Positions 1-64,000 of a stretch of 64,000 nt of DNA are shown piece after piece. The translations under genes were made by a program, and so were the position numbers. A model generated the notes under the pieces. It was not told where the DNA came from. It saw nothing but the letters and a program-made list of their open reading frames with translations, and ran no database searches. The stretch covers positions 1,790,231 to 1,854,230 of the forward strand of contig NZ_CH902578.1 in the NCBI RefSeq assembly GCF_000152805.1, written 5' to 3'. Source of the DNA: Maritimibacter alkaliphilus HTCC2654 (GTDB lineage Bacteria; Pseudomonadota; Alphaproteobacteria; Rhodobacterales; Rhodobacteraceae). Each line of letters starts with the position of its first letter. Within the stretch, counting starts at the first letter, position 1.

Positions 1-137
1 GCCTCGCCGGGGCACCGGAAGCTGCGTTCTGGTTCGTAGCAATCTCGATGTTCATATCCGGTGCCTTGCTGTTGTGGCTCTCGGAAGAAACGCATCCGCG
101 CTTGAATCCTGCCATTCCAGAGAATTCCGATTGCTGA
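1..137 (+). CDS. C-terminal end of a probable MFS-type transporter (cut by window edge)
   Basis: The frame beginning at base 3 is open to a TGA at 135-137 and encodes 44 residues. They contain a hydrophobic stretch (FWFVAISMFISGALLLWL) followed by a short charged tail, which is how the last transmembrane helix and cytoplasmic end of a major facilitator transporter look. The 5' part lies outside the window, so substrate and family cannot be fixed. It is the last gene before the degenerate stretch that opens the copper module. Confidence 0.45.
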   Translation, partial: LAGAPEAAFWFVAISMFISGALLLWLSEETHPRLNPAIPENSDC

Positions 138-663
138 ATTCCTTGCCCGCCGTCTAGGCCTCATGGTCATTTTGCTTCTCGCGGTCTCGGTCAGGGGCTT
201 TTGCCCAAGTGGATGTGCGCTGCTTCGACGATCTGTCAGACACAGAGAGACCAGCCGCGGCGCTGAATTGGCTCGCCAACCAAACCAGAACCTTCATTAA
301 CGTCTTACGCACTACCATCCGGTCCGCCGACACTGACAGCGAAGATGCTGACAAATTACGATCGCAGTCGGTCTTGCAACGGGAGCTTTGCTCAATGCCG
401 TCGCAAAAGCTCTGCTTGAAATCCGACCGATGCCTCTACCGGCTTTTCAAAGGTCCGTTTTCGCCAAATCCGTTCATGCTTCGGGAAGTGATATCGTCGA
501 GTGTGATGAGATCTGGGTGCACTCGCAGATAGAGCAAGACTGGCTGCACTTCCTGCGTGATGTCGGGAATGGTAAGAACGTTACCATCACACTACGCCAG
601 GTCCAGCTGCTGATGCGCGTAGGCGCAACGAAAACGGCCTAGAACCGGGCGTCTGCCTCTAGC
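138..663. other. Degenerate intergenic stretch without a convincing intact gene
   Basis: About 530 bases between the transporter end and the first copper gene. Short overlapping frames exist in several phases, none with a good ribosome binding site and none recognisable. The only structured part is copy A of the repeated coding fragment (about 194-349). After it, the frame starting TTG at 388 runs to 642 and begins with a hydrophobic stretch (TIAVGLATGALLNAVAKALL if read from upstream of the TTG), which looks like a gene remnant. I read the stretch as decayed sequence at an island edge. Confidence 0.4.
194..349 (+). repeat. Copy A of a diverged short coding repeat (unknown family)
   Basis: In the frame of the GTG at 209 the translation includes FDDLSD, then ALNWLANQT, then TFINVLR and SADTDSEDA. 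A second copy near 17.64-17.78 kb reads FGDLSD, ALVWLTDRT, TFINVLR and SAVADSEEA. By hand count the 126 aligned bases are about 70% identical and most differences fall at third codon positions, so the copies diverged while still coding. Neither copy is intact and the family is not recognised. The two copies bracket the copper genes. Confidence 0.5.
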
Positions 664-692
664 TTGCACGGTCGGGCCCGTCCTCATACAAT
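664..692 (+). promoter_or_regulatory. Sigma-70-like promoter for the first copper transcription unit
   Basis: TTGCAC (664-669) and TACAAT (687-692) are separated by exactly 17 bases. The expected transcription start is near 699, on top of the ATG at 698, so the first message would be leaderless or nearly so unless translation begins at the internal ATG at 737. Confidence 0.55.
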
Positions 693-697
693 AATCC

Positions 698-1066
698 ATG
701 AGGCAAAAACTCCCTGCGTCGTCACAACAGGCACGAATGTCGCTCGCCAAGGCCCTTATTCTTTCAATCATCCTAGCGTTCATTGGAATGTTCGAGGTGA
801 CGATGAACGTCGGTTCACACCATGATCCGGGCGTCGAGATTTCGCAAACCCATTGCGAATCCTGCCCTGAGGCCACTGAAATGGACACGTCCCGCGCACA
901 CGCGGGCGCTTGTTCGAGCGGAGCCAGCTGCATGCTCAATGCGGTCGAGGCCGCACAGCAGCCCATCGTATTTGTGCAGATGACGAGCGATTGGATGACC
1001 CCTGCCCCAAGCTCGACATTCGCGTCGACTCAACCCCAACTCGATCTGCCGCCTCCGCGCGCTTGA
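698..1066 (+). CDS. Small Cys-rich exported peptide, candidate copper-responsive upstream ORF (copy 1)
   Basis: A 122-residue protein with a hydrophobic N-terminal signal or anchor segment (about residues 14-33) and then a Cys/His-rich part with a CESC (CxxC) motif and CSSGASC. The C-terminus is Pro-rich and ends LPPPRA. Exactly 44 residues separate the last Cys from the end. The same spacing is found in two other small genes here (7725-8120 and 11812-12216), so they form a family despite low overall similarity. In Bordetella, DUF2946-type CruR peptides with a CxxC motif and a Pro-rich tail act as upstream ORFs controlling copper genes; this one precedes the cytochrome c/multicopper oxidase genes with a hairpin between. 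The start may be 698 (promoter position) or 737. A plain periplasmic copper-binding protein is the alternative. Confidence 0.6.
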   Translation: MRQKLPASSQQARMSLAKALILSIILAFIGMFEVTMNVGSHHDPGVEISQTHCESCPEATEMDTSRAHAGACSSGASCMLNAVEAAQQPIVFVQMTSDWMTPAPSSTFASTQPQLDLPPPRA

Positions 1067-1085
1067 GACTGTTCCCTATGTCATC

Positions 1086-1103
1086 CATCGGGGCGACCCG
1101 ATG
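1086..1103 (+). other. Hairpin between the small Cys peptide gene and cytochrome c
   Basis: CATCGGG (1086-1092), loop GCGA, CCCGATG (1097-1103): a perfect 7-bp stem with a GNRA tetraloop, 19 bases after the stop of the small ORF and 46 before the cytochrome ATG. There is no T run, so it is not an ordinary intrinsic terminator. Similar hairpins follow the other two members of the small-ORF family. Confidence 0.5.
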
Positions 1104-1149
1104 ATCCCGACCCGTGCAGTTGCGCGCGAACAGTTCGATCGAGAGTCAC

Positions 1150-1596
1150 ATGAACAAACCCCTGCTACTGGCCGTTCTGGCCGCCGCCGTCCTTGGCGGT
1201 ATCTACGTCGTCACCCGTCCCGGCACATCTGCCCAGGACACAACCACCAGTGCGGTCGCCGAACCTGCGGAAGGCGACCCCATCGTCACCGTCACCCTTC
1301 CGCAAACGCTCTCTGACCAAGCCCAGATGGGCGAGCGCGGCTTCAACGCGGTCTGCGCCGATTGCCACGGCGAAAACGCGCAGGGCAAGATGGGGTTCGG
1401 TCCGCCGCTGGTGCACAAGATCTATGAGCCGTCCCATCATGCCGATATGGCGTTCCAACTGGCGGTCCAGAACGGCGTCACGGCGCACCACTGGAAGTTC
1501 GGCAACATGCCTCCGCAAGAGGGGCTGACAGGTGCGGATGTGCAGGCGATCACGGCCTACGTCCGTGAACTGCAACGTGCGAACGGGATCGAATGA
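1150..1596 (+). CDS. Periplasmic c-type cytochrome (mono-heme)
   Basis: 148 residues from the ATG at 1150, which begins a clean signal or anchor sequence (MNKPLLLAVLAAAVLGGIYV); an in-frame ATG at 1114 lacks this logic. One heme c site, CADCH, lies near residue 71 and a downstream Met (FGNMPP) is a plausible sixth heme ligand, as in class I cytochromes. The stop overlaps the next ATG (ATGA), so it is translationally coupled to multicopper oxidase 1. A role as electron acceptor or donor for the oxidase is inferred from this coupling, not shown. Confidence 0.85.
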   Translation: MNKPLLLAVLAAAVLGGIYVVTRPGTSAQDTTTSAVAEPAEGDPIVTVTLPQTLSDQAQMGERGFNAVCADCHGENAQGKMGFGPPLVHKIYEPSHHADMAFQLAVQNGVTAHHWKFGNMPPQEGLTGADVQAITAYVRELQRANGIE

Positions 1597-2983
1597 TGGG
1601 GCGCCTCAATCTCACCCGTCGCGGTTTCTGTGCCGGGGGCGTGGCGGCGTTCAGCGTCCGCCCGACATGGGCCGCCACGCCCGATGACCTGACAGCGCGC
1701 AAAGCCCGCGTCCAGCTTGCCCCGGACGGCTACCCGATGACCGAGGTGTGGTCGTATGACGGCACGCTCCCGGGCCGAACGATCCGCGTCGGACAGGGCG
1801 AACGGGTCACCCGCCGTCTGGTCAACGACCTCGACGTGCCGACCTCGATCCACTGGCACGGCATCCGCATCGACAACGCGATGGACGGCGTGGCTGGCCT
1901 GACGCAGGACGCGGTGCCGCCCGGCCACACCTTCGACTATGACTTCGTGGCGCCGGATGCCGGGACCTACTGGTATCACGCCCACACCAATTCGATGGAG
2001 CAGGTGGCGCGTGGTCTGTCCGGGCCGCTGATCGTGGAAGAAGCCGACGCGCCCGAGGTGGACGCGGACGAGGTTCTGATTCTCGACGACTGGCTGATCG
2101 ACCCGGACAGCGGCCAGTTCTTCGATGACTTCAATCAGCCCATGGCCCTGTCCCATGCCGGGCGCATGGGCAACCTGATCGGGACCAACGGGCAGTATCA
2201 ATTGGAGCTGCCCGCACAGTCCGGTGCGCGGCTTCGGCTGCGCCTCATCAACGCGGCCAACGCGCGGATCGTCGTGCTGCGGCTTCGGGGGCTTTCGGGC
2301 TGGTCCGTCGCGCTCGACGGGATGCCGCTTGCCGCCCCGGAACCCATGATGGACGAGATCATCCTCGCCCCGGCGCAGCGGATCGACCTGATCGTCGACG
2401 TGACCGCGCCGGAGGGCGAAACCGCCGCGCTGCTTCGTCTCGACGATGACGACCAGTGGCGCGGTCAGGTCGCCTTCCCGGTGCGGGGCACGCGCTCCGG
2501 CCCCCGTCGCGACCGCCCGGCGGCATTGCCCCCCAATCCGAATACGGCGCTGCCCGACCTGACGGCCGCGCGGTCGCTCGACATGGTCATGGAGGGCGGT
2601 GCGATGGGGCGGCTCGGCATGGCCCGTTATCAGGGCCGCGACATGGGGTTTCGCGACCTTATAGGGCAGGGCCAGTTCTGGTCGCTCGCCGGTCAGGTCG
2701 GGCTTTCCGACGAACCCTTTGCCAGACTCGACCGCGGCGAGGTCGTCCGCCTGCGGATCGAAAACCGGACCGTGTTCGCCCATGCCATGCACCTGCACGG
2801 GATGCACTTTCGCAAGGTCGCGGCGGATGGCACCCTCGGCCCCCTGCGCGCACCATCCTGAGTATCCCCGAGGAACCGCTCGAAATCGCCGTCTCGGCCG
2901 ACAATCCGGGCAAATGGTTGTTCCACTGCCACATGCTCGGACACGCCAGGAGTGGTATGACCACTTGGATCGACGTCGCGTGA
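1593..2983 (+). pseudogene. Multicopper oxidase 1, split by a one-base deletion
   Basis: The frame from 1593 carries a Tat-type signal (NLTRRGFCAGG) and the cupredoxin-domain copper motifs HWHG, YHAHT and HAMHLHGMHF. It stops at 2861. The missing end, with the fourth motif WLFHCHMLGH, continues in the next frame to 2983. The break is at 2850-2851, where CTG CGC G-C ACC ATC lacks one base; CGC GAC ACC would restore frame and give the usual Leu-Arg-Asp-Thr. Without the last motif the enzyme would lack type 1 and type 2/3 ligands and be inactive. This may be a real pseudogene or a sequencing error. Members oxidise Cu(I), ferrous iron or phenols in the periplasm. Confidence 0.85.
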
Positions 2984-3010
2984 GCGACACAACAACAGTA
3001 AGGAGACTAA

Positions 3011-3445
3011 ATGAAAAAGATTATCGCACTGCTTCTCGTCGCCACCGGCACGGCGGCCTTTGCACACAGCGGCGTCAAGGACCCCGACGTGATGAACCGC
3101 ATGATGGGCATGTCCGAACTGGCCAAGCAGATGAAAGTCATCGGCTCCATGCACATGGGTCAGGAAGCCTTCGACGCTGAGGCTGTGAATGCGGCGCTTG
3201 CGTCCATCGCGGAAGAGGCATCCTACATCCCATCGCTGTTCGAGGTCGAGGCGCTCGACCCAAAGTCTGAGGCGCTGCCGTCGATCTGGGAGGATTTCGA
3301 GGGGTTCACGGCCAAGGCAAATACGCTGCGAGAAACGGCCAGTAGTCTTGCGGGCACCGTGGCCAATGCCGACGATCTGCGGCCGATCATGCACCAGATC
3401 GGGCAGGCTTGTAGCGCGTGCCACGCGGATTACCGCGCCGAATGA
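3011..3445 (+). CDS. Cytochrome c' / c556-type protein
   Basis: 144 residues with a cleavable signal peptide (cut likely after AAFA) and a single C-terminal heme site CSACH followed by HADYRAE. A C-terminal CxxCH in a four-helix bundle of this length is the hallmark of the class II cytochrome c' family (cytochromes c' and c556). A good Shine-Dalgarno (AAGGAG, 3000-3005) precedes the ATG. It follows the oxidase in the same unit and overlaps the next cytochrome by 4 bases. These proteins bind gases or pass electrons in the periplasm; the partner here is unknown. Confidence 0.85.
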   Translation: MKKIIALLLVATGTAAFAHSGVKDPDVMNRMMGMSELAKQMKVIGSMHMGQEAFDAEAVNAALASIAEEASYIPSLFEVEALDPKSEALPSIWEDFEGFTAKANTLRETASSLAGTVANADDLRPIMHQIGQACSACHADYRAE

Positions 3446-3870
3446 GACTGGCGGTTGCAAACTTCGCCTGCGCGGCCCCCACCGCGCAGGCCGACCACCG
3501 GTTCGAGGGCATGGATATTGCTGAACGCTAAGCGCTGTATGTCGAACACTGTGCGGCCTGCCACGTTGCGAACCTTGAGGGCCAGCCAGACTGGAAATCA
3601 CCGGGGCAGGACGGACTCTTGGGAGCACCCCCGCATGACGAAACGGGCCATACGTGGCACCACAACACGGGCCTGTTGACGGATTACACCTTGCACGGTG
3701 GCCAAGCGGCTCTCAACGCGCGCGGCGCAAAAGGTTTCACCAGTGGGATGCCGGCGTTCGGGGACCTGCTGTCCGAGGAAGCGGTGCTCGACATTCTCGA
3801 ATTCATTCGGTCGACCTGGCCGCGAGAGGTGCAGGAGGTTCAGAGCCACCGATCACACGTCACCGTCTGA
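3442..3870 (+). pseudogene. Class I cytochrome c gene with an in-frame TAA
   Basis: The ATG at 3442 overlaps the cytochrome c' stop. The frame has a short signal-like start, then a TAA at 3529-3531 (codon 30), and continues open for 113 codons with a heme site CAACH just after the stop, a possible Met ligand (FTSGMPAFG) and a C-terminal helix typical of small cytochromes c (EEAVLDILEFIRSTWP). Everything except that one codon looks intact. Initiation downstream would lose the signal peptide, so the product is probably not made as a holocytochrome. Confidence 0.75.
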
Positions 3871-3891
3871 TCGGCTGATCGTGTGCACCAC

Positions 3892-4188
3892 TCAGCCAAT
3901 CAGCAGCTTCTTACGGGCGGTATAGTCATCGGCGTCGATCTCGCCACGCGCGAAACGCAGGTCGAGTTCTGTGAGCGCGGCCGAAGCCTTGCCGACATGG
4001 GTAGTGCCCTCCATGCGTCGGACGAACCAGATGATCGCAGCCACGATCAAGCCGAGGACGATCAACCAGAGAACCGGGCCGAACATCATGCCGGCACCGT
4101 AGCCCCAGTTCATCGTGTGATCGTAGCCCTCTGGATCGGCCAGTGCCGGTTGAGCGAACAGCGCAAGAGCGAGTCCAAGGCGTTTCAT
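3892..4188 (-). CDS. Small membrane protein with C-terminal SHOCT domain
   Basis: 98 residues: signal peptide (cut after PALA), a Met/His/Tyr-containing periplasmic part, one transmembrane helix (VLWLIVLGLIVAAIIWFV, about residues 39-56) and a C-terminal SHOCT motif (LTELDLRFARGEIDADDYTARKKLL). SHOCT is a short oligomerisation element. Such proteins are common in bacterial copper and heavy-metal clusters, without an agreed biochemical role. It reads in the same direction as the CusF-multicopper oxidase unit upstream, with its own ribosome binding site (GGAGG). Confidence 0.75.
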   Translation of the reverse strand: MKRLGLALALFAQPALADPEGYDHTMNWGYGAGMMFGPVLWLIVLGLIVAAIIWFVRRMEGTTHVGKASAALTELDLRFARGEIDADDYTARKKLLIG

Positions 4189-4197
4189 GTCATCCTC

Positions 4198-4213
4198 CAG
4201 TTTCTAGAAACTG
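4198..4213. promoter_or_regulatory. Perfect 16-bp palindrome before the SHOCT gene
   Basis: CAGTTTCTAGAAACTG is a perfect palindrome that begins at the ribosome binding site and lies about 10 bases upstream of the SHOCT-protein ATG. It is a plausible operator or RNA hairpin; no known regulator is identified. Confidence 0.35.
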
Positions 4214-4334
4214 CACCTTCAGACTACGACAGAGCGCTTCGAGCTAACTTGATCCAGCGCAACAACACAGGGTCGTGATAGGGCAAGGGCGCTCCGGTTT
4301 CCCGGAGCGCCCAATCGCACTGCTACCAAACGGA

Positions 4335-4634
4335 TCACTCGGCGGCGATCTCAGTCACGGTGAGCTTGCCTTTCACGCGGTCGGCGAGGAACTCGATCTC
4401 CTGACCTTCGGCCAGACCTTCGATCATGGCAGGATCGGCGACTTCAAAGACCATCGTCATCGCTTCCATATCGAGATTGACCAAGGGCCCATGATCGATG
4501 GTCAGGCGATTCCACTGGCTGTCGACTTTGGTGATCGTGCCGGAGCTCATCTCCACCGCGGCGGCATCCGCATGGCTTTCAGCTTGGGCGGTGGCCGTGA
4601 ACATGGCGAAGGCGAGGGTTATCAGGTATTTCAT
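4335..4634 (-). CDS. CusF-type periplasmic copper-binding protein
   Basis: 99 residues with a signal peptide (cut after TAQA) and a single CusF-like fold. The segment SSGTITKVDSQWNRLTIDHG then NLDMEAMTMVFEV carries the aromatic and Met residues that CusF proteins use to bind Cu(I)/Ag(I) by a Met-Met-His-Trp set. CusF normally delivers Cu(I) to a CusCBA efflux pump; no CusA or CusB is in the window, so here the partner may be the multicopper oxidase just upstream (36 bases). Last or next-to-last gene of the 8120-to-4335 leftward unit. Confidence 0.8.
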   Translation of the reverse strand: MKYLITLAFAMFTATAQAESHADAAAVEMSSGTITKVDSQWNRLTIDHGPLVNLDMEAMTMVFEVADPAMIEGLAEGQEIEFLADRVKGKLTVTEIAAE

Positions 4635-4669
4635 TTTGTGTCCTTTCGAGACGTCTGAGGGGATCAGGA

Positions 4670-6037
4670 TCAGCCGCGACGAACGTGGTCGCGGGGGGAG
4701 ATGATGGTTTCAGGGCTGGTGTTCCGGGCTTCCTCCGGTAATTCGCCGGTCCATTCCCAGGCTTCGGTGCCGGGCGGATTTTCATACCAACCGGGGTCCG
4801 CGTAATCGTCGGGCGCAATCCCTTCGCGCACCTTAACGACCGAGAACATGCCCCCCATTTCGAGCGGACCGTAGGGCCCCCAGCCGGTCATCATCGGCAC
4901 GGTGTTGTCTGGCAGTTCCATCGACATTTCGCCCATGTCGGCCATGCCTGCGGTGCCCATCGGCATGTAGCCCTGCGTTTCCCGCCGGATCATGCCAGTG
5001 AGCCTACTCTTGTCTGCTCCGATGAAGGTCGGCAGGTCATGACCCATCGCGTTCATCGTGTGGTGCGATTTGTGACAGTGGATCGCCCAGTCGCCTTCGT
5101 GCACCGCGTCGAACTCATAGGCACGCATCGCGCCCACGGGGATGTCGATGGAGACCTCCGGCCAGCGGGCGCTTTCCGGCACCCATCCGCCGTCGGTGCA
5201 TGTCACCTCGAAATCGTAGCCGTGCATGTGGATCGGGTGGTTCGTCATGGTGAGGTTGCCACAGCGCACCCGGACGCGGTCCCCCTTATTCACCACGAGC
5301 GGGTCGATGTCGGGGAAAATCCGGCTGTTCCACGTCCACATGTTGAAGTTGGTCATTTCGGCCACGCGCGGGATGTAAGTCCCCGGATCGATGTCATAGG
5401 ACGCGAGGAGGAAGGCGAAGTCGCGGTCCACAGGCATGAAGGACGGGTCGCGCGGATGCACGATGAACAGTCCCATCATGCCCATGGCCATCTGCACCAT
5501 CTCATCCGCGTGAGGGTGATACATGAAGGTGCCCGACTTGGTCAGGTCGAACTCATAGACGAACGTCTTGCCGGGCGGGATCGCCGGGTGGCTGAGACCT
5601 CCGACACCGTCCATGCCGGAGGGCAGGATCAGCCCATGCCAATGGACCGACGTGTGCTCCGGTAGGCGGTTGGTGACATAGATGCGCACCCGCTCGCCTT
5701 CGACAGCCTCGATAGTAGGACCGGTCGACTGGCCGTTATAGCCCCAGAGCCGGGCCATCATGCCACTCGCCATGATCCGCTCGACAGGTTCAGCGACCAG
5801 ATGGAACTCTTTGACGTTGCCGTTCATGCGCCACGGCAACGACCAGCCGTTGAGCGTCACGACCGGGTTGTAATCCGGGCCGTTGTCCGGTCGCAGCGGC
5901 ACCATCGTGTTAGGGCTGTCGTAGAACGCAGCTTCCGGCAAATCGCGATACCGCGTTTCGGCACGGCCGGCCGAGGTCATGGCGAGGCCCGCGCCTGCCA
6001 GTCCGGCCCCTGCGGTGAGGAGTTGTCTGCGGTTCAT
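4670..6037 (-). CDS. Copper-resistance multicopper oxidase (CopA-type)
   Basis: 455 residues. The start MNRRQLLTAGAGLAGAG is a Tat signal, as expected for an enzyme that is folded and metallated in the cytoplasm. All four copper motifs are present: HWHG, YHPHADE, HPIHMHGYDF and HCHKSHH. A Met-rich segment near the C-terminus (MPMGTAGMADMGEMSMELP) resembles the Met-rich inserts of cuprous oxidases. Expected role: periplasmic oxidation of Cu(I) to less toxic Cu(II). The stop of tolC overlaps its start by one base, so the two are coupled. Unlike oxidase 1 this copy is intact. Confidence 0.85.
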   Translation of the reverse strand: MNRRQLLTAGAGLAGAGLAMTSAGRAETRYRDLPEAAFYDSPNTMVPLRPDNGPDYNPVVTLNGWSLPWRMNGNVKEFHLVAEPVERIMASGMMARLWGYNGQSTGPTIEAVEGERVRIYVTNRLPEHTSVHWHGLILPSGMDGVGGLSHPAIPPGKTFVYEFDLTKSGTFMYHPHADEMVQMAMGMMGLFIVHPRDPSFMPVDRDFAFLLASYDIDPGTYIPRVAEMTNFNMWTWNSRIFPDIDPLVVNKGDRVRVRCGNLTMTNHPIHMHGYDFEVTCTDGGWVPESARWPEVSIDIPVGAMRAYEFDAVHEGDWAIHCHKSHHTMNAMGHDLPTFIGADKSRLTGMIRRETQGYMPMGTAGMADMGEMSMELPDNTVPMMTGWGPYGPLEMGGMFSVVKVREGIAPDDYADPGWYENPPGTEAWEWTGELPEEARNTSPETIISPRDHVRRG

Positions 6038-7449
6038 CAGTCGTTTCCTCCTGTGGGGCCACCCCAGATGGCAGCAGTCATGTCGGCCTCGGCGCGCCAG
6101 TAATCGGCCTTGGCCTCCGCATAGCTGATCTCGGCGTCCAGCCGTTCGCGGGCATCGGCGATAAGTTCAAAGGTCGACGACAGCATCCCGTTGTAGGACT
6201 TCAGCGCCTCCTCATCGATCACGCGGCGCAGCGGCAGGACTTCGTCCCGCCAATGCTGCGCGATGGAGTATTTGCCCGTGACTGCGGCATGCGCAGTGCG
6301 CGCCTCGGACCGCGCGTTGACCGCGGCCTGAGCCAGTTCGTTCGCGGCTCGCATATAGGCCAGTTCACCGCGGCGGTTCGCGATCTTACCGGTATCGTAA
6401 AGCGGGATCTCAAAACTGACCTGCGTGACCGGCGACACAGTCGTCTGTCGTCCCGTGCTCGTGATGGAACGCTCCGCTTCGACCCCGGCAACCAACCCGA
6501 TGTCTGAGATCATGCGCGTCTGACCGGCCAGTCGATGTTCCTGTGCGATTACCTCCAGTTCGAGCCGGCCAATGGCGAGGTCGGTTCGGTTTTCCAGTGC
6601 CAGACGTTCCACATCGGCGCGCCCTGGTCGCACGCCGGGCAGTCCCGGCAGACGATCAGGCACGAAAAAGTCGATGTCTGTGCCCCAAAGCCCCATGAGT
6701 CGCGTCAGGCGTTCCTTCGCCAGTTGTGCCTCGAGCCTCGCATCGGCCCGCTCCGCGGCGAGTTCTGCGGTAAAGACATGCTCACGCGCCTGATCGGCCC
6801 GGTTCATCGCTCCGGTGCGACCAAGCTCGGAAGCGAGCTCGGACGCAGCATCGGCAGTTCCCTGTGCCCGACCGATCAACGCAGCCGTTTCGAACGCCGC
6901 GACGGCGTCGATCCAGGCCTGCCGCGTTTCCGTCGCCAAGGCGATTGTCGCGCCGAGCGCTTCGAACTGAGCCTGTTGGAAATGCGTCTGGGCGAGCGCC
7001 TTACGCGGCTTCAAGGTTGCTGCATCGAGGATCGCGCCGGTCACGGCGGCCTCAAGCGACCGCGCCAAGCCGACCTCACCGATCCCGGAAATCGTGACAC
7101 CAAAAGACGGGATCGGCCCGAGCGCCACCTCCCACAGATCTGCAGCGGAAAGCCCCAGATCGGAATAGGCCGCCTGAAGCCCACGATTGTTCATCAAAGC
7201 CACCTGCACCGCAGTGTCGGGGCCGATGGTTTTGTGGAAAACGAGCGACCGGGCGCGTGCCTCGTTCGCGGCCACGTCAGCGGCCGACAGCGCCAAGACG
7301 CCGTTCGCGCCTGTCGCCTGTCTCGTGACGCGCGACACCGTCTCGAACCCCGCGCCGGGAGTCGAAACCTGATTGACGAGCGCGGTGTCCGCGCAGGCGG
7401 CAAGCACGAGCGGCACCAGCGCCACTCCTGTTCTGAGAGCCAATCTCAT
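6037..7449 (-). CDS. TolC-family outer membrane channel lipoprotein
   Basis: 470 residues with a lipoprotein signal (VLAACAD, lipidated Cys near residue 19). The body has the long Ala/Glu/Arg-rich amphipathic helices and the internal duplication typical of TolC/CusC outer membrane efflux proteins. It overlaps the small lipoprotein gene upstream (4 bases) and the multicopper oxidase downstream. No RND pump or membrane fusion protein is nearby, as in other alphaproteobacterial copper clusters where an outer membrane protein of this type is paired with a CopA oxidase. Channel function for copper is inferred from context. Confidence 0.8.
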   Translation of the reverse strand: MRLALRTGVALVPLVLAACADTALVNQVSTPGAGFETVSRVTRQATGANGVLALSAADVAANEARARSLVFHKTIGPDTAVQVALMNNRGLQAAYSDLGLSAADLWEVALGPIPSFGVTISGIGEVGLARSLEAAVTGAILDAATLKPRKALAQTHFQQAQFEALGATIALATETRQAWIDAVAAFETAALIGRAQGTADAASELASELGRTGAMNRADQAREHVFTAELAAERADARLEAQLAKERLTRLMGLWGTDIDFFVPDRLPGLPGVRPGRADVERLALENRTDLAIGRLELEVIAQEHRLAGQTRMISDIGLVAGVEAERSITSTGRQTTVSPVTQVSFEIPLYDTGKIANRRGELAYMRAANELAQAAVNARSEARTAHAAVTGKYSIAQHWRDEVLPLRRVIDEEALKSYNGMLSSTFELIADARERLDAEISYAEAKADYWRAEADMTAAIWGGPTGGND

Positions 7450-7664
7450 GATGCGGACCCCGGTGCTTGGGCGTCATTGAGGCGACGCCAGTCTTCAGGT
7501 GCGGTGATGGGGCGCGACGTATGCACAACGGTCGGCCCGAACGGCATCAAAACGGCGGTGGCTGGATCGGCGGCACGGATCAACGGCGCGGCGAGGGGTG
7601 GCTCGAACGGCTTTTCACAGCCAGCGAGCACGAGCGGCACGGCGGCCGCCAGGAACAGTCTCAT
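7446..7664 (-). CDS. Small lipoprotein of unknown function
   Basis: 72 residues with a lipobox (VLAGCEK, Cys near residue 16). The mature part is Pro/Ala-rich (FEPPLAAPLIRAADPATAV) with no known domain. It overlaps the TolC-like gene by 4 bases, so it is translationally coupled and may be a partner of the channel. Confidence 0.6.
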   Translation of the reverse strand: MRLFLAAAVPLVLAGCEKPFEPPLAAPLIRAADPATAVLMPFGPTVVHTSRPITAPEDWRRLNDAQAPGSAS

Positions 7665-7694
7665 GATTAGTCTCCGGAAAGGATCGACACGTCA

Positions 7695-7710
7695 GGCGGA
7701 GCAGTCCGCC
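7695..7710 (-). other. Hairpin between small Cys peptide 2 and the lipoprotein gene
   Basis: GGCGGA, loop GCAG, TCCGCC: a perfect 6-bp stem that can extend by three more pairs across a one-base bulge (CAG/CTG). It begins about 14 bases past the stop of the small ORF. There is no T run. It is the counterpart of the hairpins at 1086-1103 and 11789-11807. Confidence 0.5.
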
Positions 7711-7724
7711 CTGCGAAAGCGCGA

Positions 7725-8120
7725 TCAGGCCTTCGGCGGTCGCCGCAATCCGGTCGGTTGCGATAGCTCGTTCAGCCCGGCGAAAGACCAACTGCGCGGA
7801 ATGACCGAGGTTGTCCGGATCTGTGCGGCGTGCATGTTCAAGACCGAAACCTCCGCGATACACGCGTCTTCGCAGCAAAAGGGCGTGGTCGCCTCTGTCA
7901 GTTCGGAATGTCCGGTGGGCTCGGCATGCCCGGCGTGGTCCATAGTTCCAACGCCATGAGCCGCGTGAACGTCTTCACCGCCGTTCGTGGTTTCGGTCGC
8001 AGTGAATGCCATCCTCTGTTCACAAAGCATATCACCTGACATAGCCGACGATGTGACCGGTGCGATCACGACAAAAGGCAGGGTCAGGGCCAACATCAAT
8101 GCGATAAAGGAGCGTCTCAT
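7725..8120 (-). CDS. Small Cys/His-rich exported peptide, candidate copper-responsive upstream ORF (copy 2)
   Basis: 131 residues from the ATG at 8120, which begins a good signal sequence (MRRSFIALMLALTLPFVV). The middle is His-rich (HAAHG, HAGHAEPTGH), followed by FCCEDAC. Exactly 44 residues follow the last Cys, and the protein ends GLRRPPKA. Spacing and tail match the genes at 698 and 11812. It is the first gene of the leftward lipoprotein-TolC-oxidase-CusF unit. Either it binds copper in the periplasm or it is a sensory upstream ORF of the CruR kind; the shared tail favours the second. A longer frame starting at 8225 exists but lacks a signal at its N-terminus. Confidence 0.6.
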   Translation of the reverse strand: MRRSFIALMLALTLPFVVIAPVTSSAMSGDMLCEQRMAFTATETTNGGEDVHAAHGVGTMDHAGHAEPTGHSELTEATTPFCCEDACIAEVSVLNMHAAQIRTTSVIPRSWSFAGLNELSQPTGLRRPPKA

Positions 8121-8128
8121 TGTGCGCG

Positions 8129-8158
8129 CATAATCCACTGGCGCTTGAGAACTGACAA
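8129..8158 (-). promoter_or_regulatory. Promoter for the lipoprotein-TolC-oxidase-CusF unit
   Basis: Read on the minus strand: TTGTCA (8153-8158), 18 bases, ATTATG (8129-8134). The predicted transcription start falls within a few bases of the ATG at 8120, so the message is nearly leaderless, as also predicted for copy 1 of the small-ORF family. Confidence 0.4.
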
Positions 8159-8265
8159 GCCACGATCTCGTAACCGTTCTCCTTTTCTGCGTCCCTCTCT
8201 GCTGAATCCCAAACGCCGGCCCCAAGGCAGAAACGGCGCCCGGCGGGGCGGTCTGAATTTCGCCC

Positions 8266-8296
8266 TTGACCCTCCAGTAACTGGAAGCCCCATCTT
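8266..8296 (+). promoter_or_regulatory. CueR/MerR-type copper promoter of copA
   Basis: TTGACC (8266-8271) and CATCTT (8291-8296) are 19 bases apart, the over-long spacer that MerR-family activators correct. The spacer holds the dyad CCAGTAACTGG within CTCCAGTAACTGGAAG, close to the CueR/HmrR consensus. A copper-responsive MerR regulator should therefore control copA, but none is encoded in the window. Confidence 0.75.
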
Positions 8297-8325
8297 AGAT
8301 GTGTAATCGAACGCCGGAGCCCGAC

Positions 8326-10791
8326 ATGCCGCAAGACCACGACACGCACCACCATGACACCGATGCCCCGAGCACCACGCGCGACCCGGTCTGCGGCATG
8401 CTTGTCGACCCGGCTGCGGGCAAACCGACCGTCAACCACGAAGGCCACACCTATCACTTCTGCTCGGACAACTGCCGGGACAAATTCCGCGCCGAACCTG
8501 ACGCCTATATCACCGCGAAAGACCCGGTCTGCGGCATGGATGTCGCGCGCGCCAGTGCCGAGCACATGGTGAAGCACGAGGGGCAGAAGCACTACTTCTG
8601 CTCCGAGCGATGCCAGTCGAAGTTCGGGGCCGACCCGAACACTTACCTCGGCGACCGACCGCAGCAGGCTGAGATGCCCAAGGGCACCCAATACACCTGT
8701 CCCATGCACCCGGAAATCATCCGCGACGCCCCCGGCGACTGCCCGAAATGCGGTATGGCGCTGGAACCCGTGACGCCCTCGGCGGACACCGGGCCGAACC
8801 CCGAACTCGTCGACTTCAGACGGCGCCTGTGGATCACGGGTCCGCTGGCGCTAGCCGTGTTCGTGCTCGAGATGGGCAGCCACCTGGGTTTGCCGTTTGC
8901 GGGCTGGATCGGCCATACGGCGTTCGGCTGGCTGCAATTCGCGTTCGCCACGCCGGTGGTGCTGATCTGCTACCCGTTCTTCAAACGCGGCTGGTCGTCG
9001 ATCGTGAACGCCAGCCCGAACATGTGGACCCTGATCGCGCTCGGCACCGGGGCGGCGTATCTCTTTTCCATCGTCGCCCTGATCGCCCCCGGTCTGTTTC
9101 CCGACGCTGTGCGCGGCGACATGGGCATGGCCCCGGTCTACTTCGAAGCGGCGGCGGTCATCCTCGTCCTCGTTCTGATCGGGCAGGTGCTCGAACTTGC
9201 GGCTCGGGATCGGACCGGCGATGCGATCCGCGCGCTGATGGACCTCGCGCCAAAGACCGCGCGGCGTGTGACCGATGACGGCGAAGAGGATGTGGAACTG
9301 GACGCGGTCCAGACCGGCGACATTCTCCGCGTGCGCCCCGGTGAAAGCGTGCCCGTCGACGGCATCGTGACCGAGGGCCGCACCTCCGTCGACGAAAGCA
9401 TGATCACGGGGGAACCCGTCCCGGTCGAAAAAACCGAAGGCGACGACCTGACCGGCGGCACGTTGAACAAATCTGGCTCGGTTCTGATGCGCGCCGAAAG
9501 CGTGGGGGCGGATACGACACTCAGCCGGATCGTGGATATGGTGGCCAATGCCCAACGCTCCCGCGCGCCAATTCAGGGGCTCGCCGACCGGGTGTCGCTG
9601 TTCTTCGTGCCCACCGTGGTTGCCGTCGCGATCGCGGCGTTCATCGCCTGGATGGTTTTGGGCCCAGAGCCGCGACTGTCCTACGCCTTCGTCGCGGCCG
9701 TCTCGGTCCTCATCATCGCCTGTCCCTGTGCGCTTGGCCTCGCCACGCCTATGTCGATCATGGTGGCCACCGGTCGCGGTGCGCAGGCGGGTGTCCTGAT
9801 CCGAGATGCCGAGGCGCTGGAGCGGTTCTCAAGAGTAGATGCGCTGATCGTCGACAAGACCGGCACGCTGACCGAGGGCAAGCCGGCCCTGACCGATGTC
9901 GAGCCTGTGGGCGAGGTGACGCGAGACCGCCTCCTGTCCTTCGCCGCGGCGTTGGAACGCGGTTCCGAGCACCCGTTGGCCGAGGCTATCGTCACGGGCG
10001 CGAAGGTGGCCGGCGTGCCCATGCTCGACGCCAAGGACTTTGAGGCTGTCACCGGGAAGGGCGTGAAAGGCCGTGTCGACGGATCAGAGGTGCATCTGGG
10101 CAACGCAGCCCTGCTCGTGGACGCCGGCATAGACACGGGTTCGCTCGATGACCGTGTGAGAGCCCTGCAATCCGACGGCAAGACCGCGATGTTCGTCGCT
10201 ATCGACGGCGCGCCTGCTGGCGTCATCGCGGTGGCGGACCGGATCAAGGACAGCACACCCGACGCGATCCGCGCGCTGCACGACGCTGGCCTGCGGATCA
10301 TCATGGCGACGGGCGATGCCGAGGCCACGGCACAGGCGGTCGCGCGCGACCTCAACATCGACGAGGTCCACGCAGGCGTCAGCCCCGAAGACAAGCAGGC
10401 TCTGGTCGAGAAGCTGCGCGGCGAGGGCCTCTCGGTCGCGATGGCGGGCGACGGCGTCAACGATGCCCCGGCCCTTGCCGCGGCCGACGTGGGTATCGCT
10501 ATGGGAACGGGCGCGGACGTCGCCGTTGAGAGCGCCGGTATCACGCTCGTCAAAGGCGATCTGGGCGGCATCGTGCGCGCGCGCCGACTGGCCGAGGCGA
10601 CGATGCGCAACATCAAGCAGAACCTGTTCTTTGCCTTCGTCTACAACTCCGGCGGCGTGCCGCTCGCGGCGGGTGTGCTGTTCCCGATCTTCGGCGTGCT
10701 CCTGTCGCCCGTCGTGGCGGCGGCGGCGATGAGCCTGTCCTCCGTGTCGGTGATCGGCAATGCGCTCCGCCTTCGGCTGGCCAAGCTCTAA
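8326..10791 (+). CDS. copA: Copper-translocating P1B-type ATPase
   Basis: 821 residues from the ATG at 8326, chosen because GGAG lies 8 bases upstream; an ATG at 8299 overlaps the promoter region. Order: His-rich start, two YHS/TRASH-like modules each beginning DPVCGM, a heavy-metal-binding module (YTCPMHPEI ... CPKCGMAL), then the membrane core with the ion-binding CPC motif (IIACPCALG), phosphorylation site DKTGTLTEG, the HP motif ([10 protein letters not shown]) and the [10 protein letters not shown] hinge. MSLSSVSV in the last helices is the copper-ATPase signature. It expels Cu(I) from the cytoplasm to the periplasm, where the oxidases act. Confidence 0.95.
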
Positions 10792-11233
10792 CGCCACCGC
10801 AGGATCTCCCAGCAAGTCGCCTAACGGGTGGCTACGACCTCGGTCGCAAAAAGACTCTTCGTCGTAGTCCGATCCGCCAATGGCAGTGCAGACCCTTGGC
10901 GCACCGCTCGCTCCCAGACAGCGATAAGCGCCGTCGTTAGAAATATTTTGCGAGAACTGACAAGGAAGGGGGGAGGTTGCAAACGAGCGGGTCTGGTTGC
11001 ACAGACTACGCGTAGCGGGAATCGGTCAACAAGCTGCGCAGCGTGCAAAGGCGCTGACGTGCGTGCGAAGTGGAGCGCGTCTGGCGCAGGCGGTCTAGGC
11101 TTGGCCACCTTTAGTGGGCATATACTCGACCCAAGCCTCCGACATTTTCAACAAAAGCCGATACCAATCTCATGCGGATAGCAGCCGCGCCGCTGGAACG
11201 ATCCACCGGCGCGGACAATGTGCTGAAAAGTGG
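10792..11233. other. Gap with no convincing gene
   Basis: About 440 bases between copA and the cupredoxin gene (which ends here). Overlapping frames on both strands are open but biased in composition, lack ribosome binding sites and show no recognisable domain. cueR is often next to copA in related islands, but neither strand here encodes a MerR-type helix-turn-helix. No clear terminator was seen. Confidence 0.4.
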
Positions 11234-11758
11234 TCAATTCATGGTAGCTTCTCGCAATAAACTGAACGTGCCTTTCATGCCCGCCTCGCGGTGTCCCGGA
11301 ACGTTGCAAGCGAACCCGACCTCGCCTTCTTCGGGGAAGGTCCAGATCACTTCTGCCGTCTGATTGGGGGCGAGGAGCACGCTGTTCGGATCGTCATGCA
11401 TCATCCCTGCCTCTTCCATGCGCGCGTGCCGTATCTCTCTAGCGGTGATCATACCTTTGCGCATCATGGCATTCATTTCGGCGCGGTGGCCGTCCCAGGT
11501 CGAATCCGTCCCGATGTTGAATTCATGAATGAATTGCCCAGTGTTGGTGACAACGAAGCGCACGGTTTCGCCTGGCTCGACTACGATTGTCTTAGGGTCA
11601 AATTTCATTTCTTTCATTGCCACCTCGATGGTGCGGTTCACGTTGCCGGGGCGGCCGGCCTCGCCGAAGCCGACGTCGGTGCCGTGTCCAGGGCTCGCCA
11701 GCACAAAGCCGGGCAAAATTGCGATGGCGCAGACGGCGCCGAAAGTTTTGACGTGCAT
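11234..11758 (-). CDS. Periplasmic cupredoxin (plastocyanin-like copper protein)
   Basis: 174 residues from the ATG at 11758, preceded by AAGGAG; longer starts run into the small upstream gene. A signal peptide (cut near VLAS) is followed by one cupredoxin domain. Copper ligands are visible: HEFNIG supplies the first His, and the loop ACNVPGHREAGM supplies Cys, His and Met in the C-x4-H-x4-M spacing of type 1 sites. A Met/His-rich insert (MMRKGM, MMHDD) resembles copper-resistance cupredoxins. It follows the third member of the Cys/His small-ORF family after a hairpin. Role: periplasmic copper binding or electron transfer. Confidence 0.85.
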   Translation of the reverse strand: MHVKTFGAVCAIAILPGFVLASPGHGTDVGFGEAGRPGNVNRTIEVAMKEMKFDPKTIVVEPGETVRFVVTNTGQFIHEFNIGTDSTWDGHRAEMNAMMRKGMITAREIRHARMEEAGMMHDDPNSVLLAPNQTAEVIWTFPEEGEVGFACNVPGHREAGMKGTFSLLREATMN

Positions 11759-11788
11759 TTGATATCTCCTTTTGTGCACTGATATTGA

Positions 11789-11807
11789 GACGGGCTTGTC
11801 ACCCGTT
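11789..11807 (-). other. Hairpin between small Cys/His peptide 3 and the cupredoxin gene
   Basis: ACGGG and CCCGT pair across a 7-base loop, with one more G-T pair possible. It starts 5 bases past the stop of the small ORF and lies about 30 bases upstream of the cupredoxin ATG. Weaker than the hairpins at 1086 and 7695 but in the same place relative to the genes. Confidence 0.4.
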
Positions 11808-11811
11808 CGCG

Positions 11812-12216
11812 TCAAATCCCTGCACGAGGAACAGGTGGGTCGGAGATAAAATCGGCGGCCGTGAGCCGCGAATTGCGGAAGGTCCTGCGCGAATGCGTGT
11901 GGGGTCGGACCTCAGCGGGACCCGACGTTTCAAAGAACCAGACTTGCACGTGACAGTCGATGCTCGGATGACAATGGACTTCGTCAGACGCTTTCTGAAC
12001 GGTGCGATGATGGCCCACTTGTTGCGTCTCGGCTGCGCGGTGGTCAGAAAGGAGGTTGGCAGCCGAGACCGGCACGACAGGTGACAGCGACGTCAGTAGG
12101 CAGAGAAATGCGACAAGGTAATGTCGGAAGAGGCTCACGAAATTGCTAACTTTTTGATCGGTGCCCTGCACTCTTAGCTCTGTTCCAGCGTCGGCCGGTG
12201 TGTGGTTGCTTACCAT
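11812..12216 (-). CDS. Small Cys/His exported peptide, candidate copper-responsive upstream ORF (copy 3)
   Basis: 134 residues if started at the ATG at 12216; another ATG is at 12222. A hydrophobic segment (YLVAFLCLLTSLSPVVPVSA) acts as signal or anchor. It is followed by a His-rich part with CHPSIDC (C-x5-C, as in copy 1). Counting from the last Cys, the 44th residue is the Ala of VPRA, the same distance as in the other two copies; two more residues follow. It lies directly upstream of the cupredoxin gene. Function as a copper-sensing upstream ORF is inferred; copper binding as an exported peptide is the alternative. Confidence 0.55.
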   Translation of the reverse strand: MVSNHTPADAGTELRVQGTDQKVSNFVSLFRHYLVAFLCLLTSLSPVVPVSAANLLSDHRAAETQQVGHHRTVQKASDEVHCHPSIDCHVQVWFFETSGPAEVRPHTHSRRTFRNSRLTAADFISDPPVPRAGI

Positions 12217-12660
12217 ATTCATGCATCTTGTTCGATTTGCACTGTCAATGATGCCCGTCATCGGCACTGCTACTACCTGCCCTAGATACCATTCTGCCGT
12301 TTCAGGTCGCACGGGAACGACGGGCAGCAGATTTATCTTCCTTGAGGTTGAACGGCTAAACCATCCTGCAGGAGCGGTCAAAGGTCGAAAACGGATGCGC
12401 GCGAGAATCCGCTCCTGCAACGGGGCAGCCCCGATGGCCCGAGGGGATGGCGCAAAAAAATTTTTCTTATGATGCTGTAACTTTGGCAACGGTTTGTTCG
12501 CCACTTGGCTCGGAGCTTGCACAAGAGCTGTGGCATCACACCGGGCCAAAATTGTTTCGGGTCAATGGCATGGCGGGCGGCGCAACCACTATGACTTGGA
12601 CAGTGGGCGAAGATCAGACCCAGATTCGGCATAATGGTTGGCTCCGTCGTCGAACCCGGC
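12217..12660. other. Divergent promoter region and degenerate start of the EF-hand gene
   Basis: On the minus strand TTGACA (12243-12248) lies 17 bases from a poor -10 (TGCATG, 12220-12225), which would start the small Cys/His gene near its ATG. The rest is lower in GC and contains no recognisable gene. The 5' part of the EF-hand reading frame (12447 to about 12680) shows no protein-like pattern. Confidence 0.35.
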
Positions 12661-13010
12661 GTGATGACTGCACGCAGGGGTTGACGGGGAACGAAGCTTT
12701 CGCCTCCAACGGTGATGGCCGCGTGACCTTCGAGGAGATGGAGCAAGGCATGGGAGACCTTCAGGTCAAGTTCGATGCCCACGGAAACGGCACCCTTTGG
12801 CTCGACGGGTTCGAGGCGCTTTACGCCAGCGTAATGCGCGAGCACATGGTCGCCATGTTCCAGGATCTCGACTCAGACGGCGATGGCGAGGTCACCGTGG
12901 ATGAAATGCAGGAGCCTGCCAGGATGTTTGAGCGCATGCGCCGCTACTGGTCCGAAGATGGTAGTCCGGGTTCCATGATCGATGACGGCCCGATCATGAA
13001 CGACGACTGA
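12447..13010 (+). CDS. EF-hand calcium-binding protein, probably degraded at its 5' end
   Basis: The open frame gives 187 residues, but only about the last 105 look like protein. They hold EF-hand-type loops: SNGDGRVTFEEM, DAHGNGTLWLDGF and DSDGDGEVTVDEM (the best match, with Asp at 1, 3, 5 and Glu at 12). Exported EF-hand proteins of this kind usually have a signal peptide and more loops; neither is visible upstream, and the first 75 residues are of odd composition. I read it as a truncated or frameshifted relic whose start cannot be fixed. Such genes recur in copper islands, role unknown. Confidence 0.5.
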   Translation: MAQKNFSYDAVTLATVCSPLGSELAQELWHHTGPKLFRVNGMAGGATTMTWTVGEDQTQIRHNGWLRRRTRRDDCTQGLTGNEAFASNGDGRVTFEEMEQGMGDLQVKFDAHGNGTLWLDGFEALYASVMREHMVAMFQDLDSDGDGEVTVDEMQEPARMFERMRRYWSEDGSPGSMIDDGPIMNDD

Positions 13011-13031
13011 GACACGGCGCCATCGCCCGCC

Positions 13032-14345
13032 TCAGTGCGGGTGGCGGTGCTCGTCGTGCGTGTCGGCGACGCGCTTCAGGAACACATGTTCGAAGCCGAA
13101 CACTGCGGCCATACCCACGATTCCGACCAGCACGATCGTCGGATCGCTTTGCAGCTTCATCGCGCCGAAGGTGACGAGAACGGCGGCATCGAGTGCGATG
13201 GCAGTGAGAAGAACCCCTCCCCGAACGCCGACGTCCTGACGCAGATTGCGCCACACACCCCAGTGGATCAGTATGTCCATGACCAGATAGAAGAACGCGC
13301 CGAGCGATGCGATCCGCGACAGGTCAAAGAACAGCGTCAAAAGCCCGGCAATGACAACGGTATAAACCAGCGTGTGATCCTTTATCGTCCCGGGCATGCC
13401 GAAATGGCTGTGTGGGATCATCTTCATGTCCGTCAGCATCGCCAGCATGCGCGACACCGCGAAGATGGACGCGATCAGGCCGGACGCGGTCGCCACCAGC
13501 GCCAGTGCAACGGTGAGGTAGAAGCCGGTCTGACCGAGCGCCGGCCGCGCCGCTTCCGCGAGCGCCGAGTCCTTCGCGGCCACGATCTGGTCGAGCGGCA
13601 GGCTGGAGCCCACTCCGAAGGCGACGAGCAGGTAAACCGCAGCGCAGATGAGGATGGAAATCGTGATCGCACGGCCCACGTTGCGATGTGGACGCGTGAT
13701 TTCCGCGCCGCTGTTCGTAATGGTCGTGAATCCCTTGAATGCGAGAATCGAGAGTGCGAGCGATCCCACAAATCCGGTCGCCCCGGTCTCGAGGTCGCTC
13801 GCCGTCGCCTCGAAGGAAAACCCGCTCGCCCAGAGCGCCGCACCTCCGAAAACTGCGATGCCGAAGACCTTCAGGACGGCCATGAGAATCGAGACCAGCC
13901 CCACGGATCTGTTCCCCGCGACGTTCACGAGGTAGGCGAACACGATCAGCGCGACGCCAAGGATCGGCACCAGGGGTGTCGAAGGCTCCATACCAAGGCC
14001 GCGTAACAGGTAGGTTCCGAAGGTTCGGGCGACGAGACTTTCATTTATCACCATCGACAGCGCCATCAGGAGCGCTGCTCCTGCCGCCACGGTCTTCGGG
14101 CCATATGCTTTGTGCAGGATCATCCCGATGCCGCCCGCCGAGGGATAGGCGTTCGACATCTTGATGTAGGTATAGGCACTGAACCCGGTCACGATCGCCC
14201 CAGCGATGAAGGATAGTGGAAACAGAGGACCGGCAAGTTCCGCGATCTGCCCCGTCAGCGCGAAAATACCTGCGCCGATCATGACCCCCGTGCCCATCGC
14301 GATCGCGCCTGCAAGAGTGATCGATCCCTGTTCGTAGTCAGTCAT
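13032..14345 (-). CDS. APC-superfamily amino acid/polyamine-type permease
   Basis: 437 residues with about 12 hydrophobic segments. The N-terminal signature (GTGVMIGAGIFALTGQIAELAGPLFPLSF) is the conserved first helix of the APC family, and the helix containing AFKGFTTITNSGAEITRP fits too. The C-terminus is His-rich (DTHDEHRHPH), unusual for an amino acid carrier and suggestive of metal contact. It overlaps the VTT-domain gene by 4 bases. The substrate is unknown; transport of an amino acid used as a metal ligand is a guess from context. Confidence 0.75.
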   Translation of the reverse strand: MTDYEQGSITLAGAIAMGTGVMIGAGIFALTGQIAELAGPLFPLSFIAGAIVTGFSAYTYIKMSNAYPSAGGIGMILHKAYGPKTVAAGAALLMALSMVINESLVARTFGTYLLRGLGMEPSTPLVPILGVALIVFAYLVNVAGNRSVGLVSILMAVLKVFGIAVFGGAALWASGFSFEATASDLETGATGFVGSLALSILAFKGFTTITNSGAEITRPHRNVGRAITISILICAAVYLLVAFGVGSSLPLDQIVAAKDSALAEAARPALGQTGFYLTVALALVATASGLIASIFAVSRMLAMLTDMKMIPHSHFGMPGTIKDHTLVYTVVIAGLLTLFFDLSRIASLGAFFYLVMDILIHWGVWRNLRQDVGVRGGVLLTAIALDAAVLVTFGAMKLQSDPTIVLVGIVGMAAVFGFEHVFLKRVADTHDEHRHPH

Positions 14346-15025
14346 AGGTCTTCTTCCGCTTTGCGGTCTCCGCGTAACGCAGCCCAGATGAGGGGCGCTC
14401 CAGTGGCGGCACCAAGCCCGAGCGCAAGTGCCCAGTCAACGGTGCCAAGCCCGCCCTGCGCGGCTTGGGTTCCCAGGTGGGCGAGCAGAAAACTCGCCGG
14501 CGCGATCCCGGCCAGCGTCGCGAGCGCAAAGCGCCAAGGCCGGATCGTGCTGAGGCCGGCGACGTAGCTGACAAGGTCGGAGGAGATGAAGGGCATCAAC
14601 CGGCTGGCGAAAACGACCAAGGTCAGGGCGTTTTGCGAACCGAGGAAGCCCCGCTCAATCCTCTTGCCAAGTCTGCGCTCTATTGCCTCGCGCCCCAGGG
14701 CTCGAGCTAGAACGAAGGCGCAGACCGCGCCCGTTTCCGCGCCGAGGATGACCCAAGGCGTGCCCCAGGTGTGCCCATAGGCCGCGCCAGCCGCCAAAGC
14801 GATCGGGGCGCTGGGAAGCGGGCTGGCGACCACGGCCAAGATCATCAGGCCCACTATGACTACCGGGCCAGCCGCGCCTGCGTTCTCGACAAGGCGTTCG
14901 AGCGTCTCACGGTTGAGGTCGTTCGCGACGTCGGGCGAGCCCCACAGGAGCCAAGCGGCGAACAATCCGATGCCGAAGACGATCGCTACCAGCGGCGTCA
15001 AATGGGGCCTGCTTACATGGGGCAT
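14342..15025 (-). CDS. VTT-domain (TVP38/TMEM64, DedA-like) membrane protein
   Basis: 227 residues from the ATG at 15025; upstream sequence in the same frame is Arg-rich and not membrane-like. The conserved VTT region is visible: PSAPIALAAGAAYGHTWG and then SRLMPFISSDLVSYVAGLSTIRPWRF, with the Arg, Pro and Gly pattern of the family. Members are lipid scramblases or undecaprenyl-phosphate translocases in better-studied cases. Coupled to the APC permease by an ATGA overlap. Confidence 0.8.
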   Translation of the reverse strand: MPHVSRPHLTPLVAIVFGIGLFAAWLLWGSPDVANDLNRETLERLVENAGAAGPVVIVGLMILAVVASPLPSAPIALAAGAAYGHTWGTPWVILGAETGAVCAFVLARALGREAIERRLGKRIERGFLGSQNALTLVVFASRLMPFISSDLVSYVAGLSTIRPWRFALATLAGIAPASFLLAHLGTQAAQGGLGTVDWALALGLGAATGAPLIWAALRGDRKAEEDL

Positions 15026-15125
15026 GAGTATTGCTAGCCCTAGTCTCTCGTTTATTGCAACGCAAACTCGCCATCCATCCACTTCTGCTGGAAGTGCGAG
15101 TGACCAAACTGGTCCTGTCAATACT

Positions 15126-15650
15126 CTAACGCCGCCGCGCGAGTTCTCGATAGAGTGCCTCTCGGGTGGTGCCGATCTCGGACGCCAAATCCTGATACTG
15201 CCCCTTGGGCGGGAGCTCGTTGCCGGTCGACAGCCACGCGTCCAGTCGCCCGGCAACCGTCCGGATCGTCCGAATCTCGGCGCGCATCCGCGCGGTCTGT
15301 GCGGCCGATGCAAGACGCGCGGCCCAATGTTCAGCTAGGTCGGGATCAGCGCGTAGCCGATCCCGTGCCACATTCGCACCGATCCGCAGGACTTCCGCCC
15401 CCTCCGGCCCCGCAACCGCATCACAGTGATAAGCCGCCGAATATAGCGACGCCTCGGCCAGCACGTCACCAGCCTTGGCGGTCTGCAGCGTCAGCGCCGT
15501 GCCCTCGAGCGTCACGCGGACGAGCCGGACCGCGGCCTGCGTCACGCGATAGAGCGCGACCACCTGGTCACCTTTCCGAAACAGCGGCTCACCCGGTCCC
15601 AGCACATCGCGAGTTGCGTCATCAAAGAGCCGTGAAAGAACGTCAAACAT
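15126..15650 (-). CDS. Crp/Fnr-family transcriptional regulator
   Basis: 174 residues if started at the ATG at 15650 (MFDVLSRLF); another in-frame ATG is at 15662. The N-terminal part has a cyclic-nucleotide-binding beta-roll (GEPLFRKGDQVVALYRVTQ ... GDVLAEASLY). The C-terminal part has a winged helix-turn-helix (YQDLASEIGTTREALYREL). The Cys set of FNR is absent, so it does not carry a 4Fe-4S sensor of that type. It is divergent from the gene at 15718, 67 bases away, and an FNR-like palindrome covers its start codons. Likely regulator of part of the copper module; signal unknown. Confidence 0.8.
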   Translation of the reverse strand: MFDVLSRLFDDATRDVLGPGEPLFRKGDQVVALYRVTQAAVRLVRVTLEGTALTLQTAKAGDVLAEASLYSAAYHCDAVAGPEGAEVLRIGANVARDRLRADPDLAEHWAARLASAAQTARMRAEIRTIRTVAGRLDAWLSTGNELPPKGQYQDLASEIGTTREALYRELARRR

Positions 15651-15662
15651 GATGTCTATCAT
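15649..15662. promoter_or_regulatory. FNR-like palindrome at the regulator start
   Basis: ATGAT-GTCT-ATCAT has the 5-4-5 layout and half-site type (TTGAT-N4-ATCAA) of Crp/Fnr binding sites. It spans both candidate start codons of the Crp/Fnr gene. Autoregulation is possible; CAT/ATG start codons themselves create part of the symmetry, so caution is due. Confidence 0.35.
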
Positions 15663-15717
15663 ATGAACGCTGAGCCTTCTGTCGCAATGGTCTTGCACCC
15701 AAAAGGAGAACCAACCC

Positions 15718-16263
15718 ATGAAATGCATCGTCCCCTTGGCCTTCGCCGCAACCTTGGTGAGCGTCTCGCCGGCTCAGTCCCAGACGCACCAATCAGACCA
15801 CATGCACGACATGTCGGTCGTATCCGCTAGCTCAAGCGAATCAGGTCAGAGCGCCTTCGCGGCGATACAGGAGATCGTCACGCTCCTCATGGCCGACCCG
15901 GACACCGACTGGTCCACTGTCGACGTCGAGGCCCTGCGCCAGCACCTGATCGACATGGACAACGTGGCGCTGCGCGCCCGTGTCGTTCGTGAGGTGACGG
16001 GCGACGGTGTGACCTTCACCGCCACAGCGGACGAGCCCGAGATCGCCGCCTCCATCGAGAGGATGGTCATCGCTCATGCGCGGACCATGTCGGGACAGGC
16101 CGGGATCTCGCTCACCGCGGCTTCGGTCCCCAATGGCGCGCGCCTGACGGCCGCCGGAAATCCCGAGCTACTGAACGCACTGGGCTTCATCGGGATCATG
16201 TCTCTGGGGGCGCACCATCAGGCCCATCACCTCGCCCTCGCCAGGGGTAGCTTGGCCCATTAG
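15718..16263 (+). CDS. Exported His-rich protein of unknown function
   Basis: 181 residues with a signal peptide (cut after AQSQ), a strong Shine-Dalgarno (AAGGAG), an early Met/His cluster (HQSDHMHDM) and a C-terminal His cluster (GAHHQAHHLALARG). The central part is helical with no domain I recognise. The His and Met clusters and the location between a Crp/Fnr regulator and a DUF305 gene suggest periplasmic metal binding. Function otherwise unknown. Confidence 0.7.
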   Translation: MKCIVPLAFAATLVSVSPAQSQTHQSDHMHDMSVVSASSSESGQSAFAAIQEIVTLLMADPDTDWSTVDVEALRQHLIDMDNVALRARVVREVTGDGVTFTATADEPEIAASIERMVIAHARTMSGQAGISLTAASVPNGARLTAAGNPELLNALGFIGIMSLGAHHQAHHLALARGSLAH

Positions 16264-16285
16264 TCCCGGACAGACATCCCGCCGC

Positions 16286-16316
16286 TTGGAACATTCCAGC
16301 GCTGGAAGGTTGTTGT
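16286..16316 (+). promoter_or_regulatory. Second CueR/MerR-type promoter, upstream of the DUF305 gene
   Basis: TTGGAA (16286-16291) and TGTTGT (16311-16316) are 19 bases apart and the spacer is centred on the perfect palindrome TTCCAGCGCTGGAA (16294-16307). This is the same architecture as the copA promoter. Both should answer to one copper-responsive MerR regulator encoded elsewhere. Confidence 0.7.
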
Positions 16317-16344
16317 CCCACTATAACGAAGAGGAGACTGCACC

Positions 16345-17217
16345 ATGTCCTATTGGCGTTTTGCCGCGATGATCGCCACGTCCACCCTGATCATGTTCGG
16401 CCTGATGTATCTGAACACCTACCTTCTCGGACACGTGTTCTTCTCGGAAACGCGCGCCTACATGGCGGTGCTGATGGGCGCGACGATGGCCTTCGTGATG
16501 CTGGCCTTCATGTTGTCGATGTATGCAAGCAAGGCGATCAACGCGTCGATTTTTGTCGGCTCCATCGTGGTCTTCGCGAGTTCGCTCTGGCTCGTGCGCA
16601 GTCAGGCGACGGTGGGTGATGTCTCCTACATGCGCGCGATGATCCCGCACCACTCCATCGCGATCATGACGTCGAACCGGTCGAACCTGTCCGACCCCCG
16701 TGTGCAAGAGCTGGCAGGTGGGATCGCCGAGGCCCAGAACAAGGAAATCGCCGAGATGCGGTATCTGATCTCCGACATCGCCCAGAACGGCGACCAGCCC
16801 GAAGCGGCGCCCAAGCGCGAGGCCGAGATAGTCGATCTGGAAACCGCGTTGTCGACCCCGGTTCTGTCACGTTTAGATGCCGAACCGCTGACGCCGGGCG
16901 ACATTGCGAAGGCGTATGAGAACGGGGCTAGGTGCACCTTTTCCTACACCACGGAAGGCCAGCCGGTTCTGGCGACCAACGGCGACACGGCTCTCATCAA
17001 GATCAGCGAAGATCTTGTCGAGCTTGTAGGGCCCGCGCCCACCTTCGAAACCCAAGGTCTTAACGTCGAACTTTCAAGACCGGAGGGTGCGTCGCTTTCG
17101 GCTACCGATGTTGCACAGACCAAGGCGATCATGGTCCTTGAGATCGAGAGCAGCCTCAAAGCTGGCTACGAAGGGTGGTGGCGTTGTGCCCGGCAACGAG
17201 ACCCGAATGCCTCGTGA
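16345..17217 (+). CDS. DUF305 membrane protein with extra C-terminal domain
   Basis: 290 residues. Three hydrophobic helices (about residues 1-90) precede the DUF305 core (MRAMIPHHSIAIMTSNRSNLSDPRVQELAGGIAEAQNKEIAEM), whose HH and spaced Met/His residues are typical of this copper-associated family. The region after residue 170 is a separate domain containing DIAKAYENGARCTFSY and ending GYEGWWRC; I recall similar C-terminal domains in other Rhodobacteraceae proteins but cannot name it. The gene has its own CueR-type promoter, so copper induction is likely. Molecular role unknown. Confidence 0.8.
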   Translation: MSYWRFAAMIATSTLIMFGLMYLNTYLLGHVFFSETRAYMAVLMGATMAFVMLAFMLSMYASKAINASIFVGSIVVFASSLWLVRSQATVGDVSYMRAMIPHHSIAIMTSNRSNLSDPRVQELAGGIAEAQNKEIAEMRYLISDIAQNGDQPEAAPKREAEIVDLETALSTPVLSRLDAEPLTPGDIAKAYENGARCTFSYTTEGQPVLATNGDTALIKISEDLVELVGPAPTFETQGLNVELSRPEGASLSATDVAQTKAIMVLEIESSLKAGYEGWWRCARQRDPNAS

Positions 17218-18203
17218 TTTTCGACTTCCACGGTGACGGCAATTCCTTCATCCACGAGAAATGTCGCGGCACCAACGAAGCGGAGGGCGAAATCCTCGCT
17301 GGCTTCGACGGTGATCGCGGCTGGTTCTGTTGTAACCGCAACAGCGTGTGCGTCACGGTGACCGTCTATATCAGTCGAGTGTATGCCGAGACCAAGGACG
17401 CGCGCTGGAGGAGATGGGCTGCCGTTTGTCGAAATTGCGACAGACGGCAGCGACCTGCATCATCTTTTTGACAAAGCGGGGCGACTTGTTTGTCGACTAC
17501 GCACTGTTGGCCTGGGCCAGGAATGGCTGGATCGACACGCCACATCGGATTACTTTCATACTGTAGAGAAGGCTCCTGACGTCGGCGGCACCGCTGCGCC
17601 TAGTAAAACGAAAGCTTTCGGATCTCCGATCAATTAACGCTACTTCGGCGACCTGTCCGACGCGGCGATACGTGTCGAAGCGCTTGTATGGCTGACCGAC
17701 CGAACGAACACTTTCATCAACGTCTTGCGCCCTGCCATCCAGTCCGCCGTTGCCGATAGCGAAGAAGCGAAGGTTAGAAACAGCAAACCAACTCCGACCT
17801 TGCACCTCGGCGATATGCTACCGCAGAGGCGCCCCGCGCAGGCTCAGGACGCACCTAGGTGGGCTTGGCGCCGTGTCACGCCTGAAACATGTGGACGCAC
17901 ACAGCGGGCAGCACAGCACCCCTGAGGCGACGCGAGCTCGTGGGAACGGGGTGATGAAGGCGCTCTAGGGTTCATCTGCCCACTCAGTGGAGCTGCTCGC
18001 TATCACGCCGGCCGCGGTGATTCACGGTTTCACACGCGGACAGGCGTTTTTTCGTCGGATATGCGAAACAGCTCAAGGGCCAATTTTCGGTCGGCAGAGC
18101 GGAGCCACCTGGCCAGATTGTCAGAGCAAAGTCCTGACAGTGACAATCATTTTGAAATGACCGAGAGTGAGCGCCGGCGACGTGGGACAATGGATAGGAT
18201 GCG
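17218..18203. other. Gene-poor degenerate region at the right end of the copper module
   Basis: Nearly 1 kb without an intact gene. Several overlapping short frames have protein-like composition in pieces (for example DGLPFVEIATDGSDLHHLFDKAG near 17.42-17.48 kb), as expected from decayed genes with frameshifts. It also contains copy B of the short coding repeat. No transposase, terminal inverted repeat or tRNA was recognised. Confidence 0.45.
17638..17925 (+). repeat. Copy B of the diverged short coding repeat
   Basis: The frame opening after the TAA at 17635 reads RYFGDLSDAA, ALVWLTDRTNTFINVLR, then SAVADSEEA, matching copy A near 194-349 at about 70% of bases, with most changes at third positions. 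After that it continues in frame to a TGA ending at 17925 without similarity to copy A. A string GCGGGCAGCACAGC near 17.9 kb recurs at about 23.2 kb. Copies A and B lie on either side of the copper genes in the same orientation. Confidence 0.5.
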
Positions 18204-19631
18204 ATGGCGCGCGCGATGTTTGCGAAGTTGGGGGAGCCCTACGTCGTCGGTGTCGCCTCACGCATCTTCGGGCAGGTGATCGCTTTTGTATCGGTCGCAG
18301 TCGCGTCGCGATATCTAGATCTCGAAGTGTTTGGCACCTACGCACTGGCGTGGGCCGCGGCGGTGATCGGCAACACATTCGTGTTCACGGGCCTCTACCA
18401 GGCGCTTCTGCGAAGTCGGGATTTCGAAAGGGAACGCGACACGTTGTTGTGGCTGTTGTTGACGGTCGGGTGTGCGTTCGCGATCGTTCTGGTCGCCTTT
18501 GGACTCCTGTCCGGCGGCTTTGCCACGGCGCAGGGCTACGCGTTGCTTGCATTTGCGCCGATCCCATTGCTGAGTGCACCGGCGGCATGGTGGGAGGCGC
18601 AGTTGGTGAGGGCCAAACGGGTGCGTGCGGCGAGCCTCTATGTTCTCGTCGCTGAAACCGCCGCGCTTGCTGTGGCGATCCTCATGCTAACAAGCGGCTG
18701 GCAGATCGAGGCTCTGATCGCGGCGCGCTATGCCGCTGTGCTCGCCGGGGTCGTTTTGACCGGGGCACTGGTGCGCAGGCTGCCACGTCTGGCGTTCCGG
18801 CGCGACACGGTGCGCACGGCGCGCAGGACGGCCCTACCGCTTTGGGGAACGTCCACGGTTCACCTTTTCACCAACTATGGGGCTGACATTATCCTTGGGG
18901 CCTTCTCGCCAGCGGCCATGGTCGGGGCATATCGCGGTGGCGCTCGCATCGCGATCACAGCGTCCAACCTCGTGCTGCAGCCTCTGACCATGCTGAGCTG
19001 GTCGCGCTTCACGGACATTGAGAAATCCGGCGAAAGTCTTGCAGCGATGCGGGCGTCATGGGCCGACAACATGGCGCTGGGGGCCGCGATCCTTTGGCCG
19101 ATGAATGCTGCCGTCGCGATGCTAGCCCCGGCGCTTGTCGTCACGATACTGGACGAAACGTGGCTGGCGGCGGCGGGCGTCGTGGCGATCCTTTCGGTAT
19201 CCCGCGCGATCGGGTTCGGCGGCGCTCTGCTCGAACCCGTGATGATGACGGTGGGCAACGGTCGCCTGCAATTCCTGATCCGTCTTTGGGGGGCGGGGAC
19301 ACTTCTTATCCTGCTGCTCGCTTTCGCCCGTTTCGGGGCCGAACCGGCAGCCTTTGCGCATCTTGCAAGTTCGGTTCTTGTTGCGACGCTATCACTCGTT
19401 GCGATCGCTCGCACGTTGGAGATGCCCGTCGCTTACATGGCAAAGGCGTTCGCGCCCGGCCTCGCCCTGACCGGCGTAGTGTTGGCGGTCATCCTTGCAT
19501 CGGGGACTTTGATCGATGGTGGCGGCATCGCGACCGGATTAGCACTTAAGATCGGAGCAATCGTCCTCGCATGGTCCGGCCTGATGATCGTGTTCCTCAC
19601 GCGCCGCATCCTCGTGCTTCCCAAGCCATGA
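18204..19631 (+). CDS. Wzx-like polysaccharide flippase (MOP superfamily)
   Basis: 475 residues, strongly hydrophobic with about 12-14 helices. The N-terminus (GVASRIFGQVIAFVSVAVASRYLDLEVFGTYALAW) is the typical first segment of MOP-type O-antigen/exopolysaccharide translocases (Polysacc_synt family). Expected role: flipping lipid-linked oligosaccharide across the inner membrane. It opens a group with an acyltransferase and an ATP-grasp ligase. No polymerase or glycosyltransferase is adjacent, so the substrate is open. Confidence 0.8.
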   Translation: MARAMFAKLGEPYVVGVASRIFGQVIAFVSVAVASRYLDLEVFGTYALAWAAAVIGNTFVFTGLYQALLRSRDFERERDTLLWLLLTVGCAFAIVLVAFGLLSGGFATAQGYALLAFAPIPLLSAPAAWWEAQLVRAKRVRAASLYVLVAETAALAVAILMLTSGWQIEALIAARYAAVLAGVVLTGALVRRLPRLAFRRDTVRTARRTALPLWGTSTVHLFTNYGADIILGAFSPAAMVGAYRGGARIAITASNLVLQPLTMLSWSRFTDIEKSGESLAAMRASWADNMALGAAILWPMNAAVAMLAPALVVTILDETWLAAAGVVAILSVSRAIGFGGALLEPVMMTVGNGRLQFLIRLWGAGTLLILLLAFARFGAEPAAFAHLASSVLVATLSLVAIARTLEMPVAYMAKAFAPGLALTGVVLAVILASGTLIDGGGIATGLALKIGAIVLAWSGLMIVFLTRRILVLPKP

Positions 19632-19889
19632 GCTTGCGCCCGGCGCTTGCCTGTCTCCCGCGACTACCCGAATCGGCTTCGGGCATGGGTGCCCAAGAAT
19701 TTGATGATTGTCCGCATACAAAAACCGCATTGCCCGGCAACAAAGGTGCTGCTGGTTGGGGGATTGACCACCAGCCAACACCAAGAACGGCGCGCGTCAG
19801 GGTATCAAAAAGGAAAGAAGCCGTTAAAATTCAAAGCCGACCAGGGTTGGCAATAGTAAGGCGATTCATACAGGCAATCATACTGAAGC

Positions 19890-20975
19890 ATGCAGACGCC
19901 ACCGAAGCTTATCGCCTTTTCCAATTTTCCCAGGGAGAGCTGGGACAGCCTCAACGCGCCCGGCACTCCGCCGATGCTGCGCCATCTCTGGATGCGCACG
20001 GCGGCCGAGGTTTTTGCACGTGAACGTCCCGCGCAGGTGCTTGTGAGCGGAGACCCCAAACACCCCTCCGCTTGCGTTGCGCTGTATGCCCCACCTGACA
20101 GTCCCGGGACCTTGCGCCTTCTAGGAGCCCTTGATCTGGGCGAACCGGCGGACCTGCCTGCGCGGAGCGACGAGGCGCTTGCGGATCTGGCTCGGAAGTT
20201 GTGGCGACTCGGCGTCCCGGTCGATCTAGGCCATCTACCCACCGATACCCGCCTGATTTCGCAACTTCGCCAACAGAAGCCAGCTTTCGCGATGATCGGC
20301 TTGCGCACGCGCGATGAACGGGGATTGCCCGCGCTCGCGCTGGAAGGCGAATGGTCGGATCCGGCCATGGCTATCGGTCGCAGGCGCCGCCAATCCCTTG
20401 CACGCAAACGCCGCAGAGCCGAAGCCAATTTTGGCAAGGTGCGTCTTCAAATGATAGCGCCCGGCCCTGAGACTGCGACCGAAGACATGGATCTGGCCTT
20501 CGCGGTCGAGGCTAACAGTTGGAAACGTAGGGCAGGCACGGCGATCATCCAGCAGCCGCGCCAGCTCGAGTTCTTTCGGCTCTACGGACAGCGCGCCGCC
20601 AAACTGGGGATACTGCGTCTTGCATTTCTCGAGATCGGCGGGGCGCCGGCGGCGGTTCACTACGGCGTGGAAATCGACAACATCTTTTGGTCGCTCAGGG
20701 TCGGGTATGACGAACGCTTCGGCTCGGTTTCGCCCGGCGATCTTCTGATGTTCGATCTTGTTAAGGACTGCGTTGCGCGTGGCGTCAGCCGGTTCGAGTT
20801 GTGCGGCAAAGATGCGGACTGGACACGTCGCTGGTCCAATCATTCGCGACCCATCGCCGCCGTCCGCCTGTATCCCCTCACGTTGAGCGGTTTCGGCAGC
20901 CTTGCCGGAGACCTGACCGCTCTGGGTTTGCGCAAGACTCGTTGGCGCCAGTCCAAAAGAGGCGCGCGGGCATGA
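19890..20975 (+). CDS. FemAB/BioF2-like GNAT acyltransferase
   Basis: 361 residues. The C-terminal half holds the Acetyltransf_6 (BioF2-like) pattern: FRLYGQRAAKLGILRLAFLEIGGAPAAVHYGVE, then LRVGYDERFGSVSPGDLLMFDLVKDCVARGVSRFELCGKD, which is the usual GNAT acyl-donor fold with GD-LLM. These enzymes N-acylate sugars or amino sugars in exopolysaccharide and glycan pathways. It ends in an ATGA overlap with the ATP-grasp gene, so the two act together. Confidence 0.75.
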   Translation: MQTPPKLIAFSNFPRESWDSLNAPGTPPMLRHLWMRTAAEVFARERPAQVLVSGDPKHPSACVALYAPPDSPGTLRLLGALDLGEPADLPARSDEALADLARKLWRLGVPVDLGHLPTDTRLISQLRQQKPAFAMIGLRTRDERGLPALALEGEWSDPAMAIGRRRRQSLARKRRRAEANFGKVRLQMIAPGPETATEDMDLAFAVEANSWKRRAGTAIIQQPRQLEFFRLYGQRAAKLGILRLAFLEIGGAPAAVHYGVEIDNIFWSLRVGYDERFGSVSPGDLLMFDLVKDCVARGVSRFELCGKDADWTRRWSNHSRPIAAVRLYPLTLSGFGSLAGDLTALGLRKTRWRQSKRGARA

Positions 20976-22189
20976 CTGCGAAGATCGACCCTACGACGAT
21001 TCTTCTTCTTGGCAACTACCGCCCGGCGCTAACCGTGGCCCGCTCGCTTGCTGCGCAGGGCCACAGGATCTGGGCCAGTCTTGACGACGATGCAGGGGCG
21101 GCGGGCTCGTCTCGCGCTGTCGAGGGGCAGTGGCGGAATACGGCGAGCATCGACCCTGACGTGCAGTATCGTGCGTTGGCGCTGTTTCTGGCCGACCGCC
21201 CAGACATCCGGGTCGTGTTCCCCTTGGCGGAAGCCTACGTCCGCGCCTTCTATGCCCACAGACACCTCCTGCCCGACGACCGGACTTACGTGATGCCGAA
21301 CCAAACGGCGGCCGAGGTCTGCGCGGACAAGGGTAGACTGCTGGACCTGGTTACCAAAGCGGGCCTGCCGGTGGCGCGCAACGTGACTGTCGGCACCTAT
21401 GAGGAGCTTCGCGACGCCGCCAGGACCGTCGGCTTCCCCCTTATCGTGAAACCCGCCGACAGCACGATCTGGATCGGCGCGCGCAAGGTTCTGATCCTCG
21501 AAGATCGGGCTGCATTCGACGCGGCACTGACGGAATGGCCCTCGGGTCATGCCGCTCTGATCGTTCAGAGCTACGTCGACGGTCCGCGCCTCAACCTCTA
21601 TTTCGCGGCACAGCACGGGCGCGCTATCCGTTATGCGGCGGTGCGGATCGGTCAGACCGATCTGCCGGACAGGACCGGACTGGCCACCGACGGCGTAACC
21701 ATCCCGCTTGAGCCGAGCCTGCGCGACATCGGCGATACTTTGATCGCCAAGCTGGATTACCACGGGGTCGGCTGCATTCAGGTTCTTCGCGACCGTCACA
21801 CTGGCGAACTGAGCTTTCTTGAAATCAACGCGCGGATCGGGGGCAACCACACCATCACCGATGCCTGCGGCTTGGAACTGGACAGAATTGCGGTCGCGCT
21901 TGCCTCTGGTGGCGTATTGGACGACCGCCTGATCGTCGCCAATGACGGGGTGCGTTATGTCTGGACTACCGGCGCGTTGCGCGGGGCGGCGATCGCGCTG
22001 CGTGACGGCGAAATCAGTCCCTCAGCCTTCCTCGCTCAGGTCCTGCAGACCCTGTTTCTCGCGGTCACGACCCGAACGCACATTACCTTTCGCCTCACCG
22101 ACCCAAGGCCGGCGCTGATCTTGCTCTCCCGCGCTTTGCCGCACCGGCTCAGGCTGTTCGGAAGTGGCAGACCAGACAGCGCTGCGTGA
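20972..22189 (+). CDS. ATP-grasp ligase
   Basis: 405 residues from the ATG at 20972, which overlaps the previous stop. N-terminal Rossmann-like part (ILLLGNYRPALTVARSLAAQGH), then the ATP-grasp core: DKGRLLDLVTKAGLPVARNV, FPLIVKPADS, and LSFLEINARIGGNHTITDACGLEL with the metal-binding Glu and Asn. Members join a carboxylate to an amine or thiol through an acyl-phosphate. Coupled to a FemAB-like transferase, it could attach an amino acid or similar group to a glycan or lipid. The exact substrate is not deducible. Confidence 0.8.
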   Translation: MTAKIDPTTILLLGNYRPALTVARSLAAQGHRIWASLDDDAGAAGSSRAVEGQWRNTASIDPDVQYRALALFLADRPDIRVVFPLAEAYVRAFYAHRHLLPDDRTYVMPNQTAAEVCADKGRLLDLVTKAGLPVARNVTVGTYEELRDAARTVGFPLIVKPADSTIWIGARKVLILEDRAAFDAALTEWPSGHAALIVQSYVDGPRLNLYFAAQHGRAIRYAAVRIGQTDLPDRTGLATDGVTIPLEPSLRDIGDTLIAKLDYHGVGCIQVLRDRHTGELSFLEINARIGGNHTITDACGLELDRIAVALASGGVLDDRLIVANDGVRYVWTTGALRGAAIALRDGEISPSAFLAQVLQTLFLAVTTRTHITFRLTDPRPALILLSRALPHRLRLFGSGRPDSAA

Positions 22190-22240
22190 CACTTGGGTTA
22201 CCAAAGCCCCGACGCAATCGGACCGCTCAAGGAGACTGGA

Positions 22241-22870
22241 TTGAACCAAGCCATCAAGAAGAACTTTTTCGTCTTCGCGCCCCCCGCGATCCTGGTCATC
22301 GCCTTGCTGGTGCCGCCTTGGGTGAACCCGTTATGGGCATTCCAGGACCCTATCGTCGCGGCGCAAAGCTCGGGTGAATGCTGCAGCGCCTACTTCGGTG
22401 TGATGTCTAACATCGGCGTCATATATTGGATCGTTGGCGCCACCGCGGCCGCCTGCGCAGCCATCGTGTTGCGTGCGTCTGGGGCGCCGTCGCGCACCGT
22501 TGCCTTCATGACCTCAGCCGGGCTGCTGACCGCCGCGCTTGGCCTAGACGATCTTCTTTTGCTGCATGAGCGTATCCTGCCGAAGCTCGGCATACCGCAG
22601 AAAGCGATCCTGTTGGCCTATGCCCTCGCCGGTGTCGCCTATGTCGCAGCGTTCTTCCGAGACATCCGATCACGCGATTTTTCGGTCCTTTGTCTCGGAA
22701 TTCTTGCTTTGGTCGTGAGCCTCGGCATCGACGTCGTCTTCTCAGAGCAAACCGATCAAATGAAGATCGCCGAAGACATCGCGAAGTTTTTTGGTATCGC
22801 AGGATGGACCGGCTTCCACTGGCTTCGCGCCATTGCCGAAATGAGAGAAAGAGCGAGATCAACTGCTTGA
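22241..22870 (+). CDS. Membrane protein of unknown function
   Basis: 209 residues from a TTG at 22241 with AAGGAG 7 bases upstream; a start at 22193 has no such signal. About six transmembrane segments (for example FVFAPPAILVIALLVPPWV and AILLAYALAGVAYVAAFF). The segment GLDDLLLLHERILPKLGIP between helices carries Asp, His and Glu that could form a polar site. No family is recognised. It follows the ATP-grasp gene by 51 bases and is probably in the same operon. Confidence 0.65.
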   Translation: MNQAIKKNFFVFAPPAILVIALLVPPWVNPLWAFQDPIVAAQSSGECCSAYFGVMSNIGVIYWIVGATAAACAAIVLRASGAPSRTVAFMTSAGLLTAALGLDDLLLLHERILPKLGIPQKAILLAYALAGVAYVAAFFRDIRSRDFSVLCLGILALVVSLGIDVVFSEQTDQMKIAEDIAKFFGIAGWTGFHWLRAIAEMRERARSTA

Positions 22871-23386
22871 AATCGAAGTATCTTCACGCTGCATCTCGAT
22901 GCTAAGCGATCGTCGAACATCTCCATGACCAGATTGCGCTGAAGTTCAGCGACCTGTCCGCCGCAGCGACAGGTGTTGTGGAGCTTAAATAACACGCCGT
23001 CCGAACCAGCCCTCCTTCAAGGTGGCACGCCGCCGCCCTTCAGTCCGCCCCTGCCGACCACGAGGGAGTCAACGGAGATTAGGGGGGACCCGGTATCGCA
23101 CCAACGCCTCGAAGGATGTCACCGCACAGGCTCTCTGTGCACACGTAGAACGTAACGTCGTGAATTTCGGCCCCATGGATACCTACGCCGACCCAGACGC
23201 ACTGAGCGGGCAGCACAGCGCCTATGAAAGCGCGGCGGGTTCGATTGCTCACGGTCACGAAGGAGCAACGCTTGTCTGTGGACTTGCCGGGGCTGTTCGT
23301 GACTTCGTCGGCCGCAGTGGTGCTGAGGCAAGCGCATGGGCAACAGCTGGTCAATTCGTCGGGTGGCGAGACCCCCACTCTACACC
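22871..23386. other. Degenerate region with a possible third fragment of the short coding repeat
   Basis: Near 22935-22990 the sequence reads FSDLSAAATGVVEL before a stop, resembling FGDLSDAAIRVEAL of copy B. Further on, GCGGGCAGCACAGC (about 23.21 kb) repeats a string found after copy B. No intact gene, good start or known domain was seen in either strand. I read it as further remnants of the same unknown element. Confidence 0.35.
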
Positions 23387-23414
23387 TTGCCGATACGGGT
23401 ATGACGGCTATAAT
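23387..23414 (+). promoter_or_regulatory. Candidate promoter ahead of the metallophosphatase gene
   Basis: TTGCCG (23387-23392), 16 bases, then a perfect TATAAT (23409-23414). About 310 bases of leader would precede the phosphatase ATG. A 10-base direct repeat follows immediately downstream. Confidence 0.4.
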
Positions 23415-23426
23415 AGAGTGAGAAAG

Positions 23427-23448
23427 TTGCTATACATTTTGCTATACA
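23427..23448 (+). repeat. Two direct repeats TTGCTATACA, 12 bases apart
   Basis: TTGCTATACA occurs at 23427-23436 and again at 23439-23448 in an AT-rich patch just after the TATAAT. The 12-base period is close to one helix turn plus, so tandem binding of a regulator on one face is possible. No further copies were found nearby. The rest of the stretch to 23724 contains no convincing gene. Confidence 0.4.
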
Positions 23449-23724
23449 ATTGGGATAGACGCGAAAAATAAATTTCCTTTTTTTCAATGCCTTAATGGTT
23501 TTCTTTAGGAAGCGCGGCGGACTTCGTCTCCGCCACTTCCCGTCCCTGCCAGCGCATGGACCTTCCTCCCCGACCCATTGGCCCTTCACCGACATCGACG
23601 CCGCTTGGCCGCTCGTGGTGGCCGCGTTCTTTGCAATCGCGGAGCGGGATGCTAGATCACCGGGACGGCAGGCGCTTTCGCTGCGCATGGGCCGCGGGCT
23701 GTCCGGGTTTCGAGGGGTGCGCAC

Positions 23725-24522
23725 ATGGTCGGGTTTCTGGGCAAGCTCCTTGGTCGGTTGAATACGGAAGACGCCGCGCCCGCATTCGCCGCGCCGCTGG
23801 CCCCGTCCGAGACCCTTTGCATCATCGGTGACGTTCACGGCTGCGACACGCTGCTGTCCCACATGCTCGACCATCTCGACGGGCGCGACGAGGTGGCGCG
23901 CGTCGTGTGCGTCGGCGACTATATCGACCGGGGGGAACAGAGCCGCGGGGTCCTCGACCTCCTTCGCCCGCGCGATGATGCCGACAGGTTCACCTGCCTA
24001 CAGGGCAACCATGAAGAGGCCATGCTCGACTTCATCACCGACCCCGACGGGCATGGGCGGCGGTGGCTGCGGTTCGGGGGGCTTCAGACCCTTGCGAGCT
24101 ACGGGATCGGTGGATTGTCGGAGCAATCGACCGGAGACGCGGTGACCGAGGCCGCAGCGGCACTGGCCGACGCCCTCGGGCCGGACATGATGAACTGGCT
24201 GCGCGCGATGCCGCTTTGGACGACGTCGGGCAACCTGGGAATCGTTCATGCCGCCGCCGACCCCACCAAGCCGCTGGAAGATCAGTCGGGACACGCATTG
24301 AAATGGGGGCACCGTGACTTTCCCGACACAATGCGCGAGGACGGTCTCTGGATCGCGCATGGCCACACGATCATACCCGAGGCACGCGCCGCAGGTGGTA
24401 TTATCTCCGTGGATACAGGGGCCTATGCCACGGGTCGGCTGTCGGGAATCATCGCCTATCCGGATGGGCGCACCGAAACGGTGGTCGCGACCTATCAGGG
24501 AGTTTCCTGTGGATATCCCTAG
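23725..24522 (+). CDS. PP2A-like serine/threonine metallophosphatase
   Basis: 265 residues. The calcineurin-like metal motifs are complete and in order: GDVHG (near residue 37), GDYIDRG (near 68), GNHE (near 93), then GHTI and a late VDTGA. This is the bacterial PPP-type set, related to lambda phosphatase and to ExoP/PrpE-like enzymes. It lies just ahead of a Wza-type export protein, where such phosphatases are often found in alphaproteobacterial polysaccharide loci; the substrate could be a phosphoprotein or a small phospho-compound. Confidence 0.8.
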   Translation: MVGFLGKLLGRLNTEDAAPAFAAPLAPSETLCIIGDVHGCDTLLSHMLDHLDGRDEVARVVCVGDYIDRGEQSRGVLDLLRPRDDADRFTCLQGNHEEAMLDFITDPDGHGRRWLRFGGLQTLASYGIGGLSEQSTGDAVTEAAAALADALGPDMMNWLRAMPLWTTSGNLGIVHAAADPTKPLEDQSGHALKWGHRDFPDTMREDGLWIAHGHTIIPEARAAGGIISVDTGAYATGRLSGIIAYPDGRTETVVATYQGVSCGYP

Positions 24523-24595
24523 TATGTCGCTTCAATCGGACCGCTAGGGCTGGTATCACCTTACTGAGAAAAGAATCCTGTCTTGGGGGGCAGTC

Positions 24596-25930
24596 GTGCG
24601 GTCAATTCTAATGACGGGTCTGTTTCTGGCCCTTGCCGGATGCGGTGCGATCGGGACGCCCGTGATCGTCGCCGAACGGACGGCGGTCGGCGAGGTCGAA
24701 ATCGTCGCGATGACGGCGAACAGCATCGCCGCGGCGAACGCGAGCACCTATCAGCCGCGCACGCTTCCCGCGATCTTCGCGCGCACCACGGGCACGGCGG
24801 GCTCGACGACGGGGTTCGGCGCCCTGCCCGAACCGCCGGTCGCCGAGGAACGGCGCCCCACGGGTCTGAGCACGCGAATCCCGCCGCAGATCGACCCCGG
24901 CCCTTACCGGCTCGGCGCGGGCGACATCATCACGCTGGCCACGCCGGAGTCGGCCAACACCGTCGAAGCGTTGACCGGGCTTCTCGCCGCGCAGAGCCGC
25001 CGCCTTGGTTACACGATCCAGGATGACGGTTCGATCTCGATCCCGGATATCGGGCGGATCAACCTTGGCGGCATGACGCTGCAAGAGGCCGAAAGCGAAA
25101 TTTTCAGCGCCATGGTCGATCAGGACATGGTGCCCAACTTCTCGCTTGAGGTGTCCGAGTTCAACTCCAAGCGGGTGACCGTGGGGGGCGCGGTTCAGTC
25201 CGCCGCGATCCTGCCGATCACCGTATCGCCCCTGCGGCTGGCCGAGGCCTTGACGGCCGCCGGCGGGATCGACACCGAGGACCTCGATTACGCGTCGATC
25301 CGGCTTTACCGGGACGGGACGATGTATCAGATCCCGCTCGAAACCTATCTCAAGACGCCGAGCATTCAGCGCCTCATCCTCACGGATGGCGACTCCATCT
25401 ACGTCGATACGGAATACGAGCTCGACCGGGCGCAAGCGTTCTTCCAGCAACAGATCACCGTCAATTCGCTGCGTCAGCAGGCGCGGGCCAACGCCATTTC
25501 GCAACTGAACACCGAGATCGGTATTCGTCGCGCCGAACTGGACGAAGCGCGCGCCAACTATGCGCAACGCATCCAGCTGGACGCGGTCGAGCGGGACTAT
25601 GTCTATATCGCCGGTGAAGTCGGGCAGCAGAGCCGCTTCACCCTGCCCTTCGAACGCAAGGCGAGCCTTGCGGACGCGCTGTTCAGCGAAGGCGAAGGGG
25701 TGCCGAACGCGTCGGGCAATATCGGAGAGGTCTACGTGCTGCGTGGCACCGGCGACGGCAAGGGTATTCGGGCCTGGCACCTCAACGCCTACAACGCCGC
25801 GAACCTCGTCCTTGCGACCCGGTTCGAGCTTCGGCCGAACGATGTGGTCTTCGTGTCCGAAAAGCCCCTGACCGCCCTGAGCCGGGTCATGGGCGAAGTG
25901 GCCGCAAGCGTGCGCCTTCTGGGGATATGA
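24596..25930 (+). CDS. Polysaccharide export outer membrane lipoprotein (Wza/OPX family)
   Basis: 444 residues from a GTG at 24596. A lipobox (FLALAGCGA) is followed by the polysaccharide export domain (YRLGAGDIITLATPE ... IPDIGRINLGGMTLQEAE) and SLBB-type repeats (KRVTVGGAV ... AEALTAAGGI; DYVYIAGEVGQQSRFTLPFERKASLADALFSEGEG). OPX proteins form the outer membrane exit for capsular or secreted polysaccharide. Probably co-transcribed with the phosphatase. A second OPX gene is at 33855-35018. Confidence 0.85.
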   Translation: MRSILMTGLFLALAGCGAIGTPVIVAERTAVGEVEIVAMTANSIAAANASTYQPRTLPAIFARTTGTAGSTTGFGALPEPPVAEERRPTGLSTRIPPQIDPGPYRLGAGDIITLATPESANTVEALTGLLAAQSRRLGYTIQDDGSISIPDIGRINLGGMTLQEAESEIFSAMVDQDMVPNFSLEVSEFNSKRVTVGGAVQSAAILPITVSPLRLAEALTAAGGIDTEDLDYASIRLYRDGTMYQIPLETYLKTPSIQRLILTDGDSIYVDTEYELDRAQAFFQQQITVNSLRQQARANAISQLNTEIGIRRAELDEARANYAQRIQLDAVERDYVYIAGEVGQQSRFTLPFERKASLADALFSEGEGVPNASGNIGEVYVLRGTGDGKGIRAWHLNAYNAANLVLATRFELRPNDVVFVSEKPLTALSRVMGEVAASVRLLGI

Positions 25931-25935
25931 CGGGC

Positions 25936-25956
25936 ACCCCGGCCTGATGCCGGGGT
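25936..25956. terminator. Bidirectional terminator hairpin between the OPX gene and ychF
   Basis: ACCCCGGC, loop CTGAT, GCCGGGGT: a perfect 8-bp stem placed directly between the convergent stop codons of the two genes. No long T run on either side, so it may serve mostly as a barrier or mRNA end. Confidence 0.55.
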
Positions 25957-27053
25957 CAGGCGTTGAAGAGGAAGTGGAGGACGTCGCCGTCCTTCACGAC
26001 GTAAGACTTTCCTTCGGCCCGCATCTTGCCTGCGTCCTTGGCGCCGTTCTCGCCGCCCAGCGCGATATAGTCGTCATAGGCGATGGTTTCGGCCCGGATG
26101 AACCCGCGCTCGAAGTCGCCGTGAATGACGCCCGCGGCCTGCGGTGCGGCGGTGCCCTCCTTGATCGTCCAGGCGCGCGCCTCTTTCGGACCGACGGTGA
26201 AGTAGGTCTGAAGATGCAACAGGTCGTAGCCCGCCTTGATGAGGCGATCCAGACCGGCCTGTTCCAGCCCGAGTTCGTCGAGGAACATGGCCTGTTCTTC
26301 CGCGTCGAGCTGACTGATCTCTTCCTCGATCTTGGCCGAGATGACGACCGACGCCGCCCCCTGTTCCGCTGCCATCTCGGCGACGGCTGCGGAATGTTCG
26401 TTGCCCTCGGCCGCCTCGTCCTCGCCCACGTTGCAGACGTAGAGGATCGGTTTGGTGGTCAGAAGCTGGAGCATCTTCCATGCCTTCGCATCTTCGGCAT
26501 CCACCTCGACGGTGCGCGCCGGTTGACCGGCTTCGAGGGCCTCCATCGCGGCTTTCATCAGGCGTTCCTGCTGGACCGCCTCCTTGTCGCCGCCACGCAC
26601 CTTGCGCACGATGTTCTGAAGCCGCTTCTCGATCGACTCCATGTCGGCCAGCATCAATTCGGTCTCGATGGTCTGGGCATCTTCGACCGGGTTCACGCGG
26701 CCCTCGACGTGGGTCACATCCCCGTCCTCGAAACAGCGCAGAACGTGGGCGATAGCGTCGACCTCGCGAATGTTGGCAAGGAACTGGTTGCCCAGCCCTT
26801 CGCCCTTGGACGCGCCTTTCACGAGGCCCGCGATGTCGACGAAGGTCATCCGGGTCGGGATGATCTCTTTCGACTTGGCGATTTCGGCCAGTTTGTCGAG
26901 ACGCGCATCGGGCACGGCGACCTCGCCCACGTTGGGTTCGATCGTGCAGAACGGGAAGTTCGCCGCCTGCGCCGCGGCGGTGCGCGTCAGTGCGTTGAAC
27001 AGGGTCGACTTGCCGACGTTCGGCAGCCCTACGATCCCCATGCGAAAGCCCAT
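25956..27053 (-). CDS. ychF: Ribosome-binding ATPase/GTPase YchF (Obg-like)
   Basis: 365 residues from the ATG at 27053; 5' extension to 27110 is not conserved-looking. The start [23 protein letters not shown] is the universal YchF P-loop, followed by [18 protein letters not shown] and the NVGE specificity motif that makes YchF prefer ATP. The C-terminal TGS domain is present ([17 protein letters not shown] ... [16 protein letters not shown]). A housekeeping translation-linked protein and redox stress regulator. Convergent with the OPX gene. Confidence 0.95.
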
Positions 27054-27155
27054 GCTCGTCTCCTTCGGAATTGTCCCGCGCCTTCTATGTGCAAAACCCC
27101 TCGCCCGCAACGGGGCGCGTGCTAGGGTCTACGGGCAGTCTTGATGGAGTTTCCG

Positions 27156-27551
27156 ATGCAGCCGATTCCTTATCTTTTCTTCTCGAACACGGCCCGCGAG
27201 GCATTCACGTACTATGGCGAGGTGTTCGGCGCCGATCCCGAAATCATGGAGATGGGCGACCAGATGCCCGGCGTCGACCCCAAGACGGTGATGCATGCAG
27301 CGCTCAAGGTCGGCGACGGCTGGATCTACGGTTCCGACGATCCTTCGGGCACGGATTTCTCGGCCATGGCCGGGTGCAATATCCACGTCAGCTTCCCGAC
27401 GGTGGACGAGGCGACGCGCGTGTTCAACGCGCTGTCCGACGGTGGCGAAGTCAGGATGCCGCTGGAGGCGACGTTCTGGGCCCCGGCCTTCGGCGCGTTT
27501 TCCGACAGGTTCGGCATCCGCTGGATGGTATCCGCCGATCCGGCCGAGTGA
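27156..27551 (+). CDS. VOC-superfamily protein (PhnB/3-demethylubiquinone methyltransferase-like)
   Basis: 131 residues from the ATG at 27156 (MQPIPYLFF). The pattern SNTAREAFTYYGEVFGADPEIMEMGDQMPG with later NIHVSFPTVDEATRVFNAL and FGAFSDRFGIRWMV is the glyoxalase/PhnB-like fold with two beta-alpha-beta-beta-beta modules. PhnB-type proteins lack a fixed reaction despite the name. Divergent from ychF. Confidence 0.8.
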   Translation: MQPIPYLFFSNTAREAFTYYGEVFGADPEIMEMGDQMPGVDPKTVMHAALKVGDGWIYGSDDPSGTDFSAMAGCNIHVSFPTVDEATRVFNALSDGGEVRMPLEATFWAPAFGAFSDRFGIRWMVSADPAE

Positions 27552-27553
27552 CC

Positions 27554-28315
27554 TCAGCCCCGGCTGAACATCCGGAAGGCCGTCGACGCGCCGTAGCCCG
27601 CGATGATCGCGATGGCGAGCGACAGCAACCCGTACCAGAGCGGCTGGTCGTGGGCGAGGTTGTAGAGCCAGCGTTCCAGCCCGACCTTCTGCACACTCAC
27701 GTATGAGATGTGATCCGATACGATATTGCCGTTCCGGGTCAGATAGATACGCGCCGTGTAGAGCCCTTCGACGAGGTTGGAGGGAAGCTGCACGGCGGTC
27801 GAGAACAGGGTTTCCTGATTGAGGTCGATGGAGCTTTCTTTCAGCGTGTAGAGGTCGGCCTCTTCCCGGATGCGAATGACGGCATCCACGAACGCCTGTT
27901 CGTCCGCGATGTCGGGCCGGTCGAGTATCCAGATCGCCTCGTCGATCGAGACGAGGCGCCGCGCGTTGGCCTCTTCATTCACCACATCGTCGAACACGCC
28001 GGAGGTGGCGACGGCATAGAACGAGGGCACGTTGCTGACGCGCACTTCGTCGGTGTTGATCCAGATACCGAACCGCCTGTCCTTGCGCCGGACCGTGATC
28101 GCCTGTGTCGGCCCTTCGATCACGACGACGACGCCGAGCTCACTGTCGGGCGCAGGCCGTTCGCGCTTCACCGCACCGAAGACGAGGATTTCCGAGCCGA
28201 CGAAGGTCGCGTCGATGGCGACGCGGTTCTGGCTCATCCCCGCGACGATCTGTTCCTGCTGCGCACGCGCGGGGACTGCGAGGAACAGGGTGAGGATCAG
28301 AACCAGACGCAGCAT
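27554..28315 (-). CDS. TIGR02186-type membrane-anchored protein
   Basis: 253 residues with a signal peptide (cut after PARA), a beta-rich periplasmic part and one C-terminal transmembrane helix (PLWYGLLSLAIAIIAGYGAS). The length, the opening EQIVAGMSQNRVAIDATFVGSEILVFGAVKR and the position right after a TauE/SafE-type permease match the conserved alphaproteobacterial family TIGR02186. Its function is unproven; the constant pairing suggests an accessory to the permease. It starts 3 bases after the permease stop. Confidence 0.8.
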   Translation of the reverse strand: MLRLVLILTLFLAVPARAQQEQIVAGMSQNRVAIDATFVGSEILVFGAVKRERPAPDSELGVVVVIEGPTQAITVRRKDRRFGIWINTDEVRVSNVPSFYAVATSGVFDDVVNEEANARRLVSIDEAIWILDRPDIADEQAFVDAVIRIREEADLYTLKESSIDLNQETLFSTAVQLPSNLVEGLYTARIYLTRNGNIVSDHISYVSVQKVGLERWLYNLAHDQPLWYGLLSLAIAIIAGYGASTAFRMFSRG

Positions 28316-28318
28316 CCC

Positions 28319-29227
28319 TCAGCCCTCCGTCCCGATCGAATAGAGTTCCTTGGGTTCAACCAACAGGCCCACGGCAAGGTTCAGGCAGACCCCAACCACC
28401 AATAGGGCGAGCAGGATGCGCGTCTGCTCGGCCTTGATCCTCAGCCCGATCCGCGCCCCGACCTGCGCGCCGATCACGCCGCCGACGATCAGCAGCACGG
28501 CCAGACCGATATCGACCGTGTGATTTTCCCATGCGTGCATCAGGGTGGTGAAGGCCGCGACGAAGATGATCTGGAACAGCGAGGTTCCGACGACGACCTT
28601 GGTGGGCATCCCGAGGATATAGATCATCGCGGGCACCATGATGAACCCGCCGCCGACGCCCATGATGGCCGACAGCACGCCCACCCCGAAGCCCACGAGA
28701 ACCGGAGGGATCACGGAGATATAAAGCCCCGAGGTGCGGAATTTCGACTTGATCGGCAGGTTGTGGACCCAGTTGTGCTTCTTGCGCTTGGGCGCGGCCA
28801 TCCGGCGCGACCGCATGAGCGCGCCTACGCTTTCGATCAGCATCAGCGTGCCGATGATGCCGAGGAAAACGACGTAGGACAGCGTGACGAGCAGATCGAC
28901 CTGCCCGATGGATCTGAGATAGGCGAAAAGCTGAACACCGGCGGCAGCTCCGACAAGGCCGCCGCTTAGCAGCACGCAGCCCATCTTGAGATCGACGGTC
29001 TTTCGTTTGAGGTGGGCCAGAACGCCCGATACCGATGACGCGACGATCTGGTTCGTGCCCGTCGCCACCGCCACGGCGGGGGGTATGCCGATCATGAACA
29101 GCAGGGGCGTCATCAGAAAGCCGCCACCGACCCCGAACATACCCGAGAGCACCCCCACCAAACCACCCAGCCCCAAGAGCAGGAAGGCGTTGACCGAAAC
29201 CTCGGCGATGGGGAGGTAGATCTGCAT
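28319..29227 (-). CDS. TSUP (TauE/SafE) family anion exporter
   Basis: 302 residues from the ATG at 29227 (MQIYLP), with GGAG six bases upstream. Two homologous halves, each with the TSUP signature: GLVGVLSGMFGVGGGFLMTPLLFMIGIPPAVAVATG and GFGVGVLSAIMGVGGGFIMVPAMIYILGMPTKVVVGTS. About eight helices. The family moves sulfite, sulfoacetate or other sulfonates outward. Paired with the TIGR02186 gene. Confidence 0.85.
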   Translation of the reverse strand: MQIYLPIAEVSVNAFLLLGLGGLVGVLSGMFGVGGGFLMTPLLFMIGIPPAVAVATGTNQIVASSVSGVLAHLKRKTVDLKMGCVLLSGGLVGAAAGVQLFAYLRSIGQVDLLVTLSYVVFLGIIGTLMLIESVGALMRSRRMAAPKRKKHNWVHNLPIKSKFRTSGLYISVIPPVLVGFGVGVLSAIMGVGGGFIMVPAMIYILGMPTKVVVGTSLFQIIFVAAFTTLMHAWENHTVDIGLAVLLIVGGVIGAQVGARIGLRIKAEQTRILLALLVVGVCLNLAVGLLVEPKELYSIGTEG

Positions 29228-29290
29228 ATTCATCTCCTGCGCCAACTTGCCGCGGTTGTCCAGATGACCGGGCGGGCGCAGAGGTGATTT

Positions 29291-30094
29291 CTAGGCCTTT
29301 TCTGAAAGATACCTGCGGATGAGGCGTTCAAGCTTTTCGGCACCCGCGACGGCCATCTTCTTGGTATGGGCGTGGGAGAGTTTCTCGTCCGACATGCCTT
29401 CAGCCATGTTCGTGATGGCCGAGATCGCCGCCACCTCGAGCCCGAAGAACCGGGCGAGGATCACCTCCGGCACGGTGGACATACCGACCGCGTCGCCCCC
29501 CAGCATCTTGATCGCGCGAATTTCCGCGGGCGTTTCGAACGAAGGGCCGGAAAACCACGCATAGGTGCCTTCGGCGAGCGTGATGTTTTCGGCCACGGCG
29601 GCATCGTGCAGCGCCTTGCGCATCGGCTCCGAATAGGCGTCGCCCAGCGGCACGAAACGCGCATCCGTCGCCTCGCCGATCAGGGGGTTGGCGCCCGCGA
29701 AGTTGATGTGGTCGGTCAGCATCAGCAACTCGCCCGGCGGCACGTCGAGCCGCGTCGATCCGGCGGCATTCGTCAGCAACAGCGTCTTTGCGCCCAGAGC
29801 CTTCAGCACTTCGAGCGGCAGGCGCATCTCCGCCGGGTTGCCATGCTCGTAGTAATGCGCGCGCGCACCGAAGATCGCCACGCGCGTGCCCAGCAGATCC
29901 CCGACCACGAGCTTGGGGTTGTGTCCCGACACGCCCGGCTGGGGGAAACCCTGAAGATCGGAATAGGGGATCGCGGTTCCCTCGACCGCATCGGCAAGGT
30001 GGCCGAGACCCGATCCGAGGATCAGCCCCATTTCGACCGGCGCGTCCCCGGCTTTGCTTCGGATGAAATCGGCCAGCGTGGCGGCGTCGGACAT
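29291..30094 (-). CDS. Purine nucleoside phosphorylase (inosine/guanosine type)
   Basis: 267 residues. Family motifs are visible: LILGSGLGHLADAVEG (phosphate site), GHNPKLVVGDLLG, RAHYYEHG, TNAAGSTR, WFSGPSFETPAEIRAIKMLGGDAVGMSTVPEVI and ITNMAEGMS with the catalytic Asn. Trimeric PNP cleaves purine nucleosides with phosphate to base and (deoxy)ribose-1-phosphate in salvage. The length is normal for the family. Confidence 0.9.
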   Translation of the reverse strand: MSDAATLADFIRSKAGDAPVEMGLILGSGLGHLADAVEGTAIPYSDLQGFPQPGVSGHNPKLVVGDLLGTRVAIFGARAHYYEHGNPAEMRLPLEVLKALGAKTLLLTNAAGSTRLDVPPGELLMLTDHINFAGANPLIGEATDARFVPLGDAYSEPMRKALHDAAVAENITLAEGTYAWFSGPSFETPAEIRAIKMLGGDAVGMSTVPEVILARFFGLEVAAISAITNMAEGMSDEKLSHAHTKKMAVAGAEKLERLIRRYLSEKA

Positions 30095-30159
30095 GGGTCA
30101 CCTCGTCGTTTTCGCCACCCTAGTCGCGACAAGTGGCACGGGTCCAGCCCGCCCGCGCG

Positions 30160-31662
30160 TCAGGCGGCGTTGGCGCGCGCCGCCTTGGCCGCGTCACCGC
30201 CGAGCGCCTGCATCTGATGATCGGCCCAGAACCGGATGTCGTATTTGTGGACTGTCTCGCGCAGGGCCTTCATCCGGTCTTTGCGCTCCACCTCCTCCAT
30301 CGCCAACGCCTGTTCGATCGCGCTGTCCATCGAGCGGGCGGAGAACGGGTTGGTGAGCAGGGCCGAACGCATCTCGACCGCCGCGCCGGCGAATTCCGAA
30401 AGCACCAGAACGCCGTCGCCATCGACCCGCGCGGCGGCGAATTCCTTGGCGACAAGGTTCATTCCGTCCGCCAGCGGGGTGATCCACGCGACATTAGCGG
30501 CCCGGTAATAGGCCACAAGATCGGTGAACGGGATCGCGCGCGAGATAAGCGCGATGGGCTGCCAGTCGAGCGTGCCGAACCGCCCGTTGATCCGCCCCGC
30601 CATCTGCTCCAGATCGGCCTGAATGTTCTCATAGACGGTCATGTTCTGGTTCGCGGGCACCGACACATGCATGAGCTTCACCTTGCCCAGCATGTCGGGG
30701 TTGGCCTCCAGAATACGCTCGAAGCTTTCCAACTGGTCGATCCCGCCCTTTGTATAATCGGTGCGCCCGACCGACAGAAGCAGACGGCGTTCGCCCAGCT
30801 CCGCGCGGATTTCGGCGGCCATCCTGTCGGTCTCGGGCCGCTGCGACACCTCTTCGATGTAATCGGCGTCCACCCCGACCGGCGAGGCTTGGACACCGAT
30901 CTTGTGACCCCGGAACTCCAATTCCGAGGGCACCGACACTTCGGTAAGGGCCGAGAATTCCGAGGCGAAGTCGTCCTCGACCTTCTGCCGCCGCGTCACG
31001 TCCACCTCGAACATCGACCGCGCGGCGGACACGAAGTTCGCCACATAGCGCGGGATGTGGAAGCCGACCACGTCGCAGGCCAGAAGGCTTTCGAGGATTT
31101 CCTTGCGCCAGGGCAGCACGTTGAACATATCGGCCGAGGGAAACGGCGTGTGATGGAAAAAGCTGATCTTCACGTCCGGGCGAAGCTGGCGCAGATAGCC
31201 CGGCACCAGCCACAGGTTGTAGTCGTGAACCCAGACCACGGCACCGTCCGCGGCTTCCGCCGCGGCGGCCTCGGCAAAGGCCCAGTTCACCTCGCGAAAC
31301 GTGGGCCAGTCCACGGGATCGTAATTGTAGCGTTCCTTGAATCCGTGAAGGATCGGCCAGAACGCCTCTTTCGACGACACCTCATAGAAGCTCTTCACCT
31401 GCTCGCGGGTCAGCGGCAGGCGCGTCACGCCATAGGTGCCGAAATCGTCCTCGATCTCGATCCGGCGTTCGAAGTCGGGGTTGTTCGGGTCTTCGGCCTC
31501 TTTCCACGCGACCCAAGACCCTTTGTCGAAGCGGCCGAAGAAGCTTTTCAGCGTCGGCACGATCCCGTTCGGACTCTTGTTCTCGTGGTATTCGATTTTC
31601 CCGTCGACCTCGACCTCCGTATAGGGCTGGCGGTGGTAGACGATGACGAGGTTCGAGGACAT
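30160..31662 (-). CDS. ggpS: Glucosylglycerol-phosphate synthase
   Basis: 500 residues, GT20 family. The start SSNLVIVYHRQPYTEVE with NKSPNGIVPTLKSFF is that of GgpS rather than of trehalose-phosphate synthase, as is VGRTDYTKGG in place of the OtsA SRLDYSKGL. The shared nucleotide-sugar site PLADGMNLVAKEF is present. It joins ADP-glucose to glycerol-3-phosphate to give glucosylglycerol-phosphate, the precursor of a salt-protective osmolyte. The upstream genes supply a matching HAD phosphatase and glycerol-3-phosphate dehydrogenase, which supports this over OtsA. Confidence 0.85.
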   Translation of the reverse strand: MSSNLVIVYHRQPYTEVEVDGKIEYHENKSPNGIVPTLKSFFGRFDKGSWVAWKEAEDPNNPDFERRIEIEDDFGTYGVTRLPLTREQVKSFYEVSSKEAFWPILHGFKERYNYDPVDWPTFREVNWAFAEAAAAEAADGAVVWVHDYNLWLVPGYLRQLRPDVKISFFHHTPFPSADMFNVLPWRKEILESLLACDVVGFHIPRYVANFVSAARSMFEVDVTRRQKVEDDFASEFSALTEVSVPSELEFRGHKIGVQASPVGVDADYIEEVSQRPETDRMAAEIRAELGERRLLLSVGRTDYTKGGIDQLESFERILEANPDMLGKVKLMHVSVPANQNMTVYENIQADLEQMAGRINGRFGTLDWQPIALISRAIPFTDLVAYYRAANVAWITPLADGMNLVAKEFAAARVDGDGVLVLSEFAGAAVEMRSALLTNPFSARSMDSAIEQALAMEEVERKDRMKALRETVHKYDIRFWADHQMQALGGDAAKAARANAA

Positions 31663-31663
31663 C

Positions 31664-32464
31664 TCAGGCTCCTAGCGGTTTTTCATAGGGCACCTTGGGG
31701 TGCAGGTCGAAGGCGGCGATGGCTTCCATGATGCCCGCCGCGCCATGTGCGGTGGCGTAGTGGACATGCGGCAGATGCGCGACGCGGGACACGAGTTCGG
31801 GCTCCGAATTTCCGACGGCCACGGCGGGCAGCCCGCATTCGAGCATGGACAGATCGTTGAGCGTGTCGCCCGCGACCAGAACCCGGCTTTCCTCCATCCC
31901 GAGGTGTTCGACCAGCCGCCGGATCGAAGGCCCTTTCGAAACGCCCTTGGGCAACACGTCGAAATAGCGATCGTCGGAGATCAGCCAGTCCAGACCCATC
32001 GCCTCGACCCGCGTTTTGGCGGCCTCGTCGAAGGTTTCGGGGGCAAGGTCGTAACTCACCCGATAGCGAAATTCGGTCGGTTGAAGCGTCAGGCCGGGCG
32101 CACCATGCAGCTTGGCGCGCACGGTGTCGCCCATGTCGCGCCAGCGGGTCGCGATATCTTCTTCGAGCGCAGCGATGGGCGTGACTGTCCCGTCTTTCAC
32201 TCTGGCGATGGTGGTGCCCACGTCACCGACGACGTATTCCGGCCACGGCAACGCTCCGCTCGCACACATCTCGGCGATGAACTTTGGATCGCGCCCGGTG
32301 ACGAAGATCAGGCCGACGGTCTCGCGGTTCGTCTCGATCCAGTCATACAGCCGTCTGCGGTCCGCCTCGGCCCCGCCGAGGAAGGTGCCGTCCAGATCGG
32401 TGGCGAGCGTAAAGGTCCGCGCGGCGAGCGTCGTGACCGGGGTGGTCATTGCGGCAAGGTTCAT
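31664..32464 (-). CDS. HAD phosphatase, probably glucosylglycerol-phosphate phosphatase
   Basis: 266 residues from the ATG at 32464, which overlaps the gpsA stop (ATGA). HAD motifs: DLDGTFLGG (motif I), FVTGRD (motif II), LPKGVSKGPSIRRLVEHLG with Lys (motif III) and AGDTLNDLSML (motif IV), with a cap between II and III as in sucrose-phosphatase-like enzymes. It sits between gpsA and ggpS with 1-4 base spacings, so it should dephosphorylate glucosylglycerol-phosphate. The separate gene contrasts with some heterotrophs in which this domain is fused to GgpS. Confidence 0.8.
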   Translation of the reverse strand: MNLAAMTTPVTTLAARTFTLATDLDGTFLGGAEADRRRLYDWIETNRETVGLIFVTGRDPKFIAEMCASGALPWPEYVVGDVGTTIARVKDGTVTPIAALEEDIATRWRDMGDTVRAKLHGAPGLTLQPTEFRYRVSYDLAPETFDEAAKTRVEAMGLDWLISDDRYFDVLPKGVSKGPSIRRLVEHLGMEESRVLVAGDTLNDLSMLECGLPAVAVGNSEPELVSRVAHLPHVHYATAHGAAGIMEAIAAFDLHPKVPYEKPLGA

Positions 32465-33582
32465 CGGGGCACTCCAAAGTCCAGTCGGGCGGACGGGCTG
32501 GGATGGTCGAGAATGATGTCGAGCGCACGAGGTTCGGCCTCGATGGGCCTGCGCCACAGGGCCGAAAAGCTGTCTTCCAGATCCGCGCCTTCGTGCAGCA
32601 CGGCATTCACCGTTTCGCAGATCGGCATCGGCACACCGATCCGGCGGGCAAGGTCGATGACGGACACGGCGTTCACCTCGCCCTCGACGACGACCGGCTT
32701 GCCGTCGAAGCAGTCGGGGCGGGCGATCCCCTGCCCCAGTTGCGTGCCGAGCGACATGTTGCGCGACGTGGTGGAGGAGCAGGTGAGGGTCAGATCCCCG
32801 GCCCCGGCCAGACCCGTGACCGTCTCACGCCGACCGCCCAGCGCCTCGGCCAGTTGCTTCATCTCGTCGATCCCGCGGGTGATGAGCGCGGCGCGTGTGT
32901 TCTCGGCGAACCCCGCCCCCGACATCATGCCGCAAGCGATGGCGATGACGTTCTTCACCGCACCCCCGACCTCGACGCCGACAAGGTCATCCGAGACATA
33001 GGGCCGGAAACCGCCGCCCGACAGCGACACGGCGAGGCGCGCGGCAGGGCTGGCATGCGGGTCGAGACGGTCGGCATAGCTGAACGGAAACGCCACGGTC
33101 GCGGCGGTGGGATGATCGAGCGCGGTCTCGCGCGCGAAGGTCGGGCCGGATACGGCACCAACGGGATGGCCCGGCAACATATCCGACACCACTTCGGACA
33201 GCAAAAGCCCGGTGCCGCGTTCGATACCCTTGCAAGCGAGCGCGATGGGGATGCCCGGCGGGATATGCGGGGCCATGGCGGTGCAGATGTCGCGCAGGGT
33301 CGAGGATGGGGTGACGATCAGCACGGCTTCCGCCCCGGCCAGCGCGTCGCCGATCACACCCGTCGCACGGATACCGGGGGGCAGGTCTATGTCGGGAAGG
33401 TAGTCGTGGTTCTCGCTCCGCAGGTTAATCGCTTCGGCCAGTTCGGCGCGGCGCGACCAGAGCGAAACGTCGCGCCCGGAGCGGGCGAGAACGGTGGCAA
33501 GGGCTGTGCCCCATGATCCGGCGCCGATCACGGCGACGCGGGAAAAGGGCTCGGATGACGGCTGTCTGTCGCTGTCTTTCAT
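32461..33582 (-). CDS. gpsA: Glycerol-3-phosphate dehydrogenase (NAD(P)+)
   Basis: 373 residues from the ATG at 33582. Rossmann motif AVIGAGSWGTALATVLARSG, substrate-loop ACKGIERGTG, GPTFARETA and the conserved helix VGVEVGGAVKNVIAIACGMMSG with the catalytic Lys, then NTRAALITRGIDEM. The N-terminus is about 13 residues longer than usual. It makes sn-glycerol-3-phosphate from dihydroxyacetone phosphate and is the first gene of a three-gene unit with the glucosylglycerol genes, so it is probably a dedicated supplier for the osmolyte; it may also be the only gpsA of the cell. Confidence 0.9.
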   Translation of the reverse strand: MKDSDRQPSSEPFSRVAVIGAGSWGTALATVLARSGRDVSLWSRRAELAEAINLRSENHDYLPDIDLPPGIRATGVIGDALAGAEAVLIVTPSSTLRDICTAMAPHIPPGIPIALACKGIERGTGLLLSEVVSDMLPGHPVGAVSGPTFARETALDHPTAATVAFPFSYADRLDPHASPAARLAVSLSGGGFRPYVSDDLVGVEVGGAVKNVIAIACGMMSGAGFAENTRAALITRGIDEMKQLAEALGGRRETVTGLAGAGDLTLTCSSTTSRNMSLGTQLGQGIARPDCFDGKPVVVEGEVNAVSVIDLARRIGVPMPICETVNAVLHEGADLEDSFSALWRRPIEAEPRALDIILDHPSPSARLDFGVPR

Positions 33583-33798
33583 CTGCTCGGGCCTAAGACC
33601 CTTCGGATTGTCGTTGCTCGGCCGACCGTGGGGCGGATCGGCCCAGGAAGCCCGGGACTGGCTCACCGAATGCTACGCACTCAACCCCTCATCCGCCCGG
33701 ATCACGGGGGCGCGCAGCGTTATGAACATGAGGGTAGCCGGTTCCCGCCCCTCCGCAAGGCAACGCTGCCGTGCAGCATCGGGTTCCGCGAAGGGACG

Positions 33799-33831
33799 AA
33801 AAAGTTCACCCGCGCCTGACGATGGCGCGGG
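33799..33831 (-). terminator. Intrinsic terminator after the second OPX gene
   Basis: On the minus strand CCCGCGCC and GGCGCGGG (33809-33816/33824-33831) pair around a 7-base loop and are followed after a few bases by a run of five T (33799-33803). It lies about 25 bases past the stop of the leftward OPX gene. The rest of 33583-33854 contains the upstream region of gpsA, with no gene. Confidence 0.65.
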
Positions 33832-33854
33832 CGCCTTGCACATTTTTTGTGCGG

Positions 33855-35018
33855 TTACGGAGTGAAGCGCGCGACGCCCGCCGTCACATCGTTGATCGTG
33901 CCGGAGCCGAGGCCGACCAGCGTCAGGAACTTCTGAAGCTCGGTCGAGGGCGCGCCGGAGACGTACAGGATGTCGTCCTCGAGCACATCGAACCGCTGGG
34001 CCAGAAACAAGGTGTTCGGGTCGCGCAGGTTCGCCCGGTAGACGACGTTGACGTAGCCGTTGGGGTTCTTGATCGGGAAGCCCGGGTCGAGTTTTCGGGC
34101 GAGCGAGGCATGTTCGCGGCGCAGCAGGAACACCCCACGGGGGTCCGAAAGCACGTTGATGAGACCGCCCGCCTTCGCAACGGCCTTTTCCAGCGTGATC
34201 CCGTCGGTCGAGAAATCGACCAGTGTGTTGCGGCCCGTGGCACCGAGGGCGGTGAACGTCTGGATCTCGCGCACCACGGTGATCGTGTCGCCGGGACGGG
34301 CATAGATGTTCTCGGACGGGTCGTTGATGAGCTTGCCCATCGCGATCGACAGGGTGCGCCCGCCGCGCGTGAGCGTCACCTTGGTTTCGTCCGTGGGTGC
34401 CCGCGCGCCGCCCGCCGCCGCGATCACGTCGAGAATACGATCCCCGGCCTGCGTCAGCGGAATGCGGCGGCCGTTCACGACCTCGCCGGTCACGGTCACG
34501 GTGTTCGAGACGTTCTGGTTCACCGAGACGATGGCCTGCGGCTCGATCGCCTTGCCCTGAAGCGCCTCGACGATCTTGGTCTCGGCCTCGGACAGCATCA
34601 GACCGGCAACGGTCACGCGGCCGGCATAGGGAATGGTGATCGCGCCGTCACGCTCGACCACCTGCGCCGGAATACCCGTTGCACGCGACCCGGTGGTGCC
34701 GGGCGCGCCTGTCGCGAACAGACCGCCGCCGTTCGCCTCCCAGATCGAAACGCTGACGGCATCGCCGACGCCGATCCGGTACTGCCCGGCCCCGCGATAA
34801 GCACCGCCAAGGCTGCCGAAGCTCTGCACGCCACGCCCTTCGAGCAATTGCACGACACGCGGGGTCAGGTCGGCGACGATGAACCCTTCGGAGACCGCCG
34901 TCGGCATCCGGTTTTCTTCCATTTCAAAGGCCTGCGTGGTCGGCCCCTGGTTCGGAAGGATCGAACAGGCGCTCAGAAGAACCGACAGGACGAGCGGAAG
35001 AATACGGGAAAAAGTCAT
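33855..35018 (-). CDS. Second polysaccharide export lipoprotein (Wza/OPX family)
   Basis: 387 residues from the ATG at 35018, which opens a lipoprotein signal (LPLVLSVLLSACSI); a longer frame to 35225 is not signal-like. The export domain is clear (YRIGVGDAVSVSIWEANGG ... VVERDGAITIPYAGRVTVAGLMLSEAE), followed by SLBB repeats (NTVTVTGEVVNGRRIPLTQAGDRILDVIAAAGG; PGDTITVV). This is closer to classic Wza than the protein at 24596. Stands alone between gpsA and phnM, with its own terminator. Confidence 0.85.
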   Translation of the reverse strand: MTFSRILPLVLSVLLSACSILPNQGPTTQAFEMEENRMPTAVSEGFIVADLTPRVVQLLEGRGVQSFGSLGGAYRGAGQYRIGVGDAVSVSIWEANGGGLFATGAPGTTGSRATGIPAQVVERDGAITIPYAGRVTVAGLMLSEAETKIVEALQGKAIEPQAIVSVNQNVSNTVTVTGEVVNGRRIPLTQAGDRILDVIAAAGGARAPTDETKVTLTRGGRTLSIAMGKLINDPSENIYARPGDTITVVREIQTFTALGATGRNTLVDFSTDGITLEKAVAKAGGLINVLSDPRGVFLLRREHASLARKLDPGFPIKNPNGYVNVVYRANLRDPNTLFLAQRFDVLEDDILYVSGAPSTELQKFLTLVGLGSGTINDVTAGVARFTP

Positions 35019-35236
35019 ACGGTGTTCCGGTTGCGCGATACGAGTTTCGAATCGCGGCTCACGCCCGTGGTCGCACGGCGGAGCAAGGTTGTTTTCGTTA
35101 TGGTGCAGCGCGTGTGCATGACCATCCCCCCGGATATCACCGGGGTTATGTGGCAGGAAAAAACCGGGTTGGCAATTGCCCCACGGCACTCTCTCGCCGA
35201 GGGGTTTCCCGGGCGCAACAGGCACCCGGCGGCCTG

Positions 35237-36376
35237 TCAGCCGACCTGCTTGCCGTGCGACCAGACCCCGCGCACGACCGGCGTGCCCTGCACCCGCCCG
35301 ACCCGAACGAGGTCGCCGTGCAGGCCCGCGGCGATCCGGCCACGGTCGGTCAGGTTCGCCGCGCGGGCCGGATTGGCCGTGACCGTTGCGATGGCGCGCG
35401 GCAGGTTATCCCAGAGGTCGGCCAGCAGGAAGGCCGAGGTCATGAGCGCGGAGGGCACGTAATCGGACGACACGATATCGAGCAGACCCGCTTCGGCCAG
35501 TTCATGCGCCGCCACGTTGCCCGAATGCGACCCGCCCCGGATCAGGTTGGGCGCGCCCATCATCACCTGAATGCCATTGGCATGGCAGGCTTCGGCGGCT
35601 TCGAAGGTCGTTGGAAACTCCGCCAGCCCCATGCCGTGCGCGGCCGACACCGCGACGTGTTGCGCCGTCGTGTCGTCATGGCTCGCCAAAACCGCGCCGT
35701 ATCGCCGGGCATGGGCGACGGCTTCGGCTTCGTGCAGGTCCGCGTTGTTGGCCTGAAGCGATTTCAGATGCGATACATGCGCGTCGAACTCGTCATCGGT
35801 CATGCTGCGCTTCTTGGCCACGTATTGCTTGAGCTTGGAAATATCGCGAAATTGGCGCTGCCCCGGCGTGTGATCCATCAGGCTCACGATCCCGACACGG
35901 TCGTCGGGGCCGAATTCCTCCATCTCCTCGACCAGCGTTTCCGAACAGATTTCCGCCCTAAGGTGCACGAAATGACTGATCCGCAGCGCGCCCATCTGGC
36001 GCATCGCGAAAATCTCGCTCGCCACCTTGCGCGCGTATTTTTCGTACCGCCCTTTTCCGGTGTGGATCGACCCCACGCGCAGCGCATCGAACACGGTGGT
36101 GATGCCCACGCTGGCAAGTTCGCCGTCATGGGCGAGGATCGCGGCGGCATGGGGCCAGTCCACGTTCGGGCGCGGTTCCAGATGCCGTTCCAGATTGTCG
36201 GTGTGCAACTCGATCAGGCCGGGGATCAGCAGATCGCCTGCCACATCCACCGCACCCGGCACCGCCGTCGCGCCATGATCGACCGACGCGATCCGCCCGT
36301 CGCGGATCGTCACGCTGCCGCGTATCACCTCATCGGCGAGCACGATTTGGGCATTGGTGAAAATGAGGTCGGTCAT
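35237..36376 (-). CDS. phnM: RPnTP hydrolase (ribose 1-methylphosphonate 5-triphosphate diphosphatase)
   Basis: 379 residues from the ATG at 36376. Amidohydrolase fold: N-terminal beta-part IFTNAQIVLADEVIRGSVTIRDGRIASV, metal site PGLIELHTDNLE with His and Asp of the PhnM type, later VSLMDHTPGQRQF, ASHDDTT and the closing SSDYVPSALM. PhnM removes pyrophosphate from the triphosphate made by PhnGHIL, giving the PhnJ substrate. It lies apart from the phnG operon, divergent from the DUF1045 gene, with a candidate Pho box between. Confidence 0.95.
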   Translation of the reverse strand: MTDLIFTNAQIVLADEVIRGSVTIRDGRIASVDHGATAVPGAVDVAGDLLIPGLIELHTDNLERHLEPRPNVDWPHAAAILAHDGELASVGITTVFDALRVGSIHTGKGRYEKYARKVASEIFAMRQMGALRISHFVHLRAEICSETLVEEMEEFGPDDRVGIVSLMDHTPGQRQFRDISKLKQYVAKKRSMTDDEFDAHVSHLKSLQANNADLHEAEAVAHARRYGAVLASHDDTTAQHVAVSAAHGMGLAEFPTTFEAAEACHANGIQVMMGAPNLIRGGSHSGNVAAHELAEAGLLDIVSSDYVPSALMTSAFLLADLWDNLPRAIATVTANPARAANLTDRGRIAAGLHGDLVRVGRVQGTPVVRGVWSHGKQVG

Positions 36377-36413
36377 GGAAGCCTCCGCAGAATTCGGGGG
36401 TTGTGGCAGGGCT

Positions 36414-36431
36414 TTGTCACCGCAATGTGAC
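36414..36431. promoter_or_regulatory. Candidate Pho box between phnM and the DUF1045 gene
   Basis: TTGTCAC-CGCA-ATGTGAC: two 7-base units 4 bases apart, as in PhoB sites (CTGTCAT-N4-CTGTCAT). It also contains the perfect dyad GTCAC-N6-GTGAC. Closely similar 18-mers lie ahead of phnC (48821-48838) and phnF/phnG (42755-42772). PhoB is not encoded in the window. Confidence 0.55.
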
Positions 36432-36453
36432 GGTCTAAGGTTACGGGCCGAGC

Positions 36454-37143
36454 ATGGAACAGTTTCACAGATACGCCGTCTATTACGCCCCGGATCGGGG
36501 GCCGTTCGCACGCTTCGCTGCCGAATGGTTGGGCTGGTGCCCGCTGTCCGGCATCGAAAAGCCCCATCCCGACGTCGCGGGCCTGCCCCGCCCGGTCGAA
36601 GAGATCACGCGCACCCCGCGCAAATACGGGTTTCACGGCACGATCAAGCCGCCCTTCCGGCTGGCGGACGGTTCCAGCCCCGAGGCGCTTCAGGACGACC
36701 TGTCGGCGCTGGCCCGGCGTCTGACGCCTGTCCGGATGGGGGGGCTTGCCCTGAAACGGCTGGGCGGCTTCGTGGCGCTGGTGCCGGAGGGCGACACGTC
36801 CGCCCTCGCCCAACTGGCGGGAGAGGTGGTCGAGGCGCTGGACCATCACCGCGCCCCGGCACCCGCATCGGAAATCCAGCGACGGCGCGCGGCCGGTCTG
36901 ACCCCGAGACAGGACGAGTTGCTGATGCGCTGGGGCTACCCTTACGTGATGGACGAGTTTCGGTTCCATCTGACGCTGACCGGCAAGCTGGACCCGGACG
37001 AGGCCGCACGCACGATGGCCGCGCTCGACCCGTATCTCACGCCGCTCCTGCCGCGCCCGTTCGCGCTGCGCGATCTGTGCCTTTTCGGAGAGGACGAGAC
37101 GGGGCGCTTTCAGTTGATCCAACGCTACGCCCTCACCGGCTGA
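36454..37143 (+). CDS. DUF1045-type phosphonate metabolism protein (2H phosphoesterase-like)
   Basis: 229 residues. Two spaced His motifs, YGFHGTIKPPF and FRFHLTLTGKL, are the H-x-T/S pair of 2H phosphoesterases. The overall sequence fits the phosphonate-operon family TIGR03223 (DUF1045). Such enzymes are thought to open a cyclic phosphate ester, and the product of PhnJ is a cyclic ribose phosphate (5-phosphoribosyl 1,2-cyclic phosphate) that in E. coli is handled by PhnP. No phnP is visible here, so this protein may replace it; that is inference. Its 3' end overlaps phnN by 19 bases, tail to tail. Confidence 0.85.
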   Translation: MEQFHRYAVYYAPDRGPFARFAAEWLGWCPLSGIEKPHPDVAGLPRPVEEITRTPRKYGFHGTIKPPFRLADGSSPEALQDDLSALARRLTPVRMGGLALKRLGGFVALVPEGDTSALAQLAGEVVEALDHHRAPAPASEIQRRRAAGLTPRQDELLMRWGYPYVMDEFRFHLTLTGKLDPDEAARTMAALDPYLTPLLPRPFALRDLCLFGEDETGRFQLIQRYALTG

Positions 37144-37670
37144 AGCGCGGCGCGCACCGCCTTGACCGCACGGTCCAAAGCGCCCGAATTGTCGATCTCG
37201 GTCACGCGCAGCCCGGCGGGGAGCGGCAGTTTCGCCCGCGCGAGCCGCTGGGCGATCTGGTCCTCGCTCTCACGCCCCCGTGCTCGCAGCCGGGCCGCCA
37301 GCACATCGTCGGTTGCCGTGATCGACAGCACCCGCAGACCGGGGAACACCTTGACCGCCTCTGCGAGCATTGCGCGCGAGACGTTGAAGAGAACGGGCCG
37401 CCCGGCGCCAAGGTCGTCATGGATCGACACCGGGATGCCGTAGGCCAGACCATGCGCCTCCCAATCCAGCGCGAAGTCACCCGCCGCTTTCATCGCCGCG
37501 AACGCCGCACGGTCCACACCCTCGAACGCCTCGCCACCGGCCTCGGCGGGCCGTGTAATGACCCGGCGCACCAGCACGACCGAAGGGTCGGCCGCCTGCA
37601 CCGCCTCCATCACCGTGTCCTTGCCGACACCCGAGGGGCCGACGACCGCGAAGGGGCCGATCACGCTCAT
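37125..37670 (-). CDS. phnN: Ribose 1,5-bisphosphate phosphokinase
   Basis: 181 residues with a P-loop GPSGVGKDTVMEAVQ and a guanylate-kinase-like fold (RRVITRPAEAGGEAFEGVDRAAF). PhnN phosphorylates ribose 1,5-bisphosphate to PRPP, the last step that returns the sugar from C-P lyase to central metabolism. Overlaps phnL by 4 bases; last gene of the phnG operon, converging with the DUF1045 gene. Confidence 0.95.
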   Translation of the reverse strand: MSVIGPFAVVGPSGVGKDTVMEAVQAADPSVVLVRRVITRPAEAGGEAFEGVDRAAFAAMKAAGDFALDWEAHGLAYGIPVSIHDDLGAGRPVLFNVSRAMLAEAVKVFPGLRVLSITATDDVLAARLRARGRESEDQIAQRLARAKLPLPAGLRVTEIDNSGALDRAVKAVRAALQPVRA

Positions 37671-38356
37671 GCCGCGCGCCTTGGCGTGAACGCCGACACG
37701 TCGACCTCGCGATCCGCCACGCGGTCCCGCGCGGGCGCGTCGTGGAAGATGCCGACGATGGCCGCCCCCCGCGCCTTGGCCTCTTCGATCAGGCTCAGGA
37801 CGGTTTCACGGTTCGTCGCGTCGAGCGAGGCGGTGGGTTCATCCAGAAGCATCGCCGGATAGCGATGCGCGAAGCCACGCGCGATGTTCACGCGCTGCTG
37901 TTCTCCGCCGGAAAAGGTCGTCGGCGACAGACCCCAGAGCGTTTCGGGAATGTTGAGCCGCGCAAGCAGCTCTTCCGCCCGCGCCCGCGCCGCGTCGCGC
38001 GGCACACCCACGGCCAGCATCGGCTCCGCCACCACGTCGACCGTCGCCACACGCGGCACCACGCGCAGGAATTGCGACACATACCCGAGCGTATGGCGAC
38101 GCAGCGCGATGATTTCGCGCGGCTGGGCGGTGGCCACATCGGTGTCACCCACGATGATCGACCCGGAGGCGGCAAGGTAGTTGCCGTAGATCATCCGCAT
38201 CAGCGTGGACTTGCCCGCACCCGAATTACCAGTCAGCGCCACGCATTCCCCCGGCGCGACCGAAAAGGTGGCGTTCGCCATGACCGGGATCACCGCACCG
38301 CCTTGATTGTGCAGCGTGAAGGACTTCGAGACGTTTTCGATACGGATCATCTTCAC
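37667..38356 (-). CDS. phnL: C-P lyase core-associated ABC-type protein PhnL
   Basis: 229 residues. ABC ATPase motifs: Walker A GNSGAGKSTLMRM, signature TFSGGEQQRVNIARG, Walker B AMLLDEPTASLDATNR. PhnL is part of the enzyme system (with PhnG, PhnH, PhnI) that couples ATP ribose to the phosphonate, not a transporter ATPase. ATGA overlaps on both sides with phnK and phnN. Confidence 0.95.
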   Translation of the reverse strand: MKMIRIENVSKSFTLHNQGGAVIPVMANATFSVAPGECVALTGNSGAGKSTLMRMIYGNYLAASGSIIVGDTDVATAQPREIIALRRHTLGYVSQFLRVVPRVATVDVVAEPMLAVGVPRDAARARAEELLARLNIPETLWGLSPTTFSGGEQQRVNIARGFAHRYPAMLLDEPTASLDATNRETVLSLIEEAKARGAAIVGIFHDAPARDRVADREVDVSAFTPRRAA

Positions 38357-39123
38357 ACCTGCAAGACCGAGGATACGAGGAGTTGGGTATAACCATGCTG
38401 CGGATCGTCGAGCACCTGATCGGTCAGCCCCGCCTCGACCACTCGGCCCGACTTCATCACCATCAGCCGGTCGGCCAGTAGCCGCACCACGGCAAGGTCA
38501 TGGGTCACGATGATGGCCGAAAGCCCCATCTCGCGCACCAGCCCGCGCAACAGGTCCAGCAGCCGCGCCTGAACGCTCACGTCCAGCCCGCCGGTGGGTT
38601 CGTCCATGAACACCAGACGCGGCCCGGTGACGAGGTTGCGCGCGATCTGGAGCCGCTGCTGCATCCCGCCGGAAAACGCACGCGGGCGATCGTCGATCCG
38701 GTCCGCCGCGATTTCGACCCGGCCAAGCCAGTCGGTCGCGCTGTCGCGAATGTCGCCATAGTGCCGCGCACCTACGGCCATCAGCCGCTCGCCCACGTTA
38801 CCGCCCGCCGAGACCGACATGCGCAGCCCGTCGCGCGGGTTCTGGTGAACGAAGGCCCAGTCGGTGCGGCCAAGCATCCGCCGCTCAGGCTCCGACATGG
38901 TCAGCGTGTCGCGGGGGCCGTCCGTGCGAGTGTCAAAGATCACCTCGCCCCGGTCAGGGGACAGATGCCCCGCAAGGCAGTTCAGAAGCGTCGACTTCCC
39001 CGACCCGGATTCGCCGACGATCCCCATGACCTCACCGGGGAACAGATCGAAACCGACATCGGTGCAGCCGATACGCGCGCCATAGCTCTTGTGAATGTCG
39101 CGCACGGACAGAAGCGGGGTCAT
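38353..39123 (-). CDS. phnK: C-P lyase-associated ABC-type protein PhnK
   Basis: 256 residues. Walker A GESGSGKSTLLN, signature AFSGGMQQRLQIARN, Walker B LVFMDEPTGGLDVS. It resembles dipeptide-transport ATPases, as PhnK does, and binds the PhnGHIJ core through PhnJ. Adjacent to phnJ with one-base overlap. Confidence 0.95.
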   Translation of the reverse strand: MTPLLSVRDIHKSYGARIGCTDVGFDLFPGEVMGIVGESGSGKSTLLNCLAGHLSPDRGEVIFDTRTDGPRDTLTMSEPERRMLGRTDWAFVHQNPRDGLRMSVSAGGNVGERLMAVGARHYGDIRDSATDWLGRVEIAADRIDDRPRAFSGGMQQRLQIARNLVTGPRLVFMDEPTGGLDVSVQARLLDLLRGLVREMGLSAIIVTHDLAVVRLLADRLMVMKSGRVVEAGLTDQVLDDPQHGYTQLLVSSVLQV

Positions 39124-39983
39124 CAGGCGGCCTCCTCGGCGTTCAGTCGTCCGCGATACCCGGCGTCCTGCCGGCCCGCGCAGAAATCGGTGTCGGAGCA
39201 GACGAACATCCGCCCGCCCGCATCGTCGGTGATGACCTCGTCAAGGTAACTGTCCCCAGCCCCGCACAGGTCACACGGATGATCGGCCTTGGACGCCTCG
39301 AACGGATGATCCTCGAAGTCGAGGCTGACCACGCGCGTAAAGGGCGGGATCGCATAGATGCGCTGCTCGCGCCCGGCGCCGAAGAGTTGCAGCCCCGCCA
39401 TCTCCATCTTCGGATTGTCGAATTTTGGAATCGGGGACGGGTCCATCACATAGCGCCCCTCGACCTTCACCGGATAGGCATAGCTGGTCGCGATATGACC
39501 GTGGCGCGAGATGTCTTCGTAAAGCTTCACATGCATCAGCCCGTATTCCTCGAGCGCGTGCATCTTGCGTGTCTCGGTCTCGCGCGGTTCGAGGAACCGG
39601 AGCGGCTCCGGGATCGGCACCTGATAGACGAGGATCTGATCCTCGGTCAGCGGCTCTTCGGGGATGCGGTGGCGGGTCTGGATCACTGTGGCCTCATTCG
39701 TGCGCTCGGTCGTCTCGACGCCCGCCGTGCGCTCAAAGAACTTGCGGATCGACACCGCGTTGGTCGTGTCGTCGGCCCCTTGATCGATCACCTTCAGCTT
39801 GTCCTCAGGCGTCAGGCAGGCCGCCGACACCTGCACCCCGCCCGTGCCCCAGCCATAGGGCATCGGCATCTCGCGGCTGGCGAAGGGCACCTGATAACCG
39901 GGGATCGCGACACCCTTGAGGATCGCGCGGCGGATCATCCGTTTGGTCTGTTCGTCCAGATAGGCGAAGTTGTAGTCGCTCAT
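39123..39983 (-). CDS. phnJ: Carbon-phosphorus lyase catalytic subunit (radical SAM)
   Basis: 286 residues from the ATG at 39983. The C-terminal Cys set CDLC ... VCSDTDFC has the spacing C-x2-C-x21-C-x5-C of PhnJ: three Cys for the 4Fe-4S cluster and the last as thiyl radical site. The body includes the usual GYQVPFASREMPMPYGWGTGG. It breaks the C-P bond of the ribosylated phosphonate, releasing methane or other alkane and a cyclic phosphate. Overlaps the HAD gene upstream by 4 bases. Confidence 0.97.
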   Translation of the reverse strand: MSDYNFAYLDEQTKRMIRRAILKGVAIPGYQVPFASREMPMPYGWGTGGVQVSAACLTPEDKLKVIDQGADDTTNAVSIRKFFERTAGVETTERTNEATVIQTRHRIPEEPLTEDQILVYQVPIPEPLRFLEPRETETRKMHALEEYGLMHVKLYEDISRHGHIATSYAYPVKVEGRYVMDPSPIPKFDNPKMEMAGLQLFGAGREQRIYAIPPFTRVVSLDFEDHPFEASKADHPCDLCGAGDSYLDEVITDDAGGRMFVCSDTDFCAGRQDAGYRGRLNAEEAA

Positions 39984-40582
39984 AAAAACCCCCTGTCGAT
40001 CAGGTCGAGCCGTAGCACTTTGGGCGAGATGAACTGCGCCGCCTGCATCCCCATCGCGCGCGCCGCTTCGACGTTCTTGATGCTTTCGTCGACAAAGAAA
40101 CACGCCTCCGGCGCGACGCCCGCACGGTCGCAAAACAGCGCGAAGATCGCCGGGTCCGGCTTTGCCATGCGTTCCTCGCCCGACACGATGAGCGTGTCGA
40201 ACACCTTGCTCAGACGCGGCTGCGCGGTCAGCCCGCGCGGCCACGTTTCCGCCGACCAGTTGGTGATGGCGTGAACCGGCGTGCCGTTTTCCTTCATCGC
40301 ATCCAGAAGCGTCCAGCTGCCCTTGATCTTGCGCTGCACGGTCAGGGGATAGGCGTCGAGGTATCCTGCAAAAATCTCGCGATCCCGCGCGTCTTCGATC
40401 TCATCCGCCAGATCGGCAAAGCTCTCGCCCGCGTCGGCCCGCGCGTTCTTGTCGCGAAAGCCCACACGTTCCATGAACCCCATCGCGGCCTCGCGCCCAC
40501 CGCAAGCCTCGGCAAAGGCGGCGACCGGATCCCAATGCACCAGCACGCCGCCGATATCGAACACCATATGGGTCGGTTTCAT
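39980..40582 (-). CDS. HAD-family hydrolase inserted in the C-P lyase operon
   Basis: 200 residues from the ATG at 40582. HAD motifs: VFDIGGVLVHWDP (D-x-G rather than the usual D-x-D at motif I), AITNWSAETW (Thr/Asn motif II), KPDPAIF (Lys motif III) and FVDESIKNVEAARAMGMQA (motif IV with D but variant second acidic residue). This is the haloacid dehalogenase/epoxide hydrolase-like subgroup. It overlaps phnI and phnJ by 4 bases each, so it is fully coupled into the core operon, where E. coli has none. Possible role in removing a phosphate or breaking a phosphonate side-product; unproven. Confidence 0.8.
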   Translation of the reverse strand: MKPTHMVFDIGGVLVHWDPVAAFAEACGGREAAMGFMERVGFRDKNARADAGESFADLADEIEDARDREIFAGYLDAYPLTVQRKIKGSWTLLDAMKENGTPVHAITNWSAETWPRGLTAQPRLSKVFDTLIVSGEERMAKPDPAIFALFCDRAGVAPEACFFVDESIKNVEAARAMGMQAAQFISPKVLRLDLIDRGFL

Positions 40583-41667
40583 TCCGCCGCCTCCTTCATG
40601 GCCGCATTGTCCACATCGGCACGGATGCGGCGCACGAGCTCCAGCTCGGACTGGAAGTCGACGCAATGCGGGAGCTTGATGTGTTCGAGGAAACCGGTCG
40701 CCTGAATGTTGTCGGCATGGGACAGCACGAATTCCTCGTCCTGCGCCGGGGCGCCCAAGTTGTCCTCGCCCAGTTCCTCCCACCGAAGCGCGCGGTCGAC
40801 CAGCGCCATGCTGATCGCCTTGCGCTCGGTCTGCCCGAAGACGAGGCCGTAGCCCCGCGTGAACTGCGGCGGCTCGGTCTTGGACCCGGTGAACTGGTTC
40901 ACGGTCTCGCATTCGGTGAGCGTGATCTCCCCGATCTCGATGGCGAAACCCAGCTCGGGAATGTCCATCTCGACCGCGACTGCGCCGATGCGCAGCTCGC
41001 CCACGAAGGGGTGGTTCTTGGCATAGCCGCGCTGGGTCGAATACGCCATCGACAGCACGAAGCCCTCGTCGCCGCGTGTGAGCGCCTGTAGCCTGAGCGC
41101 CCGGTTTGCTGGGTATTCCATCGGCTGGCGGGTCATGTCGGGGGGCGTTTCGTCACTCTCCGGTTCCGACTGGATCAGCCCGTCGCGGTTCAGATACTCG
41201 GTCACGCGCGGCATGTCAGCGCCCGACGCTTCGGCCTGCGGCGTTTCCGGCACCTCGCCGTCGGCAGCGAGTTTGAAGTCGAGCAGACGGTGCGTATAGT
41301 CGAAGGTCGGCCCCAGCACCTGCCCACCGGGAACGTCCTTGAACGTGGCCGAGATACGCCGATCACAGGCCATAGCACCGGTATCGACCGGCTCGGAAGT
41401 ACCGATGCGCGGCAGTGTCGTGCGATAGGCGCGGATCAGGAAAATCGCCTCGATCAGATCGCCCCGCGCTTGCTTGATCGCGAGGGCTGCGAGGTCGGGG
41501 TCGTAGAGCGAGCCCTCGGCCATCACCCGGTTCACGGCAAGGCTCATCTGTTCGCGGATCTGGTCGGTGCCAAGTTCGGCCACGGCGGTGTCGCCACGCC
41601 GCTCCTCGGTCAACCACGTATGGGCATTGTCGATGGCGCGCTCGCCACCTTTGACGGCGACATACAT
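40579..41667 (-). CDS. phnI: C-P lyase core subunit PhnI
   Basis: 362 residues from the ATG at 41667. The start MYVAVKGGERAIDNAHTWLTEERRGD and the central segment MACDRRISATFKDVPGGQVLGPTFDYTHRLLDFKL are characteristic of PhnI. PhnI is the nucleosidase that, with PhnG, PhnH and PhnL, transfers ribose triphosphate from ATP to the phosphonate. Its ATG overlaps the phnH TGA by one base (TGATG). Confidence 0.95.
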   Translation of the reverse strand: MYVAVKGGERAIDNAHTWLTEERRGDTAVAELGTDQIREQMSLAVNRVMAEGSLYDPDLAALAIKQARGDLIEAIFLIRAYRTTLPRIGTSEPVDTGAMACDRRISATFKDVPGGQVLGPTFDYTHRLLDFKLAADGEVPETPQAEASGADMPRVTEYLNRDGLIQSEPESDETPPDMTRQPMEYPANRALRLQALTRGDEGFVLSMAYSTQRGYAKNHPFVGELRIGAVAVEMDIPELGFAIEIGEITLTECETVNQFTGSKTEPPQFTRGYGLVFGQTERKAISMALVDRALRWEELGEDNLGAPAQDEEFVLSHADNIQATGFLEHIKLPHCVDFQSELELVRRIRADVDNAAMKEAAE

Positions 41668-42236
41668 CAGCGATCCTCCACGCGGGTCGAGCGGGGCAGC
41701 GCGGCAAGGCGGCTGCCAGAGGTGAACACGCAATCGACGCCCAGCGGAAAAAGCGCGGCGTTGCGGGCGAAAAAGCCGGTTTCGGGCAGGCTCAGATGCG
41801 CCTCGCTCTCGATCCCCGGCCCGGTCAGGTGCGCGCCTTCGCTCGTGAGCGCGTCGACCTCGACGATCAGCGTCGCGCTTCGGTCCGGGTACTCCGGCGT
41901 CCCGATGGGAAAGCCGGTTTGCGGGGCGAGCGCCGCCCAATTGCCCAGCGCGAACATCGCGTTTTCGCGATCCACGATAGGTGCGCCGATGTGGAACGCG
42001 ATCCACTGGCGGATCGCCGCGCCGTCATGGCCGGGGGCGAGGTAGAGCGGTGTCTCGCCGTCGCAAAGCGTCAGCATCAACGTGGCGGCGGCGGGCGAGA
42101 TCGGCGCGGGCGCGGCGCCGCCCAGAATGTCCACGATCTTGCCGGGCCGGGCCATCGCGTCCAGCACGGCGCGAAAGGCGCGCGCCGCCTCACGGGGCGC
42201 ATCGGCGAAATCGCCGGAAAGCGCGTCGTCCAGCAT
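41667..42236 (-). CDS. phnH: C-P lyase core subunit PhnH
   Basis: 189 residues. Typical features are the N-terminal FRAVLDAMARPGKIVDI and later LCDGETPLYLAPG and GPGIE. PhnH is a pyridoxal-enzyme-like fold without cofactor and forms the core with PhnG, PhnI and PhnJ. The start ATG overlaps the end of phnG by one base. Confidence 0.95.
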   Translation of the reverse strand: MLDDALSGDFADAPREAARAFRAVLDAMARPGKIVDILGGAAPAPISPAAATLMLTLCDGETPLYLAPGHDGAAIRQWIAFHIGAPIVDRENAMFALGNWAALAPQTGFPIGTPEYPDRSATLIVEVDALTSEGAHLTGPGIESEAHLSLPETGFFARNAALFPLGVDCVFTSGSRLAALPRSTRVEDR

Positions 42237-42682
42237 CAGTCCTCTCCCCTGACCATCGTGAAGAAATCGACCTTGGTGGCCGCCGCCTTGGCCGCGCGCG
42301 TGGCCTTGGCGGTCAAGGCCGCCTCGGCCAGCGGGTCCAGCACCTGCGCCTGCACCGCCTCCGCGCGGTCGGTCTGCATCAGCGCATCGACCAGAGCGGC
42401 GCGTTCCGCATGGGCCTTGTCGCGCCCCTGCACATAGCCATGCCCGACCTCGCCCGTCGCCAACCGCAGCGCACAGCGGGTCACGGTCATCTCGCCCAGA
42501 TTGAACGGCGCGCCGGTGCCGCCCATCCGGCCCCGGACCATGACGCCGCCGACCTCGGGCGCGCGCAGCCAGTCGAAGCCGGGGACCTCCACCCCCGCCA
42601 TCAACGCCGCAAGTCGCGCGGGCGGCGCCTTGGCCACCAGCCCCATCCGGGCCCGCCGCGCCGTGTCCGTCTTTTCCGTCAT
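42236..42682 (-). CDS. phnG: C-P lyase core subunit PhnG
   Basis: 148 residues with ARMGLVAKAPPARLAALM, LRAPEVGGVMVRGRMGGTGAPFNLGEMTVTR and GYVQGRDKAHAERAALVDAL, all PhnG-type. It is the first gene of the leftward phnGHI-HAD-JKLN operon. Divergent from phnF; the 92 bases between hold an inverted repeat (operator) and a Pho-box-like element. Confidence 0.95.
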   Translation of the reverse strand: MTEKTDTARRARMGLVAKAPPARLAALMAGVEVPGFDWLRAPEVGGVMVRGRMGGTGAPFNLGEMTVTRCALRLATGEVGHGYVQGRDKAHAERAALVDALMQTDRAEAVQAQVLDPLAEAALTAKATRAAKAAATKVDFFTMVRGED

Positions 42683-42696
42683 CTAGACACCTTGCC

Positions 42697-42730
42697 GATT
42701 TGTCTACGCTACTATACAACTAGACAAATC
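42697..42730. promoter_or_regulatory. Likely PhnF operator in the phnG-phnF divergent region
   Basis: GATTTGTCTA (42697-42706) and TAGACAAATC (42721-42730) form a perfect 10-bp inverted repeat with a 14-base spacer. A further TAGACA half-site lies at 42684-42689, almost at the phnG ATG. GntR/HutC-type regulators bind such TNGTCTA/TAGACNA dyads. Binding would block the phnG promoter when no inducer is present. Confidence 0.65.
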
Positions 42731-42754
42731 ATAGGGCCCCGCGCCCGGATTGTC

Positions 42755-42772
42755 TTGTGAAAGTTCTGTGAC
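42755..42772. promoter_or_regulatory. Candidate Pho box in the phnG-phnF region
   Basis: TTGTGAA-AGTT-CTGTGAC: two 7-base units 4 bases apart, in the same register as the elements at 36414 and 48821. It ends 2 bases before the phnF ATG, so it is more likely to serve the leftward phnG operon, about 73 bases upstream of its start. Confidence 0.45.
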
Positions 42773-42774
42773 GT

Positions 42775-43488
42775 ATGCCCAAGACCCCGATCTGGAAATC
42801 CATCGCGGCCACCATCGGAGACGAGATTGCCAAGGGCCATTATGGGCCCGGCGACAAGCTTCCGACCGAGGCGGCCCTGTCGGCGCGTTTCGGCGTCAAT
42901 CGCCACACGGTGCGCCACGCGCTGTCGGACATGGCCGAGCGGGGGCTGGTGCGGGCGCGGCGCGGGGCGGGCGTGTTCGTGGAGGCCGAGCCGACCGATT
43001 ATCCCATCGGTCGCCGGGTCCGCTTTCACCAGAACATCCGCGCCTCGGGCCGTTTGCCGCAAAAAGCCGTGCTCAGGATCGAAGAGCGGGGGGCGGACCT
43101 GTCCGAGGCCGCCGCGCTTGAGATCGCGCAGGGCGCCCCGGTGATCGTCTACGAGGGGCTGTCGTTCTCCGAAGGCACGCCCATCGCGCATTTCATTTCC
43201 GTTTTCCCAAAGGCACCTGTGCCGGGCCTTGCCGCGACATTGGGCGAGGTGACATCGGTCACCGAAGCGCTGGTGCGCAACGGGATCGACGACTACGTGC
43301 GGGCCGAAACGCGCATTTCCGTCGACCACGCCTCCGCAACGCAGGCGATTCACCTCAGGATCGGATCGGGCGATGCGGTGCTGAAATCCGTCGGCATCAA
43401 CCGGACCGAGGGCGGGTTACCCATCGAATACGGCACGACGTGGTTCGCCGGGGACAAGGTGACGCTGACGGTCGCGCCGGACAGCTAA
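42775..43488 (+). CDS. phnF: GntR/HutC-family regulator of phosphonate genes
   Basis: 237 residues. N-terminal winged helix (GPGDKLPTEAALSARFGVNRHTVRHALSDMAERGLV), then a UTRA effector domain (FHQNIRASGRLPQKAVL ... VIVYEGLSFSEGTPIAHFISVFP). This is the phn-locus GntR type (PhnF). It stands divergent from phnG with a perfect inverted repeat between, and likely represses the locus. Its stop overlaps that of the hexapeptide gene tail to tail. Confidence 0.9.
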   Translation: MPKTPIWKSIAATIGDEIAKGHYGPGDKLPTEAALSARFGVNRHTVRHALSDMAERGLVRARRGAGVFVEAEPTDYPIGRRVRFHQNIRASGRLPQKAVLRIEERGADLSEAAALEIAQGAPVIVYEGLSFSEGTPIAHFISVFPKAPVPGLAATLGEVTSVTEALVRNGIDDYVRAETRISVDHASATQAIHLRIGSGDAVLKSVGINRTEGGLPIEYGTTWFAGDKVTLTVAPDS

Positions 43489-44099
43489 GCGCCGTACTTT
43501 TCCAGAAAGGCTGGCGTCGACATCGACCGGAAATCCGCAAGTCGGTCGCGAAGCGTCGCATGATCCCAGTCCCACCACGCAAGATCCATCAGCCGCTGGG
43601 CCACGGGCCGCTCGAACCGGGCGCGCAAGGGTTTGGCGGGGATGCCCGCGACGATCTGATATGGCTCCACGTCATGAGTCACGACCGCCATGCTCGCCAC
43701 CACGGCGCCATGGCCGATCTGAATCTCGGGGCGGATCACGGCGCCGTGCCCGATCCATGTGTCATGCCCGATGCGGGCCACACGTGCGGCGCGCTTTTCA
43801 AAGAAGCCGTCATCCACCTCGGCGTCGTCGAAGTAGTCCGGCGAACGGTAGAGGAAGTGATGCAGCGACGGCTGGTCCATCGGGTGATCGGTCGGCCCGA
43901 TCCGCACGAACGCGGCGATATTGGCGAACTTGCCGATCTCGGCATTGGCGATGTCGGCGTAACGGTCGCAATAGGAATAGTCCCCGAACTGCGCGTTCTG
44001 GATGCGGCTGCCCTGCCCGATCTCGACAAACGCCCCGAAGCGGGAGCCGCCGATCTGGCAGTCCGGATGGATGAACGGCGCCTCGCCCAGCCGTGCCAT
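43485..44099 (-). CDS. Hexapeptide-repeat transferase of the phosphonate locus
   Basis: 204 residues from the ATG at 44099. Left-handed beta-helix repeats are visible (IHPDCQIGGSRFGAFVEIGQGSRIQNAQFGDYSYCDRYADIANAEIGKF, then ARIGHDTWIGHGAVIRPEIQIGHGAVVASMAVVTHDV), with YQIVAGIPAKPLRARF at the end as in chloramphenicol acetyltransferase-like xenobiotic acetyltransferases. It matches the phn-linked family TIGR03308. An acetylation of aminophosphonates, as for PhnO, is possible but not shown. Confidence 0.85.
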   Translation of the reverse strand: MARLGEAPFIHPDCQIGGSRFGAFVEIGQGSRIQNAQFGDYSYCDRYADIANAEIGKFANIAAFVRIGPTDHPMDQPSLHHFLYRSPDYFDDAEVDDGFFEKRAARVARIGHDTWIGHGAVIRPEIQIGHGAVVASMAVVTHDVEPYQIVAGIPAKPLRARFERPVAQRLMDLAWWDWDHATLRDRLADFRSMSTPAFLEKYGA

Positions 44100-44737
44100 C
44101 AGAATGGTCTTTCCTCGCCGGTGAACTTGAAGAACTTGCCGGTATCGGACATCGACAAGCGTTCGATCAGACCCAGAATGCCCGTCGCCACCTCGTCGGG
44201 CGTCACATCCGCCTCGGGCCCGCCCATGTCGGTCTGCACCCAGCCCGGATCGACCAGCGCGACGGGGATACGGTCGGCGGCAAGATCGGTCGCCAGCCCC
44301 TGCATCACCTTGTTCACCGCCGCCTTGGACGCGCGATAGGCGATGCGGTCGGACTTGGCATAGCCCATCCACGCCATCTGGCTCGACACCGTGACGATCT
44401 TGCCCTGACCGCTGGCCCGCAACGCGGGCAGCACGGCCTGCGCCACCGCGAGCGGGGCGAGCGTGTTGATCGTCAGCGTCTCGGCGAACCCTTCGAAATC
44501 CATGTCGAGCGTCGACTGCCGGTCCGGCCCGATGATCCCTGCGTTGTTCACGAGCACGTCGATCCGGCCCAAACCGCCGAAGGCCCCGGCGATGGCGGCC
44601 ACGTCGGACAGATCGCAGGCGATATCCGTGCCCGCGCCCGACCGGCTGTGCGTCACGACGTCATGCCCCTCAAGCCGCGTAGCCGCCACCAGCGCCGCGC
44701 CGATGCCACGGTTCGCCCCTGTCACCAGAATTCGCAT
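44099..44737 (-). CDS. Short-chain dehydrogenase/reductase
   Basis: 212 residues. Cofactor site TGANRGIGAAL, NNAG motif (LVNNAGIIGP) and catalytic YRASK with Ser (TVSSQMAWMG). The substrate is unknown. It lies 1 base after phnE2 and overlaps the hexapeptide gene, so it is part of the phnCDEE operon, suggesting action on a phosphonate or its sugar product. Confidence 0.85.
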   Translation of the reverse strand: MRILVTGANRGIGAALVAATRLEGHDVVTHSRSGAGTDIACDLSDVAAIAGAFGGLGRIDVLVNNAGIIGPDRQSTLDMDFEGFAETLTINTLAPLAVAQAVLPALRASGQGKIVTVSSQMAWMGYAKSDRIAYRASKAAVNKVMQGLATDLAADRIPVALVDPGWVQTDMGGPEADVTPDEVATGILGLIERLSMSDTGKFFKFTGEERPF

Positions 44738-44738
44738 G

Positions 44739-46085
44739 TCACTCTCCCTTAATCAGTTTCCGTCGGAGCCAACCGGACAAGCTGTCCATCAGCATCACGA
44801 CGATCACGATCAGGATGATATAATAGGTGACCTCTTCCCAGTCCTTCTGGGTAATCATGGCCTGCGTGAGCAAAAGCCCGATCCCACCGCCCGTGATCGC
44901 GCCGATGATGGTGGCCGAGCGGGTGTTGGATTCGAGGAAATAGAGCACCTGCGACAACAGCACGGGCGTCACCTGCGGGATGACCCCGAAGCGGTAGCGC
45001 TGCACGGTCGACGCCCCGGTCGAGACGACACCGTCGATCTGTTTCTGATCCACGTTCTCCAGCGCCTCCGAGAACATCTTGCCGAAGCTGCCGGTATCCG
45101 TGAACAGGATCGCAAGTGCGCCGGTCATCGGGCCGGGGCCGAAGGCACGGGATAGAAGGATGGTCCAGATCAGCGCGTCCACTCCGCGCAGAAAGTCGAA
45201 CACGCGGCGCAGCGCAAAGCGCACGGGCATCAGCGGCGAAAAGTTCTTGGCGGCAAGGAAGGCGACGGGCAGCGCGACGATGGCCGCGCCGAAGGTTCCG
45301 AGAAAGGCCATGAGCACGGTTTCAAACAGCGCCCAAGCTACATCGACATGCCGCCACATCGGGTTTTCCCAGAAGTCGTGCCACGCGCCTTCGATATTCC
45401 CACGCGCCGGGTCGATCTGGTCGCCAAAGAGAATGTCAAAGACCCCGTGGCCAGAATAGGGGCTGTCGAGCGTGAACCAAAAGAGCTCCCATCCCGGAAA
45501 ATAGTTGAACACCTCGGTCTTGTTCCGTGTCAGCGAAAGCCGCCCCTCGTCCGTCGTGATCGCCATGCGCGTGCTGGACAGGTTGATCCAGTCCGGCACG
45601 TCGTCTTCGGGGATGTTGGTGACGACCGTGCGCCCTTCGATCTGGCCGCGAATGGTGCCGTATCCGGGCACCTCATAGGTCAAAGCGTTACCCGGCAGGA
45701 AGGTGACGATATGCCCGGCGCCAAGGTCGATCACCGTGGTCTCGCCCTGCGCGTCCACCCAATCCGGCACGATGCCGTCCGGATAGGCCCCCTTGCGCTC
45801 GCCCTCGATGGCGACGCCGAGTTCGCCCGAGCGGTTGTCGCGGGTCACGTGGGTCTTGTAGCTCACCATATCCGCGACAAGCGTGCGCCCGTTCTGCACG
45901 TCGAACTTGAGCCGGTCGCGGTCGGGGATGTTCGACGGGATGCCGAACATGTCGGGCGTCAGGATGTGGAACGCGAAGGCGACATAGACCAGATAGGTCA
46001 GGACAACCGCAGGAAGACCCCACGAAAAGAGCTTCTTGCGCCCGAACAGGCGGTCCGCCTGTGCATATGCGGTCGCATCGGTCAT
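44739..46085 (-). CDS. phnE: Phosphonate ABC transporter permease 2, with long periplasmic insert
   Basis: 448 residues, against about 260-280 for ordinary PhnE. After a first helix (about residues 20-42) comes a soluble beta-rich stretch of about 170 residues, then the usual permease core with five helices and the EAA-type loop (SEALENVDQKQIDGVVSTGASTVQRYRFGVIPQVTP). Its start overlaps phnE1 by one base. Two permeases with this long/short pairing form the heterodimeric channel in alphaproteobacterial phosphonate transporters. Confidence 0.9.
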   Translation of the reverse strand: MTDATAYAQADRLFGRKKLFSWGLPAVVLTYLVYVAFAFHILTPDMFGIPSNIPDRDRLKFDVQNGRTLVADMVSYKTHVTRDNRSGELGVAIEGERKGAYPDGIVPDWVDAQGETTVIDLGAGHIVTFLPGNALTYEVPGYGTIRGQIEGRTVVTNIPEDDVPDWINLSSTRMAITTDEGRLSLTRNKTEVFNYFPGWELFWFTLDSPYSGHGVFDILFGDQIDPARGNIEGAWHDFWENPMWRHVDVAWALFETVLMAFLGTFGAAIVALPVAFLAAKNFSPLMPVRFALRRVFDFLRGVDALIWTILLSRAFGPGPMTGALAILFTDTGSFGKMFSEALENVDQKQIDGVVSTGASTVQRYRFGVIPQVTPVLLSQVLYFLESNTRSATIIGAITGGGIGLLLTQAMITQKDWEEVTYYIILIVIVVMLMDSLSGWLRRKLIKGE

Positions 46086-46936
46086 CAGTGCGCCCCCTCA
46101 TGTGCCAGCCGGTTGCGCACGTGGCTGGAGATTTGATCGAACACGACGATGGTCAGGAACAGCAGGATAAAGATCGCCGCCGCCTCGTCGAACCGGCCCT
46201 GCCCCCATGACATCGCGTTCTTGAGCTCGTACCCGATGCCGCCCGCGCCCACGAAGCCGAGGATGGCGGAGGCGCGGATGTTGATTTCGAACCTCAGCAG
46301 GGCGTAGCTGAAATAGTTGGGCGCGACCTGCGGCACGACGCCCAGCCACATGCGCTGACCCCATGTCGCCCCGACCGAGGCCAGCCCCTCGATAGGTTTG
46401 AGGTCGGCGTTCTCGTTCACCTCGGAGAACAGCTTGCCCAGCGCGCCGGAGGTGTGGAAGGCGATGGCGATCATCGCGGGCACCGGGCCACCGCCCAGGA
46501 CGAAGATCAGGATCAGCGCGATGACGATTTCAGGCACCGCGCGCATCACGTCCATGATCCGGCGAAACACCGGGATCAGGCGCGGCCAGCGGGCCATGCC
46601 GCGCGTGGACAGAAGCGACAGGATGAAGCCAAGAGCCGCACCGATGATTGTCGAAGCCGCCGCGATGTTGAGCGTTTCGGTGAGCGCCGGGAAGTATGTC
46701 ACGAGGTGGCCGGGCAACTGATCCACCTTGGGGGCCGTGTCCGCGATCACGTCGGCAGGAAAGCCAAAGATATTCGGCAGCCCGGCCCAGAACCCGCCCG
46801 CGTTCCGGGCATCGGCCAGCATGAAGCCGGACACCATGAGCGCGACGAAAACGGCCAGCATGATTCCACCGTACATCCGTTTGCGCCGGGTCATTTCGAC
46901 GTAATGCGCGCGGGCGTCGAAGGGGATGTCGGTCAT
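46085..46936 (-). CDS. phnE: Phosphonate ABC transporter permease 1
   Basis: 283 residues with about six helices and the EAA loop SEVNENADLKPIEGLASVGATWGQRMWLGVVPQVAP. A normal-length PhnE. It follows phnD with a 60-base gap holding a strong hairpin and precedes the long permease. Probable partner of PhnC (ATPase) and PhnD (binding protein). Confidence 0.92.
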   Translation of the reverse strand: MTDIPFDARAHYVEMTRRKRMYGGIMLAVFVALMVSGFMLADARNAGGFWAGLPNIFGFPADVIADTAPKVDQLPGHLVTYFPALTETLNIAAASTIIGAALGFILSLLSTRGMARWPRLIPVFRRIMDVMRAVPEIVIALILIFVLGGGPVPAMIAIAFHTSGALGKLFSEVNENADLKPIEGLASVGATWGQRMWLGVVPQVAPNYFSYALLRFEINIRASAILGFVGAGGIGYELKNAMSWGQGRFDEAAAIFILLFLTIVVFDQISSHVRNRLAHEGAH

Positions 46937-46957
46937 GGCGGGCCTTTCGAATACAAA

Positions 46958-46982
46958 GACCCCGCCGGGGTGCGGCGGGGTC
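46958..46982 (-). terminator. Strong hairpin between phnD and phnE (attenuator or mRNA stabiliser)
   Basis: GACCCCGCC (46958-46966) pairs perfectly with GGCGGGGTC (46974-46982) across 7 bases; only three T follow. In ABC transporter operons such structures after the binding-protein gene raise its level relative to the permeases, which is the likely role here. Confidence 0.6.
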
Positions 46983-46996
46983 GATGGTGGTCTGGT

Positions 46997-47902
46997 TTAC
47001 TCGCTCTTGGCCTTGCGGGCCTCGATGATCGAGAGATAGGCGTCATGGGTGATCGGGTCGAAGCCCAGCGATTCACCGGCCGAGATGTTGTAGGTGCATT
47101 CGGGGTCGGCGTCGTACATGCCGTCGACCAGCGCGGTCATCTTGTCCTTCACGTCCTGCGGCAGCGCCGAGGCGAGCACGATCGGGCCTTCGGGGATCGG
47201 CTTGGAGCGCCAGATTTCCACAAGGTCGTTCATGTCGACGAGGCCCGCGTCCACGGCTTTACGAAGCGCGCCGGAGTTATAGCCGTCGGCCCATTCGCCC
47301 TGACCGTCGGCCCAGGTCACGCCCGCGTCGATGTCGCCGTTGTTGACCGCGACGATGGTCTGCTCATGCCCGCCGGTGAACACGACGTCACCGAAATACG
47401 CGCCCGGCTCCATCGTGATCGCGTCGCCTGCCATCGGGATTTCGATGGACGGGATCAGGTAGCCGGAGGTCGAGTTCGGGTCACCGAAGCCGAACACCTT
47501 GTCCTGCATGTCCTCGAGCGAGGTGATGCCGCTGTCGGCGCGGGCGAAGCCGATGGAATGATAGCCGTAGGAGCCGTCGAGGTTGATCTTGACCAGCACC
47601 GGCTCGACCGCCTCGGGGTCTTGCAGGTAAGTGGCGGCATAGGCGGAGGCGCCCAGCCACGCCATGTGGATCGTGCCGCCCAGCAGGCCCTGAATGACGC
47701 CGTTGTAGTCGGCGGGGGCGAACAGCTTGACCGGAACGCCCAGAGCGTCTTCGGCATAGGTCTTGAGGCATCCGTGGTTGTTCAGGCGGTCCTGAGCGTT
47801 TTCGCCACCCAGAATGCCGATGTTGAACTCTTCGATGCCTTGGGCCATGGCCGGGGTCACCAGCGCGGTGGTGGCAAGGGCAGCTGCGAGGATGCGTTTC
47901 AT
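46997..47902 (-). CDS. phnD: Phosphonate ABC transporter substrate-binding protein
   Basis: 301 residues with a signal peptide (cut after PAMA). The PhnD-type core is clear: FNIGILGGENAQDRLNNHGCL, LFAPADYNGVIQGLLGGTIHMAWLGASAYA, VFGFGDPNSTSGYLIPSIEI and GGHEQTIVAVNNGDIDAGVTWADG. It captures phosphonates in the periplasm for the PhnE pair. Confidence 0.95.
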   Translation of the reverse strand: MKRILAAALATTALVTPAMAQGIEEFNIGILGGENAQDRLNNHGCLKTYAEDALGVPVKLFAPADYNGVIQGLLGGTIHMAWLGASAYAATYLQDPEAVEPVLVKINLDGSYGYHSIGFARADSGITSLEDMQDKVFGFGDPNSTSGYLIPSIEIPMAGDAITMEPGAYFGDVVFTGGHEQTIVAVNNGDIDAGVTWADGQGEWADGYNSGALRKAVDAGLVDMNDLVEIWRSKPIPEGPIVLASALPQDVKDKMTALVDGMYDADPECTYNISAGESLGFDPITHDAYLSIIEARKAKSE

Positions 47903-47962
47903 CTGTCTCTCTCCGTTTCAGGTTGATTGAGGGGCGTCCTGCCCCGGTCGATGAAAGGGTCG

Positions 47963-48799
47963 TCAGGCGGTCGCGGCGGCGCGGGCGGTGAGCGCCGGGC
48001 GCGCGGCATCGCGGATTTCGGTCGAGGTGGCGTCTTCGGAAAAGCTGTCGTCCGCGCCGTAGATGTCGCGGGCCACGCCGGTCGTGAGTTGCGCGGGCGT
48101 GCCGTCGAACACGATCCGCCCGTCGCGCATCCCGATCACCCGGTCGCAATAGCGCCGCGCGGTGTCGAGCGTGTGGAGGTTGGCGATGACCATCCGCCCG
48201 TCTTCTTCGTGGATGCGCCGCAGCGTCTCCATCACGATCTGGGCGTTCATCGGATCGAGCGAGGCGATGGGTTCGTCCGCAAGGATCACCTTGGGGTCCT
48301 GCATCAGCGCCCGCGCAATGGCGACCCGCTGCTGCTGACCGCCCGACAGTGCCTCGGCGCGTTTGGCCGCATGTTCGGCAATGCCCATACGTTCGAGAAT
48401 GTCGATGGCGTGATGGATGTCCTCACGCGGGAACAGGTTGAACATCGTGGCGAAGGTCGAGCGGCGATTGAGCGTGCCGTGCAGCACGTTCGACACCACG
48501 TCCATGCGCGGGACGAGGTTGAACTGCTGAAAGATCATGGCGCAGTCTGCCTGCCAGTTGCGGCGTTCGCGGCCGCGCAGGGTCAGCACGTCGCGCCCCT
48601 CGAAGGTCAGGCTGCCCTGGGTCGCGTCCGTCATCCGGTTCATCATCCGAAGGAAGGTGGACTTGCCCGCCCCCGAGCGCCCGATGATGCCCAGCATCAT
48701 GGGCCGGTCGACGCTGAAATTCATGGAATCGACCGCCGCGTTGCGGCCAAAGCGTTTGGTCAGGTTTTCGACAACCAGCATGGAGCCCCCGTCTGTCAC
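47963..48799 (-). CDS. phnC: Phosphonate ABC transporter ATP-binding protein
   Basis: 278 residues. Walker [17 protein letters not shown], signature [15 protein letters not shown], Walker [17 protein letters not shown]: the PhnC pattern. First gene of the phnCDEE-SDR-hexapeptide operon; a candidate Pho box array lies just upstream. Its C-terminus is longer than usual and Ala-rich. Confidence 0.95.
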
Positions 48800-48820
48800 G
48801 GGGGTCCGTATGGGGCGAAT

Positions 48821-48860
48821 CCGTCACCGAAATGTGTCGCTGGCGTAAAGCTTTTGTAAC
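48821..48860. promoter_or_regulatory. Candidate Pho box array upstream of phnC
   Basis: CCGTCAC-CGAA-ATGTGTC (48821-48838) matches the element between phnM and the DUF1045 gene at 13 or more of 18 positions. The 11-base period continues with GCGTAAA and TTGTAAC (48843-48860), giving four phased units. It lies 22-61 bases upstream of the phnC ATG. Confidence 0.5.
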
Positions 48861-48875
48861 GCCGCGCCGCCGAGG

Positions 48876-50264
48876 TCAGGTCAGGGCGGATCGCAGCTTT
48901 TCGATGTGCAGGGTGACCAAATTCGTGGCGGTTTCAGGATCGCTCGCTTCGGCATAGCACCTGAATTCGGGCGCGTTGCCGGAGGGGCGCAGATGCACCA
49001 CGGCCCCTTCGGCAAAGGTCACGCGCAGCCCGTCCGTGGTGTCGGTCGCGGTCTCGGTGAGGCCCTCACCGAAGAACGCCGCGCGCGCGACCCGGTCGCC
49101 CTCGAGCCCCGCGATGAACGCCCGCGCCACCTCCGGCTCGACACCTTGCAGGCGGTCGGCGGCGGTGAACCGCGGCGGCAGGGTCGAAGCGAGGCCTGAC
49201 AGGCGCACCCCCTCGGCCTTTGCCCGCGCGAGCGGCGCGATGATCGGCAGCAGGCTGTCGCGGGTCATGAGCGGGGCAAGCGTGCCCGCTGGCCCCTGCG
49301 CCTCGAACCCGAGCAGGAAGCCCCCGTTCGCCTCATACCCGGCGACCTTGGCGGCGGGGTCGGCGTCCAGCGCCGCCTCCATCGCCGCGATCACGAAGGG
49401 CGAGCCGATGCGCGTCAGGTCCACCCGGTCGAAGCCCAGTTCGGACACCATCGTGTTGGAGGACACCGGCGTGCAGATCACCTGCGCGCCCAACATCTGC
49501 GCCGTGAGCGGGCCAAGCACGTCGCCCGGCACGATCCGCCCCGTCTCGTCCGTCACCATCGGGCGGTCGGCATCGCCATCGGTGGACACCAGCGCCGACA
49601 ACCCATGTTCGGCACACCAGCCCGCGAACATCTCGCGCGTCTCGGCGTCCACCGCTTCGGTGTCGACCGGGATGAAGGTGTCCGAACGGGCAAGCGGCAC
49701 GACCTCGGCCCCCAGTTCGGCCATGACGCGGATCAGGATGTCGCGGGCCACCGACGAATGTTCATAGACGCCAATCCTGAGCCCCGACAACGCATCCGCC
49801 CCGAACGCCCGCACATACCGCGCAACGTAAAGGTCCGGTGCGTCGTAGCGCGGCTCTTCCTGCGCGGTGAGCCCCCTTGCCTCGCGCCTAAGCGCGGCCG
49901 TGATGCGCCCTTCGTCCTCCTTCGAAATCTCACCCGTCGGCAGATAGAATTTCAGCCCGTTGCGGTCCGCCGGAATGTGACTGCCCGTCACCATCACGGC
50001 CCCCGCCTGCCCGGCCATCGACACCAGCGCAAGCGCGGGTGTCGGCACCGGGCCAAGGCGAACCACGTTCACGCCCTCGCCCAACGCCGCATCGGCCACG
50101 GCATCCGCGATGTCGGGCGAGGAAGGCCGCAGATCCCATCCCAGACAGATCGTGCCGTTATGCGGACAAGCGGCGAGGAACGCGCGGGTGTAATCCGCGA
50201 CCAGTTCCGGCGTCAGCTCCGTGACGAGGCCCCGCAGCCCGCTCGTTCCGAATTTCGGTGCCAT
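48876..50264 (-). CDS. Phosphohexomutase (phosphomannomutase/phosphoglucomutase type)
   Basis: 462 residues. Active-site Ser loop MVTGSHIPADRNGLKFY, metal-binding loop STDGDADRPMV, sugar-binding GYEANGGFLLG and the phosphate-binding end RPSGNAPEFRCY. This is the alpha-D-phosphohexomutase family. The IPADRNG loop and length suit phosphomannomutase or a related sugar mutase supplying nucleotide sugars for the polysaccharides implied elsewhere in the window; the exact substrate is not decided by sequence alone. Confidence 0.85.
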   Translation of the reverse strand: MAPKFGTSGLRGLVTELTPELVADYTRAFLAACPHNGTICLGWDLRPSSPDIADAVADAALGEGVNVVRLGPVPTPALALVSMAGQAGAVMVTGSHIPADRNGLKFYLPTGEISKEDEGRITAALRREARGLTAQEEPRYDAPDLYVARYVRAFGADALSGLRIGVYEHSSVARDILIRVMAELGAEVVPLARSDTFIPVDTEAVDAETREMFAGWCAEHGLSALVSTDGDADRPMVTDETGRIVPGDVLGPLTAQMLGAQVICTPVSSNTMVSELGFDRVDLTRIGSPFVIAAMEAALDADPAAKVAGYEANGGFLLGFEAQGPAGTLAPLMTRDSLLPIIAPLARAKAEGVRLSGLASTLPPRFTAADRLQGVEPEVARAFIAGLEGDRVARAAFFGEGLTETATDTTDGLRVTFAEGAVVHLRPSGNAPEFRCYAEASDPETATNLVTLHIEKLRSALT

Positions 50265-50315
50265 GTCCCTGCCCTTCGCCTGTTTTCCCGTTTGTCCCGG
50301 CCCGGTGCCCGTGGG

Positions 50316-51227
50316 TCAAGCCGCATTCGCGGGGCGGCCAGCCATCGCGGCGGCGCGCACGACTTCGGCCACCTCGCGCAACTGGCCCGCCAGCGGACTT
50401 GTCCGGCGCCAGATCATCCCGATCGTGCGCGTCGGCTGCGGTTCGGGAAACCGGGCGACCGAGACATCCGTCGCCCGCGTCTCGACCGGGACAGCCATTT
50501 CGGGGATGAGCGTGACACCGATGCCCGACCCGACCATCTGAACCAGCGTCGAAAGCGACGACCCGTCCAGCGTCTCGCGCGGCAAAGCGGACTGGATGTT
50601 GCAGAACGACAGCGCCTGATCGCGAAAGCAATGCCCCTCTTCCAGTAGGAGCAGCCGCATCTCGCGCAGGCCCTCGCGGTCGGGAACGGGTTTGTCGGCA
50701 TCTTCGGGCGGACGCACGAGCACGAAGTCCTCTTCGAATAGCGCGACCTCGGTGAACGCGGGTTCCGATATGGGAAGCGCGAGAATGGCCGTGTCCAGCC
50801 GCCCCTCGTGCAACTCGGTGATAAGCTTCGACGTCAGCGACTCCCGCACATGAATGTCGAGGTCGTCATGCTCCAACGACAGCCGACCGATGATGGCGGG
50901 CAGCAGATAGGGTGCGATGGTCGGGATCACCCCGATCCTGAGCCGCCCGGCGAGCCGCCCCTTCGCCGCGCGCGCCAGATCGCCCAGTTCATCCACACCA
51001 CGCAGCACCTCCCGCGCTTTCGCCACGAAATCTTCACCGAACGGCGTCAGCCGCAACTGGCGGGGCCCACGTTCGACCAGAGGTGTCCCAAGTTCTTCCT
51101 CAAGCTCCTTGATCCGCATCGAAAGGGCCGGCTGCGAGATGGCGCAGGCATCGGCCGCGCGCCCGAAATGGCCGTGTTGCGCGAGCGCGTCGAAATAGCG
51201 GAGCTGCTTGATCGTCAGGTTTGCCAT
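50316..51227 (-). CDS. oxyR: Hydrogen peroxide-sensing LysR regulator
   Basis: 303 residues. LysR helix-turn-helix at the start (FGRAADACAISQPALSMRIKELEEELG), and in the sensor domain GHCFRDQALSFC, which has the C-x8-C disulfide pair of OxyR (Cys199/Cys208 in E. coli). Divergent from katG, the classic target, with a 211-base AT-rich region between. Autoregulation and H2O2-dependent katG activation are expected. Confidence 0.93.
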   Translation of the reverse strand: MANLTIKQLRYFDALAQHGHFGRAADACAISQPALSMRIKELEEELGTPLVERGPRQLRLTPFGEDFVAKAREVLRGVDELGDLARAAKGRLAGRLRIGVIPTIAPYLLPAIIGRLSLEHDDLDIHVRESLTSKLITELHEGRLDTAILALPISEPAFTEVALFEEDFVLVRPPEDADKPVPDREGLREMRLLLLEEGHCFRDQALSFCNIQSALPRETLDGSSLSTLVQMVGSGIGVTLIPEMAVPVETRATDVSVARFPEPQPTRTIGMIWRRTSPLAGQLREVAEVVRAAAMAGRPANAA

Positions 51228-51288
51228 AACTCCTAATTATGACAACCATCAGAAAACGCAACTTTTAGATATCGAATGCGAATGTTAG

Positions 51289-53631
<2,343 letters not shown>

Positions 53632-53652
53632 CCTGACCTTAGCGACCTTCGG

Positions 53653-53678
53653 GGGCGGCCTTTCGGGGCCGCCCTTTT
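53653..53678 (+). terminator. Intrinsic terminator of katG
   Basis: GGGCGGCC (53653-53660), loop TTTCGG, GGCCGCCC (53667-53674), then TTTT. It starts 22 bases past the katG stop. Confidence 0.85.
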
Positions 53679-53750
53679 CTTGTCTGGGGGTTCGGCTCGG
53701 GCTTGGCTGGACGGGATCGCGGGTGCGCTTGGAGTTTGAGCCAACAGGAT

Positions 53751-53780
53751 ACCAGAATACTAGGATTCTAGTATTCTGGT
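53751..53780. repeat. Perfect 13-bp AT-rich inverted repeat
   Basis: ACCAGAATACTAG (53751-53763), loop GATT, CTAGTATTCTGGT (53768-53780), in an AT-rich patch that stands out from the GC-rich surroundings. It is not followed by a T run on either strand, so it is not a normal terminator. It lies between katG and the end of gcdG. It could be a protein-binding site, a cruciform, or a remnant terminal repeat. Confidence 0.5.
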
Positions 53781-53872
53781 TCCAAAAATAACTCTATTTT
53801 ACAGTATCTTGAAACCACAGCACCCGCTCAATTCGTTAACGCCACGCGTTTCGCAGCACCCGGAGCACCGCG

Positions 53873-55021
53873 TCAGGACCGTTCCCCAAACGCCCACTTC
53901 CCTTGCCCCAGACCCGGCGAGGCGCGCCCGGACACCGTCTCGGCGTCGGACAACCGGATGGGTGTGCGAACCCCCGGTATCCCCTCGGGCCGGATCACCA
54001 TCCCACGCGCCGCCATCTGCGGATCGTCGATCGCCTCGGCAACCGTGTTGATCGGCCCCACCGGAATGCCCAAGGCCGTCAGCCGCTCGATCAACGCCGC
54101 CTTCTCGACCTCCGCCGTCGCGCCGGAAATCGCGTCGCAAAGCTCGCCGCGATGCGCGACCCGGCCCGCGTTGTCGGCGAACCGCGCGTCGGTCAGAAAC
54201 CGATCGAGCCCAAGTGCTGCGCACAAGGCCCGGAACTGACGGTCGTTCCCGGTCGCGATGATGACGTGGCCATCGGCCACCGGGAACACCTTATAGGGCA
54301 CCAAATTCGGATGGGCATTTCCCATCCGCGTGGGCGCCGCACCGGACACGAGGTAATTCATAGCCTGATTGGCCAGCACGCCGACCCCCGTCTCCATCAG
54401 GGACACGTCGACCTGCTGCCCGCGCCCGGTCCGCTCCCGCGCCGCAAGCGCCGCTTGCACCCCGATCACGCCGTGCAGGCCGGTCAGGATGTCGATCCAC
54501 GCGACCCCGATCTTCTGCGGTTCGCCGTCGGGATCGCCGGTCAGGTCCATGATCCCGGTCATGCCCTGCGCCATGAAGTCGTAGCCCGGCTGATGCTTGC
54601 GCGGCCCGTCCTGACCGAAACCGGACACCGAGGCATAGACCAGCCGGGGGTTCAGCGCGGCGCAGCTTGCGTAATCCAGCCCGTATTTCGCAAGGCCCCC
54701 GACCTTGAAGTTTTCGATCAGCACGTCGGCCTCGGCGATCAGCGCCTTCAGCCGCGCCAGATCGTCCGCGTCGCGAAAATCGCAGACGACCGAGGTTTTA
54801 CCCCGGTTCGCGGAGTGGAAATAAGCCGCCACCCGCTCGGTCCCGCCATCCGGCAGGGGCCGTTCGATAAAGGGCGGCCCCCATTTGCGGGTGTCGTCGC
54901 CGTCCGGGCTTTCGACCTTGATGACCTCGGCCCCAAGGTCCGCAAGCGTCTGGCCGATCCACGGACCGGCCAGCACCCGCGCAAGTTCGATGACCTTCAG
55001 CCCCGCATACGGTGCGGTCAT
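53873..55021 (-). CDS. gcdG: CaiB/BaiF-type CoA transferase, likely succinyl-CoA:glutarate CoA-transferase
   Basis: 382 residues. The class III CoA-transferase pattern is clear: GLKVIELARVLAGPWIGQTLADLGAEVIKVESPDGDDTRKWGPPF at the start, NFKVGGLAKYGLDYA, and the catalytic Asp in QQVDVSLMETGVGVLANQAMNYL. It follows gcdH by one base overlap with gcdR divergent upstream, the arrangement of glutarate catabolism in other proteobacteria. It would activate glutarate to glutaryl-CoA. Confidence 0.85.
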   Translation of the reverse strand: MTAPYAGLKVIELARVLAGPWIGQTLADLGAEVIKVESPDGDDTRKWGPPFIERPLPDGGTERVAAYFHSANRGKTSVVCDFRDADDLARLKALIAEADVLIENFKVGGLAKYGLDYASCAALNPRLVYASVSGFGQDGPRKHQPGYDFMAQGMTGIMDLTGDPDGEPQKIGVAWIDILTGLHGVIGVQAALAARERTGRGQQVDVSLMETGVGVLANQAMNYLVSGAAPTRMGNAHPNLVPYKVFPVADGHVIIATGNDRQFRALCAALGLDRFLTDARFADNAGRVAHRGELCDAISGATAEVEKAALIERLTALGIPVGPINTVAEAIDDPQMAARGMVIRPEGIPGVRTPIRLSDAETVSGRASPGLGQGKWAFGERS

Positions 55022-56214
55022 CAGAAGAACGCCTGAAGGCCCGTCTGCCCACGACCCAGAATGAGCGCGTGAACATCATGCGTGCCCTCGTAGGTATTCA
55101 CCGTTTCGAGGTTCTGGGCATGACGCATCACGTGGTATTCCGACGAAATTCCGTTGCCGCCGTGCATATCGCGGGCCTGCCGGGCGATGTCCAAGGCCTT
55201 GCCGCAGTTGTTGCGTTTGACGATGGAGATCATCTCGGGCGCGAACTTGCCCGCGTCCATCAGCCGCCCGACGCGCAGCGCGCCTTGCAGGCCCAGCGCA
55301 ATCTCGGTCTGCATGTCGGCCAGTTTCTTCTGATAAAGCTGCGTCGCGGCAAGCGGCCTGTCGAACTGCTTGCGCTCCATCCCGTAGGCATGCGCCCGGA
55401 ACCAGCAATCCTCGGCCGCACCCATCGCGCCCCAGGAGATGCCGTAACGTGCGCGGTTCAGACAGCCGAATGGCCCGGACATGCCCGAGACGTTGGGCAG
55501 CAGTGCATCCTCGCCCACTTCGACATCTTCCATGACGATTTCGCCCGTGATGGACGCTCGCAGGGATAGCTTGCCTTCGATCTTGGGCGCCGACAGGCCC
55601 TTCATGCCCTTTTCCAGCACGAAGCCGCGCACCTTGCCGTCATGCGCTTCGGACTTGGCCCAGACAACGAACACGTCGGCAATGGGGGAGTTCGAGATCC
55701 ACATTTTGGACCCGTTCAGCACATAGCCGCCGTCCGTCTTTTTCGCCCGCGTCTTCATACCCGCCGGGTCCGAGCCCGCATCGGGTTCGGTCAGACCGAA
55801 ACAGCCGATCCATTCGCCGGACGCCAGTTTGGGCAGGTATTTCTGCTTCTGCGCCTCGGACCCGTAGGCCTCGATCGGATACATCACCAGCGACGACTGC
55901 ACCGACATCATCGAGCGGTAACCGCTGTCTATCCGCTCCACCTCACGCGCGACGAGGCCGTAGGAGACATATCCCGCGCCGACCCCGCCGTAGGCGTCGG
56001 ACACGGTGACGCCAAGCAGCCCGGCGGCCCCCATCTCGGCGAAGATCGCCGGGTCGGTCGTCTCATTGAGATAGGCGTCCTTCACGCGGGGTGCGAGCTT
56101 GTCGGCGGCAAAGGCGGCCGCCGTGTCGCGGATCATGCGCTCGTCTTCTTCGAGCTGATCGTCCAGCAGGAACGGGTCCTCCCACTTGAAGCTCTGTCCT
56201 TTCGCGTCGGCCAT
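55021..56214 (-). CDS. gcdH: Glutaryl-CoA dehydrogenase (decarboxylating)
   Basis: 397 residues. Acyl-CoA dehydrogenase motifs [18 protein letters not shown] and [17 protein letters not shown], the glutaryl-CoA-type start [26 protein letters not shown], and the catalytic Glu in [16 protein letters not shown]. It converts glutaryl-CoA to crotonyl-CoA and CO2 with FAD in lysine, tryptophan and glutarate breakdown. First gene of the gcdHG unit. Confidence 0.95.
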
Positions 56215-56315
56215 CTGATCCTCCTAGTCCGTCGTTTCCATGTGCATAATCGTTGAAAACCCGCCTGAACATCGGCATTTTCCCAAGAGTTGATGCACTT
56301 TATGCATGAGGTGTC

Positions 56316-57203
56316 ATGCGCAATCGCCGTTTCCTCCCGTCGATCTCGGTGCTCGCCGCCTTCGACGCCGTGATCGCCACCGGGTCGGTGACCGCCGCCG
56401 CGCGCGAACTGGACCTCACCCAGAGCACCGTAAGCCGCCTGATCCGCACATTGGAAGAGCAGTTGGGGCGCGATCTGTTCGTGCGGCACAAGAAACGGCT
56501 GGTGCCGACGCCCGCCGCGCTCGATCTGGCCGGGGACGTGGGGCGCGCGCTCGACCTCATTCAGCGGGCCAGCATGAAGGTGGTGGCGAACCCCGAAGGC
56601 GGTTCGCTGTCCGTCGCGACGCTACCGACGCTCAACGCCCAGTGGCTCGGCCCGCGGCTGAAGTCGTTCCTCGACACCAATCCGGGGATCAACCTGAGCC
56701 TGACCACCCGCCTGCGCCGTTTTTCGTTCGAGACCGAGCCGGTGGATGCGGTGATCTACTTCGGCGACGACGACTGGCCCGGCGCGCATCATCTGCGCCT
56801 GTTCGGCGAGCATTACACCGCCTGCGCCGCGCCCAACCTCATCGCCGGGGCGGACGTCACCGCGCCCGCCGACCTCGCCCGCCTGCCGCTCCTCCAACTG
56901 GAAACCCGGCCACTCGCGTGGGCCGACTGGTTCGCCGCGCATGATGCGCCGCCGCCGCGTGCGGACGGGATGCTGTTCGACCACTTCTCGATGATGACGC
57001 AGGCGGCCATCGCGGGGCTTGGCGTCGCGATCCTGCCCGCCTACCTCGCGGCCACCGAACGGTCCGAGGGGCGGCTGGAGCCGCTGTTCACTCCGGCGGT
57101 GCCGGGGCGCGGGTCGTACTGGCTCGCGTGGCCGGAACCGCGCGACGCCTATCCACCGCTCGTCGCGTTTCGCGACTGGCTGTCCGGGCAGCCCGCGCCC
57201 TAG
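56316..57203 (+). CDS. gcdR: LysR-family regulator of the glutarate genes
   Basis: 295 residues. GcvA-like LysR: helix-turn-helix TGSVTAAARELDLTQSTVSRLIRTLEEQLGRDLFVR, then effector domain. Divergent from gcdH with about 100 bases between, containing a TGCAT-rich stretch (GATGCACTTTATGCATGAGG) that may be its binding site. Placement makes it the glutarate regulator. Its 3' end overlaps tadC tail to tail by 4 bases. Confidence 0.85.
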   Translation: MRNRRFLPSISVLAAFDAVIATGSVTAAARELDLTQSTVSRLIRTLEEQLGRDLFVRHKKRLVPTPAALDLAGDVGRALDLIQRASMKVVANPEGGSLSVATLPTLNAQWLGPRLKSFLDTNPGINLSLTTRLRRFSFETEPVDAVIYFGDDDWPGAHHLRLFGEHYTACAAPNLIAGADVTAPADLARLPLLQLETRPLAWADWFAAHDAPPPRADGMLFDHFSMMTQAAIAGLGVAILPAYLAATERSEGRLEPLFTPAVPGRGSYWLAWPEPRDAYPPLVAFRDWLSGQPAP

Positions 57204-58189
57204 TCTCCGAAGACCGAGAGGTAGCGGATCACGGTCGGCCCCAGTGTGATGAGGAACAGCGCGGGCAGCATCATCACCGACATGACCCCGGACATCTGCA
57301 CCGGCAGGCGGTTGGCTTTTTCGATCGCCTTCATCTCGCGCATCTCGCGCATTTCGGCGGCATAGGCGTTCAGCGCCTTGGCGATGGACGTGCCGTATTC
57401 CATCGACTGACTGACCACCTGCGCAAAGGCCGAAACCTCGGCCACACCCATTCGTTCGGCCATATCGGCCAGCGCTTGCCGCCGGTCGCGGCTGGCGAGG
57501 ATTTCGGCCTGACACAGCAGGAACTCTTCGGAAATGGCCGGGCTGACGGTGGCAAGACTCTGACCCACGCGCGTCATCGCCGCATCGAACCCCATGCCCG
57601 CCTCGGTCGAGATTTGCAGCAGGTCGAGCGCATTGGGAAACCCCGCCTCGATCTCGGCCTGTCGCGCCCTGATCTTGCGCTTGAGCCAGATCGTCGGCGA
57701 CCAGAACCCGATGGCGGTGCAGATCGCGACGAGGCGCGAGGCGGAAATGAAGGTGAGGCCGCCGACGAGTTTGTCGAGGAACCAGGGCAATCCGATGCTC
57801 ATGTTCAGGGCCGTCAACGCCAGTGCGATGACCGGCGCGGCGGTAGCGAGGATCAGGCGCAGCACGAAGAAGTTGCGCAGCGCGTTCGGACCGCCGAACC
57901 CGGCCCGCCGCAATTGGTCGCGGATCTGGGTCCGTTCGGCGCGTTCCTCGGGGATCAGCGCCTTGAGCATCCCCTCGGGCAGCGCGTCGGGTGTCTTGAG
58001 AAGGTCACGGTTCGCCGCGCGCCCATAAGCTGCGGACGCCGCCCGCATCCGTTCGGCCGCCGGGTCGCGCATCGCGATCGCGGTCCAGAGCGCGAGGCCG
58101 ATGAAAACGACCGACACCGCGACCATCGCCATGAGCAGACCGGGCGAGTTCAGGAGCGAAGTCAGATCGGAAAACGTATCACCAAGCAT
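57200..58189 (-). CDS. tadC: Tad pilus inner membrane protein TadC
   Basis: 329 residues with a T2SS F-type domain (PNALDLLQISTEAGMGFDAAMTRVGQ ... RRQALADMAERMGVAEVSAFAQVVSQSMEYGTSIAKAL) and flanking helices. TadC and TadB form the inner membrane platform of the Flp pilus. Last gene of the leftward Tad operon in the window, convergent with gcdR. Confidence 0.9.
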   Translation of the reverse strand: MLGDTFSDLTSLLNSPGLLMAMVAVSVVFIGLALWTAIAMRDPAAERMRAASAAYGRAANRDLLKTPDALPEGMLKALIPEERAERTQIRDQLRRAGFGGPNALRNFFVLRLILATAAPVIALALTALNMSIGLPWFLDKLVGGLTFISASRLVAICTAIGFWSPTIWLKRKIRARQAEIEAGFPNALDLLQISTEAGMGFDAAMTRVGQSLATVSPAISEEFLLCQAEILASRDRRQALADMAERMGVAEVSAFAQVVSQSMEYGTSIAKALNAYAAEMREMREMKAIEKANRLPVQMSGVMSVMMLPALFLITLGPTVIRYLSVFGD

Positions 58190-58198
58190 CGCGAAACC

Positions 58199-59152
58199 TC
58201 ACACACGGAACGAAACGAGTTTTCTAAGCATCAGCGCATTGCCCAGAACCAGCGCGAGGATCGCGCCGCACATCGGCCAGAACGCCGGATCGTCCTTGAC
58301 GGACGCATAGTATTCCGGCGCGGTCAGCGAAGTGCCCACATACATGAGCACCGGCATCGCCGAGAGGATGATGGCGGTGATCCGCCCTTCCGAACTGACA
58401 GCCGAAACTCGGCGACGCATGGCGAAGCGACCCCGGATCACCCGCGCAAGGGTTTCGAGCATCGCGCCGAGATTGCCCCCGGTCGCGTGCTGGATTTGCA
58501 CGGCGGCGGACAGGTAGTGAAAATCCTCAATGTCGATGCGCCGCGCCAGATCGTCGACCGCGTCGGTCAGGCTGTCACCATAAGCCACCTGATCGGCGAG
58601 AATGCGGAACTCCGCCGCGATGGGGTCGGGCAAGGTGGTGGCGACGTTGCGGATCGTGACGTTCAACGGGTGTCCGACGGAGAGCCCCCGTTTCATGAGG
58701 TCGAGCGCGTCGGGCAGTTGCCGGGTCAGCGCGTCAGCCCGTTTGAGGGCCGCGGTCGAGATGACGAGCGTCGGGACGAGAACACCGACACCGACGGCCA
58801 CCACAAACGCAAGGCCCGCGCCGATCACCCCCTGAAGCACGAGGAACAGGAGCGAGGTGACAAGCGCCGACCCCAGCACCAGCACGTTGGGCGACAGGGT
58901 CATGCCGGCACGCCGCATACGCACCGGAATGGTTCCGAGGATCGGCAGACCGTCTAACGCGGTCCGCTCCACCAGCTTGCGCAGCCGGTCGCCCGTTCCA
59001 GCGTCCCCACCCGCTTGCATCCGGCGCATCCGGTCCAGCTGCACGCTGTCGTCCGCCGGGCGGCGCACCTGCCAGACGGCGGCCCCGATCAGGCAGAGCG
59101 CCAGAACGGCAAGGCCGATCAGCAAAGCGGTGCCGGACAGGCCCGCCATCAC
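58199..59152 (-). CDS. tadB: Tad pilus inner membrane protein TadB
   Basis: 317 residues: two N-terminal helices, the T2SS F-type region (LPDALDLMKRGLSVGHPLNVTIRNVATTLPDPIAAEFRILADQVAYGDSLTDAV) and two C-terminal helices. Pairs with TadC. Its start overlaps the stop of tadA by 4 bases. Confidence 0.9.
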   Translation of the reverse strand: MMAGLSGTALLIGLAVLALCLIGAAVWQVRRPADDSVQLDRMRRMQAGGDAGTGDRLRKLVERTALDGLPILGTIPVRMRRAGMTLSPNVLVLGSALVTSLLFLVLQGVIGAGLAFVVAVGVGVLVPTLVISTAALKRADALTRQLPDALDLMKRGLSVGHPLNVTIRNVATTLPDPIAAEFRILADQVAYGDSLTDAVDDLARRIDIEDFHYLSAAVQIQHATGGNLGAMLETLARVIRGRFAMRRRVSAVSSEGRITAIILSAMPVLMYVGTSLTAPEYYASVKDDPAFWPMCGAILALVLGNALMLRKLVSFRV

Positions 59153-60561
59153 ACCGGCTCCGCTGCGGTGAAGATCCCCGTGGGCAGCGGATAGCCAGCC
59201 GCCTCGATCGCCTCGACCGCGCGGGGGCGTACGCCGGTCGGACCGAAGCGTCCGATCACGTTGCCCTCCGCATCGCGCCCCGCACGGCGGTAGGCGAAGA
59301 TATCCTGCATCAGGATCGTATCCCCCTCGATCCCGTAAACCTCGGAGATCGCCATGACGCGGCGCGTGCCGTCCGACAGGCGGTTGAGCTGCACGACGAT
59401 GTTGATCCCTGCGGCCACCTGCGCGCGCACAGCGGACAGCGGGAAGTCGTTTCCGATCATCACCACCATCTGTTCGAGCCGCGAAATCGCATCGCGGGCG
59501 GTGTTGGCGTGAATCGTGGTCATCGACCCGTCATGCCCGGTGTTCATCGCCTGAAGCATGTCGAAAGCCTCCGACCCCCGCACCTCGCCGATCACGATCC
59601 GGTCGGGCCGCATCCTGAGCGCGTTCTTGACGAGAAGCCGTTGGCTTACCTCTCCCGCGCCTTCTACATTCGCGGGGCGGGTTTCAAGCCGCACCACATG
59701 CTCCTGCTGAAGCTGAAGCTCGGCGGCGTCCTCGATCGTCACGATCCGCTGGCGGCGGTCGATGAAGGACGACAGCGCATTCAGCATCGTCGTCTTGCCC
59801 GACCCGGTGCCGCCGGAGATCAGCACGTTCATTCGCGCTCCGACCGCGGCATGGAGAAACGCGGCGGCGTTCCGGCTCAACGCGCCTTGGCTCACCAGCT
59901 TTTCCATCGTCAGTTTGTCGGCCGAGAACTTGCGGATCGAAAGCGACGGTCCGTCGATGGCACAGGGCCGGATGATCGCGTTCACGCGGCTTCCGTCCGG
60001 CAGGCGCGCATCGACCCACGGCTGGCTTTCGTCGATCCGGCGACCCACGCGGCTGACGATCTTGTCGATGATCCTGAGCAGGTGCTTTTCGTCCCGAAAC
60101 GTCGTCGGCGCGCGTTCCAGCAAGCCGCCGCGTTCCACGAAGACGTTGCGATGGCCGTTGACGAGGATGTCCGAAACGCCGTCATCCGCAAGCAGCGGTT
60201 CGAGCGGGCCAAGCCCCATCACCTCGTCGATCAGTTCGCCCACCAGCCGCTTGAAGCTGTCCGATCCCATCTGGATGCGGTTGTCGTTCAGATGCGTGAC
60301 GACCAACGCCGAAATCGCACGGCGCAGTTCCTTGAGGTCGGCTTCTTCGATCAGGGCGAGGTTCACCTCTTCGAGGATGATCTCATGCAGGCGGTGCTTG
60401 AGGTCGAACCATGCGCTCGTCTCGCCTTGCGAGCTGTGCGCGACCGGGGCGGGCGCGGGCATCGGCACGACGTTGCGGGTGTCGGTTGGGGGCACCCCGG
60501 CGGCAACGGGCACCGGTTTGCGCGCGTCGCGTCCACCGCGGAAATCATTGAAAATCGGCAT
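59149..60561 (-). CDS. tadA: Tad pilus assembly ATPase TadA/CpaF
   Basis: 470 residues from the ATG at 60561. VirB11/PilT-type ATPase: Walker [17 protein letters not shown], Asp box, Walker [15 protein letters not shown], His box [12 protein letters not shown]. Hexameric motor for Flp pilus extension. The N-terminal 60 residues are a Pro/Ala linker. Overlaps tadB; 2 bases after the tadZ-type gene. Confidence 0.95.
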
Positions 60562-60563
60562 GC

Positions 60564-61814
60564 TCAGGCCCTCCGCCGGTTCGAATTCTTGAAGTCTGTT
60601 CTGATCTGCTCGACGACCGGACCCATGGCGCGGCTTACGGGTGCCTTCGGGCCGGACAGTGCCATCGGCTGCCCGTGCGCGCGCGCCCGTGCGGCGGTCT
60701 TGTCGTCGCGGGGGAGCCATGTGGCGAGGGTCTGGCCGAGGAAGTGCTCGGCTTCCTTCACATGGGCGGCACCCGGCTTCTTCTCCTTCGACACGACGAC
60801 CTGCACCGGCAGGGCGGCGTGATCGTCGGTGTAGAGGTCGATCATCCGTCGGATCTGGCGCACCGTGTGGACCGAGGTATCGCCGAGGATGAAAAAGCGG
60901 TCTGCCCGGGCCAGCACGGCGTCGATCCAATCGACGACGACACGGGGCAGGTCGAGCACGACGTAGTCGTAGGCCAGACGAAGTTCGTCGATCAGCCAGG
61001 CGACCATGTCCGGCGTCATCGCGTCGAGCGGCGCAAGCGTCACGGGCGCGGCCATCACGTCGAAGCCGCCGGGTGCATAGCTCTCAAGCGCCCGCTTCAG
61101 AAAGGACTGGTTCGGGTTCGCTTGCCCCTGAAGCATCTCCAGATAGGCACCGCCATCGGTCAGGTCGATGGAGGCGCCCAGAACGCCGTTTTGGAAGTCG
61201 AGGTCCACCACCGCGACCCGCGCGGGTTCGCCTTTCGATGTCTTGTCGGGGCGTGCCAGCAGCGTGGCGAGGTTCAGCGCGAAGGTCGTCGTGCCGACAC
61301 CGCCCGCCGCCCCGCAGACCGCAAGCACCATGGCGTCGCGCGTCTCGCCCCCGGTGGTTTCGGCCTGCGTGGTCAGCGCACCGAGGCTCGCCGCATGGTC
61401 CGCTTGCGGCTGGGTGTTGGACAGCGGAATGACCTCGGCCACCCCGGCCTCCATCAGCGTGCGCGCCGTCGCCAGCGTCAATGCCTCGCCGGTCACCCCG
61501 AGGATTTGCAGATCGTCCCCGAAGTGGCGTTTGAGTTCGCGAATGATCGCGATGTCGGTGTCGTTTCCGGGGCGGATCTCGAAGACCAGCAATTCGAGAC
61601 CCGTAAGATCGGCGTCTTCGCGAGAGATGTAATCTGCAAGGCCGAAGGGTTTGTGGCGGACGTCGAGGTTGGCGTCCTGCGCCAGCCCCCGCGCGACCAT
61701 CTCGGCCATGCCGGGCGTGCCGGACAGCATCAGGGTCCGGGTGCGCGCAGCCTTTGGCGCCGCGACCGGCAGATCGGCGTCGGTGAAGCGGGACGAGACG
61801 GCCAACTCGGTCAT
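60564..61814 (-). CDS. cpaE: Tad pilus localisation ATPase (CpaE/TadZ)
   Basis: 416 residues from the ATG at 61814. N-terminal receiver-like domain without a clear phospho-Asp, then a MinD/ParA-type ATPase with deviant Walker A VCGAAGGVGTTTFALNLATLLA, VDLDFQNGVLG and DYVVLDLPRVV. It places the Tad machine at its site in the cell. Overlaps the TadE-like gene by 4 bases. Confidence 0.92.
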   Translation of the reverse strand: MTELAVSSRFTDADLPVAAPKAARTRTLMLSGTPGMAEMVARGLAQDANLDVRHKPFGLADYISREDADLTGLELLVFEIRPGNDTDIAIIRELKRHFGDDLQILGVTGEALTLATARTLMEAGVAEVIPLSNTQPQADHAASLGALTTQAETTGGETRDAMVLAVCGAAGGVGTTTFALNLATLLARPDKTSKGEPARVAVVDLDFQNGVLGASIDLTDGGAYLEMLQGQANPNQSFLKRALESYAPGGFDVMAAPVTLAPLDAMTPDMVAWLIDELRLAYDYVVLDLPRVVVDWIDAVLARADRFFILGDTSVHTVRQIRRMIDLYTDDHAALPVQVVVSKEKKPGAAHVKEAEHFLGQTLATWLPRDDKTAARARAHGQPMALSGPKAPVSRAMGPVVEQIRTDFKNSNRRRA

Positions 61815-62437
61815 GTGTTCTCTCCATCCATGAGGATTTCGGCGGGCAACGAGGCGCTCATGCCCGGAAAGGCGATGGCGGCCCCGACCTTGCCGTCGGC
61901 ATTCGCGCCCATAAGCGTGGCCAGCGCCCCGATGGGGGTTACGAATTCGAAGTCGAGGTCGACGATCTCGACCGTGACGCGGGGCGTGTAAGGCCCGCCG
62001 ACGAAGCCGAGGTTCCCGTCGTAGTCGTAGCCGAAACGCAGGTTGGCGGGCGTCGCGTTGGTCGGCAGAAGCGCCGTGATGCGGGCGTAGATTTCGGCCC
62101 CCGTCGCGCCCGACTGCGCAGCCGTGCAGGACACCGAACCGGGGTCGGCGCACAGCCCATCGCCCGCCGAACAGGCGGTTCCGTAGGGGGTCAGGCTCCA
62201 GCCGATGCTGCGCGTGGTCGCCGCCGGCACGCCATCGCAGGCGGGCGTCCGAACCACGGCGGCGCGCACCGCCTGCTCGGTCGCCTTCTGCGCCATGACA
62301 TAGGCGAAGCCCAGACGACCGAAGTCGATCAGGCCGAAGGCGAGCAGCAGGAAAAGGGGCATGATGATCCCCATTTCGACAAGCGCCGCACCGCCCTCGT
62401 CCCGCCGGAAGCGGATGATATGGCCGCGCAGGATCAT
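61811..62437 (-). CDS. TadE-like minor pilin 1
   Basis: 208 residues. A short basic start, then the TadE signature EGGAALVEMGIIMPLFLLLAFGLIDFGRLGFAYVMAQKATEQAVRAA, with Glu at position 5 of the hydrophobic helix as in pseudopilins cut by TadV/CpaA. Several Cys pairs follow (SCTAAQ, ACDG), for disulfides in the exported part. Overlaps the next TadE-like gene. Confidence 0.85.
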   Translation of the reverse strand: MILRGHIIRFRRDEGGAALVEMGIIMPLFLLLAFGLIDFGRLGFAYVMAQKATEQAVRAAVVRTPACDGVPAATTRSIGWSLTPYGTACSAGDGLCADPGSVSCTAAQSGATGAEIYARITALLPTNATPANLRFGYDYDGNLGFVGGPYTPRVTVEIVDLDFEFVTPIGALATLMGANADGKVGAAIAFPGMSASLPAEILMDGENT

Positions 62438-62928
62438 GTTCCGAAAATCCGGCCCTGATCGCTCACCTGCGTCGATGCGGTGGGCAGGGTCATGCCCGCC
62501 AGTTCGAACACGCGCGCGAAGGGAAAGGTTATGTTCAGCACGGCGGTCACGGTCGCCACCGGCACGGTGCCGGTGCGATAGTCGCCGGATGCGCAGGTCA
62601 GCGCGGCGGTCACCGAGGACACGGTGATCGACGCCGGAAAAATCAGCGTTCCGTCCGAGGCGTTGCGCACTATGTCGGTGACGGTCGCCTGCCAGTCGTC
62701 CAGATCGGCGCCGACCTCGTCACAGATCGTGGGCGTCTCGACCCGCGCGACGTAGCGTGTCGCATCACGCACGCCCGCGATGGTCGCCTGATAGGCCCAG
62801 AAGGTGCGCGCGGCCTCGATCGTCACGCCGAAGAGGATCAGCATGAGCGGCAGGACGAGGCCGAACTCGGCCAGCACCGCGCCCTCGTCGCGGTGTGCGA
62901 AACGGCGGATATGACGAAACGCGCGCAT
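62434..62928 (-). CDS. TadE-like minor pilin 2
   Basis: 164 residues with the same N-terminal layout: DEGAVLAEFGLVLPLMLILFGVTIEAARTFWAYQATIAGVRDATRYVARV. A shorter exported part with two Cys. The pair resembles TadE/TadF, which are both needed for Flp pilus assembly. The stop overlaps the start of the next pilin by 4 bases. Confidence 0.85.
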   Translation of the reverse strand: MRAFRHIRRFAHRDEGAVLAEFGLVLPLMLILFGVTIEAARTFWAYQATIAGVRDATRYVARVETPTICDEVGADLDDWQATVTDIVRNASDGTLIFPASITVSSVTAALTCASGDYRTGTVPVATVTAVLNITFPFARVFELAGMTLPTASTQVSDQGRIFGT

Positions 62929-64000
62929 CAGTCGTAGAGCCTCACCACGTCGCGCAGCACCGCATCGGTGACGTTCTGCGAGGGGTCCGGCCCGACCTGC
63001 CCCACGATCTCGACCGCGACACCGTCGGTGCCGTCAAGGCCGACCGGGGTCATCAGAAAGACCTCGGCGAAGCCAAGCACCGGAACGCCAGCAGACCCGG
63101 CCGAGACACCGTTCGCGCCGCAATCCACCACCGCCGCCACCATCACGCGGCGGGCCGGGTCTTCGGACACCGCCGAGGTGCATTGCGGGCCGACGACCAG
63201 ATCGAGAACGTCGTCCACGATGCCGCCGACGCCGCCGAGCAGACCGCCCAAACCCCCGGACGACCCACCACTCGACCCGTCCGGGGTTTCGCCTGCCAGT
63301 TCGGCGGCAAGCTCGGCCTGAAAGTATCCGAAGCGCGTCGTCGCGGTCGGGTAAGGGTCGGTGCCGCCATAGTTCACATCGACATAGACGTCGCGCCCCG
63401 CGCTCCAGTCGCCATCGCCCAGAAGTCCGCAGGTTCCGCCCGCCTGACAATCGTCGAGCGGCAAGCCCGCAGCCCCCGAAAGCGAGACGTTCGTGCCCGT
63501 CAGACATTGACCCAGAAGCGGCTCGAACGCCGAGAGCACGTTCGAGGCGGCAGGATAAAGCGCGTCGTTCACGAGGTCCGTGGCCGGGCCGTCGAATATG
63601 TCGAAGGGGATGTTGAGCGAGGCGTCGAGACTGACCGACAACAGGCTGTCGCGCACCGTGACCCCGTCATCGGCAAGGCAGACCGGCTTGTCGCCTTCCG
63701 CCGCGATCATGCAGATGTCGAGGCCGACACCGTCAAGACCCGCGCACAGACCGTCCATCCCGATAAGGTCCGCGACCGGATCGAGCGGGGCGAGCGCGCC
63801 AGGGGCGAGTTGGCCCACATCGGCGGCAAGGTGGAGGTCGAGCGACCGGCCCACACTGGCCCCGATGTCGAAGTCGGCACCTGGCGCGCAGATCATCAGC
63901 GGCGTGACGTTGCAGGCATAGCGCGTGAAGCCCGCGACGGCATGGGCGCCCGCGCGGTCGCGCCCGGCATCGTTGCCCGACAGGGCCGCATAGACGGCGC
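62928..64000 (-). CDS. TadG-like pilus assembly protein, 5' end outside the window
   Basis: The frame is open from 62928 to the window edge (at least 356 residues), so the start and N-terminal helix are missing. The segment HAVAGFTRYACNVTPLMICAPGADFDIG is typical of the conserved middle of TadG/TadE-like Flp proteins; a Gly/Ser-rich linker (SSGGSSGGLGGLLGGVGG) lies before the last 130 residues. Same operon as the minor pilins (adjacent, no gap). An ATG at 63896 is internal. Confidence 0.75.
   Translation of the reverse strand, partial: AVYAALSGNDAGRDRAGAHAVAGFTRYACNVTPLMICAPGADFDIGASVGRSLDLHLAADVGQLAPGALAPLDPVADLIGMDGLCAGLDGVGLDICMIAAEGDKPVCLADDGVTVRDSLLSVSLDASLNIPFDIFDGPATDLVNDALYPAASNVLSAFEPLLGQCLTGTNVSLSGAAGLPLDDCQAGGTCGLLGDGDWSAGRDVYVDVNYGGTDPYPTATTRFGYFQAELAAELAGETPDGSSGGSSGGLGGLLGGVGGIVDDVLDLVVGPQCTSAVSEDPARRVMVAAVVDCGANGVSAGSAGVPVLGFAEVFLMTPVGLDGTDGVAVEIVGQVGPDPSQNVTDAVLRDVVRLYD

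Follow-up and report, generated by a model that had tools for sequence, protein, structure and literature searches.

Why should three small, cysteine-containing open reading frames (ORFs) each stand directly ahead of copper genes in one stretch of bacterial DNA? In the window, that is, the whole 64,000-nucleotide stretch of Maritimibacter alkaliphilus analysed here, these ORFs are referred to as leaders 0001, 0002 and 0003 (Table 1). The first-pass annotation had given each of them a hydrophobic segment and a Cys cluster, and all three were found again with these features, as ORFs of 122, 131 and 134 amino acids. The reading that we favour, with a probability of roughly three in four, is that they are CutF-type copper-sensing leaders, in which a pause prolonged by copper would open a stem that hides the ribosome site of the next gene. 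Its direct basis consists of the ORFs, the spacing between Cys and Arg/Lys, the gene contexts and the complementarity between leaders and Shine-Dalgarno sequences. The CutF-like kind of leader is already published, and what is added here is a 43-residue ruler together with a family-wide pairing of leader and Shine-Dalgarno sequence.

Table 1. Leaders, pairing elements and downstream genes, in coordinates of the window.
Feature	Position	Strand	Remarks
Leader 0001	698..1066	+	CutF-like ORF, 122 aa; signal segment; clusters CESC and CSSGASC; C-terminal PPPRA
0001 Cys cluster CSSGASC	911..931	+	codons 72-78; last Cys 43 residues ahead of PPPRA Arg
0001 anti-Shine-Dalgarno arm CTCGATC	1040..1046	+	codons directly before PPPRA
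Cytochrome c Shine-Dalgarno region GATCGAG	1137..1143	+	exact complement of 1040..1046
Small cytochrome c, first gene under 0001	1150..1596	+	Pfam PF00034
Multicopper oxidase, under 0001	1593..2861	+	Pfam; HCHMLGH C-terminal motif in other frame, ORF 2456-2983
CusF, under 0002	4335..4634	-	Pfam
Multicopper oxidase, under 0002	4670..6037	-	Pfam
OEP/TolC, under 0002	6037..7449	-	Pfam
Lipoprotein-like ORF, first gene under 0002	7446..7664	-	72 aa; no Pfam match
Lipoprotein-like gene Shine-Dalgarno CGGAGA	7671..7676	-	predicted pairing with 0002 end weak
Hairpin GGCGGActgcTCCGCC	7695..7710	-	between 0002 stop and Shine-Dalgarno; seen by eye at same place in several relatives
Leader 0002	7725..8120	-	CutF-like ORF, 131 aa; CCEDAC; C-terminal RRPPKA
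0002 Cys cluster CCEDAC	7860..7877	-	includes CxxxC as in Rhodobacter CutF
Cupredoxin, gene under 0003	11234..11758	-	Pfam PF00127
Cupredoxin Shine-Dalgarno GGAGATA	11763..11769	-	exact complement of 11842..11848
Leader 0003	11812..12216	-	CutF-like ORF, 134 aa; CHPSIDC; C-terminal PPVPRAGI
0003 anti-Shine-Dalgarno arm TATCTCC	11842..11848	-	codons directly before PPVPR
0003 Cys cluster CHPSIDC	11953..11973	-	last Cys 43 residues ahead of PPVPR Arg

The hydrophobic N-terminal segments of 0001, 0002 and 0003 reach best 15-residue Kyte-Doolittle means of 2.55, 2.76 and 2.32, respectively, and none of the leaders matches any Pfam or NCBIfam model, in agreement with the earlier remark that no obvious domain covers them. 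There are 44, 44 and 46 residues after the last Cys, and the Arg or Lys of the terminal PRA, PKA and PRA is residue +43 from this Cys in every case, with Ala at +44 and two residues (GI) beyond PRA in 0003. The fixed 44-residue Cys-to-Ala tail that had been claimed is therefore present in all three, but its fixed point is the Arg/Lys and not the C-terminus, since 1 to 5 residues follow the Arg/Lys among the distinct leaders. In addition, Ka was below Ks in all eight leader pairs tested.

Profile searches of 394 genomes of the same family returned 69 match rows (14, 39 and 16 for the three profiles), which yielded 56 usable leaders; the 13 unused rows are G139, G380 and G176 from the first profile, G389, G143, G363, G327 and G085 from the second, G146, G156 and G161:C2 from the third, and G258:C29:14308 and G258:C58, which repeat loci already counted. 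Of the unused rows, G389 (L074) looks leader-like and has Arg at +43. Forty-nine of the 56 leaders are distinct in leader end and gap (11, 11 and 27 of the 0001, 0002 and 0003 types), and the protein alignment and the scans for the DUF2946 and CopL families covered 39 of them. In 41 of the 49, the distance from a Cys to the Arg/Lys is exactly 43 residues; this count carries a bias favouring kept spacing because the homologue profiles spanned the tail. The other eight comprise distances of 42, 44, 44 and 45, two leaders in which the second Cys is lost and two without P-R/K. Among homologues of other genera, conservation is low across the mid-tail stretch while the Cys-Arg/Lys spacing is kept, and the free variation of tail length among orthologues that had been set as a refuting test was not seen. 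Within the genome itself the combined profile finds five clear leaders and six weaker matches; the ORFs of four of the latter were read and look like chance, and the other two have E values of 0.17 and 0.24. A tblastn search for plasmid relatives of 0001, 0002 and 0003 returned none at E up to 0.001.

Each leader is followed on the same strand by the next gene, at gaps of 83, 60 and 53 nt for 0001, 0002 and 0003. Pfam matches confirm that each heads a unit of copper proteins, namely cytochrome c plus oxidase, a lipoprotein-like ORF (itself without a match) with TolC, oxidase and CusF, and cupredoxin. The oxidase ORF under 0001 is apparently frameshifted near its 3' end, because its HCHMLGH motif sits in another frame. 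Among relatives, a copper oxidase or ATPase gene is present close to all 20 of the 0003-type regions retrieved, compared to one of 19 control regions (a twentieth control, L117, was dropped as it overlaps a leader region); the control L112 narrowly misses the copper-gene cut (2e-19). A second set of regions contains copper genes in 13 of 18 cases (6/6 0002-type, 3/3 0003-type and 4/9 0001-type), and five copper queries gave no match in four of the 18, all of the 0001 type. The leaders are enriched in copper-gene regions, and the annotation's idea came largely intact through both of its refuting tests that were run, on tail length and on gene context, but 'always' is too strong a word for the family. 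The first gene under most 0003-type relatives encodes cytochrome c', and in the genus of the window it encodes a cupredoxin.

A stem is predicted over the next Shine-Dalgarno sequence: 0001 and 0003 each contain an exact complement of 7 bp, and leader 0002 shows such pairing weakly. Among the 49 distinct leaders, for which downstream start codons were picked by hand among candidates, 24 can form a contiguous helix of at least 7 bp with the Shine-Dalgarno core, compared to 5, 2 and 4 in three control windows further upstream. Duplex energies were compared in 40 leaders that are less than 75% identical over their last 63 nt, a set in which L006 and L055 count separately despite being nearly identical in the leader end from the anti-Shine-Dalgarno onwards, in the gap and in the DNA downstream. 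The mean is -11.8 kcal/mol for matched tails and Shine-Dalgarno regions, -9.4 kcal/mol when partners are mismatched (permutation p 5e-5) and -9.8 kcal/mol when tails are recoded synonymously (Wilcoxon p 1e-5). A left arm taken from -30..+12 nt relative to the stop codon of the leader gives z = -7.7, or -6.4 when shuffling is confined to subfamilies. The pairing excess is limited to about -39..+12 nt around this stop, the stretch that a ribosome pausing at P-R/K would cover; no excess appears in five control windows, of which three lie further upstream within the leader and two use other targets. Relative to the Arg/Lys codon, 28 of the 29 helices of at least 6 bp in which this codon could be mapped fall within -24..+18 nt. 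Furthermore, comparison of 0003 with the same-genus relative L030 reveals a compensatory change of A-U to G-C (ATCTCC/GGAGAT to GTCTCC/GGAGAC), accompanied by the loss of one outer pair.

When the RNA is barred from pairing as far as the leading edge of a ribosome parked at P-R, the modelled mean pairing of the Shine-Dalgarno sequence falls from 0.74-0.76 to 0.40-0.52 per subfamily, from 0.84 to 0.25 in 0001 and from 0.63 to 0.19 in 0003. The same model barely frees the Shine-Dalgarno sequence of 0002 (0.68 to 0.63), and pairing goes up in three relatives (L009, L010 and L015). A search of the 0002 leader end for a contiguous helix with the Shine-Dalgarno core found none, whereas one of 10 bp is present in a control window taken from this leader, and pairing in subfamily 2 is no better than in synonymous recodings (median fraction 0.50, 9 leaders). 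The hairpin between the 0002 stop and the Shine-Dalgarno sequence, recognised by eye, was misaligned in a MAFFT alignment of 10 of the 11 distinct 0002-type leader ends. Fold z-scores are modest (-2.55, -0.17 and -0.78 for 0001, 0002 and 0003).

From these features we infer export, pausing, copper binding and the direction of the response in the window leaders. The leader would carry a Sec signal and be exported during translation. Once the ribosome stands at the P-(R/K) codons, 43-49 residues would separate the Cys cluster from the arrest residue, a distance at which the cluster would sit in the periplasmic vestibule of SecY according to the estimate published for CutF. Binding of copper at this site would prolong the pause, and the paused ribosome would cover the last leader codons and the stop, otherwise paired with the next Shine-Dalgarno sequence, so that the downstream gene would be translated. 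Without copper the chain would be pulled out, translation would end, the stem would re-form and expression of the next gene would stay low. In the CutF system, copper-dependent slowing of CutF translation raises downstream expression, and Cu-dependent CutO needs the Cys motif, the Pro-rich end, the Sec signal and the stem-loop, although the Pro-rich end alone gave no arrest of LepB fusions (PMC9973294). The authors also note a distance of 45 residues between the Cu motif and the proline motif, and the periplasmic vestibule of SecY (PMC9973294, PMC8456105).

Other mechanisms could account for part of this pattern. Any ribosome that ends the leader would open the stem, and an anti-Shine-Dalgarno sequence in the last codons or the stop would suffice alone for such plain translational coupling, with no copper-dependent pause and an incidental peptide; this seems unlikely to us, because it leaves unexplained the Cys clusters, the Pro-(R/K) end, the signal segments and a 43-residue spacing kept across a divergent stretch, and because Cu-dependent CutO requires CutF in cis with its Cys and Pro motifs (PMC9973294). 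The products might instead be exported and act purely as copper chaperones for the cuproproteins encoded downstream, as first proposed for CutF (PMC8456105) and in keeping with the Cys clusters and the copper gene context. However, CutF is active only in cis and was undetected in cells (PMC9973294), and a chaperone has no need of a tail fixed at 43 residues or of codons that match the next Shine-Dalgarno sequence, which leaves this the most improbable of the alternatives.

It is also very unlikely, in our judgement, that the leaders act like CruR, with a constitutive arrest that copper releases, upon which Rho ends transcription and copper switches the operon off. The layout of a Cys motif, about 45 residues and a Pro motif is common to both (PMC9426467), and 3 of the 39 leaders scanned have weak similarity to DUF2946 (best E 0.059). 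Nevertheless, the gap in cruR-bfrG is 162 nt long and those of the 49 leaders measure 32-91 nt, the C-terminal motif here is PP-R/K and not RAPP, and the downstream genes resemble copper defence, which would be expected to be copper-induced. DUF2946 (PF11162) was rejected as the family, with no match in the genome at E up to 0.001 and none for 0001-0003. The annotation's appeal to CruR/DUF2946 as a precedent thus holds for layout and spacing, but CutF is the closer fit.

Copper-sensing nascent chains have been described recently, and two worked examples, CutF and CruR, answer copper in opposite directions. Since three diverged subfamilies keep one spacing and, jointly, one leader/Shine-Dalgarno arrangement, the CutF direction (pause = on) is supported for many operons. 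We give even odds to a broader reading, in which CutF-like leaders act as cassettes that can be exchanged. Each would join a sensor that diverges fast, yet stays exactly 43 residues away from the arrest Arg/Lys, to a 3' platform whose arrest-proximal codons and stop hold the anti-Shine-Dalgarno sequence of the gene that comes next, either ~11-19 nt before or ~3-12 nt after the Arg/Lys codon, the paused ribosome itself being the switch. Such a cassette could be re-fitted to new genes, as the cytochrome c' and cupredoxin genes under 0003-type leaders may exemplify, and arm position under the ribosome would become a general design rule. The leader families supply exact residues and silent codon changes as test points, and the spacing and pairing pattern offers a route to leaders missed by domain searches.

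Published rules for CutF-like leaders, of which 5,334 genes are reported, call for fewer than 150 aa, PP in the last 15 residues, a Sec signal peptide cleaved by signal peptidase I, a Cys/His metal motif (CxxxC or variant) and a next gene on the same strand at less than 1000 nt, usually a metal gene (PMC9973294); variants of the metal-binding motif are also on record (PMC8456105). All three window leaders are short enough, have PP in the last 15 residues (as do all 49 distinct leaders), contain CEDAC (0002) or Cx5C (0001 and 0003) and precede copper genes closely. The first-pass notion of a diverged family therefore stands, with three subfamilies lacking a domain match, but the family is not a nameless one, as it fits the published CutF-like leaders.

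Among other known systems, SecM-secA, as outlined in PMC10987492, similarly has a ribosome that pauses as it finishes an exported leader and so opens a stem over the next Shine-Dalgarno sequence, but it senses export rather than copper and uses another arrest sequence. CopL of Xanthomonas/Stenotrophomonas (NCBIfam NF033807) is, as outlined in PMC9973294, a cis-acting ORF ahead of a copper oxidase; among the 39 leaders scanned, 2 give a match to this model, at best with E 3e-4, and 0001, 0002 and 0003 give none. CruR of Bordetella pertussis (DUF2946) is likewise an upstream ORF of copper operons with a Cys motif (CXXC), a conserved spacing (45 residues) and a Pro motif, but in the window PP-R/K or PPVPR takes the place of RAPP, and CruR has a long intergenic region, turns its operon off with copper via Rho and can dispense with its signal peptide (PMC9426467). 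The closest counterpart is Rhodobacter capsulatus CutF (cutFOG; PMC9973294, PMC8456105); a search for its gene by the published C-terminus gave no matches, then five in Acidobacteria, Bryobacterales and Arthrobacter records. CutF shares with the window leaders a small, here putatively exported, ORF just before copper genes, a Cys cluster, a C-terminal PP-R end and a stem, predicted here, that hides the next Shine-Dalgarno sequence. It differs in its Cys-Arg distance (44, from C73 to R117 in published numbering, versus 43), in its motif (CxxxC versus Cx5C in 0001 and 0003) and in its first gene, an oxidase instead of cytochrome c, a lipoprotein-like ORF or cupredoxin, and its published stem-loop is termed intergenic, whereas here the pairing arm lies in the leader codons or stop.

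The three small ORFs of the window (0001, 0002 and 0003, which give subfamilies 1, 2 and 3 their types) are present as the first-pass annotation had described them, and they are new members of the CutF-like leaders. It had counted 44 residues from the last cysteine to PRA, PKA or PRA near or at the C-terminus: the Arg/Lys of these motifs lies at +43 in all three, and the residues after the last cysteine number 44, 44 and 46. Its remark that no obvious domain covers them is borne out, since none has a Pfam family over the cut-off or an NCBIfam family, and Pfam gives one chance-level hit each for 0001 (E 0.28) and 0003 (E 0.044). DUF2946 has no match in the strain's own 4.5-Mb genome, which carries five clear leaders: the three of the window, a second 0001-type and a 0003-type on contig C7.

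Coordinates of the leaders, their pairing arms and neighbouring features (window positions unless a contig is named)
Feature	Position	Strand	Remark
Leader 0001	698-1066	+	first gene below: cytochrome c
0001 leader-end arm	1040-1046		CTCGATC
0001 Shine-Dalgarno arm	1137-1143		GATCGAG
Multicopper oxidase	1593-2983	+	ORF stops at 2861; C-terminal HCHMLGHARSGM stretch in other frame (ORF 2456-2983)
Hairpin	7695-7710	-	GC-rich, between leader stop and Shine-Dalgarno
Leader 0002	7725-8120	-	first gene below: lipoprotein-like ORF
Copper-type P-ATPase	8299-10791	+	two YHS stretches, heavy-metal binding domain; divergent from second leader
0003 Shine-Dalgarno arm	11769-11763		GGAGATA
Leader 0003	11812-12216	-	first gene below: cupredoxin
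0003 leader-end arm	11848-11842		TATCTCC
EF-hand protein ORF (Pfam EF-hand)	12447-13010	+	adjoins third leader, divergent
Second 0001-type leader	C4:2425290-2425637	-	own genome
0003-type leader L070	C7:14293-14595		own genome (G000)

Single-sequence searches of 198 same-family genomes (E up to 0.001) found 0001 in 5, 0002 in 6 and 0003 in 2 genomes, the own genome included, and profile searches of 394 genomes (E up to 0.01) found 0001-type leaders (profile A2) in 13, 0002-type (A1) in 13 and 0003-type (A3) in 36. Leaders were taken from the match rows (56 of 69 used, 49 distinct), and a Ka/Ks of ~0.2-0.4 in 8/8 leader pairs indicates that they are real proteins.

A cysteine stands exactly 43 residues ahead of the Arg/Lys in 41 of the 49 distinct leaders, a figure to be read with the caution that the search profiles covered this stretch. 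The other eight have spacings of 42, 44, 44 and 45, keep only the first cysteine of the pair (two leaders, 48 and 49), or lack a P-R/K in the last 16 residues (two leaders). The intervening sequence is divergent, with a mean column identity of 20% overall in alignment A5 (39 leaders). Since the number of residues following the Arg/Lys differs by subfamily (one in 8/11 of subfamily 1 and in 11/11 of subfamily 2, three in 23/27 of subfamily 3), the fixed point is the Arg/Lys and not the C-terminus.

In 0001 and 0003 the leader end complements, by eye, the Shine-Dalgarno of the next gene. Among 40 leaders under 75% identical, the duplex energy was -11.8 kcal/mol for matched pairs compared to -9.4 kcal/mol for mismatched ones (permutation p 5e-5; the difference holds within subfamilies) and -9.8 kcal/mol for synonymous recodings (p 1e-5). 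Partner shuffling gave z -5.2 with the left arm at -42..0 and -7.7 at -30..+12 (-6.4 within type), compared to control windows further upstream in the leader (0.5 at -81..-39, 2.0 at -120..-78, -1.2 at -162..-120) and other targets for the leader end (-0.7 for the early codons of the downstream gene, -0.2 for the first 20 nt of the gap). When a 15-nt window was slid along, matched pairs differed from mismatched ones by -0.5 to -2.0 kcal/mol between -39 and +6, by -0.24 at -3..+12 and by -0.11 to +0.72 in the remaining windows. Contiguous helices of at least 7 bp occur in 24/49 leaders versus 5/49, 2/49 and 4/49 in control windows. Counted from the first base of the Arg/Lys codon, the helix centres form two groups, one 11-19 nt before it and the other 3.5-12.5 nt after; a single centre stands at +19. 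Given a footprint of ~28 nt, a ribosome paused at that codon would enclose both groups or have them at its edge. Single-sequence folds differ modestly from shuffles (z -2.55 for 0001, -0.17 for 0002 and -0.78 for 0003).

Subfamily 2, including 0002, is the weak case for this pairing, which is not better there than in synonymously recoded tails. By the contiguous-helix definition 0002 has no helix, and a modelled paused ribosome leaves its Shine-Dalgarno pairing at 0.63 (from 0.68) and raises pairing in three relatives. By eye, several 0002-type relatives also have a hairpin at the place matching that of the window, with another sequence.

The first downstream gene encodes, in subfamily 1, a small cytochrome c-like CxxCH protein (10/11 members) or an RR-signal multicopper oxidase (1/11); in 11/11 of subfamily 2 it is a 67-72-aa lipoprotein-like ORF, seven with a lipobox pattern and the others, by eye, with GC at the same place. 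In 22 of the 27 members of subfamily 3 it is cytochrome c'-like and has CxxCH close to its end; in three (L031, L052, L072) the start is similar but the frame broken or shortened, and in two, namely the window and the same-genus L030, it is a cupredoxin. The broken frames of L052 and L072 have 54 and 56 codons, yet both loci have the leader and a Shine-Dalgarno helix of 7 bp. A Pfam check of 10 first-gene proteins agrees for four cytochromes c', three cytochromes c, one cupredoxin and one oxidase, and found no family for the one lipoprotein-like ORF. The window's multicopper oxidase has an apparent frameshift or sequencing error, and matches a paralogous operon of the own genome (L148) with 95% identity over 419 residues. 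No leader ORF of its own was seen for the P-ATPase.

Whether such leaders always precede copper genes was tested, and a real exception emerged. Five of the window's copper proteins served as queries against regions reaching ~8 kb to either side (some clipped by contig ends). A region counted as passing if it held a match below E 1e-20 to the oxidase or the copper ATPase, or one below E 1e-6 to CusF. All 20 of the 0003-type regions passed, compared to 1/19 control regions; in a second set 13/18 did (6/6 0002-type, 3/3 0003-type, 4/9 0001-type). Of the five failing regions, one matched the oxidase at 3e-20; the other four (genomes G117, G259, G016, G039) gave no match to the five queries within ~8 kb, their leaders preceding a cytochrome c-like gene. 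Because those queries recognised no copper gene in that range around the four 0001-type leaders L137, L138, L141 and L142, which stand before a small cytochrome c-like gene, some such leaders may serve the cytochrome alone.

Over the 1,000 nt that begin with the first base of the anti-Shine-Dalgarno, the second 0001-type operon of the own genome is 96% identical to that of the window, but just upstream the two share only 123/200 nt. The identical run begins 6 nt ahead of the arm and the leader proteins are 52% identical. The sensor and the switch with its operon have had separate histories; as this is a single event, its boundary may be chance. Compared from window 698 onward, these operons (L006, L055) rise from ~60% to 96% identity within 6 nt of the arm. 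Separately, the 0003-type leader L070 and its surroundings share 97.9 to 99.97% identity across 3.3-4 kb with L033-L037 and L071, in the own genome and five others, each listed under a different genus, with two copies in G035; this is a recently mobile copper island.

The CutF model is the best-fitting explanation of the three leaders, with a probability of about three in four. Copper at the Cys cluster would lengthen a pause at P-(R/K), during which the ribosome would mask the anti-Shine-Dalgarno, and the next gene would then be translated; export, pausing and copper dependence are here carried over by analogy from CutF. Comparative evidence supports the proposed leader geometry and, in two of the three subfamilies, a putative RNA switch. 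For the RNA part alone, the chief rival explanation is plain translational coupling. Our confidence in the CutF model is slightly lowered because the copper test is passed by only 4/9 0001-type regions and because, in subfamily 2, the modelled ribosome leaves the site paired.

The first-pass observation as a whole is confirmed, and its interpretation is largely right, but of a kind already published. The CutF papers (PMC9973294, PMC8456105) describe the same kind of leader: a small ORF exported through Sec and lying in front of copper genes, which carries a Cys motif and ends in a Pro-rich stretch. It works in cis via a stem hiding the next Shine-Dalgarno, copper delaying export of the nascent chain so that the next gene is made; the central idea is therefore already published. 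According to PMC10987492, arrest of CruR and CutF had until then gone undemonstrated, and CruR arrest in vitro is shown in PMC12992588. The discussion of PMC9973294 already notes 45 residues from the Cu motif to the C-terminal motif and places the former in the periplasmic vestibule of SecY. What is mainly added here is an exact Cys-Arg/Lys ruler and a position-specific complementarity that is open to silent-mutation tests. PMC9973294 also lists 5,334 CutF-like proteins by simple rules, and all three window ORFs fit the rules that were checked.
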